This document shows positions 1 to 64,000 of a stretch of DNA of 64,000 bases, in pieces. The notes beneath the pieces are model-generated. The model was not told where the DNA came from. It searched no databases and was given only the letters and a program-made list of their open reading frames with translations. Each line of letters starts with the position of its first letter. Position 1 is the stretch's first letter. The stretch is from contig JAFLBQ010000005.1 of the NCBI GenBank assembly GCA_017303805.1, forward strand, positions 186,001 to 250,000. Reading direction: 5' to 3'. The DNA is from Cytophagales bacterium. GTDB lineage: Bacteria > Bacteroidota > Bacteroidia > Cytophagales > Cyclobacteriaceae. A program made the position numbers and the translations under genes.

Positions 1-721
1 CACTCATTTCATCCAACAAAGGTTGCAGATGTTCGCTATGCTTCCCCTCACGACCCCCATACACAGGAGTTATGGTTTTCCAATCCGGTAATTCTAATTT
101 GGTTTGGCAAAGCACCGATTCAATTTTGGTGATCCACATTTCTTTTAAAGCAACTTCGCCCGTAAATATTTTCTGCTCTACTAACTCACTCTCAAATGGT
201 GAGGGTTCAAATATTCCGAGGGCATACGGCAATGCTTCTTGCAATGAGTGTTGAAGGCGGGTAATACTTTCTTCGGTTGCTGAGCCGAGTTGTTTAATCC
301 AGGTATTGGCATGCAGGGTGTGGTAGCGCAGTTCACCCCGGATTTTGCGAGCCAATTGGGCAAGCGGCTCGTACGATGAATTGGAAAGCGCTTCGAAGCG
401 CAAGGCCTCGGCTGTGTCAAACAAAAAATGACGAATCAAACTAAAGTCATACTCTTGGTTGGGTAACTCAACGAATACACAATTGTGAAACTGATTCGCA
501 TTGCGAGTAAATGCTACCGTATCCGGGTCGGCCTCGCCCAGGGTATGCAACAACGTGTACAACGCAAGACTTTGACCCACCTTATCCTGTGCCATGGAAG
601 AGAACGCAATGTCTTCCTCCAGTAGTGGACCGAAGCCAGTCCATTCAGAATTGCGATGGCCAAGTATCAATTGGTCATCAGCCATTTTATAGAGGAGTTC
701 TTTTAATGCAAGGTTGTTCAT
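1..721 (-). CDS. paaC: 1,2-phenylacetyl-CoA epoxidase subunit PaaC (3' end beyond window)
   Basis: About 240 residues are visible before the window edge. The protein begins MNNLALKELLYKMADDQ and soon carries the segment DQLILGHRNSEW, which I recognise as typical of PaaC (PaaI). PaaC is the structural partner of catalytic PaaA in the ring-epoxidising complex PaaABCE that turns phenylacetyl-CoA into its 1,2-epoxide. The ATG lies one base after the paaB stop codon, so the two genes are almost certainly co-transcribed and translationally coupled. The rest of the gene and any paaD, paaE or paaZ lie to the left of the window. The start was chosen because it is the first ATG after paaB and gives the family N terminus. 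Confidence 0.9.
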   Translation of the reverse strand, partial: MNNLALKELLYKMADDQLILGHRNSEWTGFGPLLEEDIAFSSMAQDKVGQSLALYTLLHTLGEADPDTVAFTRNANQFHNCVFVELPNQEYDFSLIRHFLFDTAEALRFEALSNSSYEPLAQLARKIRGELRYHTLHANTWIKQLGSATEESITRLQHSLQEALPYALGIFEPSPFESELVEQKIFTGEVALKEMWITKIESVLCQTKLELPDWKTITPVYGGREGKHSEHLQPLLDEMS

Positions 722-722
722 A

Positions 723-1328
723 TCAGGATATATTTCTATCCAAAAAATTTTTCAACTTATCACCGCCCTTGTAATCCGAAGCATCGCGGAATTTCTTTTC
801 CGGTAACGTAAGCCACAATTCTTTTTCTTCGGGGGTGGTAAACCGGATGGCTGCAGTGGCAATGGCCCATACATTGTACACTATGTTGCCTGTGTTGTAT
901 AACTTTGCGGCTTGCACCAGGGCTTCTTGTGGTAATACGGCTTGTACAGTACCCACATGCACATGCTGCTTACCGCGTTTTGTTAATTGATAAATTTCAA
1001 AATCTTTTTTACTACCTGCTTGTTCAGTTATTTCCGGTAGTAAGTCGTATGCATTTTTGTCGCCTTCGGTTAAAGGTGAAACATATACATCGCGGGTATT
1101 TACTACATAGAGCGAAGTGCATGTAAACCTTCGGGTAAATGTTTCTTTTGCCAGCACCCAGGCTAGTTCAAGATCGGGGGCATGCACACTACCTTCATGT
1201 TGAAAGGGCTTACCTTCTTTAGGTTGTACAAACACTTCAAACGTTCCGAATTGATCCAACGGAACTTTCGGTGAAACCGGCTCGTTGATTTTTGGCAGTC
1301 GGGCTACGCGGGGATCGAGGGAATTCAA
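723..1328 (-). CDS. paaB: 1,2-phenylacetyl-CoA epoxidase subunit PaaB
   Basis: 201 residues. The middle part, around residues 25-80, shows the PaaB pattern of a short beta protein (FEVFVQPKEGKPFQHEGSVH, then AWVLAKETFTRR and VYVSPL). PaaB bridges PaaAC heterodimers in the epoxidase complex; it is not catalytic. It is about twice as long as the enterobacterial subunit of roughly 95 residues. The second half (residues 110-200) seems to be a second, related module with an added tail, which I infer is the longer form seen outside Proteobacteria. It sits 95 bases after paaA and one base before paaC. The gap to paaA is filled by an AT-rich repeat. Confidence 0.85.
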   Translation of the reverse strand: MNSLDPRVARLPKINEPVSPKVPLDQFGTFEVFVQPKEGKPFQHEGSVHAPDLELAWVLAKETFTRRFTCTSLYVVNTRDVYVSPLTEGDKNAYDLLPEITEQAGSKKDFEIYQLTKRGKQHVHVGTVQAVLPQEALVQAAKLYNTGNIVYNVWAIATAAIRFTTPEEKELWLTLPEKKFRDASDYKGGDKLKNFLDRNIS

Positions 1329-1339
1329 AGATTTATATT

Positions 1340-1420
1340 TCGGATTTAGAATTTTGGATTTAAGATTTTGGGTTTAGAGACTCAAACCAATTCGAAATTT
1401 TAAATTTTCAATTCGAAACT
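1340..1420. repeat. AT-rich intergenic repeat between paaA and paaB
   Basis: The gap between paaA and paaB consists of reiterated blocks such as GGATTTAGAATTTTGGATTT and partly self-complementary TTCGAA...TTCGAA segments. Similar wording (GATTTAGAATT, or its complement) recurs at 4050-4101, and a looser relative at 10341-10375. It looks like a dispersed low-complexity element placed between two genes that normally touch, not like a promoter. Confidence 0.5.
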
Positions 1421-1423
1421 GAT

Positions 1424-2407
1424 TTAAGCTAAAGGTGTAACGTAACTCGTTTTAGGTGTCTTCAATGCTTCCCGCACCCACTTGCCACGTGCTTCTGCCA
1501 CTCTTCTAACTTCCAGTCTTTCTTTATTGCATGGCCCATCGCCATTAATCACGCGCTTAAATTCTTCCCAGTCCGGTTCGGTATATTCCCACTTGCCGGT
1601 TTCATCTTTCCTCAGGTTCGGATCGGGTATTGTAAAGCCAAGTTCCCAGATTTTTGGAACGTACATATCCAGAAACTGATTACGCATTTCATCGTTCGTT
1701 CCCATCTTCACTTTCCAGCGCATCAATACTTCCGTATGGGCAGAAATTTTATCGGACGGGCCAAAGAAGTGCATCATGGGTGGCCACCATCTGTTCAACG
1801 CCTCCTGAAACATTTGACGTTGTTTGGCGGTACCGCTGGCTAAATAAATCACGCAATGGTGTCCATACTTCAGGTGAAAAGATTCTTCGGCACAGATTCT
1901 ATCCAGAGCCCGGCAGTATGGGCCATAACTTCCTTTCGCGTTAGCCAGTTGATTTACAATGGCCCCGGCATCGACTAACCACGATATAAAACAACAGTCG
2001 GCCCAGGTGTAGGTTGGGTAATTAAAAATATTCGAGTACTTCGATTTTCCAGTAATCAAATCGTCAATCATTTGCTCACGCGATTTGCCGAGGGTTTCGG
2101 CTGCACTATATAATAATTGTGCATGGCCCACTTCATCCTGCACCTTTGCCATCAACGCCATTTTGCGTTTAAAGCCAGGTGCACGGGTAATCCACGTACC
2201 CTCGGGCAAAGCCCCGATTATTTCACTGTGGGCATGTTGCTCTATCATGCGAATGAGTTGCTTGCGATAGAGTTGGGGCATCCAATCGGTGGGCTCAATT
2301 TTTTCGCCTCGGGTAATGCGGGCTTCAAATTCTGCAAGCTTGATAGGATCTTCCGCAGCAAGGCTGTCGGTTTTAATGCCTTCAAATGTATTTCCGCCTC
2401 CGTACAT
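1424..2407 (-). CDS. paaA: 1,2-phenylacetyl-CoA epoxidase catalytic subunit PaaA
   Basis: 327 residues, close to the usual length of about 310-330. This is the diiron monooxygenase subunit that epoxidises the ring of phenylacetyl-CoA. The two EXXH iron-binding motifs are visible: EVGH at residues 92-95 and ESFH at 175-178, inside a ferritin-like four-helix bundle. The segment [13 protein letters not shown] near residue 220 is also characteristic of PaaA. It is the first structural gene of the visible operon paaA-paaB-paaC, with a TetR-type regulator gene just upstream on the same strand. A -7-like promoter element lies about 140 bases upstream of the ATG. Confidence 0.95.
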
Positions 2408-2433
2408 AATAATTGAATTATTTGTTCAACAAC

Positions 2434-2520
2434 CTTTGTGCATTCTTAGTGTCTTGGTGCCTTTGTGGTTAATAAGCGGATGTCTAATCTTTGCCACAAA
2501 GCCACTAAGGCTTCACAAAG
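2434..2520. repeat. Imperfect inverted repeat of the CTTTGTGG type
   Basis: The left arm (2434-2468) contains CTTAGTGTCTTGGTGCCTTT followed by GTGG. The right arm (2494-2520) starts CCACAAAGCCACTAAGG and ends CACAAAG. The complement of the right arm matches the left arm well, so the transcript can fold into a long imperfect hairpin. I recognise the TTTGTG...CTTTGTGG wording as a common dispersed intergenic repeat of Bacteroidota; that is memory, not a search. It lies in the leader between the putative paaA promoter and the paaA start. Confidence 0.6.
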
Positions 2521-2546
2521 TCAAATTTGCACCTAACAATCGTTTG

Positions 2547-2554
2547 CAAATATA
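2547..2554 (-). promoter_or_regulatory. Candidate -7 element upstream of paaA
   Basis: The minus strand reads TATATTTG, an exact match to the Bacteroidota -7 consensus TAnnTTTG. No good TTTG -33 element is seen at 19-20 bases upstream. If used, it would give paaA a leader of about 135 bases holding the inverted repeat at 2434-2520. Confidence 0.4.
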
Positions 2555-2612
2555 ACAGGATTGGCCTGAAGAAGTTTTATTCAGCGTAGGATTAAAATGA
2601 AGATGTAGCAGG

Positions 2613-3197
2613 CTATTTTTTCAAGCCATTTACCAGCATATCAGCTAGTTGCTGACCCAGGTCGCTAGGCACAATTTTGCTGGACGGATCGTACCACATG
2701 GGCATCCAGTTAAGCGATGAGAAGAGCGTCATTACCGCGAGTTTTTTATCAATGGAGTCTTTAAACTCACCCTTCCGGGCGCCTTCTTCAATAATGGATT
2801 TGAACCTATTGATATAATTGATGCGCAGCAAAAGAAAATCGCGTAGGAAAGGCTGGCTTAAATGGCGGTGCTCGTTCATAAACACAGCCGAAGCGGTAAG
2901 ATCTTTGGCCATTACTTGTATGTGGCCAATAATTCCCAACTTAAGTTTTTCAGATGCCGAAACGTTTTGCTTCTCCACTTCGGCCAACGATTTGCGAAAC
3001 TCGGCCGCCATGTCGAAGCAGAGGTGTTGCAAAATTTCTTCTTTCGATTTGATGTGAGAATACAAACTGGCTGCTTCAATGCCAAGCTTTTGGGCGAGGT
3101 CGCGCATGGATGAGGCTGCATAGCCTTTTTCTCTAAACAATTCGGCAGCGCTGCGAATTACCTGCTCTTTACGTGATAAGTTACCTGCTACTTCCAT
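2613..3197 (-). CDS. TetR/AcrR family regulator, probably of the paa genes
   Basis: 194 residues. The N terminus (about residues 8-55) is a TetR-type helix-turn-helix, with AAELFREKGYAASSMRDLAQ followed by LGIEAASLYSHIKSKEEIL. The C-terminal two thirds is the helical ligand-binding region, which in paa-linked regulators responds to phenylacetyl-CoA; the ligand here is inference from position. The gene is on the same strand as, and 205 bases upstream of, paaA. The start ATG at 3195-3197 gives a standard TetR N terminus. It is divergent from the membrane-protein gene at 3266, and the shared gap contains a good promoter for that gene. Confidence 0.85.
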   Translation of the reverse strand: MEVAGNLSRKEQVIRSAAELFREKGYAASSMRDLAQKLGIEAASLYSHIKSKEEILQHLCFDMAAEFRKSLAEVEKQNVSASEKLKLGIIGHIQVMAKDLTASAVFMNEHRHLSQPFLRDFLLLRINYINRFKSIIEEGARKGEFKDSIDKKLAVMTLFSSLNWMPMWYDPSSKIVPSDLGQQLADMLVNGLKK

Positions 3198-3212
3198 GGG
3201 TGTTGGTAGAAA

Positions 3213-3241
3213 TTGCAGGCTAAGTTAATTAATTAAATTTG
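3213..3241 (+). promoter_or_regulatory. Candidate promoter for the gene at 3266
   Basis: TTG at 3213-3215, then an 18-base spacer, then TAAATTTG at 3234-3241, which matches the -7 consensus TAnnTTTG. The start codon follows 24 bases later. The spacer holds TTAATTAATTAA, a palindromic AT-rich stretch that could be a regulator site in the TetR divergent gap. Confidence 0.5.
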
Positions 3242-3265
3242 ATTAAAATTCAGAACGGATAAAAA

Positions 3266-3760
3266 ATGAAATTCAACTCGGTTAAAGAGTATTTCTTCAG
3301 ACTTAACAACGCTGGCTACCAACTTGCCATGGTGCCATTAATCGTCTTCATTTTTCATTATTCCACGTTGCACACGTTTTCACTCAAACTTGAACTAAGC
3401 GAACTTAGCATGTACTATCTTTTCATGAGTAGCAGTATGCTCTTGCTGATAGTCCTAACGGTCGTTCATTTTTACGTGCAAGCTGCTGCCCGAAAACTTG
3501 TAAAAGCTATAGGGTTGGGTTTAAAACTTGAACGGCTTGGTAGGGTTTTGTTAAGGCGGTTAGTGGTTTTGGCATTGGTAGTTTTTTTAATGCCGGTTGG
3601 TCTGGTGTTTACGCACCATACGGGTTTTGCTATTGGCTTTGTAGTAGCGCTGCTATGGTACTTGGTAAACTGGCCTACACCTGCGCAGGTAAGTAACCTG
3701 CTTCAACTGAAAGGCGATGAAAAAGAAATGGTGTTGAGTAAGGGAGAGGCGTTTAAATAG
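3266..3760 (+). CDS. Hypothetical integral membrane protein
   Basis: 164 residues, no family recognised. About four hydrophobic helices are visible: residues 18-35, 48-72, 95-115 and 118-137. A basic stretch (KLVKAIGLGLKLERLGRVLLRR) lies between the second and third helices. The C terminus is soluble and acidic/basic mixed. It is followed after 8 bases by a small soluble gene, so the two are probably co-transcribed from the promoter at 3213-3241. Function is unknown; the divergent TetR gene suggests a possible link in regulation, nothing more. Confidence 0.7.
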   Translation: MKFNSVKEYFFRLNNAGYQLAMVPLIVFIFHYSTLHTFSLKLELSELSMYYLFMSSSMLLLIVLTVVHFYVQAAARKLVKAIGLGLKLERLGRVLLRRLVVLALVVFLMPVGLVFTHHTGFAIGFVVALLWYLVNWPTPAQVSNLLQLKGDEKEMVLSKGEAFK

Positions 3761-3768
3761 ATTTCTGA

Positions 3769-4032
3769 ATGAAAGTGGCCAACTGCATTAATACCGAATT
3801 ATGGAACAGGATAATTGATAATCTACTGCAAGCAGGGTGGAGTATAACCAGGAAGTATGATGGGTTTGATGCCGGTATCGATTATAATGCGGTTGTGCTG
3901 GAGAAAGACGATTTGAAAATTGAATTTACGTGGGATAATTGGTTTGAAGGTGAAATAAGGTGCGAACCGCAACTGAGTGAAACGCTTGGCCTGAAGTACG
4001 CAGTGGCATTTAGCGATTCGGCCGAAGGGTAG
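3769..4032 (+). CDS. Small hypothetical protein
   Basis: 87 residues, soluble, no signal peptide. It starts with MKVANCINTELWNRIIDNLL and contains the acidic, aromatic-rich segment KIEFTWDNWFEGEIRCE. The pattern of alternating hydrophobic residues suggests a small alpha/beta fold. I do not recognise a family. It follows the membrane protein by 8 bases, which supports a two-gene operon. The stop is followed by a hairpin (4050-4101) shared with the convergent barrel gene. Confidence 0.6.
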   Translation: MKVANCINTELWNRIIDNLLQAGWSITRKYDGFDAGIDYNAVVLEKDDLKIEFTWDNWFEGEIRCEPQLSETLGLKYAVAFSDSAEG

Positions 4033-4049
4033 CCTTAGTGAAGCCAAAA

Positions 4050-4101
4050 TTAGAATTGAAATTCAGATTCAAGTTACTCGATCCTGAATTTTCAATTCTA
4101 A
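4050..4101. repeat. AT-rich hairpin between convergent genes
   Basis: Left arm 4050-4066 (TTAGAATTGAAATTCAG) and right arm 4084-4101 (CTGAATTTTCAATTCTAA) are complementary over 17 bases with a single bulged base. The loop is 17 bases. It lies between the ends of two convergent genes and may act as a terminator in both directions, although there is no U run. The wording matches the repeat at 1340-1420. Confidence 0.55.
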
Positions 4102-4120
4102 ATCTCGAAATGGGCTCAGA

Positions 4121-5113
4121 TTAAAATGTTATTCCAAAGCTAAACGCATTCAGTTGCGGCCCTTTGTTCTCTGCAAACAGTTCGTTCATATCGTAGTTAA
4201 AGAACAAATCCACATCGTTAAATCCAACTTGCAAACGCAACCCATAGCGCAAGTTGTTCAGGTAAAAGTTATCGCGGTTGCGTGGCTTGCGTTCAGCGCC
4301 ATTTTCATTAAACACCTGCTTGCTATAGCTATCAATGCGATACCCCACATAAGGCCCAGCGCCAATCCGGAACGAGCGAGCATTATTGCCATCGAAGAAA
4401 CTGGGCTTGTGTGCATTGCTGCCAAAGTCGAGCATGGGTACAAGCGAAGCGTTGAGGTATGCCGCTGTTAATTTACTTTTAGAAAAGTCTGCATCGCGGG
4501 TATCTAAAGCAAACAGCACACTGTTATCATCTTTGTCCATAGTAGTTTGGCCATTCTGAAACTTGAAGTTGTACCAACTAACACCCAGGCCCCACTCCAT
4601 ATAAAATTTATTGGCCAGCCGGGTACGTTGCACCGAGTTAATACCCACATACCACGAGCCCCAGGGTTTTACGGTATAAAGGCTGTTGTCCTGATCGGGA
4701 AAACCGGAGGCCGAAAGGTAGTTGTTCGTGCCCAGGTCGAAGTTAATGGAGTGATAGGTGCGTTTGCTATACCGTTTATGCTTGTGATCTCTGCTCCAAT
4801 CTACACCCCAATCTTCTTCGGGGCTGCTCTCTACATGCTCCGGTTGCGGATCGGGTTCGGCTTTTAAGTATTCGCCAGAAGATTTGGTATGCCGTGTGGT
4901 ATCTTCCTTCTCCAGTTTGGTAATCAAATCGGCAATCAGTTTTTGAAAATCGTATTGCTTCATCGTTTCAAGATCTTTCTTGTCTTGTACCGCCAGAATA
5001 AGTTTGCTTCCGGAGCCTACTTTTATTACTACCGTATCAGCAGGTTTTGTTTGTGCTATTCCTGTTGTGCCTAGCAAGGCAACCAACCAGGTTGTTATCA
5101 TTGCGTGCTTCAT
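4121..5113 (-). CDS. Outer-membrane beta-barrel protein (PorT-like fold)
   Basis: 330 residues. A Sec signal peptide covers about residues 1-20 and ends at GIAQ. Residues 30-130 are a charged linker rich in K, E, D and P. From about residue 130 on there are alternating strands with aromatic girdle residues, and the chain ends in F (FSFGITF), as outer-membrane barrels do. It is the third gene of an operon with an ECF sigma factor and a putative anti-sigma factor, two bases after the latter. This arrangement suggests the barrel is either the regulon output or part of the envelope signal. The ligand is unknown. Confidence 0.75.
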   Translation of the reverse strand: MKHAMITTWLVALLGTTGIAQTKPADTVVIKVGSGSKLILAVQDKKDLETMKQYDFQKLIADLITKLEKEDTTRHTKSSGEYLKAEPDPQPEHVESSPEEDWGVDWSRDHKHKRYSKRTYHSINFDLGTNNYLSASGFPDQDNSLYTVKPWGSWYVGINSVQRTRLANKFYMEWGLGVSWYNFKFQNGQTTMDKDDNSVLFALDTRDADFSKSKLTAAYLNASLVPMLDFGSNAHKPSFFDGNNARSFRIGAGPYVGYRIDSYSKQVFNENGAERKPRNRDNFYLNNLRYGLRLQVGFNDVDLFFNYDMNELFAENKGPQLNAFSFGITF

Positions 5114-5115
5114 TC

Positions 5116-5799
5116 TTAATTTCTTTTTTGTTTGTCTTTTCTAAAATCAAAGGCGAATAATTCGTTCTTGGCATCGCGCAAGCTGCCCAGTTCGCTCTCT
5201 CCATTTTTAATATCGCGCGCTTTCTCGAGAATCTTTTTTAAGCCGCTCTTGTCGGTTTCCACTTCGGCTGCGGCTACCTGTACTTCGGGCGTTCTAACAG
5301 GTATTGCGTCCAATGTAAACTCAATCACAATGGGCTTGCGCGCAGGTGCGGCCTGTGGGGTATTATCAGCCACTATAGTTTCAGTTTGTTTTAAAGCGGC
5401 TAGTTCTTCGGAACTTACTTTTTCCGGTTGGGATTCGTTTTTCGTTTGCGAAGTATAAGTCTTGTTAATTTTTTTATCCGGTGGCATGGTGGCTGAAGGC
5501 TCTTTTTTAGTTACTGCAACCAGATTCTGTTTTTGTTCTTCCGGTTGCACCACTGCCGGATTTTCTTTTTGTGGTGTACCCTGTTGTTGCACCAGTTCCG
5601 GTTGTGCCTCAGTTGGCCGGCTCCACCAATACCACATGCCGCTCAGCAATCCGAACAACATTAATGCAGCCGCGAGGCGCCAAAACCAGGCGTTATTTTT
5701 TTTTAATAGACCGGCTTCAACTTTCTGCCACGCATCAGCCGGTGGTGCCACCGGGTGGTTCAGCAGTTTGTTTCTAAAAAATTCATCTATTCGGTTCAT
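5116..5799 (-). CDS. Putative membrane anti-sigma factor
   Basis: 227 residues. A short cytoplasmic N terminus (MNRIDEFFRNKLLNHP... with a conserved-looking AWQKVEAGL) precedes one transmembrane helix at about residues 39-57. The periplasmic part is low-complexity (Q, E, P, K, T) and ends in a basic helix. The layout of cytoplasmic sigma-binding segment, one helix and variable periplasmic tail fits anti-sigma partners of ECF factors in Bacteroidota. Its ATG lies inside the end of the sigma gene, 17 bases overlap, and it ends two bases before the barrel gene. No zinc-binding anti-sigma motif is visible. Confidence 0.7.
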   Translation of the reverse strand: MNRIDEFFRNKLLNHPVAPPADAWQKVEAGLLKKNNAWFWRLAAALMLFGLLSGMWYWWSRPTEAQPELVQQQGTPQKENPAVVQPEEQKQNLVAVTKKEPSATMPPDKKINKTYTSQTKNESQPEKVSSEELAALKQTETIVADNTPQAAPARKPIVIEFTLDAIPVRTPEVQVAAAEVETDKSGLKKILEKARDIKNGESELGSLRDAKNELFAFDFRKDKQKRN

Positions 5800-6379
5800 A
5801 TCCTTTTTGTTTGGAGAGCAGGTCTTGCTCTGCGTTCAATAAACTCTTTTGTAAGGCAGCCCGCGCCCGGCTCAACTGCGACTTCGAGGTGTTCTCGCTG
5901 ATGTTCAATTGCTCGGCAATTTCTTTGTGCGAGTAACCATCAATAGCATACAGGTTAAACGCAATTCTGTAGCCAGCCGGCAACGCTTCAATCAGCTTCA
6001 TCAGGTCCTCCGCTTGCAGGTGTGCCTCCAGGTGTTGATAGTCCGGTTCTAAATCGGCTGCTTCAATGTCTGTTTCCAGGTACATGTTTTTGTGTTTGCG
6101 CAGGTAGCTGAGCGATTCGTTTACAACAACCTTGCGCATCCAGCCTTCAAAATTTCCTTCACCGGTGTATTGGTCAATTTTGTTCAGGATTTTGGTGAAG
6201 GCGGTAATCCACACATCTTCTGCTTCCATTTTATCTTTTATGTAACGGCAGCATAGGGAATATAACCTGGCGGCATAGCGGTCGTACAGGCGTTTTTGCG
6301 CCTGCCGGTCGTTGCGTTTGCAACCCTCAATCAACTCCATGTCTTTTGCGCGGTAAACTTCAAATTCCATGTAAAGCAA
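5783..6379 (-). CDS. RNA polymerase sigma factor, ECF subfamily
   Basis: 198 residues. Region 2 covers about residues 25-95 (RLYDRYAARLYSLCCRYIKD, then AEDVWITAFTKILNKIDQY and FEGWMRKVVVNESLSYLRK). Region 4 covers about residues 130-185, with the helix-turn-helix GYSHKEIAEQLNISENTSKS. These are the two DNA-binding parts of an ECF sigma factor. It heads the operon sigma, anti-sigma, barrel. ATG codons at residues 4 and 14 are alternative starts. A promoter for it was not identified with confidence. Confidence 0.9.
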   Translation of the reverse strand: MLYMEFEVYRAKDMELIEGCKRNDRQAQKRLYDRYAARLYSLCCRYIKDKMEAEDVWITAFTKILNKIDQYTGEGNFEGWMRKVVVNESLSYLRKHKNMYLETDIEAADLEPDYQHLEAHLQAEDLMKLIEALPAGYRIAFNLYAIDGYSHKEIAEQLNISENTSKSQLSRARAALQKSLLNAEQDLLSKQKGYEPNR

Positions 6380-6481
6380 CTAATCAATGTCAAGATGCGG
6401 GTTTTGCAGGCGAGGTTGCATGCAGCTTATCTTTTTTCTTACCTGGCGGATAAGGTTTCTGCATCCAGCTTTTATACGGGT

Positions 6482-7882
6482 TTAAATCCCATCAAAAAGC
6501 TCAACTGTTTCCAGGTATTCGGGTACGGCTACATTCCAACCTTTGCCCTTTAGTTCGGCAGCAAGCGTCTGTGCACTTGCTTTTTCACCATGGGTTATAA
6601 ATGTGCACTTGGGTTTTTCTGTAAAGTTAGCCAGCCACTGTAGTAATTCGCTTTGATCGGCATGGGCGGATAACCCATGTATGGTTTTTACATGGCATTT
6701 AACCGGCACCTCTTCACCAAATATTTTAACAGCAGGTTCTCCTTCTTGTATTCTGCGACCGCGCGAGCCCTCGGCCTGATAGCCGGCAAACAGCACCGTA
6801 TCGTTTTCGTTGCGCAGCCGGTGAAATAAATGGTGCAGTACCCGGCCACCGGTAGCCATACCACTGGCGGAAATAATAATAGCCGGACCTTTCAACTCAT
6901 TTAACGCTTTTGATTTCTCACGGGTATCGCAAAAGTGAATTCTTTTCGAATCGAAAATGCTTACGAGCTGACCATGTTGGCGCTCCACTTTTATTTTATG
7001 ATTGTAACTATGGCGTTCGTATAATTCGGTAACATCAATAGCCATGGGGCTATCTACAAAAACCGGCAGCGATGGAATAAGGCGCTTCTCCATTAACTGG
7101 TAGAAGTAATAAATCAATAATTGCGTGCGTCCTACTGCAAAAGCAGGAACCACCACCACGCTGTTTCGCGCGCAAGCTTCGTTCATAATCTGTTGCAGGT
7201 CTGTGGTTATTGTATCAATCGGATTTAGCCGGTTGCCATAGGTCGATTCTACCAGCAATACATCCGCACTTGAAATTATTTCCGGTGGATACATCAATTC
7301 GTCCTTGTAGCGGCCCAGGTCTCCGGAGAAAACAATTTTCTTTTCGGTTGATTTGGTTTTGAGTGATAGTTCAACAATGGCAGAGCCGAGAATATGTCCG
7401 GCATTGAAAAATTTAGCGGTAAGGTTTTTCGATACCTTCACTTCTTTTTGATACCGTACGCTTTCTACCAGTGGAAATACGCGCTCAGCATCTTTTTCGG
7501 TAAAGAGCGGTTCGGGCTTGCTGTGCCTGGAGTAACCCCGCTTAAAAGCAAACTCGGCTTCTTCTTCCTGAAGTTTGGCGGCATCCTTCAACATAATTTT
7601 CATCAGGTCTTCAGTAGCGTGGGTGCAACTAATTTTTCCGCGGAAGCCGTCTTTCACCAGCCGTGGCAAATAGCCGCTGTGGTCGATGTGCGCATGGGTA
7701 ATTAAAACGGTTTGCAGCGAGGCGGCATCAACCGGTAAACTTTGCCAGTTGCGCAAACGCAATTCTTTTTGCCCCTGAAAGAGGCCACAGTCTATCAGAA
7801 TATTTTGCGAATCGATTTCAAGTAAGTATTTGGAGCCGGTTACACTTTGGGCACCGCCAAGAAATTTTATCCGTACATTCAT
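6482..7882 (-). CDS. MBL-fold beta-CASP RNA-processing nuclease (YSH1/COG1236 type)
   Basis: 466 residues. The N terminus is a metallo-beta-lactamase domain with the metal-binding motif HAHIDHSG at residues 63-70 and further motifs NAGHILGSA and SGDLGRY. The middle part (about residues 215-335) is a beta-CASP domain. The end is the RMMBL region with HGLSAHAD and THGE. Relatives are CPSF-73-like nucleases that cut or trim RNA; a bacterial role in RNA maturation or decay is inferred. It stands alone: the ECF sigma gene begins about 100 bases downstream in the same direction and the PspC gene lies upstream. An inverted repeat lies 35 bases upstream of the start. Confidence 0.88.
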   Translation of the reverse strand: MNVRIKFLGGAQSVTGSKYLLEIDSQNILIDCGLFQGQKELRLRNWQSLPVDAASLQTVLITHAHIDHSGYLPRLVKDGFRGKISCTHATEDLMKIMLKDAAKLQEEEAEFAFKRGYSRHSKPEPLFTEKDAERVFPLVESVRYQKEVKVSKNLTAKFFNAGHILGSAIVELSLKTKSTEKKIVFSGDLGRYKDELMYPPEIISSADVLLVESTYGNRLNPIDTITTDLQQIMNEACARNSVVVVPAFAVGRTQLLIYYFYQLMEKRLIPSLPVFVDSPMAIDVTELYERHSYNHKIKVERQHGQLVSIFDSKRIHFCDTREKSKALNELKGPAIIISASGMATGGRVLHHLFHRLRNENDTVLFAGYQAEGSRGRRIQEGEPAVKIFGEEVPVKCHVKTIHGLSAHADQSELLQWLANFTEKPKCTFITHGEKASAQTLAAELKGKGWNVAVPEYLETVELFDGI

Positions 7883-7916
7883 AAACAGGCACTAAGGCAG
7901 TAATGTAGGTAAAAAT

Positions 7917-7953
7917 TAGCCACAGATTTACGCTGGTTTGCGATCTGTGGCTA
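7917..7953. repeat. Perfect inverted repeat TAGCCACAGAT
   Basis: TAGCCACAGAT at 7917-7927 and ATCTGTGGCTA at 7943-7953 are perfect 11-base complements with a 15-base loop (TTACGCTGGTTTGCG). It lies between the end of the PspC/GIN gene and the start of the MBL nuclease gene. It resembles a dispersed GCCACAGATT repeat that I remember from Bacteroidota intergenic regions. Confidence 0.6.
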
Positions 7954-7976
7954 AGACCTTACGGATAGTATGAACC

Positions 7977-10337
7977 TTACTTTTCAATCACTTCCGGATC
8001 GCCCCGGTGTGTTACGGAGCTGGTTAAGTCTTTTTTGATTTGCAGCTTACGCGAAACATTTACCCGGGCCGAAGATACTCCACGTGCCGCTACAATCACT
8101 TCATCGGCTTCGTAGCCAAAGGCCCGCAAAGAAGATGCGCCCGTGGCGTTTGCTTCCATAAAATCACCGCGGCCGTTCAATTCTAAAACGGTGGCCCCGG
8201 TAAGTTCAATTGTCAGGTTGCGGGCTTCCAGTCTGCCCTCGGCTTTCATGGCTCCGGTTAAATCAATTTCAACATCTTCTTCGTAAAAACCTTCAAAGTC
8301 TATTTTACCTGCGCCTTTCGCTTTCAGTTTTTTTAAGTTGGGCATCGTAATGCTGATCTTCACTTTATCGTCATCCAACGGATTTCGTTCCCAAAACTTT
8401 TTATGATTGGTTCTGTAATCGATAATCAGCGTTTCGCCTTGTTGGAAAACCGAGTAGCGGGCCTTTTCTTTTTCGGGCCCCGAAAGCTGTACGGCAAAGA
8501 CTTCGCCCCGCAAAAGTTCTACATCAAAAATGCCGGTTAAATCTACACGCGAGAAATCGTGCAGACCGTATTGATCGCGCAAGCGGATTTGCTGTTGTTC
8601 CGAAGGTTGTTCGCAATTCATGCACGTAAGACCATCAGCAGTTATGCGCCAGGTTTTCTCAAAGTTAGAATCGTAGTAGCCCGAGTTTATCCGATTATCA
8701 ACGATGCTCCACATTTCGCGCTCAATTACAAAGGGCATATTGTACGGAATGTATAACTCCATTTCCAGGCGCTGCACTCTAAAGCGGGCTTCCGGATTAA
8801 AAGTAAGGTTCGAGTCGAAGAGCAGAATGCTGTCTTGCTGCACTACATTGTAGGTTACCATTTGCGCGTTTTCGGCTGCCACTTTGCGGGTGTTGCCCTG
8901 CGCTTTAAAACGTTTTACCAGTTTTACTTCGTTTCCTTCGTAACCACTTATCATCACCGAGGTCATGTCGTAGTCGCCCAGGTCGGTTTCGTTCATACGC
9001 AGCACAGGCGTTTTGCCATTTAAGGCAAATGAAGTTTCAGTTTTGTATTCGCCCCGTTCTTTAAAGGAGTAAATCACTTGCGGAATGCTAATGGCCACCG
9101 CACCCACACTAATGAAAAACAATACAAATAGCGACCAGCCAACGAGGGGATTAAACGTCATGCGTTTGGCAATAATCGAATTACCGATAAGGTTGATGAA
9201 CAGAGCCGGTATAAAGGCAACTAAAAATGCCGATACAATTGTCCATACGGGAAATGTGTTGCGAAGTGCTTCCAGCGGCAACCCTACCTGCACGTGGTTA
9301 CCCCACCAGGGCCAGTCGTTAATATGAAACAAGCCAAGAATAACACCCACTGCAAACAAAAGGCTTAACATGGCAAACAAACCGGTTAAACTTATGGCAA
9401 TGCCAATGGCTACCCGAAATACATCTACAATCACCCGAAACACCGGACCCAGGGCTTTGGCAAGTCCATTAATAATGGTGGCAATTAACCGGAACGGGAA
9501 CAGGATTACTTTGGTAAGCGCGCTCTCTTCATCGTGTTCTTTTTCGTTTAAACTTTTCTTTACGGTGGACTCAATATTGGAGAGCGTAACCCGCTCGCCC
9601 TGCATTTGCATTTTTTCGGTAATGGTTTTGGCTTGGGGCAGTACTATCCATAAAATAATGTAGGCAAGCAGGCCTATGCCGCCCACAAAAGTGAAGATAA
9701 CAAACAGCAGGCGGATAAGGGTTAAATCGGCACCGAAGAAAGCGGCCACACCCGAAGCCACGCCACCAATTACTTTGCGTTCGGGGTCGCGAAACATTTT
9801 CTTTACAGTAGCTTCTTCTTCCAGGTCGTGCGCAGCCGGTAAAACAATCCAGAGAATTATATAAATAATAAGCAGGCTACCGTAGCTACCCAACACGAGC
9901 AACGCAAACAGCAGGCGCGGCCACACCGGGTCTATGTTAAAATAATGTGCAAAACCGGCACATACGCCACCTAAAATTTTACGCTGGTAGTCGCGCACCA
10001 GCTTGCGCGCTGTTTTCGAGTTGGTTTTTGCCTGTTGGCGTGGTGGAACCTCACCGGCAAATTCTTGTTCTTCGGCCGCTTTAAAATCGTTCACGCTACC
10101 CATAGTAGCTATCAGGCTGGCCACATCTTCGGCAGTAATTACCTGCTTGCCTTCGTTTAGTTTGGCTAGAAAAATTTCAGCGATGCGGCTTTCAATGTCG
10201 GCTATAATTTCGCTGCTGTCTGTGTAGGAGGCAAAGTAGCGCTTAATGGAATCTAAATATTGGCGCAACGTTTCGTAGCCGTCTTCTTCTATGTGGAAGA
10301 TGATGCCGCTGATGTTGATGCTGATGTTCTTTTTCAT
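7977..10337 (-). CDS. PspC-domain membrane protein with C-terminal GIN/DUF2807 adhesin-head domain
   Basis: 786 residues. Residues 1-95 form a conserved N-terminal region (SGIIFHIEEDGYETLRQYLD). Two PspC domains follow at about 112-170 (RKILGGVCAGFAHYFNIDP) and 183-240 (RKVIGGVASGVAAFFGADL), each with a hydrophobic helix ending IILWIVLP. Further membrane helices lie at about 290-440. The C-terminal 190 residues form the repetitive beta-rich GIN domain (DUF2807). PspC is a membrane stress sensor in other bacteria; the role of this fusion is unknown. The gene follows a PadR regulator by 57 bases on the same strand, a pairing that suggests PadR controls it. Confidence 0.85.
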   Translation of the reverse strand: MKKNISINISGIIFHIEEDGYETLRQYLDSIKRYFASYTDSSEIIADIESRIAEIFLAKLNEGKQVITAEDVASLIATMGSVNDFKAAEEQEFAGEVPPRQQAKTNSKTARKLVRDYQRKILGGVCAGFAHYFNIDPVWPRLLFALLVLGSYGSLLIIYIILWIVLPAAHDLEEEATVKKMFRDPERKVIGGVASGVAAFFGADLTLIRLLFVIFTFVGGIGLLAYIILWIVLPQAKTITEKMQMQGERVTLSNIESTVKKSLNEKEHDEESALTKVILFPFRLIATIINGLAKALGPVFRVIVDVFRVAIGIAISLTGLFAMLSLLFAVGVILGLFHINDWPWWGNHVQVGLPLEALRNTFPVWTIVSAFLVAFIPALFINLIGNSIIAKRMTFNPLVGWSLFVLFFISVGAVAISIPQVIYSFKERGEYKTETSFALNGKTPVLRMNETDLGDYDMTSVMISGYEGNEVKLVKRFKAQGNTRKVAAENAQMVTYNVVQQDSILLFDSNLTFNPEARFRVQRLEMELYIPYNMPFVIEREMWSIVDNRINSGYYDSNFEKTWRITADGLTCMNCEQPSEQQQIRLRDQYGLHDFSRVDLTGIFDVELLRGEVFAVQLSGPEKEKARYSVFQQGETLIIDYRTNHKKFWERNPLDDDKVKISITMPNLKKLKAKGAGKIDFEGFYEEDVEIDLTGAMKAEGRLEARNLTIELTGATVLELNGRGDFMEANATGASSLRAFGYEADEVIVAARGVSSARVNVSRKLQIKKDLTSSVTHRGDPEVIEK

Positions 10338-10340
10338 AGG

Positions 10341-10375
10341 GTAATTTCAAAATTCAAGATTCAAAGTTTAAATTA
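10341..10375. repeat. Short AT-rich repeat of the AAATTCAAGATTCAAAG type
   Basis: Between the PadR and PspC genes the sequence is AATTTCAAAATTCAAGATTC followed by AAAGTTTAAATT. The wording is loosely like the AT-rich elements at 1340-1420 and 4050-4101. Too short to judge alone. Confidence 0.35.
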
Positions 10376-10394
10376 TTCCTGGCCGACAGCAAGA

Positions 10395-10751
10395 TTAATG
10401 AGGTACTGATTTTGCATTGGCGTTAGACCGGTTGGTAATCATATCGGTACTGTGCACCAACTGGCTCCAGGTTTCGGTTAGGCCCTGCAAAAAGTTTTCA
10501 CCTACCGGGGTAAGTTTAAAGTATTTGCGGGGTGGCCCCGATTTAGACTCCACCCACTTGTGTTCTACCAAACCCGCATTTTTCAATCGCGTAAGCAGGG
10601 GATAGAGGGTGCCCTCCACTACAATCATGCGGGCAGCTGTAAGTTCGTCCAGCATATCGGTAGCATAAACCTCGCCCCTCGAAATTATGTGAAGAATACA
10701 GTACTCCAGTATTCCCTTGCGCATCTGCACTTGTGTGTTCTCCATATCCAT
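10395..10751 (-). CDS. PadR family transcriptional regulator
   Basis: About 118 residues from the chosen start MDMENTQVQMRKG. The winged-helix PadR pattern is clear: QMRKGILEYCILHIISRGEV, then YATDMLDEL, VEGTLYPLLTRLKNAGLVEH and GPPRKYFKLTPVGE. The open frame extends 18 codons further upstream, but PadR proteins normally begin 8-10 residues before the QMRKG motif, and the extension would run over an inverted repeat that looks like an operator (10776-10798). It precedes the PspC/GIN gene and probably represses the pair. The inducer is unknown. Confidence 0.85.
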   Translation of the reverse strand: MDMENTQVQMRKGILEYCILHIISRGEVYATDMLDELTAARMIVVEGTLYPLLTRLKNAGLVEHKWVESKSGPPRKYFKLTPVGENFLQGLTETWSQLVHSTDMITNRSNANAKSVPH

Positions 10752-10775
10752 ACAAAAGGCCGACTTTAAAAGATC

Positions 10776-10798
10776 GGTACTGGGCATCACCAAGTACC
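10776..10798. promoter_or_regulatory. Inverted repeat GGTACT-N11-AGTACC, candidate PadR operator
   Basis: GGTACT at 10776-10781 and AGTACC at 10793-10798 form a perfect dyad with 11 bases between. It lies 25 bases upstream of the chosen PadR start, where an autoregulatory operator is expected. The centre-to-centre spacing of 17 bases is somewhat wide for two turns of contact by a dimer. Confidence 0.4.
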
Positions 10799-11034
10799 AA
10801 GCCATACTAAGGGCGCCCTCAAAAAGTGCATAATTTGTTTAAAAACACAGTTTTTAATTTTGAACAGCTTTCTAAAATGGTCATTATTGAACACAATAGA
10901 AGACAAAAGTGTACAGCAAAGTGGCTCTGTTCTGTAAAGGTTATCCTTTCAACGCCCAAAATTTGCATGCCGTTAGGGTAGTTACCCGTATTTTTACTGC
11001 GGTATTCAAACCTACAATAAACTTTAGGATTGCG

Positions 11035-14000
11035 GTGCGGAAAGGTTTTTGGATTTTTTTGATTCTTCTGGCTACATGTTTTTCAGCTACTGCCCAATAC
11101 GCGAACGCGTGGATAGTACCCGGCCAAAATTATTACCGCATACCCATTGCCCAAAAGGGTGTTTATAAACTTACGTATGCCGATTTACAAAACGCGGGGG
11201 TGCCGGTAAACTCTGTTGACCCGAGGCAGCTCCAGATTTTTCATAGAGGCGTTGAACAAGCGATAGTTGTTGCCGGGCAAGACGATGCCGTGTTGAACCC
11301 CGGTGATTATGTAGAATTTTTTGGAAAAGGTAACGATGGCACCCGCGATCAAGCTTTGTATAAACCAGCCAATCTTCAACCACACAATTATTATAATCTT
11401 TACAGCGATACCACTGCTTATTTTCTTACGTGGCCACTTACACCCGCGCTCGGAAAAAGAGTTGCTGAATTTTCGGAGGCAAACGTACCGCCCTTACCGG
11501 CCCAAACTTTCCACACCGCACAACGGCTGGTAATCTACAAAGACCAATACGCGGGTGGTAATTTATTAAGCGATGTGTTACGCTATTCGCATTTCGATGA
11601 AGGCGAAGGCTGGACAGGCGTGGGTATTCGGCAAAGTCAGTCAATTGATTTCGTTATCGACCAGCTTGTGCAACCGGTAACCAGTGCTGGCACGCCCCAA
11701 CTAGAACTACTGTTGGCCGGTCGCGATCAGATACCACACACCGCGCAAATTTATGTAGGCCCTGCTTCTGCTTCGTTGCGCTTACTTGATTCCTATTCCT
11801 TTAATGGGTTTGCTACCGTTAAACTTTCTTATTCGCTTGCATGGAGCGATCTGGATGCAGAAGGCCGCCTTACGATTCGTCTGGTTGCTCCGCCTGATGC
11901 AACCAACCGGCTCCAGTTCAGTGCTTCTTATATTAAGGTAACCTTTCCGCAAACCTACCAGCTCGCAGTACCGGTAGAACGCACATTTCAGGTGCCTGAA
12001 AATGCCGGTGGCAAATCGTATGTAGAGTGGACCGTGGCCAATGCCTCGGTACGTGTTTGGGATGTAACGCAGGCCGCCACTCCGGTGGCAATCGGAACGC
12101 AATTGGCCGGCTCAACTCTGCAGGCAGTAGTTAACCAAACCCAAACAGCCCGCGAGCTTTTTGTTTTTAGTACAGTGCGCCCGGCTACCATTAAGCGAAT
12201 TGCCATCAGGCCCATTCCGGTTGCCCAAGCAAATTATATTGTTATCTCGCACCGCGACCTCATGCAGCCGGCCGGTGGCTATTCAAACCCTGTTAAGGCC
12301 TATGCCGGGTACCGGGCATCGGTTGCAGGTGGTGGGTACGATACGTTGGTAGTAACAACCGACCAGTTGTATAATCAATTCAACTACGGAGAAACTTCAC
12401 CACTCGCGATCTATGAGTTTATGCGCTACATGGTTGGTGAAGGCTTGCCCCGGTATTTATTTTTGATTGGCAAAGGCCGCGATGTGAGCAGCGGGTATCA
12501 TCGCATAGTTAATCCAGGGGCATCGGTAGTAAAAGACCTTGTACCTACGGCCGGTTCGCCTGCATCCGATATGCTCTTCACCATCGGGTTAGGTACCAGC
12601 ACCTTTGAGCCCGCGGTGCCAACCGGCAGATTGGCTGCAACCACCCCGGCCCATGTGGCTTCTTATCTCACTAAAGTAATTGAAACAGAAACGTTACAAC
12701 CGCAACTCTGGCAAAAGAAAGGGTTGCACCTGAGCGGGGGCATTCAACCCAACGAGTTGGTAACGTTTCGCGAGTACGTAGATGGTTTTAAATCCACCGC
12801 AGAGCAACCATTGTGGGGCGCAACAATCAACACCATTGCGAAACGTGATCCTAATCCGGTTGAATTAATAAACATTTCTGATCTAGTAAATGCCGGAGTA
12901 AATCTTGTTACCTTTTTTGGGCACTCATCATCCAGCACGATCGACATTGATATTGGATTTGCTACCGACCCTACCTTGGGCTATGCGAATGCAGGCAAGT
13001 ATCCGGTGTTTTTAATAAATGGATGCAATGCAGGAAATTTTTTTTCCAGCACGCAGGCGTTTGGTGAAGATTGGATTAATGCAGCCGGCAAAGGCGCGCG
13101 GGCTTTTATTGCCCACAGTTCGTTTGGATATACGTACACGTTGCAGTACTACTCCAGTTTGTTTTACCAGGTAGGATTTACCAATACCGCCTTTGTGGGT
13201 AAAGGTATTGGCGATGTGCAGAAGGAAGTTGCACGGCAATACATGCTTTCGGCAGCTGATATAATGTCCAACATAACCCAGATTCAACAGATGGTTTTAC
13301 TGGGCGATCCGGCTGTTAAATTGTTTCCGGCATCCAAACCGGATTACACCGTTACGCCTGCCGGCCTTTCGCTGGTGGCTTTCGATAACAAACCCATTAC
13401 AGTGGCTACCGACTCATTTGCAATCCGCATAATCAATCAGAACCTGGGGCTTGCTATGGATGGTAACTTACCGATACGGGTTATTAGAACCGCAAGCGAT
13501 GGAGCTGTTTTTCAATACGATGCCTTAGTGGCTGCACCACTCAATACCGATACTGTTTTTTTTACACTGCCGCGTATTGCTAACGGTGGCGGAACCAATC
13601 AATTTAAAGTTATCCTCGATCCGGATAATGTGATTGAAGAAATCAACGAAACGAATAACGAAGCTACTCTTCAAAGTTTTATTACTACCAATGCCACCTT
13701 TAACTTGTTTCCGAAAAATTTTGCAATTGTTAGCGAGGCCGAGGTTACGCTGCTCTGGCAGGCAACGGATTTGCGTACGGCCACACGCGAGTACGAAGTA
13801 GAACTGGATTCGGTACCTTCTTTTAACAGTGCCTTGCGTAGCAGCCGAACGGTAAGCGGCTCCACCCTGGCACAAACAAATTTTGCGTTGCCCGTTAAAG
13901 ATTCCACCGCCTATTATTGGCGCACGCGTTTTAAAACGCCACAACCGGGCGAGAGCAACGAGTGGGTTACCAGCAGCTTTTCAGTTATTCAGAACAGCCC

Positions 14001-15963
14001 CGCAGGGTGGGCCCAGCTTAAAGCGCCCCAATTAAATTCCAATGCGCTTCACAATCTTATCGCGGTGGAAGGTAGCGTACCTTTTGCATTTAAAGAAACG
14101 CAAGTGCAGGTTTCGGTTTCAACTTTTGGTAAGGATAATCCGTTGCCCTATACGGAGGCATCTATTAAAATTAATGGGTCGGAATATAATTTGAGCACAC
14201 AAGGGCAGCCTTGCCGCGATCATACTTTTAATGTTGTAGCATTTAACAAGACAACGGCCATCCCGTATGCGGCCTTGCCATTTAATTTTCAGGACCCGCG
14301 CACCTGCGGGCGCGAGCCTCAGGTAATCAACAGTTTTTTATTTCATGAATTTTATACCGGTGCGGGCGATGATCTGGTTGCCTTTGTAGATGCAGTAGCC
14401 GAGAGCGACTCGGTAGTGATGTTTGGACTACGAAATTTTTCACTTTCGTTTATGCCTGCCGAAGCCAAGCAAGCACTCACGCACTTGGGGGTTAGTCTGG
14501 CCGATTTGAATGGCCACATACCGGGTGAGCCGGTGGTAATTTTGGGAAAGAAAGGTGCGGCCCCGGGCACCGCCCGGTTTATAAAATCATCCATAGAGCC
14601 AACCACCGAACAGGTGTTGGCAGTAAGTACAACCATTACCGGTAAACAAACGAGAGGCGAAATGAAATCGTCCTTGATTGGCCCGGCTGTGCAATGGATG
14701 CAAGTGAAACATGCAACGGTGTTACCTGAGGCCTCGGATGTGGTTGCTGTTTCGGTGGTGGGTGTAAGGTGGGATGGCACCGAGGTTGTGGTTGAAGATG
14801 AAGTAACGGGTGCTTTCGATTTATCATTCCTTTCTGCCAGTGAATATCCTTACGTGCGCCTTGTGTATGCAACTTCCGATGAGATTAACCAAACACCGGC
14901 ACCGTGGAAATACTGGCTGGTACTGTACGAATCGCCTGCCGAAGGAATTTTAGTGTACCAGGATGAAGTCGAACACCAACTAGTGCAAGAAGGCGAGGGC
15001 TGGCAAACCACCTTTGGGTTTACAAATATTTCAGCGAAAGCTTTTGCCGCTAACCTTCCGGTAACTATCGAGGTAATAAATGCCCAGACTCAGCATACCG
15101 AAACTCAGGCTTTTGACATTACGGCCCCGCTACCCGGAGCTACTACTACGTTTCATATTACCTCCGCCACCATCGGAAAGGCCGGTAGCAATACATTGAA
15201 TGTGATGGTAAATAATAAGGTGGTGCCCGAGGCGTATTACGAAAACAACTTTATGGCGCTACCTAACTACCTGCGGGTGCAGGCCGATGCAACGCCACCC
15301 GTATTGCAAGTGCTGGTGGACGGTCGCCTGCTACGCAACAACGATTTTGTTGCCGCCCAGCCACTTATAGTTATTGAACTGTTAGACGAAAATCAATTCT
15401 TGCTGAAAACCGATACGCTGGGCTTTACTGTTTTGCTGGGCAGTAATTGCAATGCACCGGCTTGTACTTATAAACGAATAAACCTGAGTAGTCCGCAAAT
15501 AACCTGGTATCCGGCCACAGCCACCACTCCATTTAGAATTGAATACCGGCCATCGTTACAAAATGGTTTGTACGAGCTTTCGGTGCAGGGTGCAGATGCC
15601 AGAGGCAACCTGGCCGGCAGTACACCGTATCGGGTAGCATTTCAGGTAGAGCAAGCAGCCACCTTGCAATGGCAGGGTGTTTATCCAAACCCCTCGCAAG
15701 GCAGGTTTGCTTTTCAATTTGTGCTAACGGGTGCAGTGCCCGATCATTTTCAGTTAGAAATTTTCTCGGCTCAAGGCGCACGACTGCAACGTTTCGGAAG
15801 TGATGACTTGCTACAGTTTTTTGTAGGTACTAACGAACTGGTTTGGGATGGTACCGATGCCAGTGGAGGTTTTTTGCCACCCGGGGTTTATTTCTACGAC
15901 TTGCAGATCGGATCAACAAGCACCTCGTTGCGCGAACGAGGTAAGTTGGTGCTGATCCGGTAA
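11035..15963 (+). CDS. porU2: Type IX secretion system sortase PorU2-like (C25 peptidase)
   Basis: About 1642 residues from the chosen GTG start. The frame is open from an ATG at 10909, but GTG 11035 gives a standard signal peptide (RKGFWIFLILLATCFSATAQ), so the ATG version is probably 42 residues too long. The C25 gingipain-like domain covers about residues 430-770, with catalytic His in FFGHSS (about 630) and Cys in INGCNAG (about 664). CARDB-like and beta-sandwich domains follow, including EINETNNE. The last 90 residues contain YPNPSQGRF and PPGVYFYDL, a FlgD-like/T9SS C-terminal domain. PorU-type sortases cut the sorting domain from cargo at the cell surface. The length fits the long PorU2 form rather than PorU of about 1100-1200 residues. 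Confidence 0.85.
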   Translation: MRKGFWIFLILLATCFSATAQYANAWIVPGQNYYRIPIAQKGVYKLTYADLQNAGVPVNSVDPRQLQIFHRGVEQAIVVAGQDDAVLNPGDYVEFFGKGNDGTRDQALYKPANLQPHNYYNLYSDTTAYFLTWPLTPALGKRVAEFSEANVPPLPAQTFHTAQRLVIYKDQYAGGNLLSDVLRYSHFDEGEGWTGVGIRQSQSIDFVIDQLVQPVTSAGTPQLELLLAGRDQIPHTAQIYVGPASASLRLLDSYSFNGFATVKLSYSLAWSDLDAEGRLTIRLVAPPDATNRLQFSASYIKVTFPQTYQLAVPVERTFQVPENAGGKSYVEWTVANASVRVWDVTQAATPVAIGTQLAGSTLQAVVNQTQTARELFVFSTVRPATIKRIAIRPIPVAQANYIVISHRDLMQPAGGYSNPVKAYAGYRASVAGGGYDTLVVTTDQLYNQFNYGETSPLAIYEFMRYMVGEGLPRYLFLIGKGRDVSSGYHRIVNPGASVVKDLVPTAGSPASDMLFTIGLGTSTFEPAVPTGRLAATTPAHVASYLTKVIETETLQPQLWQKKGLHLSGGIQPNELVTFREYVDGFKSTAEQPLWGATINTIAKRDPNPVELINISDLVNAGVNLVTFFGHSSSSTIDIDIGFATDPTLGYANAGKYPVFLINGCNAGNFFSSTQAFGEDWINAAGKGARAFIAHSSFGYTYTLQYYSSLFYQVGFTNTAFVGKGIGDVQKEVARQYMLSAADIMSNITQIQQMVLLGDPAVKLFPASKPDYTVTPAGLSLVAFDNKPITVATDSFAIRIINQNLGLAMDGNLPIRVIRTASDGAVFQYDALVAAPLNTDTVFFTLPRIANGGGTNQFKVILDPDNVIEEINETNNEATLQSFITTNATFNLFPKNFAIVSEAEVTLLWQATDLRTATREYEVELDSVPSFNSALRSSRTVSGSTLAQTNFALPVKDSTAYYWRTRFKTPQPGESNEWVTSSFSVIQNSPAGWAQLKAPQLNSNALHNLIAVEGSVPFAFKETQVQVSVSTFGKDNPLPYTEASIKINGSEYNLSTQGQPCRDHTFNVVAFNKTTAIPYAALPFNFQDPRTCGREPQVINSFLFHEFYTGAGDDLVAFVDAVAESDSVVMFGLRNFSLSFMPAEAKQALTHLGVSLADLNGHIPGEPVVILGKKGAAPGTARFIKSSIEPTTEQVLAVSTTITGKQTRGEMKSSLIGPAVQWMQVKHATVLPEASDVVAVSVVGVRWDGTEVVVEDEVTGAFDLSFLSASEYPYVRLVYATSDEINQTPAPWKYWLVLYESPAEGILVYQDEVEHQLVQEGEGWQTTFGFTNISAKAFAANLPVTIEVINAQTQHTETQAFDITAPLPGATTTFHITSATIGKAGSNTLNVMVNNKVVPEAYYENNFMALPNYLRVQADATPPVLQVLVDGRLLRNNDFVAAQPLIVIELLDENQFLLKTDTLGFTVLLGSNCNAPACTYKRINLSSPQITWYPATATTPFRIEYRPSLQNGLYELSVQGADARGNLAGSTPYRVAFQVEQAATLQWQGVYPNPSQGRFAFQFVLTGAVPDHFQLEIFSAQGARLQRFGSDDLLQFFVGTNELVWDGTDASGGFLPPGVYFYDLQIGSTSTSLRERGKLVLIR

Positions 15964-15982
15964 GCGGCCCGACTTTTCTTTT

Positions 15983-16453
15983 TTAATGATGATGTCCACC
16001 CGGCCCGTGTACGTGGCCATGCGAAAGCTCATCGGCAGTTGCCTCACGAATTTCCATCACTTCTACCGCAAAGTTTAATTCTACGCCTGCCAGCGGGTGA
16101 TTGGCATCTACCGTAATATTTTCGAGGCCAACTTTGGTAACGGTAACTACCTGCCCGCGATTGGTTTGAAACTGCATGCCTACTTTTATTTCCTGAGTTC
16201 CGAAGGCCGTGCGTGGTACTTGCTGAATCAGGGTATCTTCTTTTACACCGTAACCTTTTTCGGGCGCAACTTTTATCTGGAATTTATCGCCTTTGGTTTT
16301 TCCTTCCAGGCCATCCTCCATGCCGGGAATAAGATTGCCAATACCATGTATATAATAGAGTGGCTCGCGTCCTGAACTTGAGTCTAATACTTTGCCTTCG
16401 TTATCGGTTAGTGTATAATGAATTGCGGCTACTTTGTGCTTGGTAATTTGCAT
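15983..16453 (-). CDS. FKBP-type peptidyl-prolyl isomerase, SlyD-like
   Basis: 156 residues. It opens with VAAIHYTLTDNEGKVLDSS and then YIHGIGNLIPGMEDGLEGK, the FKBP core of SlyD. The insert-in-flap region (about residues 75-125) contains FGTQEIKVGMQF and NHPLAGVELNF. The tail is rich in His and Gly (HGHVHGPGGHHH), a likely metal-binding end as in SlyD. The protein is a cytoplasmic folding helper and isomerase. It is convergent with porU2, with only 19 bases between the stops. Its -7 candidate lies at 16475-16482. Confidence 0.9.
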   Translation of the reverse strand: MQITKHKVAAIHYTLTDNEGKVLDSSSGREPLYYIHGIGNLIPGMEDGLEGKTKGDKFQIKVAPEKGYGVKEDTLIQQVPRTAFGTQEIKVGMQFQTNRGQVVTVTKVGLENITVDANHPLAGVELNFAVEVMEIREATADELSHGHVHGPGGHHH

Positions 16454-16474
16454 GAGTTACTTTTTTATGAGGGG

Positions 16475-16482
16475 CAAAGATG
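16475..16482 (-). promoter_or_regulatory. Candidate -7 element for the SlyD-like gene
   Basis: The minus strand reads CATCTTTG, one mismatch from TAnnTTTG, 21 bases upstream of the ATG. A -33 element is not evident at the usual distance because the region runs into the end of the upstream gene. Confidence 0.3.
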
Positions 16483-16497
16483 GGCTTTTTTTACAAG

Positions 16498-18651
16498 TTA
16501 AGGAAGTGCAAATGCCACATAGGCATCGCCCGGCTTGGTGCCTAATTTTCCGCCACCACAGGCAATTACTACATATTGTTTTCCATTTAGTTCATAAACA
16601 GCGGGTGTTGCAAAGCCTGACGCGGGTAGCGTAAATTCCCACAGAAGCTTGCCGGTTGCCTTATGAAAAGCACGAAACTTGCTATCGCGTGTGGCCGCAA
16701 TAAATACAAGACCACCGGCCGTTACTACCGGGCCGCCATAGTTTTCAGTACCGGTTGGCGGAATGCCTCTTGCCTTCAGCGCTTCATATTCACCTAACGG
16801 AATTTTCCAGGCAAACTCACCGGTGTTCAGGTTAATGGCATTCAAAGTTCCCCACGGGGGTTTAATAGCAGGATACCCATCGGGTGTTATGAATTTGGTG
16901 TAACCACTTAGCCGGTACGGAACAAAGTTCACACTATCGAACGGAGCAACATCTGTTTTGAATACATTGGTTTGTTCTTTTGGCTGCTCTAATATAAACG
17001 AAGCAAGTGCCTGAACTTCTTCTGCATTTAATTGTTGAAAGGCCGGCATCATTCTGCGCCCGGTGGTTAACAATTCCGCGAAAGCGCTTGCATTATATTT
17101 TGATTTGATATTGATAAGTGTGGGATTGTTGCCTGTGCCTTTACGATCAGCTCCGTGGCACGAAGTGCAATGTTGCGTGTACAAGCGTTGCCCGGCTACC
17201 AGCCAGGTTTCTGATTTTGCTTCGGGCGGTTTATTATCAACCATCTTCATAATCCACGCCATTTCATTCGCGTTTACATATAAAATTCCTGTGGCCGGAT
17301 CGAATGCCGGGCCGCCCCATTCGCCACCGCCATCGTACCCCGGAAAAATGAGTGAGGGTGTTTTGCCGGGTGGAATGAACATGTTGCCAAACCGGTAGCC
17401 CAACATGTTGCGATACAACCGGCTGCGTGTAGTATCGTGCACGTAGGGATTGAGATCATCTAATGTTAATGTTTGGCGCGAGAAGGGAGCAGGCTTTACC
17501 GGTATCGGTTGTGTAGGCCATACTTTTTCTCCTTCTAACTCACTTACCGTATCTACGGGTACCTCTTCAATTTCAAAAACAGGTTTGCCGGTTTCGCGCT
17601 CCAGCACATACACCATTCCGTTTTTGGTAGTTTGGGCAACCGCTTCAATTTTTTTTCCATGGTGACGAAGGGTAATCAACACCGGTGGTGCGGGCAGGTC
17701 TTTATCCCACAAATCATGATGCATGAACTGAAAATGCCAGAGACGTTTGCCTGTGTTGGCATCCAGCGCCAACAAACAGTTGGCAAATAGGTTGGAGCCT
17801 TTGCGTTTGCCTCCATAAAAATCATACGCGGCCGAGCCGGTTGGGGCAAATAAAATTCCTCGGGCTTCATCTAACGAAAATCCGCTCCACACATTGGCGC
17901 CACCAATATGTTGCCAGGCATTTTTATCTTCCCACGTGTCATACCCAAATTCACCGGGTTGCGGGATGGTATGAAAGATCCATTGCCGTTTCCCGGTTAG
18001 TACATCGTAGGCACGAATGTGGCCCGGTGCACTGGGTGGGGCTTCGTTTACGCGCGTGCCCATAATGAGTAAATTTTTATAAACAAGCCCGGGCGAGGTG
18101 CTTACCACAAACAGATCTTTTGCATCACGATCCAAATCATCGTGCAAATCGATAGCGCCTTGATTCCCAAAAGTTGGGATTGGTTTGCCGGTGGTTGCAT
18201 CCAGCGCATAGGTAAGGGAGCCGGCTGTAAAGAAAATGCGTTTGTCTTGTTTGCCATCTGTCCAGTAGGCTACCCCGCGACTGTTAATCATAATGTGAAA
18301 GATCATGCGGTTTTTATCGAAGTCGGTTTGGGCATTGGCATCAAACACCCACTTCTCTTTGCCGGTAGCCGCATCGATGGCGAAGAGTTTCATTTGTGGC
18401 CCGACACCATACAATACACCATCCACAATAATCGGGTTGCATTGAATTTGTGAACCATGCAGGGTATCGGCATCGCCTGTGTGGTAGGTCCACGCTACCT
18501 GTAGTTGTGCTACGTTAGTGGTGTCTATCTGGGTAAGTGTTGAGTACTTGATCGCTTCGGGCGATCCATTGTAGGCATTCCAGGTTTTATATTCTTTGGT
18601 TTCAGGCTTGCAGCCGATAAGGATTGGTAAAAGTAGAACAAGGTAACGCAT
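16498..18651 (-). CDS. PQQ-dependent dehydrogenase lipoprotein with internal cytochrome c domain
   Basis: 717 residues. The N terminus is a lipoprotein signal with lipobox LIGC (Cys at residue 14). The body is an eight-bladed quinoprotein propeller (repeats such as ATGKEKWVF, TGKRLWHFQF, TGEFAWKI, TGKLLWEF). A cytochrome c domain is inserted at about residues 485-560, with heme motif CTSCH at 495-499 and a distal-ligand candidate in RRMMPAF. Such proteins oxidise sugars or alcohols in the periplasm and pass electrons through the heme to the respiratory chain. The substrate cannot be read from sequence. No PQQ biosynthesis gene is seen in the window, so PQQ must come from elsewhere. Confidence 0.85.
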   Translation of the reverse strand: MRYLVLLLPILIGCKPETKEYKTWNAYNGSPEAIKYSTLTQIDTTNVAQLQVAWTYHTGDADTLHGSQIQCNPIIVDGVLYGVGPQMKLFAIDAATGKEKWVFDANAQTDFDKNRMIFHIMINSRGVAYWTDGKQDKRIFFTAGSLTYALDATTGKPIPTFGNQGAIDLHDDLDRDAKDLFVVSTSPGLVYKNLLIMGTRVNEAPPSAPGHIRAYDVLTGKRQWIFHTIPQPGEFGYDTWEDKNAWQHIGGANVWSGFSLDEARGILFAPTGSAAYDFYGGKRKGSNLFANCLLALDANTGKRLWHFQFMHHDLWDKDLPAPPVLITLRHHGKKIEAVAQTTKNGMVYVLERETGKPVFEIEEVPVDTVSELEGEKVWPTQPIPVKPAPFSRQTLTLDDLNPYVHDTTRSRLYRNMLGYRFGNMFIPPGKTPSLIFPGYDGGGEWGGPAFDPATGILYVNANEMAWIMKMVDNKPPEAKSETWLVAGQRLYTQHCTSCHGADRKGTGNNPTLINIKSKYNASAFAELLTTGRRMMPAFQQLNAEEVQALASFILEQPKEQTNVFKTDVAPFDSVNFVPYRLSGYTKFITPDGYPAIKPPWGTLNAINLNTGEFAWKIPLGEYEALKARGIPPTGTENYGGPVVTAGGLVFIAATRDSKFRAFHKATGKLLWEFTLPASGFATPAVYELNGKQYVVIACGGGKLGTKPGDAYVAFALP

Positions 18652-18742
18652 AGGATAGGGTTTTGTAGGTTGTGGGCCGTAGGGACACGACCCACGGGTG
18701 TGAAAATTTTGATGAGTAAAAATAACAAAACCTTTTTACCGT

Positions 18743-18750
18743 TACCTTTG
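18743..18750 (+). promoter_or_regulatory. Candidate -7 element for the DUF4349 gene
   Basis: TACCTTTG matches TAnnTTTG exactly and lies 42 bases upstream of the chosen ATG at 18793. No TTTG at 19-20 bases further upstream is seen. Confidence 0.4.
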
Positions 18751-18792
18751 GTGACTTAATAATTAAGGTTGTATTCAAAAGCTAATCATACT

Positions 18793-19602
18793 ATGAAAAT
18801 GAATGTCTTGGCAATAATCCTATTTTTATCTTCTTGTACTAGTAAAGAATCGGGTAAGTTTAATTATGCAAATGATGGCTCGCTTAATGGAAATTCACGA
18901 TTAGTAAGTTTTGATTCATCACTTCCACAAACTGAACAATCGTCACAACCTCTTATTGACCGCAAACTCATCCGCAATGGCAACATCGAATTTCGGACCG
19001 GTGATGTACGAAAAACAAAAACCGAAATTGAGCGCATTGCCAAAGAACAAAAAGGGTATATCTCAGCCGAGAATGAAAGCAATTACGGAAACCGCTTTCA
19101 GGTTAACCAAACACTACGCATTCCAGCTGATAAGTTTGATGTGGTGTTGAAACAATTGGAAGGCCTTGCCGAAAAAGTAGATAACAAAAACATCAACACA
19201 CAGGATGTAACGGAGGAGTTTATTGATGTGGAAGCCAGACTTAAAACCAAAAAGGAATTAGAAGCCCGCTATCTCGAATTATTGAAGCAAACCAAAACCG
19301 TGGCCGATATTGTTTCCATTGAAAGCCAGATTGCCAACGTGCGGGCCGAGATTGAATCCATGGAGGGCCGTTTGAAATATCTGAGTAACCAGGTTTCGTT
19401 TAGTACCCTGAATGTTTCTTTTTACCAAGAGTCAGGTGCGAGTCATGGCTTTGGTTCCAAGTTTCTGAACTCACTGAAATCAGGGTGGTTTAACCTGGTT
19501 GATTTTGTGTTCTGGTTGCTGCGAGTATGGCCGTTTGTATTGGGAATTACGGCACTGGTAATTTGGACGGTAAAGAGGCGAAGAAAAGCAAAAATTAATT
19601 GA
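18793..19602 (+). CDS. DUF4349 lipoprotein
   Basis: 269 residues from the chosen ATG (MKMNVLAIILFLSSCTSK), which gives a lipobox LSSC; the frame is open 8 codons further to a TTG that would spoil the signal. The DUF4349 domain runs from about residue 60 (KLIRNGNIEFRTGDV) to 215, with a predicted coiled coil in the middle (ARLKTKKELEARYLELLKQ and SQIANVRAEIESMEGRL). A transmembrane helix lies near residues 240-262, followed by a basic tail. It is therefore both lipid-anchored and membrane-spanning, as typical for the family. Function is unknown; the family is often placed with envelope stress genes. Confidence 0.85.
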   Translation: MKMNVLAIILFLSSCTSKESGKFNYANDGSLNGNSRLVSFDSSLPQTEQSSQPLIDRKLIRNGNIEFRTGDVRKTKTEIERIAKEQKGYISAENESNYGNRFQVNQTLRIPADKFDVVLKQLEGLAEKVDNKNINTQDVTEEFIDVEARLKTKKELEARYLELLKQTKTVADIVSIESQIANVRAEIESMEGRLKYLSNQVSFSTLNVSFYQESGASHGFGSKFLNSLKSGWFNLVDFVFWLLRVWPFVLGITALVIWTVKRRRKAKIN

Positions 19603-19686
19603 TAGGGGTGCGCTTGTGGACCCGAGCTAAGGCTTAAGGCAATCCTGAGCGATCTCAACCAATGAACTTTAAAGTTTGGATGTTAG

Positions 19687-19739
19687 AGCGAAGGATCTCC
19701 TGATTAAAAAGTGAGCCCTGAATCAGGGGATTCTTCGCT
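19687..19739. repeat. REP-like hairpin between convergent genes
   Basis: The left arm 19687-19705 reads AGCGAAGGATCTCCTGATT. The right arm 19721-19739 pairs with it over all 19 positions, with two G.U wobbles. The loop is 15 bases. Forty bases upstream is a partial relative (ATCCTGAGCGATCTC). The wording CCTGAGCGAAGGATCTC is that of short palindromic REP elements I know from many bacterial genomes. It may also end transcription of the two convergent genes. Confidence 0.6.
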
Positions 19740-19825
19740 TATTTCATCTGAAGCACTCCACTTAATAAAAACATTGTACGTATCGCGATGAAAGAGATTT
19801 ATCCTTTACCGCTCAGAATTTGGTT

Positions 19826-21730
19826 CTATCGCTTATGCAGCACCCAAACCTCATCGTAATACAACTCCGCTGAGTCAACCAGCTCGCGAATCACTTCAAT
19901 AAACACTTCTTTTTCAGACGGATCAACGGCCAGTTCCAGTTCGTCAACCGTCATGGGTTTTAGGGTAAGCAAATAATTAATTTGTTGCGCGTAATCGTTG
20001 AACAAAGCTGTGTTTTCTTGCTTATGTTTTTCAATACACACATCGCAACGGCCACAAGTACTATCGGTTATTTCGTTAAAGTACTCTTGTATCAACTGCA
20101 TTCGGCACCGATGATTTTGCGTAGTATAATTAGTCATGTCAATCATCTTTCCCAGGTGCAGGTTGCGCCTGCGGGTAAACTCAGCCATATCAATCGGGAG
20201 CCGGGCAGCATCTAACCGGGCTGTTACAAAAGTAATTTTAGGACTATCGTTTACTGGTTCGTACACCAATACCTGCAGGTTATGCAATTGTTCGAGTTCC
20301 AATTTAACTGCCCCCACAGTAAGGCGAAGCATTTGCGCTACCTGCGTTTCGGAAATTGCCGTAAAGTCTGTGTACAGTTCACCACCATATAATCTCAGCA
20401 AGGCTTTTATAATCGGATCGAACCGGGCATGCGCTACCTGAAACTCGTATAATTTCTTATTGTCGAATGTAAGATGTAACACCGAGGGTCGGTAAAAACT
20501 TTCGTTGAATTCGATCAGGCCAAATTCTTCCAATTTCTTGAGAGCCGGATATACTTCTATCGACTTCAGGTTTAGTCGCTTGCAAAAGACTTCCAGGTCA
20601 AAATCAAAACTTTCGCCCTGGCTGCTTCCCAACGCAACCTGAAAAAAGTTTGCCAATGCCTGGTACGTATTCTTCAATACTGCCAGCGGAGGCTGCGATT
20701 GTTCCACTTTCAATTTTAAGGAATCAATATCAGAATCGTGATAGAGCATTGCCGCGTAGCTGCGCTTGCCATCGCGCCCGGCCCGCCCCGCTTCCTGGTA
20801 GTATGCCTCCAGATTTTCGGGCAGGTCCATGTGCACCACCACACGCACATCAGATTTGTCGATGCCCATTCCAAATGCATTAGTGGCAACCATTACCCGG
20901 CAGCGATTGGTAATCCACTCTTCTTGCCGCGTGGTGCGCTCGGCATGGGTTAGGCCGGCATGATAGAATGTTGAACTTATACTATTCTTTTTTAAAAATG
21001 TGGCAAGCACTACCGTTGCTTTTCTAGACCGCACATATACAATGGCCGAGCCCGGCACTTTGCGTAAAATTTCAATTAATTTTTTTTCTTTGAGTTCCGA
21101 TTTACGAACGACCAATGAAAGATTATCGCGGGCAAAACTTTTTTGAAAAGTTACTCCTTGCCGGAATTTAAGCTTTTCAATGATGTCGGCCTTTACTTGT
21201 TCGGTAGCAGATGCTGTAAGTGCGATGAAGGGAACGTTCGGGTGCACCTCGCGCAAGCTTGCAATTTGCAGATAGGGTGGCCTGAAATCATAACCCCATT
21301 GCGAGATGCAATGAGCTTCATCAATGGCCACCATACTCACTTTCATTTTTTTTACACGCTCTTTGAACAAATCGGTTAGTAACCGCTCGGGCGAGAGGTA
21401 AAGAAATTTTTGTTGACCGTACACACAGTTATCGAGTGTAATATCAATTTCGCGGTGATGCATGCCGGCATGAACGGCTACTGCTGGTATTCCGCGTTGC
21501 TTTAATTGCTTCACTTGATCTTGCATAAGCGCTATAAGCGGAGTAATCACCAAACAAATTCCTTCCTGCATCAGCGCGGGCACCTGAAAGCATATGGATT
21601 TGCCGCCACCCGTTGGCAAAATGGCAAGTACATCGTGCTGCTGTACAACGGCCTCGATAATCTTGTCTTGCGGAGAACGGAACTGAGAATAACCCCAATA
21701 CTTTTTTAATATTTCGGCAGCAGCAGCCAT
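19826..21730 (-). CDS. recQ: ATP-dependent DNA helicase RecQ
   Basis: 634 residues. Helicase motifs are in order: motif 0/I with SQFRSPQDKIIEAV and PTGGGKSICFQVP (about residue 40), DEAH-type box AIDEAHCISQWG (about 135), and motif VI YYQEAGRAGRDG (about 308). The RQC region has the zinc-binding cysteines CRMQL...CGRCDVC (about residues 555-580) after a winged helix. There is no clear HRDC domain at the C terminus. RecQ unwinds DNA 3' to 5' in recombination and repair. It follows the enoyl-CoA hydratase gene by 10 bases and is the last gene of the run. Confidence 0.93.
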   Translation of the reverse strand: MAAAAEILKKYWGYSQFRSPQDKIIEAVVQQHDVLAILPTGGGKSICFQVPALMQEGICLVITPLIALMQDQVKQLKQRGIPAVAVHAGMHHREIDITLDNCVYGQQKFLYLSPERLLTDLFKERVKKMKVSMVAIDEAHCISQWGYDFRPPYLQIASLREVHPNVPFIALTASATEQVKADIIEKLKFRQGVTFQKSFARDNLSLVVRKSELKEKKLIEILRKVPGSAIVYVRSRKATVVLATFLKKNSISSTFYHAGLTHAERTTRQEEWITNRCRVMVATNAFGMGIDKSDVRVVVHMDLPENLEAYYQEAGRAGRDGKRSYAAMLYHDSDIDSLKLKVEQSQPPLAVLKNTYQALANFFQVALGSSQGESFDFDLEVFCKRLNLKSIEVYPALKKLEEFGLIEFNESFYRPSVLHLTFDNKKLYEFQVAHARFDPIIKALLRLYGGELYTDFTAISETQVAQMLRLTVGAVKLELEQLHNLQVLVYEPVNDSPKITFVTARLDAARLPIDMAEFTRRRNLHLGKMIDMTNYTTQNHRCRMQLIQEYFNEITDSTCGRCDVCIEKHKQENTALFNDYAQQINYLLTLKPMTVDELELAVDPSEKEVFIEVIRELVDSAELYYDEVWVLHKR

Positions 21731-21740
21731 GCGGGTAATC

Positions 21741-22514
21741 TTACCACTTTATTTCTTGTTTGTTTAAGAATGCAGCAATTCCTTTTTTACAATCTTCGGT
21801 GGCGCGGGCTTTGGCATTTTGATGGGCAGCCAGGTTCAATGCTTCGTCCAAGCTAAGATTTTGCACTTCGTTAATTAGTTGTTTGGTAAGGTGCATGGAC
21901 TGCCCGGAATTTTGTTTAATCAGGTTTTGCGCAAACTGATTAACACAAGCTTCAAGATCTTCTGGAGGTACTACTTTTGTTATCAATCCCAATGCATGCG
22001 CTGTTTCAGCTTTTATAAGTTCACCCGTAAGGAGTAGTTGTCGCGCATTCTGTTCTCCGATTTTTCGGATGAGAAATACAGCCACCAAGGCAGGAATAAA
22101 TCCAATGCGTACCTCCGTATATCCAAATTTAGCTTCAGGTACGGCAAAAGTAAAATCGCACACAGTAGCCAGGCCACAACCGCCCGCCAGTGCGTGACCT
22201 TGCACTTGCGCGATCACTACTTTTTTTAATGTATAAATTTTTAGAAAAAGTGCTTTCAGGTTTTGTGAATCGGCCAGGTTTTCTTCGAATGAAAACTTTT
22301 GAAGTTGCTGGAGGTAGCCCAGATCGGCTCCGGCACAAAATGCTTCGCCACTTGCTTTTAAAACTACCACTTTTACGGTGGCATCCTGTTCGGCTTTGTG
22401 CAAGGCTTCTTTCAGTTCGGCTACCAGTTCGGGACTTAGGGCGTTTCTTTTCTCGGGCCGGTTAAGGGTAAGAAAAGCGGTTTGATGTGCCACCGAATAA
22501 TGTACAAGATTCAT
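21741..22514 (-). CDS. Enoyl-CoA hydratase/isomerase family protein
   Basis: 257 residues, the usual crotonase length. Oxyanion-hole segments are visible: GEAFCAGADLGYLQQ (about 57-70) and VQGHALAGGCGLATVCDF (about 103-120). The segment FGYTEVRIGFIPALV (about 130-145) is similar to methylglutaconyl-CoA hydratases, so a role in leucine breakdown is possible; the phenylacetate enzymes PaaF or PaaG are less likely because the paa genes are 20 kb away. It lies 10 bases after comEC and 10 before recQ. Confidence 0.85.
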   Translation of the reverse strand: MNLVHYSVAHQTAFLTLNRPEKRNALSPELVAELKEALHKAEQDATVKVVVLKASGEAFCAGADLGYLQQLQKFSFEENLADSQNLKALFLKIYTLKKVVIAQVQGHALAGGCGLATVCDFTFAVPEAKFGYTEVRIGFIPALVAVFLIRKIGEQNARQLLLTGELIKAETAHALGLITKVVPPEDLEACVNQFAQNLIKQNSGQSMHLTKQLINEVQNLSLDEALNLAAHQNAKARATEDCKKGIAAFLNKQEIKW

Positions 22515-22524
22515 GGTATGTTAA

Positions 22525-24603
22525 TTAATTATCGCGGATTATAAATGCACCATCGTGCGGTGTTGCATGTACTTGCCACGGCTTGTTTTGTTGAGCAGCC
22601 TTCCAACGGCCAATATACTGGCTGCTGTTGGTACCATCTAATATTATTTGCGAAACAAAGCGGAGTTGCGATGTGTCTTTTAACGAGAGGGCATTATGAC
22701 TGATTATCAGGTAATCGGCCGGAAGGCTAACCTGAATCGACTGGCGCTTTTCCACAACTGCAATTCGTTTCTCAGCCCATTGGTAAAACAAAATGCCAAT
22801 GCCGGCCCGTTGGAACGGTACTTCGGTAGTTGTGGTAGTAACACCCAATTGCAGGCGATTAGGTAAAATATGAAACCGGGTGCGTTCAAAGTCTTGCAGC
22901 AACACACTGTCGGCCCGAAAATAACTTTTGCCCCTGGTAATCCACTCTACGGCCGAGTGATTGGAAATACTATACACCACAAATTGACGCGAAGCCTGGT
23001 AGGTTTGGTAATGATGTACTTGTGTGGCAACGAAAGCGGTAACGACTATGCCGGTAAGCCAGAGCCAGCGGGTGGCACGGAAATGAAAAATTAAAATCAG
23101 GGAACCCACAAACAGCATCAGCAACCAACACTGAGTGGTAGTTAAGTAGATGTTACTAATAAGACTAAAGGGCAGGCTTTCGGTGGTTGCTACAATGGTG
23201 TTAAGAATGTTGATCAGAAACTCTACCACTGCACCTACCCCGTGCGCCACACCCGTTGCCAGTGCGCTGCAGGCCAGCAAACCAATTCCGCCCACCAGAA
23301 TGCCGATGGAAAGTGGAATGACAAATAAATTAGAGATAAGAAAATACACTGGAAACTGGTGGAAGTACAACATGCCCAACGCAAAAGTGGCTACCTGTGC
23401 AGCAATTGAAACCGTGGTTATTTTCCAAACCCAATCTCCCAACCAACTATCTACTACCCAAAGGTTATAAATGGGTCTTTGCAAGTACACAATACCCAAT
23501 ACGGCAAGGTATGAAAGCTGAAACCCAACGGACATAATAAGGTATGGATCGAACCAGAGCAACACAAAAGCCGAAGCAGCGAGGGTGTTATAGATATTGG
23601 TACGCCAACCCAACGGCCTGGCCAAGGCCACCAACGAGAACATGGTAACGGCCCGCAACACCGATGGCGAAAGTCCGGTAACAAATGCAAACGACCAAAG
23701 TAAACCGATGCTGATGGCGGCAATCAACCAGGCGCTCCAGCGATAGTGCTTCAATGGTTTTAATGCAAGTAAAATTAAAGCATAGATAACACCCACGTGC
23801 AAACCGGATACAGCCAATACATGCATGGCCCCGCTGGCAGCATAAGCTTGAAGTAAGTCGTTATCAATTTCTTCGGTAATGCCAAGTATAAGCGCCATGG
23901 CAACTGCTTGGGCCCGTTCATTCTTAATGTTGCCCGAAATAACACTGCTCGCCCACGCCCGCACCCGGTGTGCATAATACGGTAAGCTTTTATGCGGTGG
24001 TGTCGTAACCAGGTGCACCTGGTGTGCCTTTAAAAATTGTTGGTGGTACACATTCTTAAAGGTTAAAAATCTTTTGTAGTTAAACTCGTTGGGGTTGGCC
24101 GGGGGCGCAACCTCGTGCGGTGTTCCCTGAATGAGTACCCGATCGCCATAGCGCCACGGAATTTTATCAATAGTTTTTTTAGAAACATACAGCACTACCT
24201 TGCCCGATGCTGCCTGCCACGTATCAGTTTTTACCCGCTTCACTTCTACATAGAGTTTCCACGAGTTTGCTTTTGACTCCGGTGCGCTGCGCACCACGGC
24301 TTCATACGCGCTTATGTTGTTGAAGTGAATGATGTTATCGGGTTGGTTGCGCAGGGTACGCTGGTGTACAAGTACAAACCCGGTAGCAGTTAGGGCCAGC
24401 CAAACCACCACGCCAAAAACCGGGTTAAGGCTTTTACTTTTCAACTTTAACAGGTACAGAGCAAAAGCCAACCCGATCAGCAAAACCAAAAGGATTTTTG
24501 CGGATGTTGGATTAAGAATGTTGGGTTGATAAATGCCGAGTAAAATGCCGGCAACCAGGCACAGGGTTATCCGAACCATTGCATAAGGCACCCACTTTTG
24601 CAT
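22525..24603 (-). CDS. comEC: ComEC/Rec2-like DNA uptake channel protein
   Basis: 692 residues. Several N-terminal membrane helices are followed by a DUF4131-type extracytoplasmic OB-like region (about 60-190: NSWKLYVEVKRVK, YGDRVLIQG, FNYKRFLTF). The competence channel core follows at about 225-500, with HVLAVSGLHVGVIYALI and LRAVTMFSLVALARPLGW. In the classical family a metallo-beta-lactamase domain forms the C terminus. Here residues 530-692 keep only beta-rich sequence without HXHXDH, so the nuclease part is degenerate, as appears common in Bacteroidota. It is central in the operon DUF1330, comEC, hydratase, recQ. Confidence 0.88.
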   Translation of the reverse strand: MQKWVPYAMVRITLCLVAGILLGIYQPNILNPTSAKILLVLLIGLAFALYLLKLKSKSLNPVFGVVVWLALTATGFVLVHQRTLRNQPDNIIHFNNISAYEAVVRSAPESKANSWKLYVEVKRVKTDTWQAASGKVVLYVSKKTIDKIPWRYGDRVLIQGTPHEVAPPANPNEFNYKRFLTFKNVYHQQFLKAHQVHLVTTPPHKSLPYYAHRVRAWASSVISGNIKNERAQAVAMALILGITEEIDNDLLQAYAASGAMHVLAVSGLHVGVIYALILLALKPLKHYRWSAWLIAAISIGLLWSFAFVTGLSPSVLRAVTMFSLVALARPLGWRTNIYNTLAASAFVLLWFDPYLIMSVGFQLSYLAVLGIVYLQRPIYNLWVVDSWLGDWVWKITTVSIAAQVATFALGMLYFHQFPVYFLISNLFVIPLSIGILVGGIGLLACSALATGVAHGVGAVVEFLINILNTIVATTESLPFSLISNIYLTTTQCWLLMLFVGSLILIFHFRATRWLWLTGIVVTAFVATQVHHYQTYQASRQFVVYSISNHSAVEWITRGKSYFRADSVLLQDFERTRFHILPNRLQLGVTTTTTEVPFQRAGIGILFYQWAEKRIAVVEKRQSIQVSLPADYLIISHNALSLKDTSQLRFVSQIILDGTNSSQYIGRWKAAQQNKPWQVHATPHDGAFIIRDN

Positions 24604-24644
24604 GAAGTGAAAATACCAAAATGCACCCGATACTAAAAGCGAAA

Positions 24645-24938
24645 TTAAGGCAGGTAACCTTCAACTAAAATCATTTTGGTGTAAGCCGTGCGGTGTCGTA
24701 GGTCTTTTGCAGGGGCATATTCTTCCGATGCCCACCAGGCTTTGGCCAAGGTTACCGAGGGAAATTCCAAAACTACTATGCGCTGAGGATTCCAATCACC
24801 TTCCAGGCACTCCGTTTGAGCACCCCGCACAATGAATTTACCCTGGTAGTTTTGCAGCGAACGCGGTGTAAGTTTTTTGTAATCCTCGTACCGGGCGGCA
24901 TCGTGCACGCTAACTTCAGCAATTATGTAGGCAGGCAT
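24645..24938 (-). CDS. DUF1330 domain protein
   Basis: 97 residues, the usual family length. The N terminus MPAYIIAEVSVHDAARYEDYK and the central segment GDWNPQRIVVLEFPSVTLAKAW are typical of DUF1330, a dimeric alpha/beta-barrel fold related to ABM monooxygenases. No enzyme activity is established. The start codon follows the phoH stop codon directly, so it is almost surely translated from the phoH message. comEC follows after 41 bases. Confidence 0.88.
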   Translation of the reverse strand: MPAYIIAEVSVHDAARYEDYKKLTPRSLQNYQGKFIVRGAQTECLEGDWNPQRIVVLEFPSVTLAKAWWASEEYAPAKDLRHRTAYTKMILVEGYLP

Positions 24939-25901
24939 CTATTCAGTTTCTTTAGTGGCCGATGAGGTTTTTCCATACGCTTCAATAATATCGCGAACTA
25001 ATTTATGGCGCACTACATCGCGTTCGTTCAACTCTACAAAGCCGATACCCGTAACCGTATTAAGAATGCGCACCGCTTCTTTTAAGCCAGAGCGTTGGTT
25101 GGGGGGTAAATCAATCTGAGAGGTATCGCCCGTAACAATCATTTTCGAATCGGGGCCCATGCGGGTAAGAAACATTTTCATTTGCATGGGGGTTGTGTTC
25201 TGGGCTTCGTCAAGCAATATAAAGGCATTATTAAGAGTGCGCCCCCGCATGTAGGCAAGCGGTGCAATTTCAATAATCTCGCGCTCCATATAATACTTCA
25301 GTTTTTCAAAGGGCACCATATCGTTCAGCGCATCGTAAATCGGGCGCAGGTACGGATCGATCTTTTCTTTCAAATCGCCAGGCAGAAAGCCCAGGTTTTC
25401 ACCGGCTTCAACGGCAGGGCGTGTAATGATAATTTTTTTTACCTGTTTGTTCTTCAACGCTTTTACGGCCATCGCCACCGAAACAAAGGTTTTGCCGGTA
25501 CCGGCCGGGCCCAAAGCAAATACCAGGTCAAAGTCTTTAACTGCTTTTACCAACCGTTGCTGGTTAACGGTTTTAGCTTTGATGGGCGAGCCTTTGGTGC
25601 CAAACAAGATTAACCCATCGGGCGAGTCTTCCGGAACAAACTCCTGGCGCTCCTGGGTAATGTAGCCTCGCACGTTCTCCGGGGTTATGCGACCAAACTG
25701 ATGGTAGTGATCGATAAGGGAGTGAAGAATTTCTGTTATCTGGATCAGATCGGGCGCCTCGCCCCGCACTAAAATTTCATTTCCGCGCGAAACGATTTTT
25801 GTTTTAGGAAAGGCGGAGGTCAGTTCGCTGATGTTTCTGTTCTCAACGCCCAAAAAGTCGGTAAGCGAAACATCGTCCAGTGTAATGGTTTTTTCTATCA
25901 A
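24939..25901 (-). CDS. phoH: PhoH family ATPase
   Basis: About 320 residues from the chosen TTG at 25901 (IEKTITLDDVSLTDFLGVEN), where related proteins start. The frame is open upstream to another TTG at 25979, but that would add 26 residues of unlike composition and touch the divergent gene start. Walker A GPAGTGKTFVS lies at about residues 131-141 and the Walker B-like LLDEAQNTTPMQMKMF near 225. An N-terminal KH-like segment (SRGNEILVRGEAPDLIQI) precedes the ATPase domain. PhoH-like proteins are linked to RNA metabolism. It heads the operon to recQ. Confidence 0.9.
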   Translation of the reverse strand: MIEKTITLDDVSLTDFLGVENRNISELTSAFPKTKIVSRGNEILVRGEAPDLIQITEILHSLIDHYHQFGRITPENVRGYITQERQEFVPEDSPDGLILFGTKGSPIKAKTVNQQRLVKAVKDFDLVFALGPAGTGKTFVSVAMAVKALKNKQVKKIIITRPAVEAGENLGFLPGDLKEKIDPYLRPIYDALNDMVPFEKLKYYMEREIIEIAPLAYMRGRTLNNAFILLDEAQNTTPMQMKMFLTRMGPDSKMIVTGDTSQIDLPPNQRSGLKEAVRILNTVTGIGFVELNERDVVRHKLVRDIIEAYGKTSSATKETE

Positions 25902-25978
25902 TGAAGTAAAGTGGTTGAAATCGATTAATTTTGATGTCGTAAAAGTAAAAAATCCAAGCCAAAACGCTTTATCCTGCA

Positions 25979-26743
25979 ATGGCTATTATCACTCTTCTTA
26001 CCGATAGCGGGGACAGCGATTATTACGCGGGCGCAATAAAAGCGAAAATTCTGGGTCTTAACCCCTCGGTAACTATTGTGGATCTCAGCCATCGAATTGA
26101 TCCTTGCGATATTGCACATGGAGCCTATGTGCTCAAGTCGGTGTTTCGGAATTTTCCCGTGGGCACCGTGCACCTGGTGGGCGTGGACTCTACCGGCAAC
26201 CGCGATGATGGATACCTCGCATTGCAATTGGAAGATCATTTTTTTGTGGGCGTAGATAACGGGTTGTTTGGGTTGATCAGTGATCAGGCTCATCAACAAG
26301 TGGTGCAGTTAACAAAAATTGAAACCACATTTCCCGAGAAGGACATTCTGGCCCCGGCCGCAGCGTGGATAGCGCTTGGTGAAAAATTACCAGCCTTAGG
26401 CAATGTGATTACCGCTTATCGGAAAATGCTGAACCGGCAGGTAAAAGCCACGAAGAAAATTATTGCCGGCCACGTTATCCGGGTGGATGCGTATGGCAAC
26501 CTGATTACGAATATTGGTAAAACCGAGTTTGAGATCCTTACCAAATCACGAAACTACACAATTCAGGTAGGAGGCGAAAAATTCAGGCGCGTACATACCA
26601 ACTATCACCAAACCGAACAAGGCGAGTGCTTTTTGATTTTTAACAGCCTTGGTCTTTTAGAGGTTGGAATTTATAAAGGCAATGCCAGCGAGTTGTTAGG
26701 GTTGCAGTACGATAGCCCGGTAAATATTACTTTTGATGAATAA
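25979..26743 (+). CDS. S-adenosyl-L-methionine hydroxide adenosyltransferase (DUF62)
   Basis: 254 residues. The N-terminal domain starts TLLTDSGDSDYYAGAIKAKI and has LSHRIDPCDIAHGAYVL (about 42-58) and the segment VHLVGVDSTG. The C-terminal domain carries VDAYGNLITNIGK (about 175-187). These match the SAM hydrolase/fluorinase-like family, which splits SAM into adenosine and methionine using an activated water. It is divergent from phoH with a gap of about 77 bases. Its stop is followed directly by a tandem repeat. Confidence 0.92.
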   Translation: MAIITLLTDSGDSDYYAGAIKAKILGLNPSVTIVDLSHRIDPCDIAHGAYVLKSVFRNFPVGTVHLVGVDSTGNRDDGYLALQLEDHFFVGVDNGLFGLISDQAHQQVVQLTKIETTFPEKDILAPAAAWIALGEKLPALGNVITAYRKMLNRQVKATKKIIAGHVIRVDAYGNLITNIGKTEFEILTKSRNYTIQVGGEKFRRVHTNYHQTEQGECFLIFNSLGLLEVGIYKGNASELLGLQYDSPVNITFDE

Positions 26744-26769
26744 AATAGTCCTTAGTCTTTAGTACAATG

Positions 26770-26867
26770 TACTATCTACTATGTACTATTTACAATGTAC
26801 TATCTACTATGTACTATTTACTATGTACTATCTACTATGTACTATTTACTATGTACTATTTACTATG
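26770..26867. repeat. Tandem repeat, 7 copies of 14 bp (TACTATYTACTATG)
   Basis: Seven contiguous 14-base units, TACTATCTACTATG alternating with TACTATTTACTATG, with one variant (TTTACAATG). The array is flanked by inverted TTAGTCTTTAGT / ACTAAAGACTAA sequences at about 26753-26766 and 26868-26880. It lies between two genes and its count is likely to vary between strains. Reading it as protein extends the next gene with a 14-residue repeat (MYYLLCTIYY), which I regard as false. Confidence 0.9.
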
Positions 26868-26884
26868 GACTAAAGACTAAAAAT

Positions 26885-27175
26885 ATGATCCGAATTGTTC
26901 GCATGCATTTTACCGAGGCTGGGGTGGGAGAGTTTTTGGAGATTTTTGAAGCAAATAAAGTAGCCATTCGCAACTTTCCGGGGTGTACCCATTTGCAGTT
27001 GTTAAAAGATTTAGAAGATGCCAACTGTTATACTACGCTAAGCCATTGGGTTGATGCCCAAAGCCTTGAGAACTACCGGAAGTCGGACTTGTTTGGCACC
27101 GTGTGGGGGCGGGTAAAGACATTGTTTTCGGAACGTACACAAGCCTTTTCGTTGGTGAAATTTATTGAGTTGTGA
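26885..27175 (+). CDS. Antibiotic biosynthesis monooxygenase (ABM) domain protein
   Basis: 96 residues from ATG 26885 (MIRIVRMHFTEAGVGEFLEIF), the normal size of the ABM ferredoxin-like fold. The segments FEANKVAIRNFPGCTHLQLL and YTTLSHWVDAQSLENYRKS are typical. These small dimers are either heme- or quinone-modifying monooxygenases or stress proteins; the substrate is unknown. An upstream in-frame ATG at 26795 exists only because of the tandem repeat and was rejected. The gene starts 17 bases after the array. The tRNA-Leu promoter overlaps its stop codon region. Confidence 0.8.
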   Translation: MIRIVRMHFTEAGVGEFLEIFEANKVAIRNFPGCTHLQLLKDLEDANCYTTLSHWVDAQSLENYRKSDLFGTVWGRVKTLFSERTQAFSLVKFIEL

Positions 27176-27176
27176 T

Positions 27177-27207
27177 TTTGGCAAAAACCAAGTTTTACAC
27201 ATCTTTG
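27177..27207 (+). promoter_or_regulatory. Promoter of tRNA-Leu
   Basis: TTTG at 27177-27180, a 19-base spacer, and CATCTTTG at 27200-27207. This is the Bacteroidota form TTTG-N19-TAnnTTTG with one mismatch. It lies about 43 bases upstream of the mature tRNA 5' end. Confidence 0.55.
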
Positions 27208-27249
27208 CAACCCTGTTTGGATATTTTACCAGGCCAAACAGGTTTTTTT

Positions 27250-27331
27250 GCCTGAGTGGCGGAACTGGTAGACGCGCACGACTCAAAATCGTGTGCCTTC
27301 GGGCGTGCCGGTTCGATTCCGGCCTTAGGTA
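27250..27331 (+). tRNA. tRNA-Leu (anticodon CAA)
   Basis: 82 bases. Acceptor GCCTGAG pairs with CTTAGGT, including G.U pairs at positions 1 and 5. The anticodon stem CACGA/TCGTG encloses the loop CTCAAAA, giving anticodon CAA, which reads UUG. A long variable arm (TGCCTTCGGGCG) and the T arm GCCGGTTCGATTCCGGC complete a class II tRNA. Discriminator A; CCA is not encoded. It is followed directly by a terminator and then by a GIY-YIG remnant and a degenerate second copy of itself. Confidence 0.95.
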
Positions 27332-27333
27332 CA

Positions 27334-27371
27334 GAAAAGAGGCTTTCTTAATTAAGGGCCTCTTTTTATTT
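27334..27371 (+). terminator. Rho-independent terminator after tRNA-Leu
   Basis: GAAAAGAGGC at 27334-27343 pairs with GCCTCTTTTT at 27358-27367, followed by more T residues. It begins three bases after the tRNA discriminator. Confidence 0.8.
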
Positions 27372-27378
27372 TTAGACG

Positions 27379-27664
27379 ATGGCCTGTGTTTATGTACCCC
27401 ACTCCGATAAATTAGGCAGTTTTTATGTTGGGAGTTGCAAGGAATTTAAATTTCGTTTTGAGGATCACCTTAAAAGAGTTTATCCAAGCAGCTACACATC
27501 TAACTACAGACGACTGGCAATTATTCCTACTCTTAAAGAACCTGTCATGTGGCCAAGCGCATTCAATCGAGAGTCATATTAAGAAGATGAAAAGCAAAGT
27601 TTATATACAGAATCTGGCAAAGTACCACGACATGGTGACCAAACTTATAGAGAGATATGCCTAA
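27379..27664 (+). pseudogene. GIY-YIG nuclease, frameshifted
   Basis: Frame 1 from ATG 27379 gives the N-terminal GIY-YIG part: CVYVPHSDKLGSFYVGSCKE with RFEDHLKRVYPSSYTS. Near 27490-27510 the homology moves to the next frame, which gives TDDWQLFLLLKNLSCGQAHS and IESHIKKMKSKVYIQNLAKY up to a stop at 27662-27664. Joined, they form a typical single-domain GIY-YIG protein of about 95 residues as found in Bacteroidota. One base has been lost or gained, so the gene is probably dead. It starts 8 bases after the tRNA-Leu terminator, and its stop codon TAA is inside the 5' end of the tRNA copy. Confidence 0.8.
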
Positions 27665-27782
27665 GAGGCTCCCAATTCGCCATTTAGTAGTAGCGCGCGC
27701 GACTCAATTCCGATAACTATCGGGCCGTGTGCCTTCGGGCGTGCCGGTTCGTCCCGATGACCATCGGGACCGGCCTTAGGTA
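27659..27782 (+). pseudogene. Degenerate full-length tRNA-Leu copy with extra hairpins in its loops
   Basis: The whole tRNA-Leu at 27250-27331 is repeated in expanded form. 5' end GCCTAAGAGGC matches GCCTGAGTGGC; the 3' end CCGGCCTTAGGTAC is identical. The acceptor stem still pairs fully, and the original G.U at position 5 is now A-U. In the anticodon loop AAT is replaced by TTCCGATAACTATCGGGC (27708-27725). In the T loop ATT is replaced by TCCCGATGACCATCGGGA (27752-27769). The D region has about 10 extra bases. A normal anticodon loop no longer exists, so it cannot be a working tRNA. Confidence 0.85.
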
Positions 27783-27783
27783 C

Positions 27784-27813
27784 AAAAGACCTTCATTAGT
27801 TGAAGGTTTTTTG
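27784..27813 (+). terminator. Rho-independent terminator after the tRNA copy
   Basis: GACCTTCA at 27788-27795 pairs with TGAAGGTT, followed by a run of T. It holds the same position relative to the copy as the terminator after the true tRNA. From here to 27981 I see no gene; that stretch is the leader of the ABC permease gene, and it holds only a weak -7-like TACCTTGC. Confidence 0.75.
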
Positions 27814-27981
27814 TTTTTAGTTTGTACAGTTTTGATTCCGGTAATTGCTAATTGACCTATTCCGGACACGCCCACAACTTTTACCATTTTTTACTTCTCT
27901 TTAACACAAATCGCACGACAGCCGCTATACCTTGCGTAACCAACGCTCGTTACTGTAGTATTATAAAAAACCCACCACGCT

Positions 27982-30375
27982 ATGCTAAAGAACTACTTGC
28001 TTATTGCCTTACGCAACATCCGGCAAACCCCGCTTTATTCTTTTATTAACATTTTTAGCCTTGCAATTGGGTTGGCTGCCTGCCTTATAATTTATCTTTT
28101 TATTCGCGATGAGCGAAGTTTTGATGCCTTCCACACGCAGGCTCCGGCCATTTACAGGCTTGATGAAGTGCAGAATTTTACGGGCACCAATGTGCAAAAG
28201 GTTGCCTTAACTATGCCGGGTATGGGCCCAAATCTGCTGAAAGAATTTCCGGAAGTGGCCAACTATGCCCGCTTTATGTGCAGGTCAAGGCAATTGGTGG
28301 CCGATGGTGAAAAGAAATTCTTGCTGCCTTTCCTCGCAACTGTGGACAGTACGTTTCTGGAAATTTTTGATTTCGAAGTTTTGATTGGTGATCGGTCTAC
28401 AGCGTTGGACGAGCCGTTTGCCATGATGGTTACAGAAAGTACAGCTCTCAAATTTTTTAATTCTATAGAGGAAGCGATGGGCAAGTCGCTCACCTTTCGC
28501 GATAAGGAATATAAGATAACCGGAATATTGAAAGATGTTCCGGAAAACTCGCACATGAAGTTTGATGCGTTGGTCTCCATGAATACTGTAGTAAGTGAGA
28601 ACAAACAATTCAACGACCGCTGGGGTAGTAATTTTTTAAATACATATCTGGTGCTTGGGCCTAACACCGATGTAAAAGCATTGGAAGAAAAGTTTCCGGC
28701 TTTCTTAAGGCGCCACATGGATGATCCGCAGATTAACACCTATTATGTTCTATTCCTGCAAAAGTTAGAAGAGGTGCATCTCGCCTCTACCGATATTGAA
28801 CATGATTACAACAACTATCGCAAATTTAATGGTAAGTACCTCGATGTGTTTTCGATTGTAGGAATTTTCATACTTTTGATTGCCGGGGTAAACTTTATGA
28901 ATCTGAGTACCGCCCGTTCATCGCACCGCTGGAAGGAAATTGGCGTACGCAAAACCGTTGGGGCAAAAAAAATTCAATTGTTTGGTCAGTTTATCTTTGA
29001 ATCGTTGGTGTTGGCGGTAGTGGCACTTGCCTTTGCTGTTATTATTGATCTGGTAGCATTGCCACTGGTTAATGAGGTTATTCATCGGCAGCTTACGCTT
29101 TTGCCGTTACTTACGCCCCAGAACATTCTCTATATTCTCACAGCCACTTTTGCATTGGGTATCTGCACGGGTATTTATCCTTCCCTTTACATGACTGCTT
29201 TTAGTCTATCGCGGGTATTAAAAGGTGGTGAGATAGCCGGAAGCAAATCAGTCTTTCGATCGGGCCTGGTGGTGTTGCAATTTGGTTTAGCATTGGGTTT
29301 AATAGTAAGTACGTTCGTGGTGGTACAGCAATTGTCATTCATGCAAAACAAAGATCTGGGTTTTAATAAAGACCAGATGATGTTGGTGGACATGAATGGT
29401 GAAGCCAGTCAAAAGTTTGAGCAACTGCGAACTGAATTAAAGCGAAGCCCTTATATACTGGGGGTTACGGCCAGCGGCCAGCGGTTGGGTGAGAATTTTC
29501 ATCAATCTACATTTAAAATTAAGAGTGATACCGGGATTTACGAATTCGTTCCATCCAATGTAAATGTAGATTATGAATACCTGGATGTGTACGGCATTCA
29601 ATTAAAGGATGGGCGCAAGTTTTCGAAGGAGATAAGTACCGATAAAGACTTTGCATTTATTGTAAATGAATCGTTTGCCAAAGAATTAGGGTTAACAGAA
29701 ATTATTGGAACCCCGGCCGGTTTAGGTTGGTATGCGAATGATACCCTCGGTACTATTATTGGTGTGGCGAAAGATTTCAACTTCAACTCGCTGCATTATA
29801 AAATCAATACACTACAAATGTCGGTACACCCCGATTGGGGCTATGATGAAATGTCGGTTAAGATAGACGAGGTTCATGTGGAGGAAGCGATTGCCTATGT
29901 AAAAAGTGTATGGGAGCAACAGGTTTCATATCCGTTCGACTACTCGTTTTTGAATAGCCATTTCGAAAATCTTTATCGTTCGGATAAACAAATGAGTGCA
30001 GTGGTAACCATAATGGCAGGACTTGCCATTCTCATTTCATGTATGGGATTATTTGGACTAGCAGCTATTACTACCGCTCGCAAAACAAAAGAGATTGGCA
30101 TCCGGAAAGTGCTGGGCGCCTCCGAAGCGCAGATTACTGTCTTGCTCTCTCGTGATTTTGCGCTGTTGATTCTGATTTCGTTTCTACTAACCAGCCCCAT
30201 AACCTATGCGTTGCTGGTAAAATGGCTGGATAGCTTTGCTTACCGGGTGGAGATTAATCCACTTTTGTTTGTAGTGGGTGGTGTACTGGCGTTGGCTATT
30301 GCGTTGCTTACCATTGGCTATCATACAATCCGGTCAGCGAGAAGAAATCCTGTTAAAGCACTTAGGTACGAATAA
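27982..30375 (+). CDS. ABC transporter permease, MacB/FtsX family
   Basis: 797 residues. It begins MLKNYLLIALRNIRQTPLYS and has the standard duplicated layout of the Bacteroidota family: a first helix (about 21-41), a MacB-type periplasmic domain (about 45-240), three helices with FtsX motif MNLSTARSSHRWKEIGVRKT (about 309-328), a second periplasmic region (about 430-660), and three final helices with the matching MGLFGLAAITTARKTKEIGI (about 686-705). Such proteins act with a separate ATPase in lipoprotein or peptide efflux. No ATPase gene is adjacent. The family is often found as orphan copies next to two-component systems; one lies 600 bases downstream. Confidence 0.9.
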   Translation: MLKNYLLIALRNIRQTPLYSFINIFSLAIGLAACLIIYLFIRDERSFDAFHTQAPAIYRLDEVQNFTGTNVQKVALTMPGMGPNLLKEFPEVANYARFMCRSRQLVADGEKKFLLPFLATVDSTFLEIFDFEVLIGDRSTALDEPFAMMVTESTALKFFNSIEEAMGKSLTFRDKEYKITGILKDVPENSHMKFDALVSMNTVVSENKQFNDRWGSNFLNTYLVLGPNTDVKALEEKFPAFLRRHMDDPQINTYYVLFLQKLEEVHLASTDIEHDYNNYRKFNGKYLDVFSIVGIFILLIAGVNFMNLSTARSSHRWKEIGVRKTVGAKKIQLFGQFIFESLVLAVVALAFAVIIDLVALPLVNEVIHRQLTLLPLLTPQNILYILTATFALGICTGIYPSLYMTAFSLSRVLKGGEIAGSKSVFRSGLVVLQFGLALGLIVSTFVVVQQLSFMQNKDLGFNKDQMMLVDMNGEASQKFEQLRTELKRSPYILGVTASGQRLGENFHQSTFKIKSDTGIYEFVPSNVNVDYEYLDVYGIQLKDGRKFSKEISTDKDFAFIVNESFAKELGLTEIIGTPAGLGWYANDTLGTIIGVAKDFNFNSLHYKINTLQMSVHPDWGYDEMSVKIDEVHVEEAIAYVKSVWEQQVSYPFDYSFLNSHFENLYRSDKQMSAVVTIMAGLAILISCMGLFGLAAITTARKTKEIGIRKVLGASEAQITVLLSRDFALLILISFLLTSPITYALLVKWLDSFAYRVEINPLLFVVGGVLALAIALLTIGYHTIRSARRNPVKALRYE

Positions 30376-30382
30376 GTTGTTG

Positions 30383-30442
30383 GTAGTCATTTCGAAGTAC
30401 TATCATGCAGTAAGCTCTGATAAAGTATTTTGAAATGACTAC
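30383..30442. terminator. Inverted repeat between convergent genes, possible terminator
   Basis: GTAGTCATTTC at 30383-30393 pairs with GAAATGACTAC at 30432-30442 perfectly, and the pairing continues imperfectly inward. It lies between the permease stop (30375) and the convergent stop at 30462. There is no strong U run, so termination is only likely. Confidence 0.45.
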
Positions 30443-30461
30443 GAACTAAAACTCACTTGGA

Positions 30462-30791
30462 TTAATTAAACCACCACTTCTTTTCCGGGTCTGGATTTAA
30501 CCGGATAATCTGTTCGCGAGTAGGCGAGATAGTTTTATGAATCACTTTACGAAGTTCAAGATCATGTTTAACCTCTAATAAATACCATGACACATTACCA
30601 CGAAAGTCGGCATTAAATTTTTGCTGTGCTTCCTGCACAAGATCATGCAAGGTTACACCTTCTGGGCCTACCTTCTCCAGCGTACTCACTATAAAGACAG
30701 AAAGTTTTTCATAGTCTTCTTCGCGCATTTTCTCTGCTATCCGGCCGGCCCTTCTCCACAACGCTTTATCCATCCTCATACCACCTGCCAA
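30462..30791 (-). CDS. Small protein, DUF6958-like
   Basis: 109 residues at most. The C-terminal half has a winged-helix-like pattern, with VTLHDLVQEAQQKFNADFRG and NVSWYLLEVKHDLELRKVI ending in IIRLNPDPEKKW. The spacing of SWY, the following KHDLE and the basic end reminds me of the DUF6958 family; this is a tentative recognition. ATG codons at residues 5 and 7 are equally likely starts. It stands alone, convergent with the ABC permease and divergent from the histidine kinase gene. Confidence 0.65.
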   Translation of the reverse strand: MAGGMRMDKALWRRAGRIAEKMREEDYEKLSVFIVSTLEKVGPEGVTLHDLVQEAQQKFNADFRGNVSWYLLEVKHDLELRKVIHKTISPTREQIIRLNPDPEKKWWFN

Positions 30792-30939
30792 CGAACTACC
30801 AAACGATATAGTTTCGAACTTAACAATTCCTTTACATGCCGGGGCGACAAAGATTAATCTCGAACGTTTGCGGAAGGTTTAAAATGGTAAGTATTTGAGG
30901 CGGTCTATGATGGGGAGTTTTTTATCAGGAGTAACTTAG

Positions 30940-30971
30940 TTTGTTTATTCGACCAGATGCCAGTATCTTTA
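30940..30971 (+). promoter_or_regulatory. Candidate promoter of the TPR histidine kinase
   Basis: TTTG at 30940-30943, a 20-base spacer, and TATCTTTA at 30964-30971, one mismatch from TAnnTTTG. Transcription would begin near 30978, which makes the ATG at 30973 impossible and supports the ATG at 30994. Confidence 0.45.
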
Positions 30972-30993
30972 TTTGATACCTTATATCCCAAAT

Positions 30994-32799
30994 ATGATAA
31001 GATTTTTTATTGCTATCGCGCTCATTAGTGTGAGTACCGTCCTAATTTCATATCCTTGTTTCGCCCAAAAAGATATTTTAAAAGAGGATTTCATTCGCAA
31101 ACTTGACTCTTTGGAAGACCTTGATTTGTATGCAGAGGCTTTGAGTGAGATAAACAAATTTAAGGCAAGTGCAACTAATACGATTTCTTTTTGCGAGTAT
31201 GGAATACGGTATGGTAATTTCTATACAAGATTGCTTAAATATGATAGTGCCCTTTATATTTATCGAAAAGCAATAAGTGAATGCGGTACTAAGCATGAAA
31301 CCAGTTATGGTGCCATGCATGGTATTGCCTTCGTGCATCGGGTAACTGGGATACTCGATTCTTCTGCTGTGTGGGAATATAGGGCTCTGGAATTATCTAA
31401 GAGTAAAGATTACACGTATGGAATTGAATTATCACTTCAAAGCTTAGCCATACTTTCTTATTCCAGACGGAATTATAAAGAATCAAACGTACAAGCCTTT
31501 GAACTTATTAAGATATTGGACGAAGTTAAGGATCCTTCATTAGCTGCTAACATGTATAATTTAGTTGCTGAAAACTATAGAAACCTGAAAAACTTAGATA
31601 GTGCTTTACTAAATCATTTCCATGCCCTTGAACTAAGAAGGAAAAGCGGAAACGAATCACGCATAGCCAGCTCGCTTAATAATATAGCAACCATTTATTT
31701 GGCAAAGAGTGATGGTAAAAGTGCAATGCCATATCTGATTGAAGCAAGAGCTTCAAAAGAAAAAATTAGTGATAGCATTAGCTTAACTAGTATTTATACC
31801 AATCTTGGAACAGCTTCCTATTTAAAGAAGGAATATGCAGAGGCCAGAAAATACTTTGAGCAATCGGAGGCAATCGGTGCTGCTATAAAATTTACTGATG
31901 GTAGGTTGACTAATTTCCCGGCACTAATTCAATTAGACACCGTTATGGGCGATTATAAACATGCATTCAACACCTACGTAATTTATCATGATGTTTATAA
32001 GAAATACCTGGATGAGGCTAAGCAAAAAGAATTGCTTCAATTAGATAAAAAGTTTGAGACGGCTAAAAAGGATCAGGAACTTACACTTAAGGATAATCAG
32101 ATTTTACAACGTGAAAGATTTATTTTTTGGATATCCATGTTTATTTTGGGTGTACTACTTTTATCCCTTTACCTTTTTTACTTGCTCAAAAAGAACAAAA
32201 AGTTATCGCAACGGAATGAGCTATTGCTTCGCGAACAAAATCATCGAGTAAAAAATAATCTACAAATGATAAGTAGTTTGTTAAGCCTGCAGTCTCAAAA
32301 GTTACAAACTTCTGATGCGAAAGAAGTTTTGGAAGATAGTCAGGGTCGAATAAGTTCTGTCGCCTTACTGCACCGTATGTTGTACGAAGGTGAACAAGTA
32401 GGACAAATTGAAGTTTCTGGCTACCTGAAAACATTAACGGAAGAAATTAAATATGCTGCTGGTCGCGAAATGGAAATAACGTTAAGCCTTCCCGATAGGT
32501 TGGAGTTGAAGGTAGAGCAAGTAACCAGCTTAGGATTAATTGTAAATGAATTATGTGTCAATAGTATAAAGCATGTAGATAGAAATGTTTTACTCCACCT
32601 TCGGTTGCGGATTGAGTCTTTCGCTATGAAACTAAACCTAAACTATTCTGATAATGGTACCGGAGTAACACGTGAAACATGGATGTCCTCTAACTCATTT
32701 GGTAATCAATTAATTCAGTTACAGAGCCGACAGTTGCGGGGTGAGTTTGTTGTGAGTAACGAGAATGGGTTTATGTTCAGTCTGCAGGTTCCTAAATGA
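30994..32799 (+). CDS. TPR-containing sensor histidine kinase (HisKA_2 type)
   Basis: 601 residues from ATG 30994, chosen because the promoter-like element ends at 30971 and the signal peptide then starts properly (MIRFFIAIALISVSTVLISY). Residues 30-330 are periplasmic TPR helices (for example SRIASSLNNIATIYLAKSDG and YTNLGTASYLKKEYAEARKY). A coiled coil and one membrane helix (about 374-395) follow. The HisKA_2 box EQNHRVKNNLQMISSLLSLQ has its His at about residue 417. The ATPase domain shows the N box LIVNELCVNSIKH and the G box DNGTGV. The LytTR response regulator gene follows after 100 bases, so the two form a two-component system. Confidence 0.88.
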   Translation: MIRFFIAIALISVSTVLISYPCFAQKDILKEDFIRKLDSLEDLDLYAEALSEINKFKASATNTISFCEYGIRYGNFYTRLLKYDSALYIYRKAISECGTKHETSYGAMHGIAFVHRVTGILDSSAVWEYRALELSKSKDYTYGIELSLQSLAILSYSRRNYKESNVQAFELIKILDEVKDPSLAANMYNLVAENYRNLKNLDSALLNHFHALELRRKSGNESRIASSLNNIATIYLAKSDGKSAMPYLIEARASKEKISDSISLTSIYTNLGTASYLKKEYAEARKYFEQSEAIGAAIKFTDGRLTNFPALIQLDTVMGDYKHAFNTYVIYHDVYKKYLDEAKQKELLQLDKKFETAKKDQELTLKDNQILQRERFIFWISMFILGVLLLSLYLFYLLKKNKKLSQRNELLLREQNHRVKNNLQMISSLLSLQSQKLQTSDAKEVLEDSQGRISSVALLHRMLYEGEQVGQIEVSGYLKTLTEEIKYAAGREMEITLSLPDRLELKVEQVTSLGLIVNELCVNSIKHVDRNVLLHLRLRIESFAMKLNLNYSDNGTGVTRETWMSSNSFGNQLIQLQSRQLRGEFVVSNENGFMFSLQVPK

Positions 32800-32899
32800 C
32801 AAAAAAAACAATTATTTCAGTTGAATTTACAAGCATTCAGGATTTTGGGTTGCACGGGTTAGTACTATTAGCTATGATTAAAAAAATAGTTGATTACCC

Positions 32900-33643
32900 A
32901 TGATTAGAATACTTACCATTGAGGACGACCTGCTCATTGCCGAAGACCTGAAACAAAAGTTAACCCAGTTAGGCTATCTGGTGTTAGGCAACTCAACCAG
33001 TTGCACTGATGCATTGGATTTTATTGCGCAACAAACACCCGATCTGATTATTGCCGATGTGATGATTGATGGCGATAAAGATGGAATAGAAACTGTAAGT
33101 GAAATTTATAAACGCTTGTTATGTCCCGTGATTTTCCTCACGGCTAATTCTGAATCGGCAACGGTAAAACGGGCATTGGCTACTCACCCAGCCGCGTTCT
33201 TAATAAAGCCATTTAAGCTAAGCGAATTTGCCATTAATATTGATCTGGCTATTAAAAATTTCAAGGCCAAGTTTACGGAGGATAAAGTTAGCCACCTGGT
33301 ATCAGATGCCATCTTTGTGCCCGATAAGTTTCTCTATCATAAAGTTTATAAGAATGATATTTTGTATGTGGAGGCCGATGGTTCTTATATTCGTATTGTA
33401 ACCCCGGAAAAGAAGTATCAGATTACCACCAATTTAAAAGGCTTTGAGGCGCAGTTTACAAATCCATCCTTTTACCGGGTATCGCGCAAGCATCTGGTTA
33501 ATCTCAATAGAGTAACCCGCATAAACGGAAACATGCTTTACATCAAAGATCACAATACCGAGCATGGCATAGTCATTTCCAAATTTGAACGAGCCGAGAT
33601 TTTATCACGGTTTGAGATTATCAAGACGAAGAGTTTCAATTAA
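32900..33643 (+). CDS. LytTR-family response regulator
   Basis: 247 residues. The receiver domain (1-120) has the acidic pair E8/D9, phospho-acceptor D53 in IIADVMIDG, T at about 81 in FLTANSES and K at about 103 in FLIKPF. The LytTR DNA-binding domain runs from about 150 to 245 (ILYVEADGSYIRIVTPEKKY, FYRVSRKHLVNLNRVTRING). It is the partner of the TPR kinase upstream. LytTR regulators bind pairs of direct repeats; a candidate pair lies upstream of the next gene at 33711-33728. Confidence 0.92.
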   Translation: MIRILTIEDDLLIAEDLKQKLTQLGYLVLGNSTSCTDALDFIAQQTPDLIIADVMIDGDKDGIETVSEIYKRLLCPVIFLTANSESATVKRALATHPAAFLIKPFKLSEFAINIDLAIKNFKAKFTEDKVSHLVSDAIFVPDKFLYHKVYKNDILYVEADGSYIRIVTPEKKYQITTNLKGFEAQFTNPSFYRVSRKHLVNLNRVTRINGNMLYIKDHNTEHGIVISKFERAEILSRFEIIKTKSFN

Positions 33644-33710
33644 ACTTTGTTTGATAAAACTTACTTATGAGAACATTTTGTACATACACAAGAAAAATGT
33701 AACCTTTTAA

Positions 33711-33728
33711 AGATTACAGGCAGATTAC
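33711..33728 (+). promoter_or_regulatory. Direct repeat AGATTAC, candidate LytTR site
   Basis: AGATTAC at 33711-33717 and again at 33722-33728, starts 11 bases apart, about one helical turn. It lies 38 bases upstream of the lipoprotein gene at 33766 and downstream of the LytTR regulator gene. LytTR proteins are known to bind direct repeats, but not to this word as far as I know. Confidence 0.3.
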
Positions 33729-33765
33729 TCAAGGGATGAATTCATCTTTATAAAAAGAATCATCT

Positions 33766-34170
33766 ATGAGACACCTAATTTCCTTATCTGTATTTAGTGC
33801 AATTCTATTTCTATTTTCAGATTGCTCCAAAAATGAAGAAGCCCCGCCCAGTATTGTGGGCGAGTGGGTTTGGTTCTCTTCCACGTACCAAAATTGTTCT
33901 ACACCGGATGAAACAGATGCAAATGGTTGTGCTGATGCCGAATGTGATACCTACATTTTTACTGCCGAAGGAATTGTTATAAATGATTATTACGGTGATA
34001 TAAGTTCTGGCACCTACGTAATTGATGGGAACAAACTTACCCTAACGTTTGGATCAACTGACTTTACGGTATTAATGGAGTTAACTTCCGACAAATTAAC
34101 AATAACAACTGAGGAACCAGATGCCTTAGGATGTGATGTAAAGACAATTCTGAATAGAGTTGAAAATTAG
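33766..34170 (+). CDS. Small lipoprotein, lipocalin-like
   Basis: 134 residues. Signal peptide with lipobox FSDC (Cys at residue 20). The mature part starts with a short linker (SKNEEAPPS) and then IVGEWVWFSSTYQNC, the opening of lipocalin-like domains in Bacteroidota lipoproteins. The rest has the alternating strands of a small barrel (GTYVIDGNKLTLTFGSTDFT) and four extra cysteines that could pair. It is the first of a group of exported proteins downstream of the kinase/regulator pair. No ligand can be named. Confidence 0.75.
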   Translation: MRHLISLSVFSAILFLFSDCSKNEEAPPSIVGEWVWFSSTYQNCSTPDETDANGCADAECDTYIFTAEGIVINDYYGDISSGTYVIDGNKLTLTFGSTDFTVLMELTSDKLTITTEEPDALGCDVKTILNRVEN

Positions 34171-34218
34171 CCGCTGCCAATATCCCTGTAAATCTTTTTA
34201 ATAAAAAATCCCCCGTTT

Positions 34219-35229
34219 ATGAAAATCAGAACGCCCTACTTATTATTTTTTGTTTTATTTATTTCTTCACTATCGCTTACGGCCCAAACCATACGCAGAG
34301 TTAACAACACCGGTATTCCATTGGGTACTAACATGTACTCCACCCTGCAAGCCGCCCATAATGCTGCTGCCAGTGGTGATATAATTTATATGGAAGGTTC
34401 GGGTGTGCAATATGCCGGAGCTACTATTACCAAACGATTAACTATAATTGGCCCCGTTTATTTTTTGGGAGAAAATTATAATACTTTTCCTGATTTGCGC
34501 CCTGCTGAATTTGTAACTTTTGCAGATTTAGTTTTTGATATAGGTAGTGATGGATCCATTTTAAGTGGGTGTTCAAATATTGAAGTCACCATCAAGGTAT
34601 CTAATGTAACCATTAGCCGGAACAAAGATTTAACAGTTTATCTGACTGGAAATATTCCCCTTACTGGCATTTTAATAAGTAAAAACTATTCAATCCGGCC
34701 ATATAATTCATTTAGCAAAGGTGCCAATATTACAATAGCAAATAATTTTATATCAAGTACATATGGTTTAAATTCATCAGAGATTTCAGGAACTTTTATC
34801 AACAATATAGTTGTAGGTGGCATTTCACTTGAAAACTTTAATGTTTCAAATAACATATGGGTTTCAGGTAGCGGTTCAGCTACCTCTTTCACCAACTGTA
34901 CTTTCTCCAACAACATAGATGCCCGCGCCCTTGTAAATTCCAATGCCTTTGGAACCACCAATGGCAACCAGGCCAATGTGGATAAAGCAACCTTATTTGT
35001 TGGTACAACAGGTAACTCAACAGATGGCCAATGGAAACTCAAGGCGGGTTCGCCTGCTATTGGTGCGGGGTTTGGTGGAATAGATTGTGGCATGTTTGGC
35101 GGCTTGGATCCCTACGCACTTTCAGGCATTGTGGCCGCTGATTATCCTACCATTACATCTTTTACTACATCGGGTGCAGGTAATAGCACTACTCCGCTAA
35201 CGGTTAAGATCAGCACCAAGTCTAACTAA
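34219..35229 (+). CDS. Secreted parallel beta-helix protein
   Basis: 336 residues. Signal peptide 1-22 ending LTAQ. The segment MYSTLQAAHNAAASGDIIYM (about 39-58) and the following TITKRLTIIGPVYFLGEN are the start of right-handed beta-helix surface proteins, after which rungs rich in N, S, T, I and V continue to about residue 260. The C terminus (SPAIGAGFGGIDCGMFGGLDPY) is a typical cap of this family. No clear T9SS sorting domain is present, but the end is abrupt (KISTKSN) and could have lost one. It precedes a T9SS cargo gene by 36 bases. Confidence 0.75.
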   Translation: MKIRTPYLLFFVLFISSLSLTAQTIRRVNNTGIPLGTNMYSTLQAAHNAAASGDIIYMEGSGVQYAGATITKRLTIIGPVYFLGENYNTFPDLRPAEFVTFADLVFDIGSDGSILSGCSNIEVTIKVSNVTISRNKDLTVYLTGNIPLTGILISKNYSIRPYNSFSKGANITIANNFISSTYGLNSSEISGTFINNIVVGGISLENFNVSNNIWVSGSGSATSFTNCTFSNNIDARALVNSNAFGTTNGNQANVDKATLFVGTTGNSTDGQWKLKAGSPAIGAGFGGIDCGMFGGLDPYALSGIVAADYPTITSFTTSGAGNSTTPLTVKISTKSN

Positions 35230-35265
35230 GCTGTTTAAGATTTTACAGTAACCTGATTCCCCCGG

Positions 35266-36966
35266 ATGATGAAAAGTTTTTACAGCTTCTTAGTGCTACT
35301 CCTTACCTGTGTTATTGTAAATGCGCAAAACATCACACAGGTGGAGTACTTTATCGATACCGACCCCGGCTATGGCAGTGCTACGAATGTTCCGGTAACC
35401 CCGGCCGCAGCATTGAATGATTTAACGTTTAATGTTCCGCTTGCTTCGGTCAGTAATGGGTTTCATACACTCTATGTTCGGGTAAAGAACGCAAACAATA
35501 AATGGAGCATCGTTCAAAACAGACCGTTTGTAAAGTTAGCCTTAGCGGTTAACATTAACCGGGTAGAATATTTTTTAGATACCGATCCCGGCTATGGAAA
35601 TGGAATCTCAGTTCCGTTTACGGCAGGCACCTCACTAACCGATTTAACCTTCAATGTCCCTTTAACTGCTGTAACCGATGGCTTGCATACCCTTTATGTT
35701 CGAGTGCGGGATTCTAACAACAAGTGGAGCCTTGTGCAGAACAGAACTCTTGTAAAAATTCCAGCAGCGCCTAACATTGTACAGGTTGAGTATTTTGTAG
35801 ATACCGATCCGGGTCTCGGAAATGGAATCAGTGTGCCGTTTACTCCGGCACCAGTTGTTACCGATCTCAATTTTTCAGTTAACGTTTCGGCACTGTCAAA
35901 CGGTAACCACAAGTTATATGTGCGCGTAAAAAATGCGCTTGGTCGTTGGAGTACAACCCTCAATCAGGATTTTAGTGTATGTAATCTGACCGCACCTGTA
36001 GCCAACGCTGCCACGAATGTAACTACAACAGGTTTTACTGCAAACTGGAACGCAGTAGCTGGGGCTACCAGTTACGAAGTTCAAGCCTCCGGTGATGATT
36101 TTGTTAATTTTTCTACGGCTACTACAACAGATCTTTTTGTAAATGCAATTAGTATGCCCGCTAATACGGTTATAAAGTACCGAGTGCGGGCTATTGGCGC
36201 AACTTGTACTTCTATCTTTTCAAATATTATTTCTGTCACAACCTTACCCAAACAAAATCAAACAATCGCATTTGAGCCGATAGCGGATAAAACACTTGGT
36301 GGCTCTTCATTTACATTAGGTGCATCGGCCAGTTCTGGCCTTGCAGTAAGTTATACGGCCGGTAATGGCAAAGTAACGGTAAGTGGTAATACAGTTACGC
36401 TTGTAAGTGCGGGCCGTACTTCTATTACTGCTAATCAATCCGGAGATGCTGCCTTTAATGCGGCAACACCTGTATCACAAAGCTTCTGCGTAAAACCAGC
36501 TAAACCAACCATCTCTATTGGTACTCAACATGCTGAAACGATCGTGTTAACCTCTAATGCAACAACTGGCAACCAATGGTTTAAAAATGGAGTGGCAATT
36601 TCAGGATCAACAGCCACTTCATTAACTGTAAATGAGCCTGCTATTTATCAGGTACGCGTAACGGTAGATGATTGCGTCAGCGAACTTTCAAATGAAGTAC
36701 CGATTGTGATTACAGGAATAGAACCTAACAGCTTGACTAATGCCATGCTTTATCCTAACCCTGTAGAATCGGAATTATATTTAACCGGAGTTGAAGTACT
36801 ACTAGAAAGTAAGGTAACAGATTTAGCCGGCCGTGAGCATACCATAGAATTTAAACAAAACGGCAACGGTTATCAGGCAAATGTAACGGGATTAACCACC
36901 GGTATGTACGTAGTGCTGGTGCGTGATGCACAAGCAATTAAACACATTAGATTCACTAAGAAATGA
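35266..36966 (+). CDS. T9SS cargo protein with three 74-residue repeats
   Basis: 566 residues. Signal peptide about 1-21 (ends VNAQ). Residues 24-240 are three repeats starting VEYFIDTDPGYG, VEYFLDTDPGYG and VEYFVDTDPGLG, each ending with a LYVRVK...W segment. A fibronectin-type III domain covers about 242-325, followed by an MBG-like Ig region (about 328-410: IAFEPIADKTLGGSSF) and an Ig-like region with NQWFKNGVAISG. The last 80 residues contain YPNPVESELYLTG and TGMYVVLV, a type A T9SS sorting domain. The protein is exported and surface-attached by type IX secretion. Its stop overlaps the next lipoprotein start by four bases. Confidence 0.88.
   Translation: MMKSFYSFLVLLLTCVIVNAQNITQVEYFIDTDPGYGSATNVPVTPAAALNDLTFNVPLASVSNGFHTLYVRVKNANNKWSIVQNRPFVKLALAVNINRVEYFLDTDPGYGNGISVPFTAGTSLTDLTFNVPLTAVTDGLHTLYVRVRDSNNKWSLVQNRTLVKIPAAPNIVQVEYFVDTDPGLGNGISVPFTPAPVVTDLNFSVNVSALSNGNHKLYVRVKNALGRWSTTLNQDFSVCNLTAPVANAATNVTTTGFTANWNAVAGATSYEVQASGDDFVNFSTATTTDLFVNAISMPANTVIKYRVRAIGATCTSIFSNIISVTTLPKQNQTIAFEPIADKTLGGSSFTLGASASSGLAVSYTAGNGKVTVSGNTVTLVSAGRTSITANQSGDAAFNAATPVSQSFCVKPAKPTISIGTQHAETIVLTSNATTGNQWFKNGVAISGSTATSLTVNEPAIYQVRVTVDDCVSELSNEVPIVITGIEPNSLTNAMLYPNPVESELYLTGVEVLLESKVTDLAGREHTIEFKQNGNGYQANVTGLTTGMYVVLVRDAQAIKHIRFTKK
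35341..35980 (+). repeat. Three repeats with exact 222-bp period inside the T9SS cargo gene
   Basis: The codons opening each repeat lie at 35341, 35563 and 35785, exactly 222 bases apart. The nucleotide sequence is also similar in places (ATACCGATCCCGGCTATGG against ATACCGATCCGGGTCTCGG). Repeats 1 and 2 are closest to each other. The equal spacing suggests recent tandem duplication without indels. Confidence 0.85.
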
Positions 36967-37436
36967 TACAAATACAATTTAAGTCTGCGCGCATTTCAGA
37001 TTTCAGTAAGCTTATATTTTTTGTTGCTTTAGTAGGTGCTTTACTGTTTGTTTCGGGTTGTAAGGGAAAGAGCGAAGACCCCAAACCATCTAAACAGGAT
37101 GAAGTACAAGCCATTTTAATTTCTGGTAATTGGAGAATACAAACAGTAACTGTTGATGGAGTAGATGAAACGGATATTTATGAAGGCCTGACCTTACGAT
37201 TTACAGCAACCAATTATACCAGTACAAATGGATTACCCGTTTGGCCAACCAGTGGCACGTGGGTTTTTACTAATGAAGCGGCAACAGCCTTTGAAAGAAA
37301 TGATGGTGTCCTGGTTGAAATACTGGAAGCTGCATCAACTTCTTTAAAACTGGGTTTAGCCTGGGATGAAACCACCATTGGATCAGGCAGGGCAAGTTCA
37401 GTTGAAGGCGATCATGTATTTAGTTTTGTAAAGTAG
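36963..37436 (+). CDS. Lipoprotein, lipocalin-like
   Basis: 157 residues. Signal with lipobox VSGC (Cys at about 33) after a longer than usual N-terminal region. The mature part has a charged linker (KGKSEDPKPSKQDEVQ) and then ISGNWRIQTVTVDGVDETDI, TLRFTATNYTSTNG and SGTWVF, the strand pattern of lipocalin-like lipoproteins. Its ATGA start overlaps the stop of the T9SS cargo gene, so the two are translationally coupled and probably work together at the surface. Confidence 0.75.
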   Translation: MIQIQFKSARISDFSKLIFFVALVGALLFVSGCKGKSEDPKPSKQDEVQAILISGNWRIQTVTVDGVDETDIYEGLTLRFTATNYTSTNGLPVWPTSGTWVFTNEAATAFERNDGVLVEILEAASTSLKLGLAWDETTIGSGRASSVEGDHVFSFVK

Positions 37437-37458
37437 GAGTCACTTAAATCAAACCAAT

Positions 37459-38007
37459 ATGAAAATTTTAAAACTTCTTTTTCTTTTCGTCTTGCCAACT
37501 TTAGGTTATTGCCAGTCTGATGTTCCGATTCCGGAATTTAAAAACACAATTGCATTGCTTCAAAATGGTGCCTTAGCAAATCTAGAGCGGTTAACCCCGG
37601 CTATGGAAACTAAGCATAAAGGATTTAGTGCAGATGTTTTGTTTACGGTAGATGGAACGACCTCAAATGTTAGGCTTAACGCTAACAATTTGCAGTTTGT
37701 TTTTAAAATGTTGGATACTGAAACAGACCCTTCAACAGTGGTTAAGTTACTAAAAGTAGTACCTACTAAAAACAAAAGAACGATCAAGCAAACATCAATG
37801 AGCTCATTCGGATCGAAGAAAGTGAAAGAAGATGTTTATGCACTTAGTTTTAAGAAAGTAGAGTCTGGTGTATATATTATTTCTCCAGTAGAAAGTGCAT
37901 TAGAGTCTGGGGAGTATGTGTTACAAGTGCCACTAAATTATCAAGAACAAGCATCTTTAACATTATCTGGTGTTAATGTGATTTGGTTTGGATTTGGGAT
38001 TGATTAA
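37459..38007 (+). CDS. Exported hypothetical protein
   Basis: 182 residues. Signal peptide 1-19 (MKILKLLFLFVLPTLGYCQ). The mature part is of mixed alpha/beta type with VFKMLDTETDPSTVVKLLKV and a basic loop KTKNKRTIKQ-like stretch in the middle. The C-terminal half (YIISPVESALESGEYVLQVP) resembles the beta-sandwich end of exported Bacteroidota proteins, but I do not recognise a family. It follows the lipoprotein by 22 bases and precedes a small membrane protein by 12, so all may be one operon. Confidence 0.65.
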   Translation: MKILKLLFLFVLPTLGYCQSDVPIPEFKNTIALLQNGALANLERLTPAMETKHKGFSADVLFTVDGTTSNVRLNANNLQFVFKMLDTETDPSTVVKLLKVVPTKNKRTIKQTSMSSFGSKKVKEDVYALSFKKVESGVYIISPVESALESGEYVLQVPLNYQEQASLTLSGVNVIWFGFGID

Positions 38008-38019
38008 AAGTAAAAGAAT

Positions 38020-38376
38020 ATGTTACTATATCTAATCGTTGCAATAGTTGTTGGTTTTTTAATTTATAAAATCTTAACTAAACCAAGGTTACAAGCGAAT
38101 GAAGATTTTTACGAACAACATGGCGTAAAGGTGAACTTTAAAGAGGGGACTATCACCATAAGGAATCATAGATACACTGTAAATCAAGTAACAGGAATTA
38201 AAATTATTGAACCTGGTTCTGGTAAACTAACAACAAGGGGCGTAGAAATTGAGGTTGATGATTTTGAGAAGCCGATTCATAAAATAACCATTGGTGGATT
38301 TGGTAATCAACAGAAAATGTTTGCACAGCGTTTGTCAGTTGCATTACGCAAAGCAGGAGGGCCGAATTTTGTCTAA
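38020..38376 (+). CDS. Small hypothetical protein with N-terminal membrane helix
   Basis: 118 residues. One membrane helix (about 2-20, LLYLIVAIVVGFLIYKIL). The soluble part begins NEDFYEQHGVKVNFKEGTIT and continues with a run of short strands (HRYTVNQVTGIKIIEPGSG, VEIEVDDFEKPIHKITIGGF), similar in layout to membrane-anchored PH-like domains, though no family is assigned. Codon use is AT-rich, like its neighbours. It lies 12 bases after the exported protein. Confidence 0.6.
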   Translation: MLLYLIVAIVVGFLIYKILTKPRLQANEDFYEQHGVKVNFKEGTITIRNHRYTVNQVTGIKIIEPGSGKLTTRGVEIEVDDFEKPIHKITIGGFGNQQKMFAQRLSVALRKAGGPNFV

Positions 38377-38436
38377 AATGTGCTGTGAATAAAATTAAAA
38401 GAGTGAAATAACTAAAAACAGTTTTCAGATTATTAA

Positions 38437-38917
38437 ATGTAAGCTTCAAATATTCGACCTCAGATTTCCCTATTATCTGCTTATTGTATTTACATTTTCG
38501 GCCTGCTCACCAAGCCCGGCTGAGTTTGGAGAAAAAGTAGCTCGAAAGGAATATGAGTGTCGGACTATTTCAGCAAATGATGAGTTGATTCAAAAAAAGG
38601 AACTCTGGGAGGCCATTCAATCAAGAGAATTTAAAACACAGCGTGAATTTTCAGAATTTAGAAGAATGTTTATAGAAGCAAAGAGACAAGAATCAAAGTC
38701 TAAAACTTGTTACGATGAAGTTAGTAAAATGAGAGAAGATGCCGAACTTGCCTTTCTGGATCAAAATGATCGAACAACATGGAGAAATTCATACAACGCT
38801 CATATTAGCAAACTTATAAGAAATATGGATGAAGAAACCCAAGGAATACGCGATGAGGCAAGAGCAATTGAGTCAAAAATTTATGCGATGCAGGAGAAAC
38901 TACCATGGCGAGAATAA
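38437..38917 (+). CDS. Putative lipoprotein with disrupted start codon
   Basis: The open frame from 38441 encodes KLQIFDLRFPYYLLIVFTFS then AC, a lipoprotein signal with lipobox FSAC, followed by a helical mature part with many charged residues (EFRRMFIEAKRQESKSK, then ARAIESKIYAMQEKL). There is no ATG in that frame. An ATG at 38437-38439 would join it if the single T at 38440 were absent. Either the strain carries a one-base insertion, the sequence has an error, or a rare start such as ATT is used. A TTG at 38585 is open downstream but would lose the signal. Family unknown. Confidence 0.55.
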
Positions 38918-38931
38918 GATTTAAAGTAGGT

Positions 38932-39250
38932 TTACTCCTTCACCGCTAACATCAACATAATCGTTACCGGATATTCAAATGGTTTAAGCGAGGCATCATC
39001 TGTGTGCAATCTTACCTTATCGAGTAATCGATTTTTTACCATCTACTGATTTGTGTAGGCCTGTGAAGATTCTGCTATTTTGAAATCAGACAGCAATTTA
39101 ATGGTATTTTCATTCCTCAAAATCCCAGAAGCAAACGTTTCGTGCATTCTTGATTGTCCACATAATCTTTGCTCTTTGTAAACTCACAAGCATCATGTAA
39201 CTAGGCCGGATGTAGTTCTTTCTGAATCATCCAGGCCCATAAAATGTTTA
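38932..39250 (-). pseudogene. Decayed protein gene of unknown family
   Basis: The minus strand encodes pieces that look like real protein but do not form one frame. From 39042 to 38932: MVKNRLLDKVRLHTDDASLK then PFEYPVTIMLMLAVKE and a stop. In the same frame upstream of an in-frame TAG (39043-39045): ASGILRNENTIKLLSDFKIA then ESSQAYTNQ. In another frame further upstream: HDACEFTKSKDYVDNQECTK then RLLLGF. At least one stop and one frameshift interrupt it. I do not recognise the family. This explains the otherwise gene-free stretch before helD. Confidence 0.5.
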
Positions 39251-39256
39251 AGTTTG
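39249..39256 (+). promoter_or_regulatory. Candidate -7 element of helD
   Basis: TAAGTTTG matches TAnnTTTG exactly, 22 bases upstream of the chosen helD ATG. The -33 region is poor (TTTCTG rather than TTTG). Confidence 0.45.
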
Positions 39257-39278
39257 CATTTTGAAATCTAATTGGTGC

Positions 39279-41360
39279 ATGCTAAACCCGACAGAACAAG
39301 ACGAGAAACACTACCTGGAAGAAATAAAAGCCCGTCTGGCACAAGCCCTCAGCCGCATGGAAAGCCGCGTACGCGAATATTCGGAAGAGCTGCGCGAGAA
39401 GAAACAATATATTTTTGAGAACCAAAGCGGTATGGACGATGCCGACAGGGTGGCGGCTGGGCAATCGATCGATAGAATGGTAAACACGGGCGAATCGGCT
39501 GTAGAACGAAGACGCAAATTGTTGAAGCTGATGCAATCGCCCTACTTTGGACGAATTGATTTTAAAGCGCAACACGATGAGAAGGCAACCCTTATCTATA
39601 TCGGGTTAGCCACGTTTACCGATGATGCCGAGCGGGTGAATTATATTTTTGATTGGCGCGCGCCCATATCTTCTTTGTTTTATGATTTTGAATTGGGTGC
39701 TGCTACCTATGAAACCTTGTCAAAAAAATTCACGGGTCAGATTTCGCTGAAGCGGCAATATAAAATCAGGGATGGCAGGATGGAGTTTATGATTGAAAAC
39801 TCCGTGAGCATTCTGGATGATGTATTGCAGCGTGAGTTAAGCAAGTCGGCTGACGATAAAATGAAGAATATCGTTGCCACCATTCAGCGCGATCAAAACC
39901 AGGTAATTCGCAACGAGACTGCCTCCGTTATGATTATCCAGGGCGTGGCCGGCTCCGGTAAAACTTCCATTGCGTTACATCGCATTGCATTTTTATTGTA
40001 CCGCTTTCGCGATACAATAAAAGCGAAAGACATTTTGATTCTATCGCCCAACAAGGTATTTGCCGATTACATCAGCAATGTGTTGCCCGAGTTAGGCGAA
40101 GAGTACATCCCGGAAACGGGCATAGAAGAGTTGGCCAATGTGTTGCTCGAAAACAAGTATCCGTTTCAAACCTTCTTTCAGCAAGTGGCCGCGTTGCTCA
40201 ACCACCCGCATGCGGAGTTTATTGAGCGAATCAGGTTCAAGTCATCTTTCGAATTTCTGAGCCAGTTGAATAAATATTTTATTTACCTGGAAAATAATTC
40301 CTTTAAACCGGTAGATCTGAAAGTAGCGGGTGTGGTGGTGCCTTCACCATTTGTTCTCGAAAAATTCAGATCGTGGAGCCGCATGCCCATGAGCAAGCGC
40401 ATACCCGAAGTAGTGCAGGAAGTACTGCAATACGTTCGCAATGGAGCCAACCGCAAATTGAGTGGTGGCGAAAAAGCCAGGGTGTGGGAGGTGGTGCCGC
40501 GTATGTTTAACATTCGCAGCGCATTTGATGTGTACAAAGGGTTTTTTGAGTGGATTGGAAAACCCGAAATGTTCCGGATGATGCAGGGCATGAAGCTGGA
40601 GTTTGCCGATGTATTTCCATTGCTGTACTGTAAAATCCGGTTAGAGGGCATTCAAAGCTACGATCACATCAAGCATTTGCTGGTAGATGAAATGCAGGAT
40701 TACACACCGGTGCAATATGCCGTACTCTCGCGCGTGTTCAAGTGTAAGAAAACAATTCTGGGCGATGTAAATCAGCCGGTTAATCCCTACAGTGCTTCTT
40801 CGGCCGAAAGTATCGAAGAAGTTTTTCCGCAGGGCGAGATTGTAAAGTTATTTCGGAGTTATCGTTCAACGTGGGAGATTACGCAGTTCTCGCTCCGCAT
40901 TTGTCCTAACCCAAACCTGGTGGCCATGGAACGCCACGGAGCAGCGCCCGAAGTGCTTGGTTTTGCTTCTGCAGATGCCGAGGTGGAAGGAATTTATAAG
41001 GCTTGTGTAAACTTTGAGCGTTCAGGAAATCAATCGCTGGGTATTATTTGTAAAACCCAACGCCAGGCCGAAATGTTGTTTGAAAAAATCTCGAACCTTA
41101 TTCAGGCGCGTTCGGAGCAGGCCGCGATGCGATCTATCCATTTGCTTACCCCCGAAAGCACCAGTTTTTCCAGTGGTATTATTATTACCACAGTGCATTT
41201 ATCCAAAGGACTTGAATTTGACGCGGTGCTGGTTCCATTTGTAACAGCCGGCAATTACAGTTCGGATATAGATAAGCGTATGCTCTACATTGCTTGCACC
41301 CGGGCCATGCATACATTAACCCTTACGTACGAAAAAGAGCGGAGTGTTTTTCTGGAATGA
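39279..41360 (+). CDS. helD: HelD-type superfamily 1 helicase (RNA polymerase recycling)
   Basis: 693 residues from ATG 39279; a TTG 6 codons upstream is too close to the -7 element. The N terminus is a long coiled coil (EEIKARLAQALSRMESRVRE...), typical of HelD, which inserts into RNA polymerase. Then FDWRAPISSLFYDFELG, Walker A GVAGSGKTSIALHR (about 222-235), Walker B LLVDEMQDYTPVQYAVL, and C-terminal TTVHLSKGLEFDAVLVPF and YIACTRAMHTLTL. These are UvrD-like motifs. HelD uses ATP to release stalled polymerase from DNA. It stands alone and ends before a terminator shared with the RRM gene. Confidence 0.9.
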   Translation: MLNPTEQDEKHYLEEIKARLAQALSRMESRVREYSEELREKKQYIFENQSGMDDADRVAAGQSIDRMVNTGESAVERRRKLLKLMQSPYFGRIDFKAQHDEKATLIYIGLATFTDDAERVNYIFDWRAPISSLFYDFELGAATYETLSKKFTGQISLKRQYKIRDGRMEFMIENSVSILDDVLQRELSKSADDKMKNIVATIQRDQNQVIRNETASVMIIQGVAGSGKTSIALHRIAFLLYRFRDTIKAKDILILSPNKVFADYISNVLPELGEEYIPETGIEELANVLLENKYPFQTFFQQVAALLNHPHAEFIERIRFKSSFEFLSQLNKYFIYLENNSFKPVDLKVAGVVVPSPFVLEKFRSWSRMPMSKRIPEVVQEVLQYVRNGANRKLSGGEKARVWEVVPRMFNIRSAFDVYKGFFEWIGKPEMFRMMQGMKLEFADVFPLLYCKIRLEGIQSYDHIKHLLVDEMQDYTPVQYAVLSRVFKCKKTILGDVNQPVNPYSASSAESIEEVFPQGEIVKLFRSYRSTWEITQFSLRICPNPNLVAMERHGAAPEVLGFASADAEVEGIYKACVNFERSGNQSLGIICKTQRQAEMLFEKISNLIQARSEQAAMRSIHLLTPESTSFSSGIIITTVHLSKGLEFDAVLVPFVTAGNYSSDIDKRMLYIACTRAMHTLTLTYEKERSVFLE

Positions 41361-41395
41361 GTAGTTGGTTAAGTAGAAGTAGCATGTAGTAAAAA

Positions 41396-41424
41396 CAAAA
41401 AGCCCCGCAATTTGCGAGGCTTTT
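41396..41424. terminator. Bidirectional terminator between helD and the RRM gene
   Basis: AAAAAGCC-CCGCAA/TTTGCG-AGGCTTTT forms a GC-rich stem flanked by A on one side and T on the other, so it can end transcription from either side. It lies between the convergent stops at 41360 and 41443. Confidence 0.75.
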
Positions 41425-41442
41425 ATATACTATCTGTTACGA

Positions 41443-41745
41443 TTAATCTTTGTTGTAACCACCACGGTATCCACCACGGCCACCACCCCGGTTAGCTCCT
41501 TCTTCGCGTGGACGAGCTTCGTTTACTACCAGTACTTTTCCTAAGAAGTCGTACCCGTTTAAGGCAGAAATTGCTGCCCGGCCAGCCGAATCATCGGCCA
41601 TTTCTACAAACCCAAAACCCCGGCTGCGCTGGGTAACCTTGTCCATAATAATCTTTGCTGAGCTTACATCGCCATACTCGGCAAAAAGTTGTTTCAGTTG
41701 TTCCTCGGATGCCTTCCAGGGAATGTTGGCTACATAAATGTTCAT
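41443..41745 (-). CDS. RRM-type RNA-binding protein
   Basis: 100 residues. One RNA recognition motif: RNP2 IYVANIPW at residues 3-10 and RNP1 RGFGFVEM at about 42-49. The tail is Gly/Arg-rich (GANRGGGRGGYRGGYNKD). This is the common small RRM protein of Bacteroidota and cyanobacteria, thought to act as an RNA chaperone in the cytoplasm. Its leader is about 170 bases to the next gene, with no strong promoter seen. The start at the ATG before NIYVAN is the only sensible one. Confidence 0.92.
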   Translation of the reverse strand: MNIYVANIPWKASEEQLKQLFAEYGDVSSAKIIMDKVTQRSRGFGFVEMADDSAGRAAISALNGYDFLGKVLVVNEARPREEGANRGGGRGGYRGGYNKD

Positions 41746-41921
41746 TTTTGTTTTTGAAATTAAGTGATAAATGTTCTTGCTAACTCAATAAGGCCTGCCG
41801 ATAAATAATACGATTGTTGGACTACTTTCAGGTGGGAATTATCTCATTAACTTACCAAAGGTAACGGTTTTTTTGAATTTACCTCGAAATCGATCAGATT
41901 CCTGCATTTTATTGCCTTTGA

Positions 41922-42395
41922 CTAATTGTATTGCGGATGCTCGGCAATAAACCGGGCCAGGCTTTTGCGGGCGTTGGCGTTCACTTTGTTTTGAACAAAC
42001 CCAGACCACCCCAGTAGAATCCCGCTGAGCCCAAGCGCTTGCCGGCTCCACCTCCATAAATCAAAAGAATCCCGGTGTTTTAGGAATAAACCATCTTTGA
42101 ATTCAAAGGCTGCATCAATCTTGTTTACCACCTTTCGGTTGGTTTTGGAGAACGTATAAGTTGCCTCCCAGCGGCACCGGCCAGTAGTTTCGTTGGCGGT
42201 TACATCTGTAAAAGAGAGCGAAAAATCTTTGGCATTGAGGCATAGCATGTGCCACATCGCCCGCACCTCTTTGCTGTTCAGGTTGCGAAAGGCCGGGTCG
42301 TAAAAGGTGGCTTCCGGGTGGTAGCACGCATTCATTGTCTGCCAGTCTTGTTTTTGAAAAGCCGTGTAAAACCGTGTAATCAGCTCGGTGTGCAT
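41922..42395 (-). CDS. SnoaL-like / NTF2-fold protein
   Basis: 157 residues. It begins HTELITRFYTAFQKQDWQTM with NACYHPEATFYDPAFR, the opening of the SnoaL-like polyketide-cyclase/NTF2 fold, and continues with RCRWEATYTFSKTNRKVVNK and AAFEFKDGLFLKHRDSFDLW. The C-terminal 40 residues are helical and basic, slightly longer than the minimal fold. Members are small enzymes or binding proteins with varied substrates; nothing here identifies one. It is a single gene, divergent from the gamma-glutamyltransferase. Confidence 0.85.
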   Translation of the reverse strand: MHTELITRFYTAFQKQDWQTMNACYHPEATFYDPAFRNLNSKEVRAMWHMLCLNAKDFSLSFTDVTANETTGRCRWEATYTFSKTNRKVVNKIDAAFEFKDGLFLKHRDSFDLWRWSRQALGLSGILLGWSGFVQNKVNANARKSLARFIAEHPQYN

Positions 42396-42532
42396 CTTAT
42401 TTTCCGTTAGTGGAACAATTAACCCTTCAAGCCCGTTGCGCCTTTTCTATTCGCGTTGGGTTGTACTACCTTTAATGTCTGTCGAATGTACTCATTTACA
42501 AGAATAAACCGCCAGCCCAACCTATTTCCGTT

Positions 42533-44401
42533 ATGAAACTCAAGCACCTTTTGTTATTCGCCCTTGCTTTTACTTTAAGTGGTATAACCGGGGCTCAATC
42601 GTTTAACAACTTACCGGTAACTACGCAAAAGCCTCCGTTGCATGCCCGGCATTGGATGGCTATAACCGGAAAGCCATTGGCCGCCACGGCCGGGGCGCTG
42701 GTGTTTAGCAAAGGTGGCAACGCGGTAGATGCTTCGTGCGCCATGCTGGCGGCCACCTGCACTATGTTTGATGTGTTAAGTTGGGGAGGCGAAACGCAAG
42801 CGCTTATCTACAATCCTAAAACAAAAAAAGTAATCGCTATTAATGCTTTGGGGGTTGCGCCCACCGGGGCTACAGCCGATTTTTTCAAAAGCAAAGGCAT
42901 GAACTACCCGCCACAATACGGTCCGCTGGCCGCAGTAACTCCTGGCACTCCGGGTGGGTTAATGGTTATGCTGGCCGAGTATGGAACGATGAGTTTAAAA
43001 GATGTATTGGCACCGGCTATGCAATTGGCCGAAGGGTACCCCATTGAAGCACAAACGGCAAACAGCTTTGAACGCTCGAAAGAAACTTTAAAACAATGGC
43101 CGTACTCCAAAGCCGTTTTTCTTCCGCACCTGGGTGAAAAGCGTGAGGCACCCGAGGCCGGAGAAATTTTTGTGCAAAAAGATTTATTGGCTACACTCCA
43201 GAAGTTGGTAGAAACCGAACAACAGGCGTTGAAGAAAGGCAAATCCCGCAAGGAAGCTATTTATGCCGCCTACGACCGCTTTTACAAAGGCGATATTGCC
43301 AAAGAGATTGCACGCGGTACCCAGGAGCAAGGTGGTTTAATAACCGAAAAAGATTTAGCCAACTGGAAAGTAATTACCGAAGAACCATTGAGTGTAAACT
43401 ACAAAGGCATTGAAGTATATAAAATGCAACAATGGACCCAAGGCCCGGTAATGCTGCAAGCGTTGAATATGCTTGAGAATATTGATTTGAAAGCAATGGG
43501 ATTTAATTCGGCCCGGTACCTGCATACCCTTTACCAGGTAATGAACCTTACGTTTGCCGATCGCGATTTTTATTATGGCGATCCGTACTTTGCCCCGGAA
43601 GAACCTATAAAAGGCTTGCTCTCTAAAGAATATGCAAAGGAGCGGGTAAAAGCTATTAATTGGGAACGCAACGATACCAAAGCCGGCCCGGGCGATCCCT
43701 ATCCGTTTGAAGGCAAAACCAATCCCTACAAAGAGTACCTGAAGCAATGGTCGCAGGCGGCAAACACAACCTATACCTCACCACTCTCAGAAGATTATCT
43801 CAACCAGGTTTTTTTGGGTACCACTTCCGTGGAAGCGGCCGATAAAGAGGGTTGGGTGGTTTCTATTACACCCAGTGGCGGCTGGAACCCGGCCTGCCTT
43901 GCGGGTAAAACCGGAATTGGTCTTAGCCAACGCATGCAAAGTTTTGTTACTGATCCGAAAGAAAATCCTTTTAACGTGGTGGAGCCGGGCAAGCGGCCAC
44001 GCGTTACGTTAACACCAACGCTGGCCCTTAAGGATGGTAAACCATTTTTATCTTTTGCTGTGCAGGGGGGCGACACGCAAGATCAAAATCTGCTCCAGTT
44101 CTTTTTAAATGTGGTGGAGTTCGGAATGACAGTGCAAGAAGCTACGGAAGCTCCCAACATGAATACCGATCAGCTCTGGCTTTCGTTAGGGGGCGAAGAT
44201 CGCAAACCAAAATATGGCAACATGTTGCTGCACGACAGTACCCCGCCTTATGTGCGCAAAGCCTTGCAAGGAATGGGCTACAGGTTACGCTTTGACGACC
44301 GCACCAGCGGCCCGATTAATGCAATTTATTTTGATTGGCAGCATGGAAGCTTCTGGGGCGGATCGAGCAATCATGGCGAAGATTATGGGATAGGGTGGTG
44401 A
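42533..44401 (+). CDS. Gamma-glutamyltransferase family protein
   Basis: 622 residues. Signal peptide 1-21 (ends GAQ). The large subunit opens with AITGKPLAATAGALVFSKGG and NAVDAS, and continues to about residue 429. The predicted self-cleavage nucleophile is T430 in GTTSVEAADKEG; classical enzymes have TTHxxxxD, so the His is replaced by Ser here. The small subunit has PNMNTDQLW near the end and the C-terminal GSSNHGEDYG. These periplasmic enzymes cut gamma-glutamyl bonds, for example in glutathione; this branch is distant enough that the substrate may differ. Weak TACCTTTA at 42467 might be its -7. Confidence 0.85.
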   Translation: MKLKHLLLFALAFTLSGITGAQSFNNLPVTTQKPPLHARHWMAITGKPLAATAGALVFSKGGNAVDASCAMLAATCTMFDVLSWGGETQALIYNPKTKKVIAINALGVAPTGATADFFKSKGMNYPPQYGPLAAVTPGTPGGLMVMLAEYGTMSLKDVLAPAMQLAEGYPIEAQTANSFERSKETLKQWPYSKAVFLPHLGEKREAPEAGEIFVQKDLLATLQKLVETEQQALKKGKSRKEAIYAAYDRFYKGDIAKEIARGTQEQGGLITEKDLANWKVITEEPLSVNYKGIEVYKMQQWTQGPVMLQALNMLENIDLKAMGFNSARYLHTLYQVMNLTFADRDFYYGDPYFAPEEPIKGLLSKEYAKERVKAINWERNDTKAGPGDPYPFEGKTNPYKEYLKQWSQAANTTYTSPLSEDYLNQVFLGTTSVEAADKEGWVVSITPSGGWNPACLAGKTGIGLSQRMQSFVTDPKENPFNVVEPGKRPRVTLTPTLALKDGKPFLSFAVQGGDTQDQNLLQFFLNVVEFGMTVQEATEAPNMNTDQLWLSLGGEDRKPKYGNMLLHDSTPPYVRKALQGMGYRLRFDDRTSGPINAIYFDWQHGSFWGGSSNHGEDYGIGW

Positions 44402-44571
44402 TGAGTTGTTGGTAAGCGGTGATCGGTATTCAGTAATCCGTAGATGGTAAACTGTAGCCGGTATTCAGTAAGTGGTAAATCGGTGATCAGTTTTTGGTAA
44501 TCAGTAATCGGAAATCAGTATTCAGTAAGGCATAACCAGTAACTAAAGACCAGAAGCCAGCGACCAGTTAC
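44402..44571. repeat. Degenerate short tandem repeats (GGTAATCAGTAATCGG type)
   Basis: The 170 bases after the gamma-glutamyltransferase gene are made of diverged words such as GGTATTCAGTAA, CGGTGATCAGT, GGTAATCAGTAATCGG and AAATCAGTATTCAGTAA. There is no open reading frame and no fixed period. It looks like a decayed satellite between two convergent genes. Confidence 0.7.
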
Positions 44572-44979
44572 CTACACACTAATACTCATTATACTCTCAT
44601 GCGAAAGCGGCTTGTTAACATACTGCTTTACGTTAAGGTATTTTTTGGATTTGTTAAAGTCTTGCGGGTTAATAGATGAGGTAAGCATTACAATCTTACA
44701 TTTCTTTTTAACCAACGCTCCGAATTTTTCGAACTCGTCCAAAAACTGAAAGCCATCCATCAGCGGCATGTCAATGTCCAGGAAAATCAAATCGGGCAAC
44801 ACCTTATCGGCTACTTCCAGTTTTTCTACGTTGCGCAAAAATTCAATGGCGCTCTTGGCCCCGGTGTGTGTGTAAATATGCTTGGTAATGGCAGCCGCTT
44901 CAATCATTTTTTGATTGATCAGATTATCAATCTCATTATCGTCAATGAGCATTACAATGCGGTATTTCGGTTCGGCCAT
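44572..44979 (-). CDS. Single-domain response regulator
   Basis: 135 residues from ATG 44979 (MAEPKYRIVMLIDDNEIDNL); a TTG 18 codons upstream gives an unlikely extension. It is a receiver domain only: acidic pair in IDDNEID, phospho-acceptor Asp in LIFLDIDMPLMDG (about 56), Thr in VMLTSS and Lys in YVNKPL. No output domain. Such proteins relay phosphate or bind partners. It follows the ALDH gene by 60 bases. Its partner kinase is not in the immediate neighbourhood. Confidence 0.88.
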   Translation of the reverse strand: MAEPKYRIVMLIDDNEIDNLINQKMIEAAAITKHIYTHTGAKSAIEFLRNVEKLEVADKVLPDLIFLDIDMPLMDGFQFLDEFEKFGALVKKKCKIVMLTSSINPQDFNKSKKYLNVKQYVNKPLSHESIMSISV

Positions 44980-45039
44980 AAGGGATTGCAAGTGAGTGAT
45001 CTTAAAGATAGCTTTAAAAGCACTTTTTTGCAACCAAAA

Positions 45040-46581
45040 CTATAAATCAAACTTAATGCCTTGTGCAAGCGGTAACGAACTCCCGAAATTAATGGTGTTG
45101 GTTTGTCTGCGCATGTAAACTTTCCACGCATCCGAGCCCGACTCGCGGCCACCACCGGTTTCTTTTTCGCCACCAAAGGCGCCTCCAATTTCGGCACCCG
45201 ATGTGCCAATGTTTACGTTGGCAATACCACAATCCGAACCTGCATGCGATAAGAATTGCTCCATCTCCTGCAACTGGCTTGTCATCAAAGCAGACGAAAG
45301 GCCCTGCTTTACTCCATTTTGGTAAGCGATCGCTTCGTCCAGTGTCTTATATTTAATAAGGTATAAAATGGGCGCAAATGTTTCGTGCTGCACAATGTTA
45401 TACTGATTTTTAACTTCGGCAATAGCCGGTTTTACATAACAGCCCGATTCAAAGCCTTTGCCTTTTAGTACGTCACCGCCAACCACAAACTTTCCGCCTT
45501 GCTGCTTTACTTGTTGCAAGGCGTGGCGGTAAGCTTTTACGGCCTGGGTATCTATTAACGGCCCCACATGGTTGGCCTGGTCCAGCGGGTTACCAATGCG
45601 CAGTTGCTTGTAGGCTTGTTTCAGTTTTTCCTTTACGGACTCGTACACACTTTCGTGGATGATTAGCCTGCGGGTGGTGGTGCAACGCTGACCAGCCGTA
45701 CCAACGGCTCCAAACAACGCACCCCGAATGGCCATCTCCAGGTTTGCATGTTGCGAAATAATGATGGCATTGTTGCCACCCAATTCCAGCAAGGCTCGCC
45801 CTAAGCGCTCGGCCACCGTTTTGCCCACTGCTTTACCCATGCGTGTGCTGCCGGTTGCCGATACCATGGGTATTTGTTCGTGTGCCGATAAAAGTTGCCC
45901 GATTTTATAGTCACCATTTACAATGCAACTAACGCCTTCAGGTACCCCATTTTTTTTAAAGACCCGACTTACAATTTGCTGGCATGCAATGCCGCACAGC
46001 GGAGTTTTCTCAGAGGGTTTCCAAATACACGTATCGCCACATACCCAGGCCAACATAGAATTCCACGCCCAAACGGCTACCGGAAAATTGAAGGCCGAAA
46101 TAATACCCACTACACCCAACGGATGGTATTGTTCATACATTCTGTGTTGTGGTCTTTCGGAATGCATGGTTAACCCATGCAATTGCCTTGAAAGGCCTAC
46201 CGCAAAATCGCAGATGTCGATCATCTCTTGCACCTCGCCCAACCCTTCCTGGTACGATTTGCCCATTTCATACGAAACCAATTTGCCCAGGGGTTCTTTA
46301 TTCTTTCGCAAAGCCTCACCAATCTGGCGAACAATTTCGCCCCGTTTGGGTGCGGGCACCAGGCGCCACTCCACAAAAGCCTTATAAGCTTGTTGCACTA
46401 CTTTTTCAAAGGCTGCTTCATCGGTTGCTTGCACCCGGCCAATTATTTTGCCATCAACGGGCGAGTAGGAGAGAATGGATTTGCCCGAAGAACGTAGCCA
46501 CCTTTGGCCGGTAGCAGTTCCGGGGTTTGACTTTTTTATTCCAAGTTTTGAAAGCGCCTCTGCAATGCCAAAGTTTTTCAT
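45040..46581 (-). CDS. Aldehyde dehydrogenase, ALDH7 (antiquitin-like) family
   Basis: 513 residues from ATG 46581 (MKNFGIAEALSKLGI), chosen over an ATG 16 codons upstream that lies inside the end of the HtrA gene. NAD-binding region and catalytic Glu in ELGGNNAII; catalytic Cys in GTAGQRCTTTRR. The N terminus SYSPVDGKIIGRV and the C terminus GGEKETGGGRESGSDAWKVY are those of ALDH7 enzymes, which oxidise alpha-aminoadipic semialdehyde (piperideine-6-carboxylate) in lysine breakdown. The substrate is inferred from the family. It follows htrA by 31 bases. Confidence 0.87.
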   Translation of the reverse strand: MKNFGIAEALSKLGIKKSNPGTATGQRWLRSSGKSILSYSPVDGKIIGRVQATDEAAFEKVVQQAYKAFVEWRLVPAPKRGEIVRQIGEALRKNKEPLGKLVSYEMGKSYQEGLGEVQEMIDICDFAVGLSRQLHGLTMHSERPQHRMYEQYHPLGVVGIISAFNFPVAVWAWNSMLAWVCGDTCIWKPSEKTPLCGIACQQIVSRVFKKNGVPEGVSCIVNGDYKIGQLLSAHEQIPMVSATGSTRMGKAVGKTVAERLGRALLELGGNNAIIISQHANLEMAIRGALFGAVGTAGQRCTTTRRLIIHESVYESVKEKLKQAYKQLRIGNPLDQANHVGPLIDTQAVKAYRHALQQVKQQGGKFVVGGDVLKGKGFESGCYVKPAIAEVKNQYNIVQHETFAPILYLIKYKTLDEAIAYQNGVKQGLSSALMTSQLQEMEQFLSHAGSDCGIANVNIGTSGAEIGGAFGGEKETGGGRESGSDAWKVYMRRQTNTINFGSSLPLAQGIKFDL

Positions 46582-46612
46582 AAAGTAAAAGTGAGTTGTA
46601 AAACTAAGAAGT

Positions 46613-48040
46613 TTACCACTCCATCCCAATCACTTGCTTTTCGCCTGCAGCGTTTAAGCCTTCCACCAATACCCCGCCTCTCTTCATTTCAAGAGCGCGG
46701 TTCAGGTCTTTCACATTGTCGATGGGTACTTTATCCAGATGTGTAATTATAAAGTTTTCCGGCACGTTAGCCTGCTTCCACCGGCCGGCCGTAATTTTTT
46801 TTACCTGCACTCCGCCATCCAAATTAAGTTCAGTCAACTTAGCGTAGGGTATATCTTCAAAGTAGGCACCCTCCAGTTCGTAGTGTACCGGTTTTTGTTG
46901 AACGGCATCAGAGCCTTGCGGATTTTTTAAGCGGGCCAGCACTTCGTTTTGCTGCTGCTTGCGCACGTAAGTTACCTGCACACTTTGCCCGGGCCTTTTG
47001 CGGGCCACCCATTCCTGCAGCTCCGATACCGAGGCCACCGCGTGGGCATCGATGGCGGTTATCACATCGCCCTTTTCAATGCCTGCCGCTTCGGCCGCGC
47101 TGCCTTTGTTAACATGGCTTACATACACCCCTTGCGCCAGGTTTAAGTTGCGGTACTCTGCCAGATCGGGTGTTACATTACTTATCTGTACACCCAACAG
47201 TCCGCGCTGTACAGTTCCAAACTCCAGCAAATCATCCATTACCTTTTTAACCAGGTTTATGGGTATAGCGAATGAGTACCCATCGTACCCTCCGGTAGAA
47301 GTGGCAATGGCAGAATTTATTCCTATTAGTTCGCCTTTAAGATTTACAAGTGCTCCACCGCTGTTGCCGGGGTTTACGGCCGCATCGGTTTGGATAAAAG
47401 ATTCTACTTGTAAGTTGTTGCGATCGCCCAAGATCCCAATGTTGCGGGCCCGCGCACTAATTATACCCGCGGTTACGGTAGAGTTGAGATTGAATGGGTT
47501 GCCAATAGCCAGCACCCACTCGCCTGTCGTAATTGCATCGGAGTTGCCATAATGAGCAAACGGCAAATGTTGCGCTTTAATTTTTAATAGCGCCAGGTCG
47601 GTGCTGGGGTCTTGTCCAACCAACTTTGCAAAGTAGCGCTGGTTGTTATGCAATACTACTTCAATAGAGTTGGCATCTTCTATTACATGATGATTCGTAA
47701 CAATGTAGCCATCATCCGAAATAATCACTCCCGAACCAGATGATTTGGCCTGCGGATTAAAATAATGTTCTAATGCATTAAGACTGAATTTACCGCCCCC
47801 ATAAATGGTGCTGATGTGCACCACCGCTGGGGTGATTAATTTAGCGGCAGGTTCAAAATGAATGGGTTGAAGCACAACTGCTGAGTCGCGAACATAGTTT
47901 GCAAGCTTTAATTTTTGCCGTTCTTCAATCGAGTTGTAAGCCGGCCCGGAATCGTAAAAATTTAAAGTAACAATAGATCCGATAACCGCTCCGATAAAGG
48001 CTGCACAGGCTACCAGCAGAATTAATAACGAACGCTTCAT
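46613..48040 (-). CDS. HtrA/DegP-family periplasmic serine protease
   Basis: 475 residues from ATG 48040 (MKRSLLILLVACAAFIGAVI). An uncleaved or cleaved signal helix is followed by the trypsin-like domain with the triad His in IVTNHHVIED, Asp in DPSTDLALLK and Ser in NPGNSGGALV. A first PDZ domain follows (about 275-370: LLGVQISNVTPDLAEYRNLN); a second partial PDZ-like region ends the protein (ITHLDKVPIDNVKDLNRALE). It degrades or refolds damaged envelope proteins. The ALDH gene follows after 31 bases. It reads toward ALDH, not toward Hsp20. Confidence 0.92.
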   Translation of the reverse strand: MKRSLLILLVACAAFIGAVIGSIVTLNFYDSGPAYNSIEERQKLKLANYVRDSAVVLQPIHFEPAAKLITPAVVHISTIYGGGKFSLNALEHYFNPQAKSSGSGVIISDDGYIVTNHHVIEDANSIEVVLHNNQRYFAKLVGQDPSTDLALLKIKAQHLPFAHYGNSDAITTGEWVLAIGNPFNLNSTVTAGIISARARNIGILGDRNNLQVESFIQTDAAVNPGNSGGALVNLKGELIGINSAIATSTGGYDGYSFAIPINLVKKVMDDLLEFGTVQRGLLGVQISNVTPDLAEYRNLNLAQGVYVSHVNKGSAAEAAGIEKGDVITAIDAHAVASVSELQEWVARKRPGQSVQVTYVRKQQQNEVLARLKNPQGSDAVQQKPVHYELEGAYFEDIPYAKLTELNLDGGVQVKKITAGRWKQANVPENFIITHLDKVPIDNVKDLNRALEMKRGGVLVEGLNAAGEKQVIGMEW

Positions 48041-48121
48041 ATCACTCTCTTTACAGGTAAGGTACGGCTTCTGGTACAAAGTGAATAACACCCTTTAATT
48101 TTTTTTACAAGCAAGGAGGCA

Positions 48122-48155
48122 ATAAAAAAAGGCACCCAGCTTATGCCGGGCGCCC
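48122..48155 (-). terminator. Rho-independent terminator of hsp20
   Basis: On the minus strand GGCGCCCGGC pairs with GCTGGGTGCC across the loop ATAA, followed by seven T. It lies 26 bases beyond the hsp20 stop. Confidence 0.85.
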
Positions 48156-48180
48156 GCTACCTAAACCTAACCCACTTCTC

Positions 48181-48609
48181 TTAGCTCACTTTAATGGTTT
48201 GCTTCAAGGCTTTCTTTTCGTCTTTCGGAATTGTTAATTCCAGAATTCCATTGTTGTACTTCGCGTTAATCCGTGTAGCATCTACATTTTCAGGAAGTGT
48301 AAACGAGCGGCTAAACGAACCATAATGTGTTTCGATGGCATGAAAGTTTTTCTCTTTCTTCTCGTTCTGGAATTTACGCTCACCGCTTACAGTCAGAAAA
48401 TTGTCGTTAACTTCAATGTTGAAGTCTTCTTTGGTTAATCCGGGTACGGCCAGGTGAACTTCGTAGGCAGTAGGGGTTTCAACCACATCGGTTTTGGGTA
48501 CAAAGGTGGAGCCTCCGGCACGGGTGATGGAGTCGTTAAAGAAGCGATCTACCAAAGCACTGAAAGAGGTAGGCACAAAGTCGTTGGTGTTATACCGAAT
48601 GATGTTCAT
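48181..48609 (-). CDS. Small heat-shock protein, Hsp20/alpha-crystallin
   Basis: 142 residues, usual length. The alpha-crystallin domain spans about 38-142 (VETPTAYEVHLAVPGLTKED, NIEVNDNFLTVSGER) with the family motif NGILELTIPK near residue 123, and ends KQTIKVS. The N-terminal segment contains SALVDRFFNDS. It is an ATP-independent holdase. Single gene with its own terminator; the 174-base gap upstream shows AT-rich sequence (ATTTTGAAACACATGTT) but no clean promoter. Confidence 0.93.
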   Translation of the reverse strand: MNIIRYNTNDFVPTSFSALVDRFFNDSITRAGGSTFVPKTDVVETPTAYEVHLAVPGLTKEDFNIEVNDNFLTVSGERKFQNEKKEKNFHAIETHYGSFSRSFTLPENVDATRINAKYNNGILELTIPKDEKKALKQTIKVS

Positions 48610-48783
48610 AGTATTTAAATTTTTTAAGGTTTAACATGTGTTTCAAAATCACATGAACCTACCCTGTGAAAAATGTGCCGCGGCATTTTGGAGCGATTTT
48701 TCAAGACTTTTTGTCTTTATTTTCATTGTTAAAGCATAATATTCGGCCATTATGACCTGATACTTTGTAAAAATGCTTGGTGT

Positions 48784-50520
48784 TTAGATCCGGGCCTGAT
48801 AGGTGTAGAGCTGATAATAGCGCCCGTTATGAGCGATCAACTCATCGTGGGTACCCCGTTCGGCAATGGCCCCGGCTTCAATTACCAGAATTTGCGTAGC
48901 CTGGCGAATGGTGCTAAGGCGGTGTGCAATTACAAACGTAGTGCGGCCTTCCATCAGGGTTTTTAAACTTTCCTGTATAAAGCTTTCGCTTTCGGTATCG
49001 AGATTGGACGTAGCCTCATCTAAAATTAAAACCCGCGGATTGGCAAGAATAGCCCGCGCAATAGCAATGCGTTGGCGTTGCCCGCCCGAAAGTTTTACGC
49101 CCCGCTCGCCAATTACCGTGTCCAACCCTTTTTCGAACCGATCGGTAAACTCATTTACGAACGCGGCTTTTACAGCTTGCTGCACGTCTGCTTCGGTGGC
49201 ATCGGGTCGTGGAAATAAAATGTTTTCACGAATGGTTCCCTCGAAAAGAAAGTCATCTTGTAACACCACCCCCAGTTGACTGCGGTAACTGGTGAGCGAA
49301 ATTTTGGAAAGATCTTGCCCGTCTAAAGTAATTGTGCCGCTATCCGGATTTAAAAATGTGGCCACTAATCCGGCAATGGTTGTTTTACCCGATCCGGATG
49401 TACCCACCAGGGCGGTTACACTTCCGGCCGCGGCCGAAAATGAAATGTTTTTTAGTACCGGCTTACCTTCTTCGTAGGCAAACGAGACATCTTTAAACTC
49501 AAAGTGGCCGTTAATTTTTTCTACCTGCACTGTACGAACGGTTCCATCATCTTCAACGGGCAGGTTCATCAACTCTTCGGTGCGATCCAAGCCTGCAAAA
49601 GCCTCGGTTAATTGACTACCGATGTTGCTCATTTGCACAATGGGCGCAATCATAAACACCATAAACATGGTAAACTGCAGAAAGTCTCCGGCACTTAATT
49701 CAAAGTAACCGCTTAAGCCCATAATGCCTACGCTGGCCAGGCCTACCAGAAAGGTACCGGAACTGGTAACAAAACTGGTACTGGTTAAACTCTTCTTTAT
49801 GTTCTTAAAAAGTTGTTCCACGCCCGCTTCAAAAACTTTTATTTCTTGAGGCTCGGCATTAAAACCTTTTATTACCCGAATGCCATTCAAGGTCTCGGTA
49901 AGTCTTCCGGTAACATCGGCTGTAATTTTGCCGCGTTCGCGAAACACAGGCCTTATTATTGAAAATGCTTTCAGCGTAATTATCCCAAACACCGACATGG
50001 GCAGCACTACAAAAAGCGTCATCCATGGATTGATGTAGATGAGAAAGCCAACGGAAAGTAATGCGGTAAGCACACCGCCTACTAATTGCACCAGGCCGGT
50101 GCCCACCAGGTTGCGTACGCCTTCCACATCATTCATTACGCGCGAGACCAATGCGCCTGATTTTTGATTATCGAAAAATCGGGTGGGCAAGCGCAGCAAA
50201 TGTTTTTGCACCTTGGCACGCAATACCGAAATCAAGTGCTGGGCTTCTACGCTTAGAATAATAGTAAGAACATACGAGGTAACGGCCTGAATGAGGATGG
50301 CAACGGTAAGAACGGCCAGCAACCAGGGTAATTTGTCCATTTGGCGGCTTACCAGAATGTCGTCCATAAAAGGTTTAGTAGCCCACGGGGGTACCAGCCC
50401 GGCTGCCCGGCTAATGAGTATCAAAAGCAGCCCGATAAAAATTAGTTTTTTGCGGGGCCAGATAATGGTTTTAAAAACGGTGCGTAGCGAAACTCGGGCT
50501 TTTGGTTTTTGTGGTTGCAT
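48784..50520 (-). CDS. ABC exporter, fused membrane and ATPase domains (MsbA-like)
   Basis: 578 residues. Type-1 exporter membrane domain with six helices (about 25-320). ATPase domain: Walker A GTSGSGKTTIAG (about 372-383), Q-loop VLQDDFLFEGTIRENILF, signature LSGGQRQRIAIARAIL (about 476), Walker B VLILDEATSNLDTESES and H-loop IAHRLSTI. It works as a dimer, most often flipping lipid or exporting a drug; the family placement nearest MsbA is by look only. Upstream is tRNA-Asn on the same strand, separated by the tRNA terminator. Confidence 0.9.
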   Translation of the reverse strand: MQPQKPKARVSLRTVFKTIIWPRKKLIFIGLLLILISRAAGLVPPWATKPFMDDILVSRQMDKLPWLLAVLTVAILIQAVTSYVLTIILSVEAQHLISVLRAKVQKHLLRLPTRFFDNQKSGALVSRVMNDVEGVRNLVGTGLVQLVGGVLTALLSVGFLIYINPWMTLFVVLPMSVFGIITLKAFSIIRPVFRERGKITADVTGRLTETLNGIRVIKGFNAEPQEIKVFEAGVEQLFKNIKKSLTSTSFVTSSGTFLVGLASVGIMGLSGYFELSAGDFLQFTMFMVFMIAPIVQMSNIGSQLTEAFAGLDRTEELMNLPVEDDGTVRTVQVEKINGHFEFKDVSFAYEEGKPVLKNISFSAAAGSVTALVGTSGSGKTTIAGLVATFLNPDSGTITLDGQDLSKISLTSYRSQLGVVLQDDFLFEGTIRENILFPRPDATEADVQQAVKAAFVNEFTDRFEKGLDTVIGERGVKLSGGQRQRIAIARAILANPRVLILDEATSNLDTESESFIQESLKTLMEGRTTFVIAHRLSTIRQATQILVIEAGAIAERGTHDELIAHNGRYYQLYTYQARI

Positions 50521-50592
50521 AGGGTTGGACTAAAAAAGTAAAGACGAACCTAACAACCGAATATTTCAATAGGCGGTTCATTTGCCCTTAAA

Positions 50593-50626
50593 TAAAAAGA
50601 GTCGCACAATTCGCTGTACGACTCTT
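50593..50626 (-). terminator. Terminator of tRNA-Asn
   Basis: On the minus strand AAGAGTCGTACA pairs with TGTGCGACTCTT (one mismatch), followed by T residues. It begins about 8 bases after the tRNA 3' end. Confidence 0.8.
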
Positions 50627-50633
50627 GGATTAG

Positions 50634-50707
50634 CTCCTCCTCTTGGGCTTGAACCAAGGACCCCCTGATTAACAGTCAGGTGCTCTAACCAGCTGAGCTA
50701 AGGAGGA
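50634..50707 (-). tRNA. tRNA-Asn (anticodon GTT)
   Basis: 74 bases. Acceptor TCCTCCT pairs perfectly with AGGAGGA; discriminator G, as usual for tRNA-Asn. D arm with GCTCAGCTGGTTAGAGC; anticodon loop CTGTTAA gives anticodon GTT; T arm TTGGTTCAAGCCCAA. CCA is not encoded. Followed by a strong terminator. Confidence 0.96.
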
Positions 50708-50785
50708 ATATTAAAATTTGGGAGTGCAATAATACTGGATTGACCTCCAATTATCCAAATCAGCAAAAATTTTTTGCCCAAAACC

Positions 50786-50815
50786 TTTGCCGCTACAGAA
50801 CGTACACTAACTTTG
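50786..50815 (+). promoter_or_regulatory. Promoter of the membrane protein-regulator pair
   Basis: TTTG at 50786-50789, an 18-base spacer and TAACTTTG at 50808-50815. This is an almost perfect Bacteroidota promoter (TTTG-N19-TAnnTTTG). The start codon at 50835 follows, and the palindrome at 50820-50833 would lie over the expected start of transcription. Confidence 0.65.
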
Positions 50816-50819
50816 ATTT

Positions 50820-50833
50820 TAAAAGTACTTTTA
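50820..50833. promoter_or_regulatory. Palindrome TAAAAGTACTTTTA, candidate operator
   Basis: A perfect 14-base palindrome with core AAAGTACTTT starting six bases after the -7 element. The same core with the same spacing precedes creD (51786-51795). The encoded winged-helix regulator is the obvious candidate to bind both. Confidence 0.55.
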
Positions 50834-50834
50834 T

Positions 50835-51458
50835 ATGAGCCAAAACGAAGCCTACCAGAAAGACCTTGAGTCCATACGCCAACTGATGGAGCGGTCGGTA
50901 AAGTTTTTATCCCTTAGCGGATTATCGGGTATTTTGGCCGGTGTGTATGCCTTGGTGGGCGCGGGGGTAGCGTATTATATGGTGCAGTATCCACTTTCGC
51001 CTTTTAGCTATCGCCAGCAATCGGTGCGCGAGTGGGATGTTGTAATTCAACTGCTGGTTATTGCTGTTGTAGTTTTGGCGCTTTCGCTGATTACCGGGTA
51101 TGTGATGGCCAGCACCAAGGCCAGGAAGTTGGGCGTGCAGGTTTGGAATAGTACCAGCAAAAGATTGGTAGTAAACTTAGCGGTGCCTTTGGTTACAGGC
51201 GCGCTTTTTATTTTGATTTTACTATGGAACGAACACTATGGTGTAGCGGCACCGGCTTGCCTCATATTTTATGGGTTAGCTTTGCTAAATGCCAGTGCCC
51301 ACTTGTTTGATGAGATCCGCTATTTGGGCTATTGCGAAATTGTGGTAGGCCTGGTGAGTGCCCTGTTGCCTGGATACGGTTTGTTTTTTTGGGCCACAGG
51401 CTTTGGGCTGCTGCATATTGTGTACGGTGCCCTTATGTTTAAGAAATACGACCGATGA
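50835..51458 (+). CDS. Hypothetical membrane protein upstream of the CreD regulator
   Basis: 207 residues. The N terminus is soluble (SQNEAYQKDLESIRQLMERS); six hydrophobic helices follow at about 26-50, 70-94, 112-133, 137-155, 159-175 and 177-200. No catalytic motif is visible. The protein stops inside the start of the winged-helix regulator gene (ATGA overlap), so the two are translated together. Genes of this type next to a MarR-like regulator and creD recur in Bacteroidota as far as I remember, which supports a functional group; the role is unknown. Confidence 0.8.
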   Translation: MSQNEAYQKDLESIRQLMERSVKFLSLSGLSGILAGVYALVGAGVAYYMVQYPLSPFSYRQQSVREWDVVIQLLVIAVVVLALSLITGYVMASTKARKLGVQVWNSTSKRLVVNLAVPLVTGALFILILLWNEHYGVAAPACLIFYGLALLNASAHLFDEIRYLGYCEIVVGLVSALLPGYGLFFWATGFGLLHIVYGALMFKKYDR

Positions 51459-51757
51459 AGAACCCATTCGATAGCCTCGATAAAATTCTGGAACACCGGT
51501 TGCGCTTACAAATTGTATCGGTGTTGGTGGCTAATGATTCGTATGATTTTAATGCATTAAAAGAATTGCTGGATGCCACCGATGGCAACCTGGCCACCCA
51601 CCTGAAAGCGCTTGAACGCGAGAAGTATATTTCAGTAAGCAAATCGTTTGTTGAGCGCAAACCCAATACACGCTATAAGATTACCGAGCGCGGGCGCACT
51701 GCTTTCAAAAAACATCTCGAAGCGATGGAAGAACTAATCAAACAACAGCGGAGGTAA
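51455..51757 (+). CDS. Winged-helix transcriptional regulator
   Basis: 100 residues. The single domain has HRLRLQIVSVLVANDSYDFN, then recognition helix GNLATHLKALEREKYISVSK and the wing ERKPNTRYKITERGRTAFKK. This is the small MarR/PadR-like HTH of about 100 residues found before creD in Bacteroidota. Its ATGA start overlaps the membrane protein stop. It is followed by creD after 53 bases containing a second promoter with the shared palindrome. I infer that it represses both promoters. Confidence 0.87.
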   Translation: MKNPFDSLDKILEHRLRLQIVSVLVANDSYDFNALKELLDATDGNLATHLKALEREKYISVSKSFVERKPNTRYKITERGRTAFKKHLEAMEELIKQQRR

Positions 51758-51771
51758 AAAATTTTACTATA

Positions 51772-51795
51772 TAACTTTTAATTTCAAAGTACTTT
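51772..51795 (+). promoter_or_regulatory. Second promoter/operator, upstream of creD
   Basis: TAACTTTT at 51772-51779 (TAnnTTT-type -7), six bases, then AAAGTACTTT at 51786-51795. This repeats the arrangement at 50808-50831. A -33 element is not clear. The creD ATG is at 51811. Confidence 0.5.
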
Positions 51796-51810
51796 CAAAA
51801 ATGCAAAACT

Positions 51811-53196
51811 ATGGAAACACAACCAACTCTTAGCGTATTCGAGCGCTTTAACCAATGGATTACCGAATCCATTATGGTAAAATTATTTTCAATCGGGTTT
51901 CTGATTTTAATCTTACTTATCCCCACCTCGTGGATAGAAAGTTTAATTCGCGAGCGGCAATACCGGGCCGATGAGGTTATTCGCGAAGTATCCGATAAAT
52001 GGTCGGGCCGGCAGTTATTATCGGGGCCGGTGCTCCGAATTCCATTCACCAAAAAAGAAAAGATTAGAACCTGGCGCGAGGGCAAACAAGTGGAAGAAAT
52101 TATCGAGCAGAACCACTACGGTTATTTCTTGCCGGAGGACTATCGGGTGAAAAGCAACATTAGTACCGAGGTGCGCAAGCGCGGAATCTTTGAGGTGGTA
52201 CTCTATAAAAGTGATCTTGAGATGGAAGCACAATTTGTAGTTCCGGATTTCTCAGCCTGGAATATTCCGGATGAACAAGTGTATTGGAAGGAAGCCGTAC
52301 TATTGAATGGAATTTCGGATTTACGAGGCATTGGTGAAAATCCGGTAGTAAAGGTGGGCGAAAAGATCTTACAATCAGAACCGATGAGCGATATTGGAAT
52401 TTCTGTAAATCAATACCAGGTTGATTCAAACGGAGAGGGTGCCAGCGGAATTGTAACTCCCCTGGGTTGGTTAGCGCGGCCCGAAACGTTACTCCCGGTA
52501 AGCATGAACCTGAATCTTAAAGGCAGTGAGAGTTTATATTTTATTCCCACAGGTAAATCAACCGAAGTAAGCTCAACCAGTTCGTGGCCCTCGCCAAGTT
52601 TTGAAGGTAAACTCTTACCAGAGCATGTGGTTACAGATACTGGCTTTACGGCCACCTGGAAAGTGCTTTCCTTCAACCGGCCGTTCTCACAGAAATGGAT
52701 GGATCGCGATCAAACCTTGTCAGGATCCGAATTTGGTGTTCGGTTATTGATTCCAGCCGATCAATACCAAAAGAGTACGCGCACCGCGAAATATGGTGTA
52801 CTGATTATTCTGCTTGCTTTCACTTCGTTGTTTCTGGTTGAGATTACCACCAAAACACGCATTCATCCATTTCAATATATCTTGATTGGTGCCGCATTGA
52901 TTATCTATTACACATTATTGCTGTCATTTTCTGAACAAGTAGGGTATAATGCTGCGTATGCAATTGCTTCCATCGCAACAACAATTCTTGTAACGCTCTA
53001 CGCTACCAGTTTTTTAAAGAGCCGGTCGGTAGTTGTGCTGTTTGCCCTGCTGATGGTTTCATTTTACAGCTTCATTTTCATCATTATCCAGGCGCAGGAT
53101 TTCAGCTTGTTGATCGGTAGCATCGGTCTGTTCCTGATTATCGGTCTGCTGATGTATTTTTCGCGCAACATTAAGTGGTATGGGGCGAGGCAATAA
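51811..53196 (+). CDS. creD: Inner-membrane protein CreD
   Basis: 461 residues, the usual length. An N-terminal helix (about 24-42, SIGFLILILLIPTSWI) is followed by SLIRERQYRADEVIREVSDK and WSGRQLLSGPVLRIPF, a clear CreD motif. The large periplasmic region (about 60-310) precedes five to six C-terminal helices (about 325-450, with SLFLVEITTKTRIHPFQYIL). CreD is an envelope integrity protein whose exact activity is unknown; in Proteobacteria it belongs to the CreBC regulon. Here control seems to be by the winged-helix protein. A strong terminator follows the stop. Confidence 0.93.
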   Translation: METQPTLSVFERFNQWITESIMVKLFSIGFLILILLIPTSWIESLIRERQYRADEVIREVSDKWSGRQLLSGPVLRIPFTKKEKIRTWREGKQVEEIIEQNHYGYFLPEDYRVKSNISTEVRKRGIFEVVLYKSDLEMEAQFVVPDFSAWNIPDEQVYWKEAVLLNGISDLRGIGENPVVKVGEKILQSEPMSDIGISVNQYQVDSNGEGASGIVTPLGWLARPETLLPVSMNLNLKGSESLYFIPTGKSTEVSSTSSWPSPSFEGKLLPEHVVTDTGFTATWKVLSFNRPFSQKWMDRDQTLSGSEFGVRLLIPADQYQKSTRTAKYGVLIILLAFTSLFLVEITTKTRIHPFQYILIGAALIIYYTLLLSFSEQVGYNAAYAIASIATTILVTLYATSFLKSRSVVVLFALLMVSFYSFIFIIIQAQDFSLLIGSIGLFLIIGLLMYFSRNIKWYGARQ

Positions 53197-53204
53197 GTAA
53201 AAAT

Positions 53205-53246
53205 GAGGAGTTGTTCGATAGGATAGAGAACAACTCCTCTTTTTTT
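53205..53246 (+). terminator. Strong terminator after creD
   Basis: GAGGAGTTGTTC at 53205-53216 pairs perfectly with GAACAACTCCTC at 53228-53239, followed by seven T. It lies inside the open frame that runs upstream of the rhamnosidase, which confirms that the rhamnosidase starts later, at 53259. Confidence 0.92.
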
Positions 53247-53258
53247 GTAAATTTCTTC

Positions 53259-55604
53259 ATGCTAAAATACATCTTATGGCTGCTGCCAGTATTATGCTTC
53301 GGGCAACAGTTAGTACAACCCGATGCCCGGGTAGTTAAAAGCCGGTGGGAAGCGCGATGGATTGCGCCCCGCGAAGGAGAATCTCAGTTTGGAGTGCACC
53401 ATTTTCGCAAATCGTTCGAATTAAAATCGAAACCCCAGCAGTTTGTTATTCATCTTTCGGCTGACAATCGCTATAGGCTTTTTGTAAATGGTACGTATGT
53501 TACCGATGGCCCCCAAATCAGCGATAGCCGGCACTGGCGGTTTGAATCGTTGGACATTGCAGCGCTGCTAAACGCAGGAAGCAATACGTTGGCCGTGCAG
53601 GTAGTTAACTATGCAGAACAAGCCCCCGTATATTTGATGGGGGTGCGTGCAGCCATGATTGTGCAAGGCAACGATTCACTTAGTGCCGTTGTAAACTCGA
53701 ATGCCACGTGGAAATATTTTACCAACCCGGCTGTTAAAGCCTTGCCCTTCGGCCCGGGGAATCCCGAATTGTATTATCAATACTATGCCGCTGGCCCGAT
53801 GGACCATGTAGATGGAAATAATTTTCCGTGGGGTTGGGAACACCCGGCATATAACGATGCTGCCTGGCCCAGCCCAAAGGCAACAGAAACGGGAGCCCCT
53901 TTTAGTGTGGTAGGTTATGGCGATGCTACGTGGGAACTGGTACCCCGTTCGATTCCCTTAATGGAACGAACCTGGCAACCGGCTGGAATAATTCGAAGAA
54001 GCACAGGCCTGCCACTACCGGTTGAAAAATTTCCGGTTACTGTGCCCGCCAATACAACGGTTTCGTTGCTTGTAGATCAGCAACAACTTACTTCTGCGTT
54101 TCCGGAACTTACGCTATCGGGGGGTAAGCAAAGTACTATAAAGCTTACCTATGCCGAAGGTGTTTTTAACGACATTCGAAATAAAGGCCACCGCGATTCC
54201 ATACAAGGCAGCACATTGCATGGAGTGCACGATATTTTTATTGCCGATGGCCACGAGGCCCGGGTGTTTACTACGCTTACCTATCGAACCTTTCGGTACG
54301 TGCAGGTAGAAATAACAACACAAAGTCAGCCTTTGCAAATTTCCAAATTTGGAAGTTGGTTTACAGGCTATCCGTTTCAACGAAAAGGAAATTTTGAAGC
54401 CGAAGATCAAGCCCTGGCTAAGGTGTTTGATATTGGCTGGCATACTGCCCGCCTGTGTGCGTACGAAACGTATATGGACTGTCCCTACTGGGAACGCCTG
54501 CAATATGTTGGCGATACAAGAATTCAAGCGTTGGTTTCGTACTATGTTTCGGGCGATGATCGTTTGGCACGCAATGCCCTAGAGCAATTTTATTGGTCGC
54601 TGACTTACGATGGCCTTACCGCAAGCCGCTACCCGTCTGCTTTAACTCAATTTATCCCCAACTACTCGCTGGTATGGGTAACCATGGTGCACGATTTTTT
54701 TATGTATCGCAACGACCCTGAGTTTGTGCGTAGCTTTCTGCCGGGTATAGAACGGGTATTGCAGCATTTTGAAAAGTATCTTACACCTGATAAGCTGATG
54801 CAAGAGCAACCATATTGGGATTTTTTAGATCATACCTACCCAACCCACAAGATTTTTACTGAAAGCAAATCGAAAAAACTTACTACTAATTCGCTCTTTT
54901 ATGCTTACACGTTAAGTCTGGCGTCCGAGCTTTTCAATTACTATCAACAGCCGGAACGGGCCCAGCACTATGCGCTGCTAAGTCAACAATTAAAAGCCGG
55001 TGTAAAGCGCCAGTGTTGGGATGCTGCCCGGGGCCTCTTTGCCGACACGCCCGATAAAAATTATTACAGCATGCACGCTAACATTCTGGCAATACTCTGT
55101 GGAATGATTGACAGGCCCGAACAAGCTGATTTTCTGAAACGGGTAACGGAAGATAAAACACTAATCCCCACCACACTCTATTTTGATTTTTACCTGGGGC
55201 GGGCTATGAATGTTGCCCGCGCGGGCGATCAATACCTGGGCTTATTAAGGCAATGGAAAGAATTGTTGAACCTGGGCCTAACTACTTTTCCCGAAGGAGT
55301 AACCCGCAGTGAATGCCATGCGTGGAGCGCCAGCCCCAATTTTGAAATGCTGGCCACGTTTGCCGGCATTCAACCTCAAACTCCGGGATTCAAAAAAGTT
55401 TTGATTCGGCCGTTGTTGCAATCGCTGCAATCGGTGAAAGGCGTGGTTCCGCATTGGGCAGGAGAGATTGCAGTAGAATTTGAAAAGAGAGGAGTTCAAC
55501 TGAAGGGCAGCGTTACATTGCCGGCAGGCATTAGTGGCCGGCTGGAATGGAACGGGAAGGTGTACGAGTTGAAATCCGGGTTTAATTCCGTGACTACTTT
55601 GTAG
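53259..55604 (+). CDS. Alpha-L-rhamnosidase-like glycoside hydrolase (GH78)
   Basis: 781 residues from ATG 53259, which gives a signal peptide (MLKYILWLLPVLCFGQQ). N-terminal sandwich domains (about 25-380) include RWEARWIAPREGESQFGVHH and RYRLFVNGTYVTDGPQ. The six-hairpin barrel follows, with CAYETYMDCPYWERLQYVGD then TRIQALVSYY (about 405-435) and SECHAWSASPNFEML near residue 690. These are typical of bacterial rhamnosidases, which remove terminal rhamnose from plant or microbial glycans. No SusCD or other polysaccharide genes are adjacent, so it seems an isolated periplasmic enzyme. The catalytic acid was not located with certainty. Confidence 0.87.
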   Translation: MLKYILWLLPVLCFGQQLVQPDARVVKSRWEARWIAPREGESQFGVHHFRKSFELKSKPQQFVIHLSADNRYRLFVNGTYVTDGPQISDSRHWRFESLDIAALLNAGSNTLAVQVVNYAEQAPVYLMGVRAAMIVQGNDSLSAVVNSNATWKYFTNPAVKALPFGPGNPELYYQYYAAGPMDHVDGNNFPWGWEHPAYNDAAWPSPKATETGAPFSVVGYGDATWELVPRSIPLMERTWQPAGIIRRSTGLPLPVEKFPVTVPANTTVSLLVDQQQLTSAFPELTLSGGKQSTIKLTYAEGVFNDIRNKGHRDSIQGSTLHGVHDIFIADGHEARVFTTLTYRTFRYVQVEITTQSQPLQISKFGSWFTGYPFQRKGNFEAEDQALAKVFDIGWHTARLCAYETYMDCPYWERLQYVGDTRIQALVSYYVSGDDRLARNALEQFYWSLTYDGLTASRYPSALTQFIPNYSLVWVTMVHDFFMYRNDPEFVRSFLPGIERVLQHFEKYLTPDKLMQEQPYWDFLDHTYPTHKIFTESKSKKLTTNSLFYAYTLSLASELFNYYQQPERAQHYALLSQQLKAGVKRQCWDAARGLFADTPDKNYYSMHANILAILCGMIDRPEQADFLKRVTEDKTLIPTTLYFDFYLGRAMNVARAGDQYLGLLRQWKELLNLGLTTFPEGVTRSECHAWSASPNFEMLATFAGIQPQTPGFKKVLIRPLLQSLQSVKGVVPHWAGEIAVEFEKRGVQLKGSVTLPAGISGRLEWNGKVYELKSGFNSVTTL

Positions 55605-55623
55605 GTGGAATAATTGAATAGCA

Positions 55624-56121
55624 ATGAATAGTAAACTAAAACAGAAAGTAATAGCGCTTGAAGCGAGACGAGATACAAAAAGTTTGATCAAGTTATTGAA
55701 GACTGGCGATTTTGAATCGAGATGTTTGGCAGCCGAATGCTTGGGTAATCTGAAAGCCGGAGAAGCGAAGCCAGACTTAATAGCCGCGTTAAACGATCCG
55801 GTAAAGCTGGTGGTATTGGCAGTTATACAGGCATTGGAACAAATCGGAATGGATGGCAAAACAAAAAGTTTAGCCGAGGCAAGAATTGCGGAGTTAAACC
55901 GGCTGGAACAAAATCATCAAATTAATTTGCAGGAGGCGGTTGCCAAGCGAGGCGACCCCGATATAGCTGAGGCAAAGCGAATGCAGGAAATACTTTCGCT
56001 GAGTGGTGCCCACAAGCAAATGACGGAAGAAAATGAAAAGACAAATACCGTTTTGTTAATTGCCGTAACCATTCTTGGCCTGTTGGGAATCGTAGCGTGG
56101 TTTATCCGGCTTCTTTGGTAA
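55624..56121 (+). CDS. HEAT-repeat protein with C-terminal membrane anchor
   Basis: 165 residues. Two HEAT-type helical pairs at about 15-80 (SLIKLLKTGDFESRCLAAEC, then PDLIAALNDPVKLVVLAVIQ). A charged helix follows (ADIAEAKRMQEI-like region, about 115-140), and a single C-terminal helix (about 142-163) with the tail outside. The domains probably face the cytoplasm and bind a partner protein. It starts 19 bases after the rhamnosidase and is convergent with pruA, 18 bases between stops. Confidence 0.8.
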   Translation: MNSKLKQKVIALEARRDTKSLIKLLKTGDFESRCLAAECLGNLKAGEAKPDLIAALNDPVKLVVLAVIQALEQIGMDGKTKSLAEARIAELNRLEQNHQINLQEAVAKRGDPDIAEAKRMQEILSLSGAHKQMTEENEKTNTVLLIAVTILGLLGIVAWFIRLLW

Positions 56122-56139
56122 TGCAATCAATGTGTTGCT

Positions 56140-57771
56140 CTATTCTTTCTCCAAAAACGGATACCGATAGTCAGTGGGCGTTACAAACGTTTCTTTGATG
56201 GTGCGCATGCTTACCCAACGCAACAGGTTTACTTTTGCCCCGGCCTTATCGTTGGTGCCGGAGCCCCTTGCCCCGCCAAAAGGTTGTTGGCCTACCACAG
56301 CTCCCGTTGGTTTATCGTTGATATAAAAATTACCGGCAGCGTTAACCAGTTTTTGAGTTGCCAACTCCACAGCAAAACGATCTTTAGCCAGAATAGATCC
56401 CGTAAGGGCATAAGGCGAAGTGCTATCTACCAACTCAAGTGTTTGTTCGAAATTTTCGGAATGATATACATAGATGGTAAGCACGGGGCCAAAAATTTCT
56501 TCGCACATGGTTAGCGAAGAAGCATCTTTGGTAACAATTACGGTGGGTTCAATAAAATACCCTTTCGATTTATCGGATTTACCACCGGCAATAATTTCGT
56601 TTAGCGGATTTTGCTGCGCTTTTTCAATGTAGCCGGTAATAGAGTTGAAAGCTTTCTCGTCAATTACTGCGTTTATAAAATTTCCAAAATCTTCCGTGGG
56701 CCCCATTTTGAAACTCTTCAGGTCTTCTACCAGGTACTGTTGTACTTCGGTCCAGAGGTTAGATGGAATGTAGGCCCGGGAAGCAGCCGAACATTTTTGG
56801 CCCTGATATTCAAATGCACCGCGTGCAAGTGCGGTAGAAACTTCGCGCGCATTGGCGCTCTTGTGGGCAATCACAAAATCTTTTCCTCCGGTTTCGCCTA
56901 CTATGCGCGGGTATGACCGGTACTTGTGGATATTGTTGCCAATCGTTTTCCAAATGTTTTGAAACACACCAGTACTTCCCGTAAAGTGAATGCCTGCAAA
57001 ATCTTTATGATTAAAAATTACTTCGCCTGCATCGGGCCCGCTTACATACACAAGATTAATTACGCCATCGGGCAAACCCGCTTCTTTTAACACCTGCATA
57101 ATTACATTGGCCGCATAGATTTGCGAGTTGGCAGGTTTCCAAACTACGGTGTTACCCATCATGGCAGCGCTGGTTGGTAAGTTTCCTGCAATAGCCGTAA
57201 AATTGAATGGAGTAAGTGCAAACACAAAACCTTCCAGCGGTCTGTACTCCATGCGGTTCCACACACCGGGCGATGATTGCGGCTGATCGTTATAGATCTC
57301 GCTCATGAAGTGCACATTAAAGCGGAGAAAATCGATTAACTCGCACGCAGCATCAATTTCGGCCTGAAAGGCATTTTTGGATTGCCCCAGCATGGTGGCT
57401 GCGTTAATCGTATAGCGATACGGCCCTGCAAGTAGGTCGGCAGCTTTTAAAAAAATACTGGCGCGGTTTTCCCAACTTAAACTTGCCCACAGGGGCTTGG
57501 CAGCGAGGGCGGCCTCAATGGCCTGTTCTACATGGCGTTTATCGCCCTCATAAAAGTACCCCAACACATGCTGGTGATCGTGTGGAGGCGTGAGCGGCTT
57601 TTTATTTTCGGTGCGTACTTCTTCGGCACCAATGTACATGGGTATGTCGGCAACGGTAGCCCGGGCTTCGGCAAGTGCCTTTTTTAAGGCCGTGCGTTCT
57701 TTGGTGCCCGGGGCATAAGAAAGTACAGGTTCGTTTTTAGGAGCGGGAACATGAAAAAAACCGGTTGACAT
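56140..57771 (-). CDS. pruA: L-glutamate gamma-semialdehyde dehydrogenase (P5C dehydrogenase)
   Basis: 543 residues, the length of the monofunctional enzyme. Signature segments: MEYRPLEGFVFALTPFNFTA with IAGNLP (about 178-203), the catalytic Cys in YQGQKCSAASRAY (about 310), and FNSITGYIEKA. It oxidises L-glutamate-5-semialdehyde to glutamate with NAD in proline use. Promoter: TAACTTTG on the minus strand at 57822-57829 gives a leader of about 45 bases. No proline dehydrogenase (putA/prodh) gene is in the window. Confidence 0.93.
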   Translation of the reverse strand: MSTGFFHVPAPKNEPVLSYAPGTKERTALKKALAEARATVADIPMYIGAEEVRTENKKPLTPPHDHQHVLGYFYEGDKRHVEQAIEAALAAKPLWASLSWENRASIFLKAADLLAGPYRYTINAATMLGQSKNAFQAEIDAACELIDFLRFNVHFMSEIYNDQPQSSPGVWNRMEYRPLEGFVFALTPFNFTAIAGNLPTSAAMMGNTVVWKPANSQIYAANVIMQVLKEAGLPDGVINLVYVSGPDAGEVIFNHKDFAGIHFTGSTGVFQNIWKTIGNNIHKYRSYPRIVGETGGKDFVIAHKSANAREVSTALARGAFEYQGQKCSAASRAYIPSNLWTEVQQYLVEDLKSFKMGPTEDFGNFINAVIDEKAFNSITGYIEKAQQNPLNEIIAGGKSDKSKGYFIEPTVIVTKDASSLTMCEEIFGPVLTIYVYHSENFEQTLELVDSTSPYALTGSILAKDRFAVELATQKLVNAAGNFYINDKPTGAVVGQQPFGGARGSGTNDKAGAKVNLLRWVSMRTIKETFVTPTDYRYPFLEKE

Positions 57772-57821
57772 AGCACGTAATATTTTAAAAGTTCATTTGT
57801 CTTTTGGCAAAAAGACGGTTG

Positions 57822-57829
57822 CAAAGTTA
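57822..57829 (-). promoter_or_regulatory. Candidate -7 element of pruA
   Basis: The minus strand reads TAACTTTG, an exact TAnnTTTG match in the gap upstream of pruA. TTTA rather than TTTG lies about 20 bases further upstream, inside the end of the neighbouring gene. Confidence 0.45.
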
Positions 57830-57846
57830 GGTGATAAAGTTGGGTT

Positions 57847-58539
57847 TTAAAGTATCTCTATAAGTTGATTCAGGTCGTGAATTTCGTGCGTTAATACTTC
57901 GCGATGAGCTACCCGGTGAGGGTTATAGAAAATCGTATCGATACACGCATTGCGGGCGCCACCAATATCGGTTTGCAGATTATCGCCAATCATTACAGCC
58001 TGGTGTGGAGCAAAGCCGGCTTCGGCCAGCGCAAAATCAAAAATTTCGCGTGCCGGCTTTTTGTATCCGGCCCGGGCCGAAGTAACTACGTTCTTAAAGT
58101 AATGCGTAATGCCGGCTGCTGCCAGCTTGGTGCCTTGTATTTCTTCAAAGCCATTGGTAACAATGGTAAGCGGGTAGCGAGGTGCCAGGTACTCGAGCGA
58201 GCGAAGGGCATTTGGCATGAGCGCACTTTTGCGTGGTGATTGGCGCACATACTCTTCCGATAATTTCATAGAGAGGGCCTCATCGGCTATGCCAAAGTGA
58301 GCCAGAATGGTGCGGAAGCGGTGGAAGCGGATTTCTTCGCGAGTAATCTGGCCGGCATCGTAGCGGGCCCACAGGCTGGTATTAATTTCGGAGAACACCT
58401 GTTGGAAGTCGGTGAATCGGGCAACACCCAAGTTCTCTAACCCGTGTTGTGCGTATAATTCGGCAAGGGTTGCGGCCGAGTTTGTTTCAAAATCCCAAAT
58501 TGTATGGTCCAGATCAAACAATATGCATTTGTACTTCAT
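57847..58539 (-). CDS. YjjG-family noncanonical pyrimidine nucleotidase (HAD)
   Basis: 230 residues. HAD motif I ILFDLDHTIWDFETN at about 6-20 (nucleophile Asp in DLDHT), motif II TIVTNGFEEIQ (about 125), and motif III/IV KKPAREIFDFAL and AVMIGDNLQTDIGGA. The FETNS extension after motif I and the cap domain are typical of YjjG, which dephosphorylates unusual pyrimidine nucleotides and protects the pool. It starts one base after the ArsR gene stop, so they form an operon. pruA is downstream with its own promoter. Confidence 0.9.
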   Translation of the reverse strand: MKYKCILFDLDHTIWDFETNSAATLAELYAQHGLENLGVARFTDFQQVFSEINTSLWARYDAGQITREEIRFHRFRTILAHFGIADEALSMKLSEEYVRQSPRKSALMPNALRSLEYLAPRYPLTIVTNGFEEIQGTKLAAAGITHYFKNVVTSARAGYKKPAREIFDFALAEAGFAPHQAVMIGDNLQTDIGGARNACIDTIFYNPHRVAHREVLTHEIHDLNQLIEIL

Positions 58540-58929
58540 CTAAAAGGGCTGGCTGTGAGGTTTCAGGTTTAGTTTATTAAGCGAAAGTTCGCGGTTGGTG
58601 TAAAGTGTATTAAAAATTTGTTGGTCTTTCTGCAGTTGCGGGTCGCGACTGAGAAACTGGAAGATTTGCCGGGTAATATCCAGCACCTCTTCTTTTAATT
58701 GATAGAAAGCCCATTGGTTAATTTTGCGCGAGGTGAGAATTCCGGAATTTTTCAGGTAAAGCAAATGCCGCGAAGTTTTGGTTTGCGTAAACTCAAGAAT
58801 ATGTTCCAGGTCTGTAATGCACATTTCACCATTGGTTAAAATAAGATTTAAGATGCGCAACCTTGCCGTATCGGAACAGGCCAAAAATATTTGGGCACCT
58901 AAATCAATATTAAAATGTTTTAAACGCAT
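58540..58929 (-). CDS. ArsR-family winged-helix regulator
   Basis: 129 residues. The HTH region starts LACSDTARLRILNLILTNGE and has MCITDLEHILEFTQTKTSRH with LLYLKNSGIL, followed by the wing INQWAFYQL. No CXC metal-binding motif of classical ArsR is present (only two isolated cysteines at about residues 18 and 37), so metal sensing is doubtful. A helical tail covers 90-129. The gene directly abuts the nucleotidase gene and both run in one direction. Confidence 0.85.
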   Translation of the reverse strand: MRLKHFNIDLGAQIFLACSDTARLRILNLILTNGEMCITDLEHILEFTQTKTSRHLLYLKNSGILTSRKINQWAFYQLKEEVLDITRQIFQFLSRDPQLQKDQQIFNTLYTNRELSLNKLNLKPHSQPF

Positions 58930-59005
58930 GGCGGTTTGCTAGCAGGCGGCTAAGGTACTAAAAACCACTGGTGTAGCAGGATTAGGTGGGAATACCCTGA
59001 ATCTA

Positions 59006-59013
59006 TATCTTTG
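59006..59013 (+). promoter_or_regulatory. Candidate -7 element of the gene at 59037
   Basis: TATCTTTG matches TAnnTTTG exactly. Transcription would begin near 59020, which suits a start at GTG 59037 better than at TTG 59025. Confidence 0.45.
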
Positions 59014-59036
59014 GTCAACTTATTTTGAATGCAATT

Positions 59037-59648
59037 GTGAGGAAACTATTTGGCTTACTTATTCTGGGAATTTTGCTTACGGCCACTGCCGATGTAGTGG
59101 CACAAAGCAAAAGGCGTATCATTCAACTTTCGGGTTTTGTGAGCGACAGTGTAAATGTGCTGCCTGGGGTGCACATTTATGTGCCCAAAGCCGGAAGAGG
59201 AACCAGCACCAGCCCGGCCGGCTTTTTTTCTATGCCGGTATTAGAAGGCGATAGCGTAGTAATTAGTTCCATTGGTTTCCATCGCCAACATTACATTGTT
59301 CCTGCCAAAGCCCCCGATAACTTAACCATTGTAATTGAAATGGTTTCGGATGTTACCTACCTGAAAGAAGTGCAGATAATGCCTTTTCCTACCGAAGAAG
59401 TTTTTAAAGAAGCGGTATTGGCGCTTAATATTCCAATGGATAACGGTATCGATCAAAAAAATATTAATGCCGAGTTGATTGCGCTTATGATAAAGACTAC
59501 GCCCATGGATGGGGCCGCAAACTATAAATACTATATGGACCAATGGAGTACTTCGGCTGCCGATCGGTTTCAGCCACGCACCAATCCATTCCTAAATCCT
59601 TTTAACTGGGCCCGCTTTATCCGCGACCTGAAGCAAAATAAAAAGTAG
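59037..59648 (+). CDS. Carboxypeptidase-regulatory-like domain protein, exported
   Basis: About 203 residues from GTG 59037 (RKLFGLLILGILLTATADVV); a TTG four codons upstream is the alternative. Signal peptide ends at VVAQ. The domain (about 30-110) follows the pattern LSGFVSDSVNVLPGVHIYVP, GTSTSPAGFFSMPVLEGD and VVISSIGFHRQ, the carboxypeptidase D regulatory-like beta sandwich found at the start of TonB-dependent receptors. Here it stands without a barrel. The C-terminal half is helical with a tail rich in N, F, R and K. Function unknown. Confidence 0.8.
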   Translation: MRKLFGLLILGILLTATADVVAQSKRRIIQLSGFVSDSVNVLPGVHIYVPKAGRGTSTSPAGFFSMPVLEGDSVVISSIGFHRQHYIVPAKAPDNLTIVIEMVSDVTYLKEVQIMPFPTEEVFKEAVLALNIPMDNGIDQKNINAELIALMIKTTPMDGAANYKYYMDQWSTSAADRFQPRTNPFLNPFNWARFIRDLKQNKK

Positions 59649-59668
59649 CTGACTAAATCAGATTTTCA

Positions 59669-61573
59669 CTACCGCAGCAGTTTGTGTTTAAATGCATAGC
59701 TGGCTGTTTGGTACCAGGCTACTGCCTCGCTCTCCAGGGTGTCTATGTTTACCTTTTTATATGGGTTCAGTTTTTCATCCAATGCAAACATTTCCACTTT
59801 TTGCCGTGGCGATAGAATAGCCAGGTTGCTACCTTTCAAATATCCCAGCGCCTGATAGGTGCTGATGAAGGCCCGCTCCCGTCCGGGTTCCAATTGAAAT
59901 ATGTCGTATCCAAAAAACTTACTGGTATAGGAGAAATTTAAAAGACCCAACAGTGTAGGGGCCACATCAATCTGACTCATCAGGCGAGGCATTACGCCCG
60001 GTTGAATGTAAGACGGGGCGTAGATCAACATTGGAATATGATATTTGGCAACGGGCAATTCGGTTTTACCGGCACTGGAGGCACAATGATCGGCCACTAT
60101 CACAAACAAAGTAGATTGGAACCACGGCCGGGTAGAAGCTTCGCGTATAAATTTGCCAATAGCATAGTCGGTATATTTAACCGCGCCTTGCCTGCTTGTG
60201 TGCGAGGGTATGTCGATGCGCCCATCGGGGTAAGTAAAAGGCCGGTGGTTAGAGGTTGTCATAATGTGGGCAAACACCGGCTGCCGTTCGGTATCTGCAT
60301 CCAATTCGCGCAGCGCCAGTGTAAAAAGATTTTCATCGGCCACGCCCCAAATGTTTTCGTAGTCTATTTCTTCGGTGCGCAGCGCGGTGCGATCGATAGT
60401 TTGGTACCCATTGTTTTTAAAGAAGTAGCTCATGTTATCAAAATATCCGTAGCCGCCATAAATAAATTTACTGCGATAACCTTTTGCATTAAATACAGTC
60501 GCCAGCGAAAACAGATTTTCATTTTCAGGCCTGCGCACAATGGATTGGCCGGGGGTAGGAGGCAAAGCGATCGACAGTGCTTCCAGGCCACGCACGGTGC
60601 GGGTGCCGGTGGCATAAAGATTTGTAAATGCGAGGCTGTGTGGTGCCAGCGAATCAAGAAAAGGCGTAATGTTTTCCTGGTTGCCGAAGAGATTCATGAA
60701 ATCAGCACTAAAACTTTCTACACTTATCAATACAACGTGCAGGCGTTTTTCAGGGGCAGCAGCCCGAATGGTTCGTTCAATTCCGGTGCTATCTGTAAAT
60801 TCCGCATCGCGGGTTTTTATCAGTTTGCGAAACACCTCGAAATTTTTGGCATTGCCAGTATGTTTATAAAACTGATCGTAGTTCAACTCGTTGTTGCGAT
60901 AGGCTGCAAACAACTCGTACATGCCGTTACCAGCCAATTCGTTGGCGTAGGCATTCGAACTAAAATGATGTTGGCGACTGGTAACACCAAAAAAGATAAG
61001 TACTACCACTAGCGCATAGCCGCCAAAATACCGGGTACGTTTTGCAAAAGAAAAATCAGTGGCGCTAACCGGGCTCGCTGGTTTAAAAAAGTAAGTAATG
61101 GCTATGGCCACACTAAAAACGGCAGTCAGAATCCAACCTATCGGGTACGATTGCCGGATGTTGCCAATTACTTCGGTGGTGTACACCAGGTAATCGACAG
61201 CAATAAAATTAAACCGGGTATTGAATTCATCCCAAAACAACCACTCGGCTGCGGCATTAAACACTAAAATGGAAACACAAGTAAATAGGAGTGTATAGAG
61301 TACAAAGCGATGCCACGATTTTCGATACAGGGAGCGGGGCACAAGCCATAGGTAAATGGAAACCGGAATGCAGAAATAAGCTGCATTGAAGAGATCGAAG
61401 AGCAACCCGAGCCCAAACGCACCCATCACATTTAAAAATGTAAGCCCTACATCAAAGCCGGATTTGAAAACCAGTGCAATGCGGGTAAGAGTTGAGATAA
61501 GCACCAGCAGCAACGCAAGCAACACAACAAATTGAAGGCGATGGGCGGTAATCTTTTTAAGTGCGGAATTCAT
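59669..61573 (-). CDS. LTA-synthase family sulfatase-like membrane enzyme
   Basis: 634 residues from ATG 61573; an upstream ATG would add 27 residues of unlikely sequence. Five N-terminal helices (about 15-205) are followed by the extracytoplasmic alkaline-phosphatase-type domain (about 275-600) with VVLISVESFSADFMN, catalytic Thr in GTRTVRGLEALS, FIYGGYGYFDNM, MTTSNHRPFTYP and IVADHCASSAG. These bind the metal and phospho-intermediate. Members transfer phosphoglycerol or phosphoethanolamine to a surface glycan; as a Gram-negative has no lipoteichoic acid, the acceptor here is unknown. Single gene. Confidence 0.88.
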   Translation of the reverse strand: MNSALKKITAHRLQFVVLLALLLVLISTLTRIALVFKSGFDVGLTFLNVMGAFGLGLLFDLFNAAYFCIPVSIYLWLVPRSLYRKSWHRFVLYTLLFTCVSILVFNAAAEWLFWDEFNTRFNFIAVDYLVYTTEVIGNIRQSYPIGWILTAVFSVAIAITYFFKPASPVSATDFSFAKRTRYFGGYALVVVLIFFGVTSRQHHFSSNAYANELAGNGMYELFAAYRNNELNYDQFYKHTGNAKNFEVFRKLIKTRDAEFTDSTGIERTIRAAAPEKRLHVVLISVESFSADFMNLFGNQENITPFLDSLAPHSLAFTNLYATGTRTVRGLEALSIALPPTPGQSIVRRPENENLFSLATVFNAKGYRSKFIYGGYGYFDNMSYFFKNNGYQTIDRTALRTEEIDYENIWGVADENLFTLALRELDADTERQPVFAHIMTTSNHRPFTYPDGRIDIPSHTSRQGAVKYTDYAIGKFIREASTRPWFQSTLFVIVADHCASSAGKTELPVAKYHIPMLIYAPSYIQPGVMPRLMSQIDVAPTLLGLLNFSYTSKFFGYDIFQLEPGRERAFISTYQALGYLKGSNLAILSPRQKVEMFALDEKLNPYKKVNIDTLESEAVAWYQTASYAFKHKLLR

Positions 61574-61735
61574 GGTACAACAGGTAGGTAAATTGAAGTG
61601 TGGGACTTCAGGTTGACCTGCTATTTGGTTGCATACAGATTTACGAAATAACAAACTTGATTTAAGCAGGTGCCTGCAAGATTGGAAAGCAAACTACTTA
61701 CCGGCCATGCCGCAATAGTTGCCTCTAAAGTGAAT

Positions 61736-62089
61736 TCAGGTTAGCAGCACCCTGTAGCGCAGATGGAGCGAAATGGAAGGTGTGAATTTAGCTTGTTGCC
61801 TTGCGGGCGATGCGGGGCCTGAAATAAACCCGATCCAATGAACCCACATTGTGTTGGCATTGGTATGCGTGAGGCCGGAGGTACGTTTAAAATCTTTTCT
61901 GGTTTGCTTGTTCTCTTCACCACCTTTTTCAAAAAACAAGTTGGCATTGGCAACCGGTAGGTCGCTCTTGGTGTGGAGCTGAAGATGTAGGGTGATTTCG
62001 CCACAATGGGCTTTTAAAAAGCCTTGGCCACCCATTACCAGGCAGGCCATTGCTAAAACAATGCACACTAATTTTTTAAAAGTTAGCAT
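61736..62089 (-). CDS. Small exported hypothetical protein
   Basis: 117 residues. The N terminus is a signal peptide (MLTFKKLVCIVLAMACLVMG, cleavage near GFLKA). The mature chain is basic with a segment ITLHLQLHTKSDLPVANANL and a C terminus FTPSISLHLRYRVLL. Another frame of 87 codons overlaps it, but without a signal and with a proline-rich composition, so this frame is preferred. It sits between the sulfatase gene and tRNA-Pro. No family is recognised, and expression is unproven. Confidence 0.5.
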   Translation of the reverse strand: MLTFKKLVCIVLAMACLVMGGQGFLKAHCGEITLHLQLHTKSDLPVANANLFFEKGGEENKQTRKDFKRTSGLTHTNANTMWVHWIGFISGPASPARQQAKFTPSISLHLRYRVLLT

Positions 62090-62102
62090 GAGGGGGGGCT
62101 TG

Positions 62103-62177
62103 TCGAGATGAGAGGATTCGAACCTCCGGCCTCCACGTCCCTAACGTGATGCGCTAACCGGGCTGCGCTACATCTCG
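62103..62177 (-). tRNA. tRNA-Pro (anticodon AGG)
   Basis: 75 bases. Acceptor CGAGATG pairs with CATCTCG; discriminator A; CCA not encoded. D arm GTAGCGCAGCCCGGTTAGCGC is that of tRNA-Pro. The anticodon stem TCACG/CGTGG encloses the loop TTAGGGA, which gives anticodon AGG. T arm GGAGGTTCGAATCCTC. A shift of the stem by one base would leave a 5-base loop and is ruled out. Proline identity is supported by G35, G36 and the D arm. An A at position 34 is unusual among bacterial tRNAs. Confidence 0.9.
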
Positions 62178-62301
62178 AAAAAAAGATTTTTGAGCTATTG
62201 CCTAAAATCAGGGTGCAAGTATAATAAAAAGTGTTTATAAATAATTGGAAGCCTGGGGCATTGTAATATTTTTTGATAAAACCGGATGGGCTCTGGCTAC
62301 C

Positions 62302-62631
62302 TCAGGCAATGTATTTTATAACCACTTGCCGGATTTCGGCATGAATAAACTCTTCTATAATAGGAAGATGCGGCCAGGCGGTAGCTTCTTTTGCCTGGCG
62401 GATGAGCATCGAATAATGCACCAGGTCTATAGGCGATTCGGAGAGTGTTTTCAGGTCGCGTTTCAAAAATTCAGACTTCACCTGGCTTACTTGTTGGCCA
62501 TCGTACAGCTCGGCCAAATACGCATTCAGTTGCTGATCTTTAAGTAAATCCTGAATCATAATAACTCTTCGGTGCTGAATATCTTCAATAATCCGATCGG
62601 TATTCCAGGTTGAAATCGAGGTGGCTTCCAT
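62302..62631 (-). CDS. Small hypothetical protein
   Basis: 109 residues from ATG 62631 (MEATSISTWNTDRIIEDIQH); an ATG 13 codons upstream would add a short hydrophobic stretch and cannot be excluded. Mostly helical and charged: LLKDQQLNAYLAELYDGQQV, KSEFLKRDLKTLSESPIDLV and LPIIEEFIHAEIRQVVIKYI. No family is recognised. Base composition is like that of the neighbours. It is upstream of tRNA-Pro on the same strand and divergent from exbD. Confidence 0.6.
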   Translation of the reverse strand: MEATSISTWNTDRIIEDIQHRRVIMIQDLLKDQQLNAYLAELYDGQQVSQVKSEFLKRDLKTLSESPIDLVHYSMLIRQAKEATAWPHLPIIEEFIHAEIRQVVIKYIA

Positions 62632-62765
62632 ATAAAAACAGGTACAAAATACTAAAAAGAACAAAACCACCGGAGCCGGTTTTGCATCTTATTGAAATTC
62701 AAACGGATTATTTTTTGTGACGAATACGGCCGGCCGGTGTTACAGAGCTAACAAATCAAAAATTT

Positions 62766-63323
62766 ATGAGTTTGCTGCGTAAAACGGGCAGTGCCGAAGT
62801 AAGCACGAGCTCTATGGCTGATATTGCCTTTCTGCTACTTACTTTTTTTCTGATGACCACCGTAATTAAAAATGAGAAGGGGCTGATGCTTATGTTGCCG
62901 CAATGGAGCGAGGAACCCGTAAAATCTATTTTGAACGACCGAAATGTATTTACGATTCAGATCAACTCCGAAAATGAATTTTTGGTTGAGGGTGAGCTTA
63001 GAACTTCATTGGAAGACGTGATGCCCGAAATCAAAAAATTTATTCTCAACAACAATACCGATCCGTTGCTTTCGGAAAATCCGGAAATAGCGGTAGTGTC
63101 ATTAAAAACAGATCGGGGGACAACGCACCGTGCATTTATTGAGGCGCTGGATGTTGCCCAGGCTGCGTATTATGAAATTTATGCAGCCCGTGCCGGCCTG
63201 TCGCCCAAAGCATTTCGCGCCCTCGATTTAAATGAGAAAGCGCAAAAGCAAATTTATGATGCGGCCCGAAAAGGCATTCCCATGAATATTTCTATAGCGG
63301 AGCCCACCAAAGTTGGCAATTAA
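62766..63323 (+). CDS. exbD: ExbD/TolR-family biopolymer transporter
   Basis: 185 residues. N terminus with the family form SSMADIAFLLLTFFLMTTVI, where the Asp of MADIAFLL (about residue 19) is the proton-conducting residue. A periplasmic domain follows (about 60-185) with VFTIQINSENEFLVEGELRT and a long helix near 130. ExbD works with an ExbB/TolQ channel to energise outer-membrane transport. No exbB or tonB is adjacent, which is unusual. It is longer than the minimal ExbD of about 140 residues. Its stop overlaps the sixA stop by four bases. Confidence 0.87.
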   Translation: MSLLRKTGSAEVSTSSMADIAFLLLTFFLMTTVIKNEKGLMLMLPQWSEEPVKSILNDRNVFTIQINSENEFLVEGELRTSLEDVMPEIKKFILNNNTDPLLSENPEIAVVSLKTDRGTTHRAFIEALDVAQAAYYEIYAARAGLSPKAFRALDLNEKAQKQIYDAARKGIPMNISIAEPTKVGN

Positions 63324-63829
63324 GCATCCGCGCGTTTCGGAAAATCAAAAAACAACAATTTTCCACTACCAAAGGCAACCTCCTGCCAATGGTTAACAGG
63401 AAGTAAAGCAGCTACAATTCCACAGGTAGGAATATTGTCGATAGTTTGATTAACCAATAAATTGGCGAACGCTGTAAGGCCCGGGTTGTGTCCAAAAATA
63501 AATGCTACTTCTTCGCTGTCGCGAGGCGAATCTTTGAGGCCGCGAACTACCTCCAGAAGTTGATCTTCATCGGCATGGTACAATCGCTTATCGGTCTTTA
63601 TTTTTGTACTATCAAATTGAAGCACTGCGGCAATCGCCTTGCATGTGGCCAAGGCACGTTCGGCAGGACTGCTAAGCATGATATCGGGTGTTACATGTTT
63701 TTCTTTCAGGCGTTTGCCCATGCGGGGCGCATCTTTTATACCGCGCGTATTCAGCGGCCGGTCAAAGTCATCTAGCTCCGGTTCGTCCCAACTGGATTTG
63801 GCATGACGGACAATGTATAGCTTTTTCAT
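63320..63829 (-). CDS. sixA: SixA-like phosphohistidine phosphatase
   Basis: 169 residues from ATG 63829; a TTG two codons upstream is less likely. Histidine phosphatase motif LYIVRHAKSSWDEPELDDFD with catalytic RHAKS at about residues 7-11, LNTRGIKDAPRMGKRL, SSPAERALATCKAI and the second catalytic His in FIFGHNPGLTAFAN (about 113). It removes phosphate from histidine in phosphorelay proteins. It is convergent with exbD, sharing TTAA at the stops, and divergent from the acyltransferase gene. Confidence 0.9.
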   Translation of the reverse strand: MKKLYIVRHAKSSWDEPELDDFDRPLNTRGIKDAPRMGKRLKEKHVTPDIMLSSPAERALATCKAIAAVLQFDSTKIKTDKRLYHADEDQLLEVVRGLKDSPRDSEEVAFIFGHNPGLTAFANLLVNQTIDNIPTCGIVAALLPVNHWQEVAFGSGKLLFFDFPKRADA

Positions 63830-63856
63830 ATTCAAAGATCAGGTTCTAATTTAATT

Positions 63857-63864
63857 TATCTTTG
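63857..63864 (+). promoter_or_regulatory. Candidate -7 element of the acyltransferase gene
   Basis: TATCTTTG matches TAnnTTTG and lies 9 bases before the ATG at 63874, which would give a very short leader. No -33 TTTG is apparent. Confidence 0.4.
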
Positions 63865-63873
63865 CGTTGCTTT

Positions 63874-64000
63874 ATGACAAACCGGCCGCTAAAAAAACGA
63901 ATCAAGTACACTTCGCTCTACTACTTTATTCGATTTTTAATTTTTTTCTCTAATCTGATGCCTCGTAACCTCTGGCTGGCTTTCTGCGGCTGGCTGGGTA
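63874..64000 (+). CDS. Lysophospholipid/lipid A acyltransferase family protein (5' end only)
   Basis: Only 42 codons are in the window. The N terminus has a basic segment and then YTSLYYFIRFLIFFSNLMPR with NLWLAFCGWLG, which is the membrane-anchoring start of LpxL/HtrB-type acyltransferases of Bacteroidota. These enzymes add a secondary acyl chain to lipid A or a similar lipid. The catalytic HX4D motif would lie beyond the window edge, so the call rests on the N terminus only. Confidence 0.65.
   Translation, partial: MTNRPLKKRIKYTSLYYFIRFLIFFSNLMPRNLWLAFCGWLG

Follow-up and report, generated by a model that had tools for sequence, protein, structure and literature searches.

A decayed nuclease gene and a second, broken version of the tRNA are found directly behind a tRNA-Leu gene of a Cytophagales bacterium, and the locus raises the question of how such an arrangement comes about. 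The sequence-only reading of the window, the whole stretch of 64,000 nucleotides that was analysed, had described the order as tRNA-Leu, terminator, frameshifted GIY-YIG nuclease gene, full-length degenerate tRNA-Leu copy and terminator, with the stop codon of the nuclease lying within the 5' end of the copy. Each of these parts was recovered where it had been placed (Table 1), including the stop codon at 27662-27664. The intact tRNA-Leu(CAA) is presumed to be the host gene and putative target of the module.

Table 1. Features of the module beside tRNA-Leu(CAA), in window positions.
Feature	Position	Strand	Evidence
Intact tRNA-Leu(CAA)	27250..27332	+	ARAGORN; Rfam RF00005, 54 bits
Terminator-like stem-loop in the interval between tRNA and nuclease gene	27334..27367	+	Stem-loop scan
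Decayed single-domain GIY-YIG nuclease gene	27379..27664	+	ORFs 27379-27582 and 27425-27664; tblastn with L149
Full-length broken tRNA-Leu copy	27659..27783	+	Alignment to the tRNA compared with shuffles
Anticodon-loop palindrome of the tRNA copy	27708..27725	.	Sequence TTCCGATAACTATCGGGC; CCGATNNNNATCGG match at 27710-27723
T-loop palindrome of the tRNA copy	27752..27769	.	Sequence TCCCGATGACCATCGGGA; TCCCGAN4-8TCGGGA site
Terminator-like stem-loop 3' of the copy	27782..27814	+	Stem-loop scan

Three terminator-like stem-loops were detected on the two strands of 27100-27950, the third being the second in reverse, compared with a mean of 0.8 in shuffled sequence. The first frame of the nuclease gene (27379-27579) remained below the Pfam threshold for PF01541 when searched alone (E 0.017, 15.9 bits vs a cut-off of 22.6). 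An intact relative beside the tRNA-Leu(CAA) of a different genome (L149 in G060) matched the window gene in two frames upon tblastn, namely 27379-27504 in frame 1 (57% of 42 aa, E 2e-16) and 27422-27661 in frame 2 (49% of 80 aa, E 1e-23), which points to a single reading-frame change near 27505. Judged from its sequence, the window module is a relic in which the nuclease gene is broken. The tRNA copy aligned to tRNA-Leu with 72/78 aligned bases identical and a score of 83, the maximum in 500 shuffles being 26. It exceeds the length of the tRNA because of inserts, that is the two palindromes, each replacing three absent tRNA bases (by eye), and ~17 extra bases in the D arm. These palindromic hairpins, which break the copy, were absent from the earlier reading. 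The pattern CCGATNNNNATCGG had 2 matches in the 64-kb window, both within the tRNA copy, where 0.02 were expected. No tRNA was called in the copy by ARAGORN, nor by Rfam even at E <= 1. The + strand ORFs of at least 40 aa between tRNA and copy comprised the two frames of the GIY-YIG gene and the terminal part of an 81-aa frame crossing the tRNA, and none was of integrase size.

PF01541 gave five matches in the genome of the window, two of them directly 3' of tRNAs besides the window module. The first (L002) follows tRNA-Leu(TAA), carries an early stop codon and is itself followed by the 3' part of that tRNA with palindromes, while the second (L005) is a truncated gene 3' of tRNA-Met with no recognisable tRNA copy; the tRNA-linked GIY-YIG genes of this genome are broken or truncated in 3/3 cases. 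Within the 4.29 Mb of the genome, TCCCGAN4-8TCGGGA occurs twice, in the window copy and in the copy of the L002 module. The palindrome as a very common genome repeat was rejected on the basis of 3 and 2 sites for two patterns in this genome.

The arrangement was investigated further in 58 genomes, comprising the window's own, 35 of its genus and 22 from other families of the order. All 58 had PF01541 matches above the cut-off, proteins with frames of ~600 aa included. A total of 97 loci was collected, 94 from GIY-YIG searches and 3 from a palindrome search, and the duplicate loci L007, L011 and L015 were excluded from counts. A custom profile identified 121 stretches in the 94 loci, which gave 110 copies after fragments had been merged and duplicates dropped. 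Among these 110, a same-strand tRNA was located at most 150 bases upstream in 43 and at most 150 bases downstream in 22, and 39 had neither a tRNA within 200 bases nor a neighbouring copy within 300.

At the level of the phylum, a profile built from 21 hand-chosen tRNA-linked proteins (A1) matched in 236/345 Bacteroidota genomes, with at most 15 candidates scored per genome; this number is an upper bound for the tRNA-linked kind because the profile can reach proteins of a clade without tRNA as well. From among the best-scoring matches listed, a non-random sample of 60 loci in 59 genomes and 16 family codes was taken, and a same-strand tRNA was found within 268 bases in 56/60 (median 60). Scanning named genomes with an intact window-type protein gave 13 loci. 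In the Cytophagales MAG UWPOB_CYTO2 (100% identical protein) the gene is located 3' of tRNA-Leu(CAA) and is flanked by broken copies, and in Mucilaginibacter hurinus it is likewise 3' of tRNA-Leu(CAA) with broken copies on both sides of the gene. Window-type genes follow tRNA-Asn in Flavobacterium (three), Salinimicrobium (two), an uncultured Flavobacteriaceae and a Bacteroidia MAG. No intact tRNA was present in the stretch examined for the Cyclobacteriaceae locus L256 and the second contig of the Bacteroidia MAG. Two Patescibacteria-type records matched the window-type protein weakly; in one Patescibacteria contig (L266) a GIY-YIG stretch is seen shortly 3' of an apparent tRNA 3' end before position 241 (by eye). 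GIY-YIG genes near tRNAs accordingly recur in the same genome, the genus, the order and the phylum, and Bacteroidota harbour a large and apparently undescribed family of genes for small nucleases, many of which adjoin tRNAs. The proposal of a general mobile unit in Cytophagales was borne out in that the arrangement recurs and fell short in its scope, as the family extends over the phylum Bacteroidota and occupies either side of the tRNA.

In order to describe the architecture of the modules, a gene was counted as linked when a same-strand tRNA lay within a chain limit of 320 bases, with U denoting a tRNA before the gene and D a tRNA behind it. Linkage was observed for 156/202 GIY-YIG copies in the fetched loci (111 U, 45 D). 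Beyond the gene, as seen from the tRNA, a copy of this tRNA scored at least 40 in 120/156, compared with 4/146 in a control in which the same tRNA was aligned to the region 900 bases further out; in 36/156 linked units the copy scored below 40. The own tRNA outscored every isotype of another amino acid in 119/156. As units of one array are not independent, counts of one unit per array are used where given, and a few labels of intact tRNAs are wrong since ARAGORN labels some broken copies as tRNA (L043, L066). With one unit per array (n=93 copies, 61 U and 32 D), U copies reached the 3' end of the tRNA in 60/61 cases, 9 of which also start at base 1-3, and D copies started at tRNA base 1-3 in 29/32 cases, 4 of which also reach the 3' end. 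D-type copies often consist of only the first 30-50 bases. Compared with the same isotype in other genomes, the tRNA of the own genome was the better match to the copy in 75 cases, tied in 7 and was worse in 4 (n=86).

The broken copies are characterised by hairpins that the tRNA lacks. A new stem of at least 6 was found in 96/120 copies vs 13.7/120 after shuffling (72/93 with one unit per array), and a stem of at least 7 in 77/120 vs 3.6, leaving 24/120 copies without a new stem of at least 6. Clean inserts numbered 57 in 47 loci; these were in the T loop in 18/29 U cases and in the D loop in 19/28 D cases, with insert sites TTC^GA in 13/20 T-loop and ATA^GA in 8/19 D-loop inserts. The insert was outside the loop expected for its side in 20/57, and of the inserts outside both the D and T loops, 9 were in the anticodon arm and 9 at other places. 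The copies look as they would if an insert had entered the tRNA at a marked site and had restored one half. As a test for promoters, TAnnTTTG was counted at most 60 bases upstream, and the signal was too weak to be of use: in D units the motif preceded the broken copy in 8/28 and the intact tRNA in 2/28, and in U units it was found in 18/60 before the tRNA and in 5/60 in the interval between tRNA and gene. In four loci of the Leu(CAA) group (L016, L038, L043, L092) the C-terminal GSLPD of the nucleases is encoded within the tRNA copy and its hairpin, the latter also providing the stop codon.

Tandem arrays were observed on both sides of tRNAs. Three units each are found 3' of tRNA-His (L046), 3' of tRNA-Leu(CAA) (L038, the third with a stop) and 5' of a tRNA-Ser (L080), two units 3' of a tRNA-Val gene each in L066 and L097, and five full units in each of L212 and L213. 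The units measure ~290-450 bases and are near-identical within arrays. Arrays of broken tRNA pieces in which no nuclease was matched were also present (L115, L116, L117, L119, L120, L121, L122 and L097), with hairpins in all except L122; the hairpin-broken arrays adjoin tRNA-Asp in two genomes, tRNA-Gly(CCC), tRNA-Asn, tRNA-Arg and tRNA-Cys, and in L097 four such pieces are located 5' of the same tRNA-Val that is followed by the two nuclease units. A tRNA-Thr has repeats of its own 3' end.

Palindromes were also found in other RNA genes. A palindrome TCCCGATA..TATCGGGA is located within RNase P RNA (RF00010), in a loop in L125:349-366 and in a joining region or linker in L127:479-496, and TCCCGAAAGTTTCGGGA is found near 1501 of L113 within a SAM riboswitch match (1422-1533). 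Palindromes of the same kind form part of terminator-like hairpins in L098 and L110 (by eye). Over 14 genomes, one palindrome pattern had 0-16 sites per genome compared with 0-3 for the reversed control. As palindromes in other RNA genes and hairpin-broken copies both occur without a nuclease, the palindromes are perhaps independent of it. The palindrome may be a separate loop-seeking repeat that is collected by the tRNA copies, or it may be needed by them. REP elements are small dispersed palindromes as well (PMC3733652); those of the present loci differ in location, being placed in loops where they occur in tRNA copies and being found also within genes for RNase P RNA and SAM riboswitches.

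The proteins of the family consist of a single domain of ~80-100 aa. Residues Y9, Y20, G22, R30, H34 and E68 (Y, YxG, R, H, E) were invariant in the 21 chosen tRNA-linked proteins. The best PDB matches were UPF0213 proteins (1zg2, 1ywl; E 3.5e-17) and SLX1 (E 1.4e-8), while I-TevI matched weakly (E 0.0024), and the ranking leaves room for structure-specific cutting of loop-forming DNA. Against TIGR01453, the model for group I intron-encoded GIY-YIG proteins, the best of 4 proteins scored 26.1 bits vs a cut-off of 56.05. No intron family was matched by Rfam in 10 loci at gathering thresholds or in window positions 26900-28100 at E <= 1, and an origin from a group I or II intron was rejected for this reason. 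Phage records were not matched by the window-type protein at E <= 1e-3; the His-type protein had 20 phage records, all under 60% identity, and the Ser-type protein 6 distant plasmid records. With these three types tried, phage or plasmid cargo was not found beyond such distant matches, and neither the window-type nor the His-type protein appeared as a SegB orthologue as judged by phage-record matches rather than by direct comparison with SegB.

In a tree of 97 proteins, the 28 rows without a tRNA within 200 bases formed one clade that is common in the same genomes, and many of the tRNA-linked proteins grouped by isotype (His, Phe, Met, Leu(CAA), Leu(TAA), Gly, Ala, Val and Ser(TGA)). A tree of 91 proteins, one per array, had 41 changes of tRNA label vs 68-78 in 300 shuffles; the 24 labels set a minimum of 23 changes, and the tree is built from few columns and has many unresolved forks. 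Asp, Ala, Asn and Leu were each split over this tree. One Ser clade covers five family codes, one Met clade four and one Val clade two. These trees suggest that protein clades tend to follow tRNA isotype. Target switches nevertheless occur, as genes of the window type accompany tRNA-Leu(CAA) in Cytophagales and Mucilaginibacter and tRNA-Asn in Flavobacteriaceae. In terms of substitutions, pN was lower than pS in 20/20 hand-chosen pairs of nuclease genes, and dN/dS was 0.06-0.15 in 5/6 pairs with unsaturated dS, the sixth value of 0.49 resting on 3 changes. These ratios indicate that the nuclease gene is under purifying selection.

The sequence-only reading had also suggested a comparison of the same tRNA-Leu locus in strains without the module, and such loci were found. 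The window tRNA-Leu was matched in 51/58 same-genus genomes. Out of 30 tRNA-Leu(CAA) loci, 8 had GIY-YIG sequence 3' of the tRNA, 1 had a broken copy alone and 1 was at a contig edge, while in the remaining 20 no GIY-YIG was detected at E <= 0.001 in the 900 bases searched, which lay 3' of the tRNA only; one of these 20 had two sub-threshold hits (E 0.035 and 0.7). Occupied and empty alleles hence both exist. Both checks that the sequence-only reading had named as able to refute it, on recurrence and on the empty locus, turned out in support of it. The 83-nt tRNA-Leu(CAA) is identical in 8 other genomes of the genus, and its sequence is the same whether the locus is occupied (two genomes) or unoccupied (seven). 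A base that would set occupied tRNAs apart, looked for as a means of self-protection, was absent from these 83. The region upstream of the window module aligned to the unoccupied loci of G031 (73.9%) and G008 (76.9%) as far as the tRNA. When 7 loci that were occupied or altered were compared with 21 others, no downstream flank aligned, and the exact boundary of insertion is therefore not defined at tRNA-Leu(CAA). Two pieces of this tRNA were observed away from the intact gene. The first half (98% identical) is located in G016:C102:67337-67382, ~1.2 kb from phoH, the usual neighbour of tRNA-Leu(CAA), the full tRNA of G016 being on a different contig, and in G008:C22:567000-567052 a 3' part lies ~111 kb from the intact gene in a pattern like that of an island remnant.

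A second locus, formed by tRNA-Gly and tRNA-Leu(TAA), allowed a better comparison of empty and occupied sites; Gly is empty and Leu occupied in the window's genome, and Gly is occupied in G012, G017 and G023. Upstream of the tRNA in the empty state there is a promoter-like stretch, and a similar one lies upstream of the broken copy in the occupied state. The tRNA-Gly element of G017 is 94.2/93.4% identical to those of G012/G023, with 69/69 copy bases the same, and its upstream flank could not be aligned to theirs beyond ~65 nt. Its dS was 0.22-0.25 (~9 silent differences) vs 0.83-1.01 for phoH, a core gene of the hosts, in the same genome pairs, so that the element is roughly four-fold less diverged at silent sites than the core gene; G012 and G023 are close relatives (phoH dS 0.22). 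From this divergence it is concluded that one tRNA-Gly element probably moved horizontally between species, a statement that concerns one element and one benchmark gene. The earlier suggestion of a mobile cassette that targets tRNA genes thus gains support, its mobility being inferred in general and seen in one probable horizontal transfer.

Relevant to this suggestion is SegB, a free-standing GIY-YIG homing endonuclease of T-even phages that is encoded beside tRNA genes (PMC13096335; T4 background in PMC2988022). SegB of phage T6 is reported to be required for tandem amplification of tRNA together with its own gene, with breaks proposed as the start, and co-localisation with tRNA is general among phage SegB homologues, with no isotype preference reported (PMC13096335). 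The cassettes in Bacteroidota are similar in that a GIY-YIG gene adjoins tRNA genes and tandem arrays are formed, which in the case of SegB depend on the enzyme (PMC13096335). They are unlike SegB in being found on bacterial chromosomes, in their single-domain proteins of ~80-100 aa, in clades that lean towards an isotype and in the hairpin-broken tRNA copy.

The observed architecture with intact catalytic residues and no intron, the association of clade with isotype, the insert sites, the arrays, the presence of empty as well as occupied sites, purifying selection, decay and the one transfer together argue for a homing-type cassette. With moderate confidence we consider the window module to be a decayed member of a family of GIY-YIG mobile cassettes that target tRNA genes, which would be selfish and SegB-like. 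We infer a cycle in which a single-domain GIY-YIG endonuclease, encoded beside one tRNA gene, would cut unoccupied alleles of that gene within a loop-coding stretch, that is TTC^GA in the T loop, ATA^GA in the D loop or a site in the anticodon arm. Recombination with an occupied copy would then install the nuclease together with a restoring tRNA half, leaving one tRNA intact and the displaced half in place as the copy. The palindrome at the junction may render the displaced copy uncuttable and so seal it, and breaks, in combination with repeated tRNA pieces, would drive the formation of tandem arrays, similar to what is reported for phage T6 SegB.

Several observations go against such a cassette. 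The intact tRNA is the same in occupied and unoccupied loci, although a nuclease would have to spare it. The single-domain proteins resemble UPF0213 and SLX1 most and the homing enzyme I-TevI weakly. There are also units without a copy or without a hairpin, inserts outside the expected loops, and an imperfect fit of clade to isotype.

The arrays could alternatively have arisen in place, by unequal crossing-over, with surplus tRNAs disabled by palindromic repeats and the GIY-YIG gene as an old passenger. Such stationary tandem duplication would account for the near identity of array units and for the nuclease-less hairpin arrays beside tRNA-Asp, Gly, Asn, Arg, Cys and Val, but the latter can equally be deletion derivatives. 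A passenger would moreover not be expected to be under purifying selection, to form clades that tend to follow isotype across families, to be linked to tRNA in 156/202 copies or to have moved between species, and we regard this explanation as improbable while still deserving some weight.

The isotype-leaning clades, a copy that tracks the host's own tRNA and the confinement of the alterations to loops would also be in line with a system acting at the level of RNA, similar to a toxin-antitoxin pair, in which the protein cuts or binds one isotype and the transcribed, hairpin-locked copy serves as an uncleavable decoy. We know of no GIY-YIG enzyme that acts on RNA. D-type copies limited to 30-50 bases and copies that exist without a nuclease gene speak against a decoy, and arrays and decay fit a selfish element better; this system is unlikely.

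We hold a function for the host to be similarly doubtful, whereby a structure-specific nuclease of the UPF0213 or SLX1 type has come to act at tRNA loci, in repair or in the control of tRNA gene dosage. The PDB matches favour it, as does the neighbouring clade of 28 rows without tRNA within 200 bases that is common in the same genomes. UPF0213 proteins have the same domain and a similar size, yet the tRNA-linked proteins differ from them in being accompanied by broken tRNA copies, and the 28 tRNA-less rows, putatively UPF0213, are a separate clade. SLX1 has a related GIY-YIG domain in larger chains of 183-324 residues. The patchy presence of the genes, exemplified by 20/30 tRNA-Leu(CAA) loci without a nuclease behind the tRNA, and their decay in the window's genome (3/3) are not what a host function would predict.

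Lastly, tRNA genes are landing sites for phages and islands and their 3' ends classic integration sites, but a copy that is merely the attachment-site scar of an integrated phage or island is very improbable, and was rejected as the main reading, given units of only ~290-450 bases, the lack of an integrase-sized ORF between tRNA and copy in the window, and hairpin-bearing copies on either side of tRNAs, the 5' side included.

The tRNA-targeting cassette therefore remains the favoured reading, and it was compared with what is already known. Tandem repeats 3' of a tRNA are familiar from the 178-bp repeats of E. coli tyrT (rtT/tpr), each with a piece of the tRNA 3' end; to our knowledge these have no nuclease gene and no hairpin inserts. 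Among the papers listed by a search of the openly available literature on tRNA-linked GIY-YIG genes in Bacteroidota, on free-standing homing endonucleases that act at tRNA genes and on palindromes in connection with tRNA, no title or start of an abstract described the modules. While tRNA-linked GIY-YIG homing genes are thus known in phages, the chromosomal cassettes of Bacteroidota are apparently undescribed.

A more far-reaching possibility, which we put forward tentatively and consider rather doubtful as a whole, is a tRNA-gene element common to the phylum. Lineages of tiny, structure-sensing GIY-YIG proteins would each attack one isotype at a fixed loop position, restore the gene and seal the displaced half with a palindrome from a pool of loop-seeking repeats. 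Palindrome and nuclease would then make up one system of transposition and immunity, and the nuclease-less hairpin arrays would be its non-autonomous offspring.

Many of the GIY-YIG genes and stray tRNA pieces of Bacteroidota genomes would find an explanation in this family. The precision with which palindromes are placed in loops points to some process of insertion. In addition, the cassettes form a natural set of GIY-YIG enzymes, each with a single predicted target, which would allow for direct tests of target recognition.
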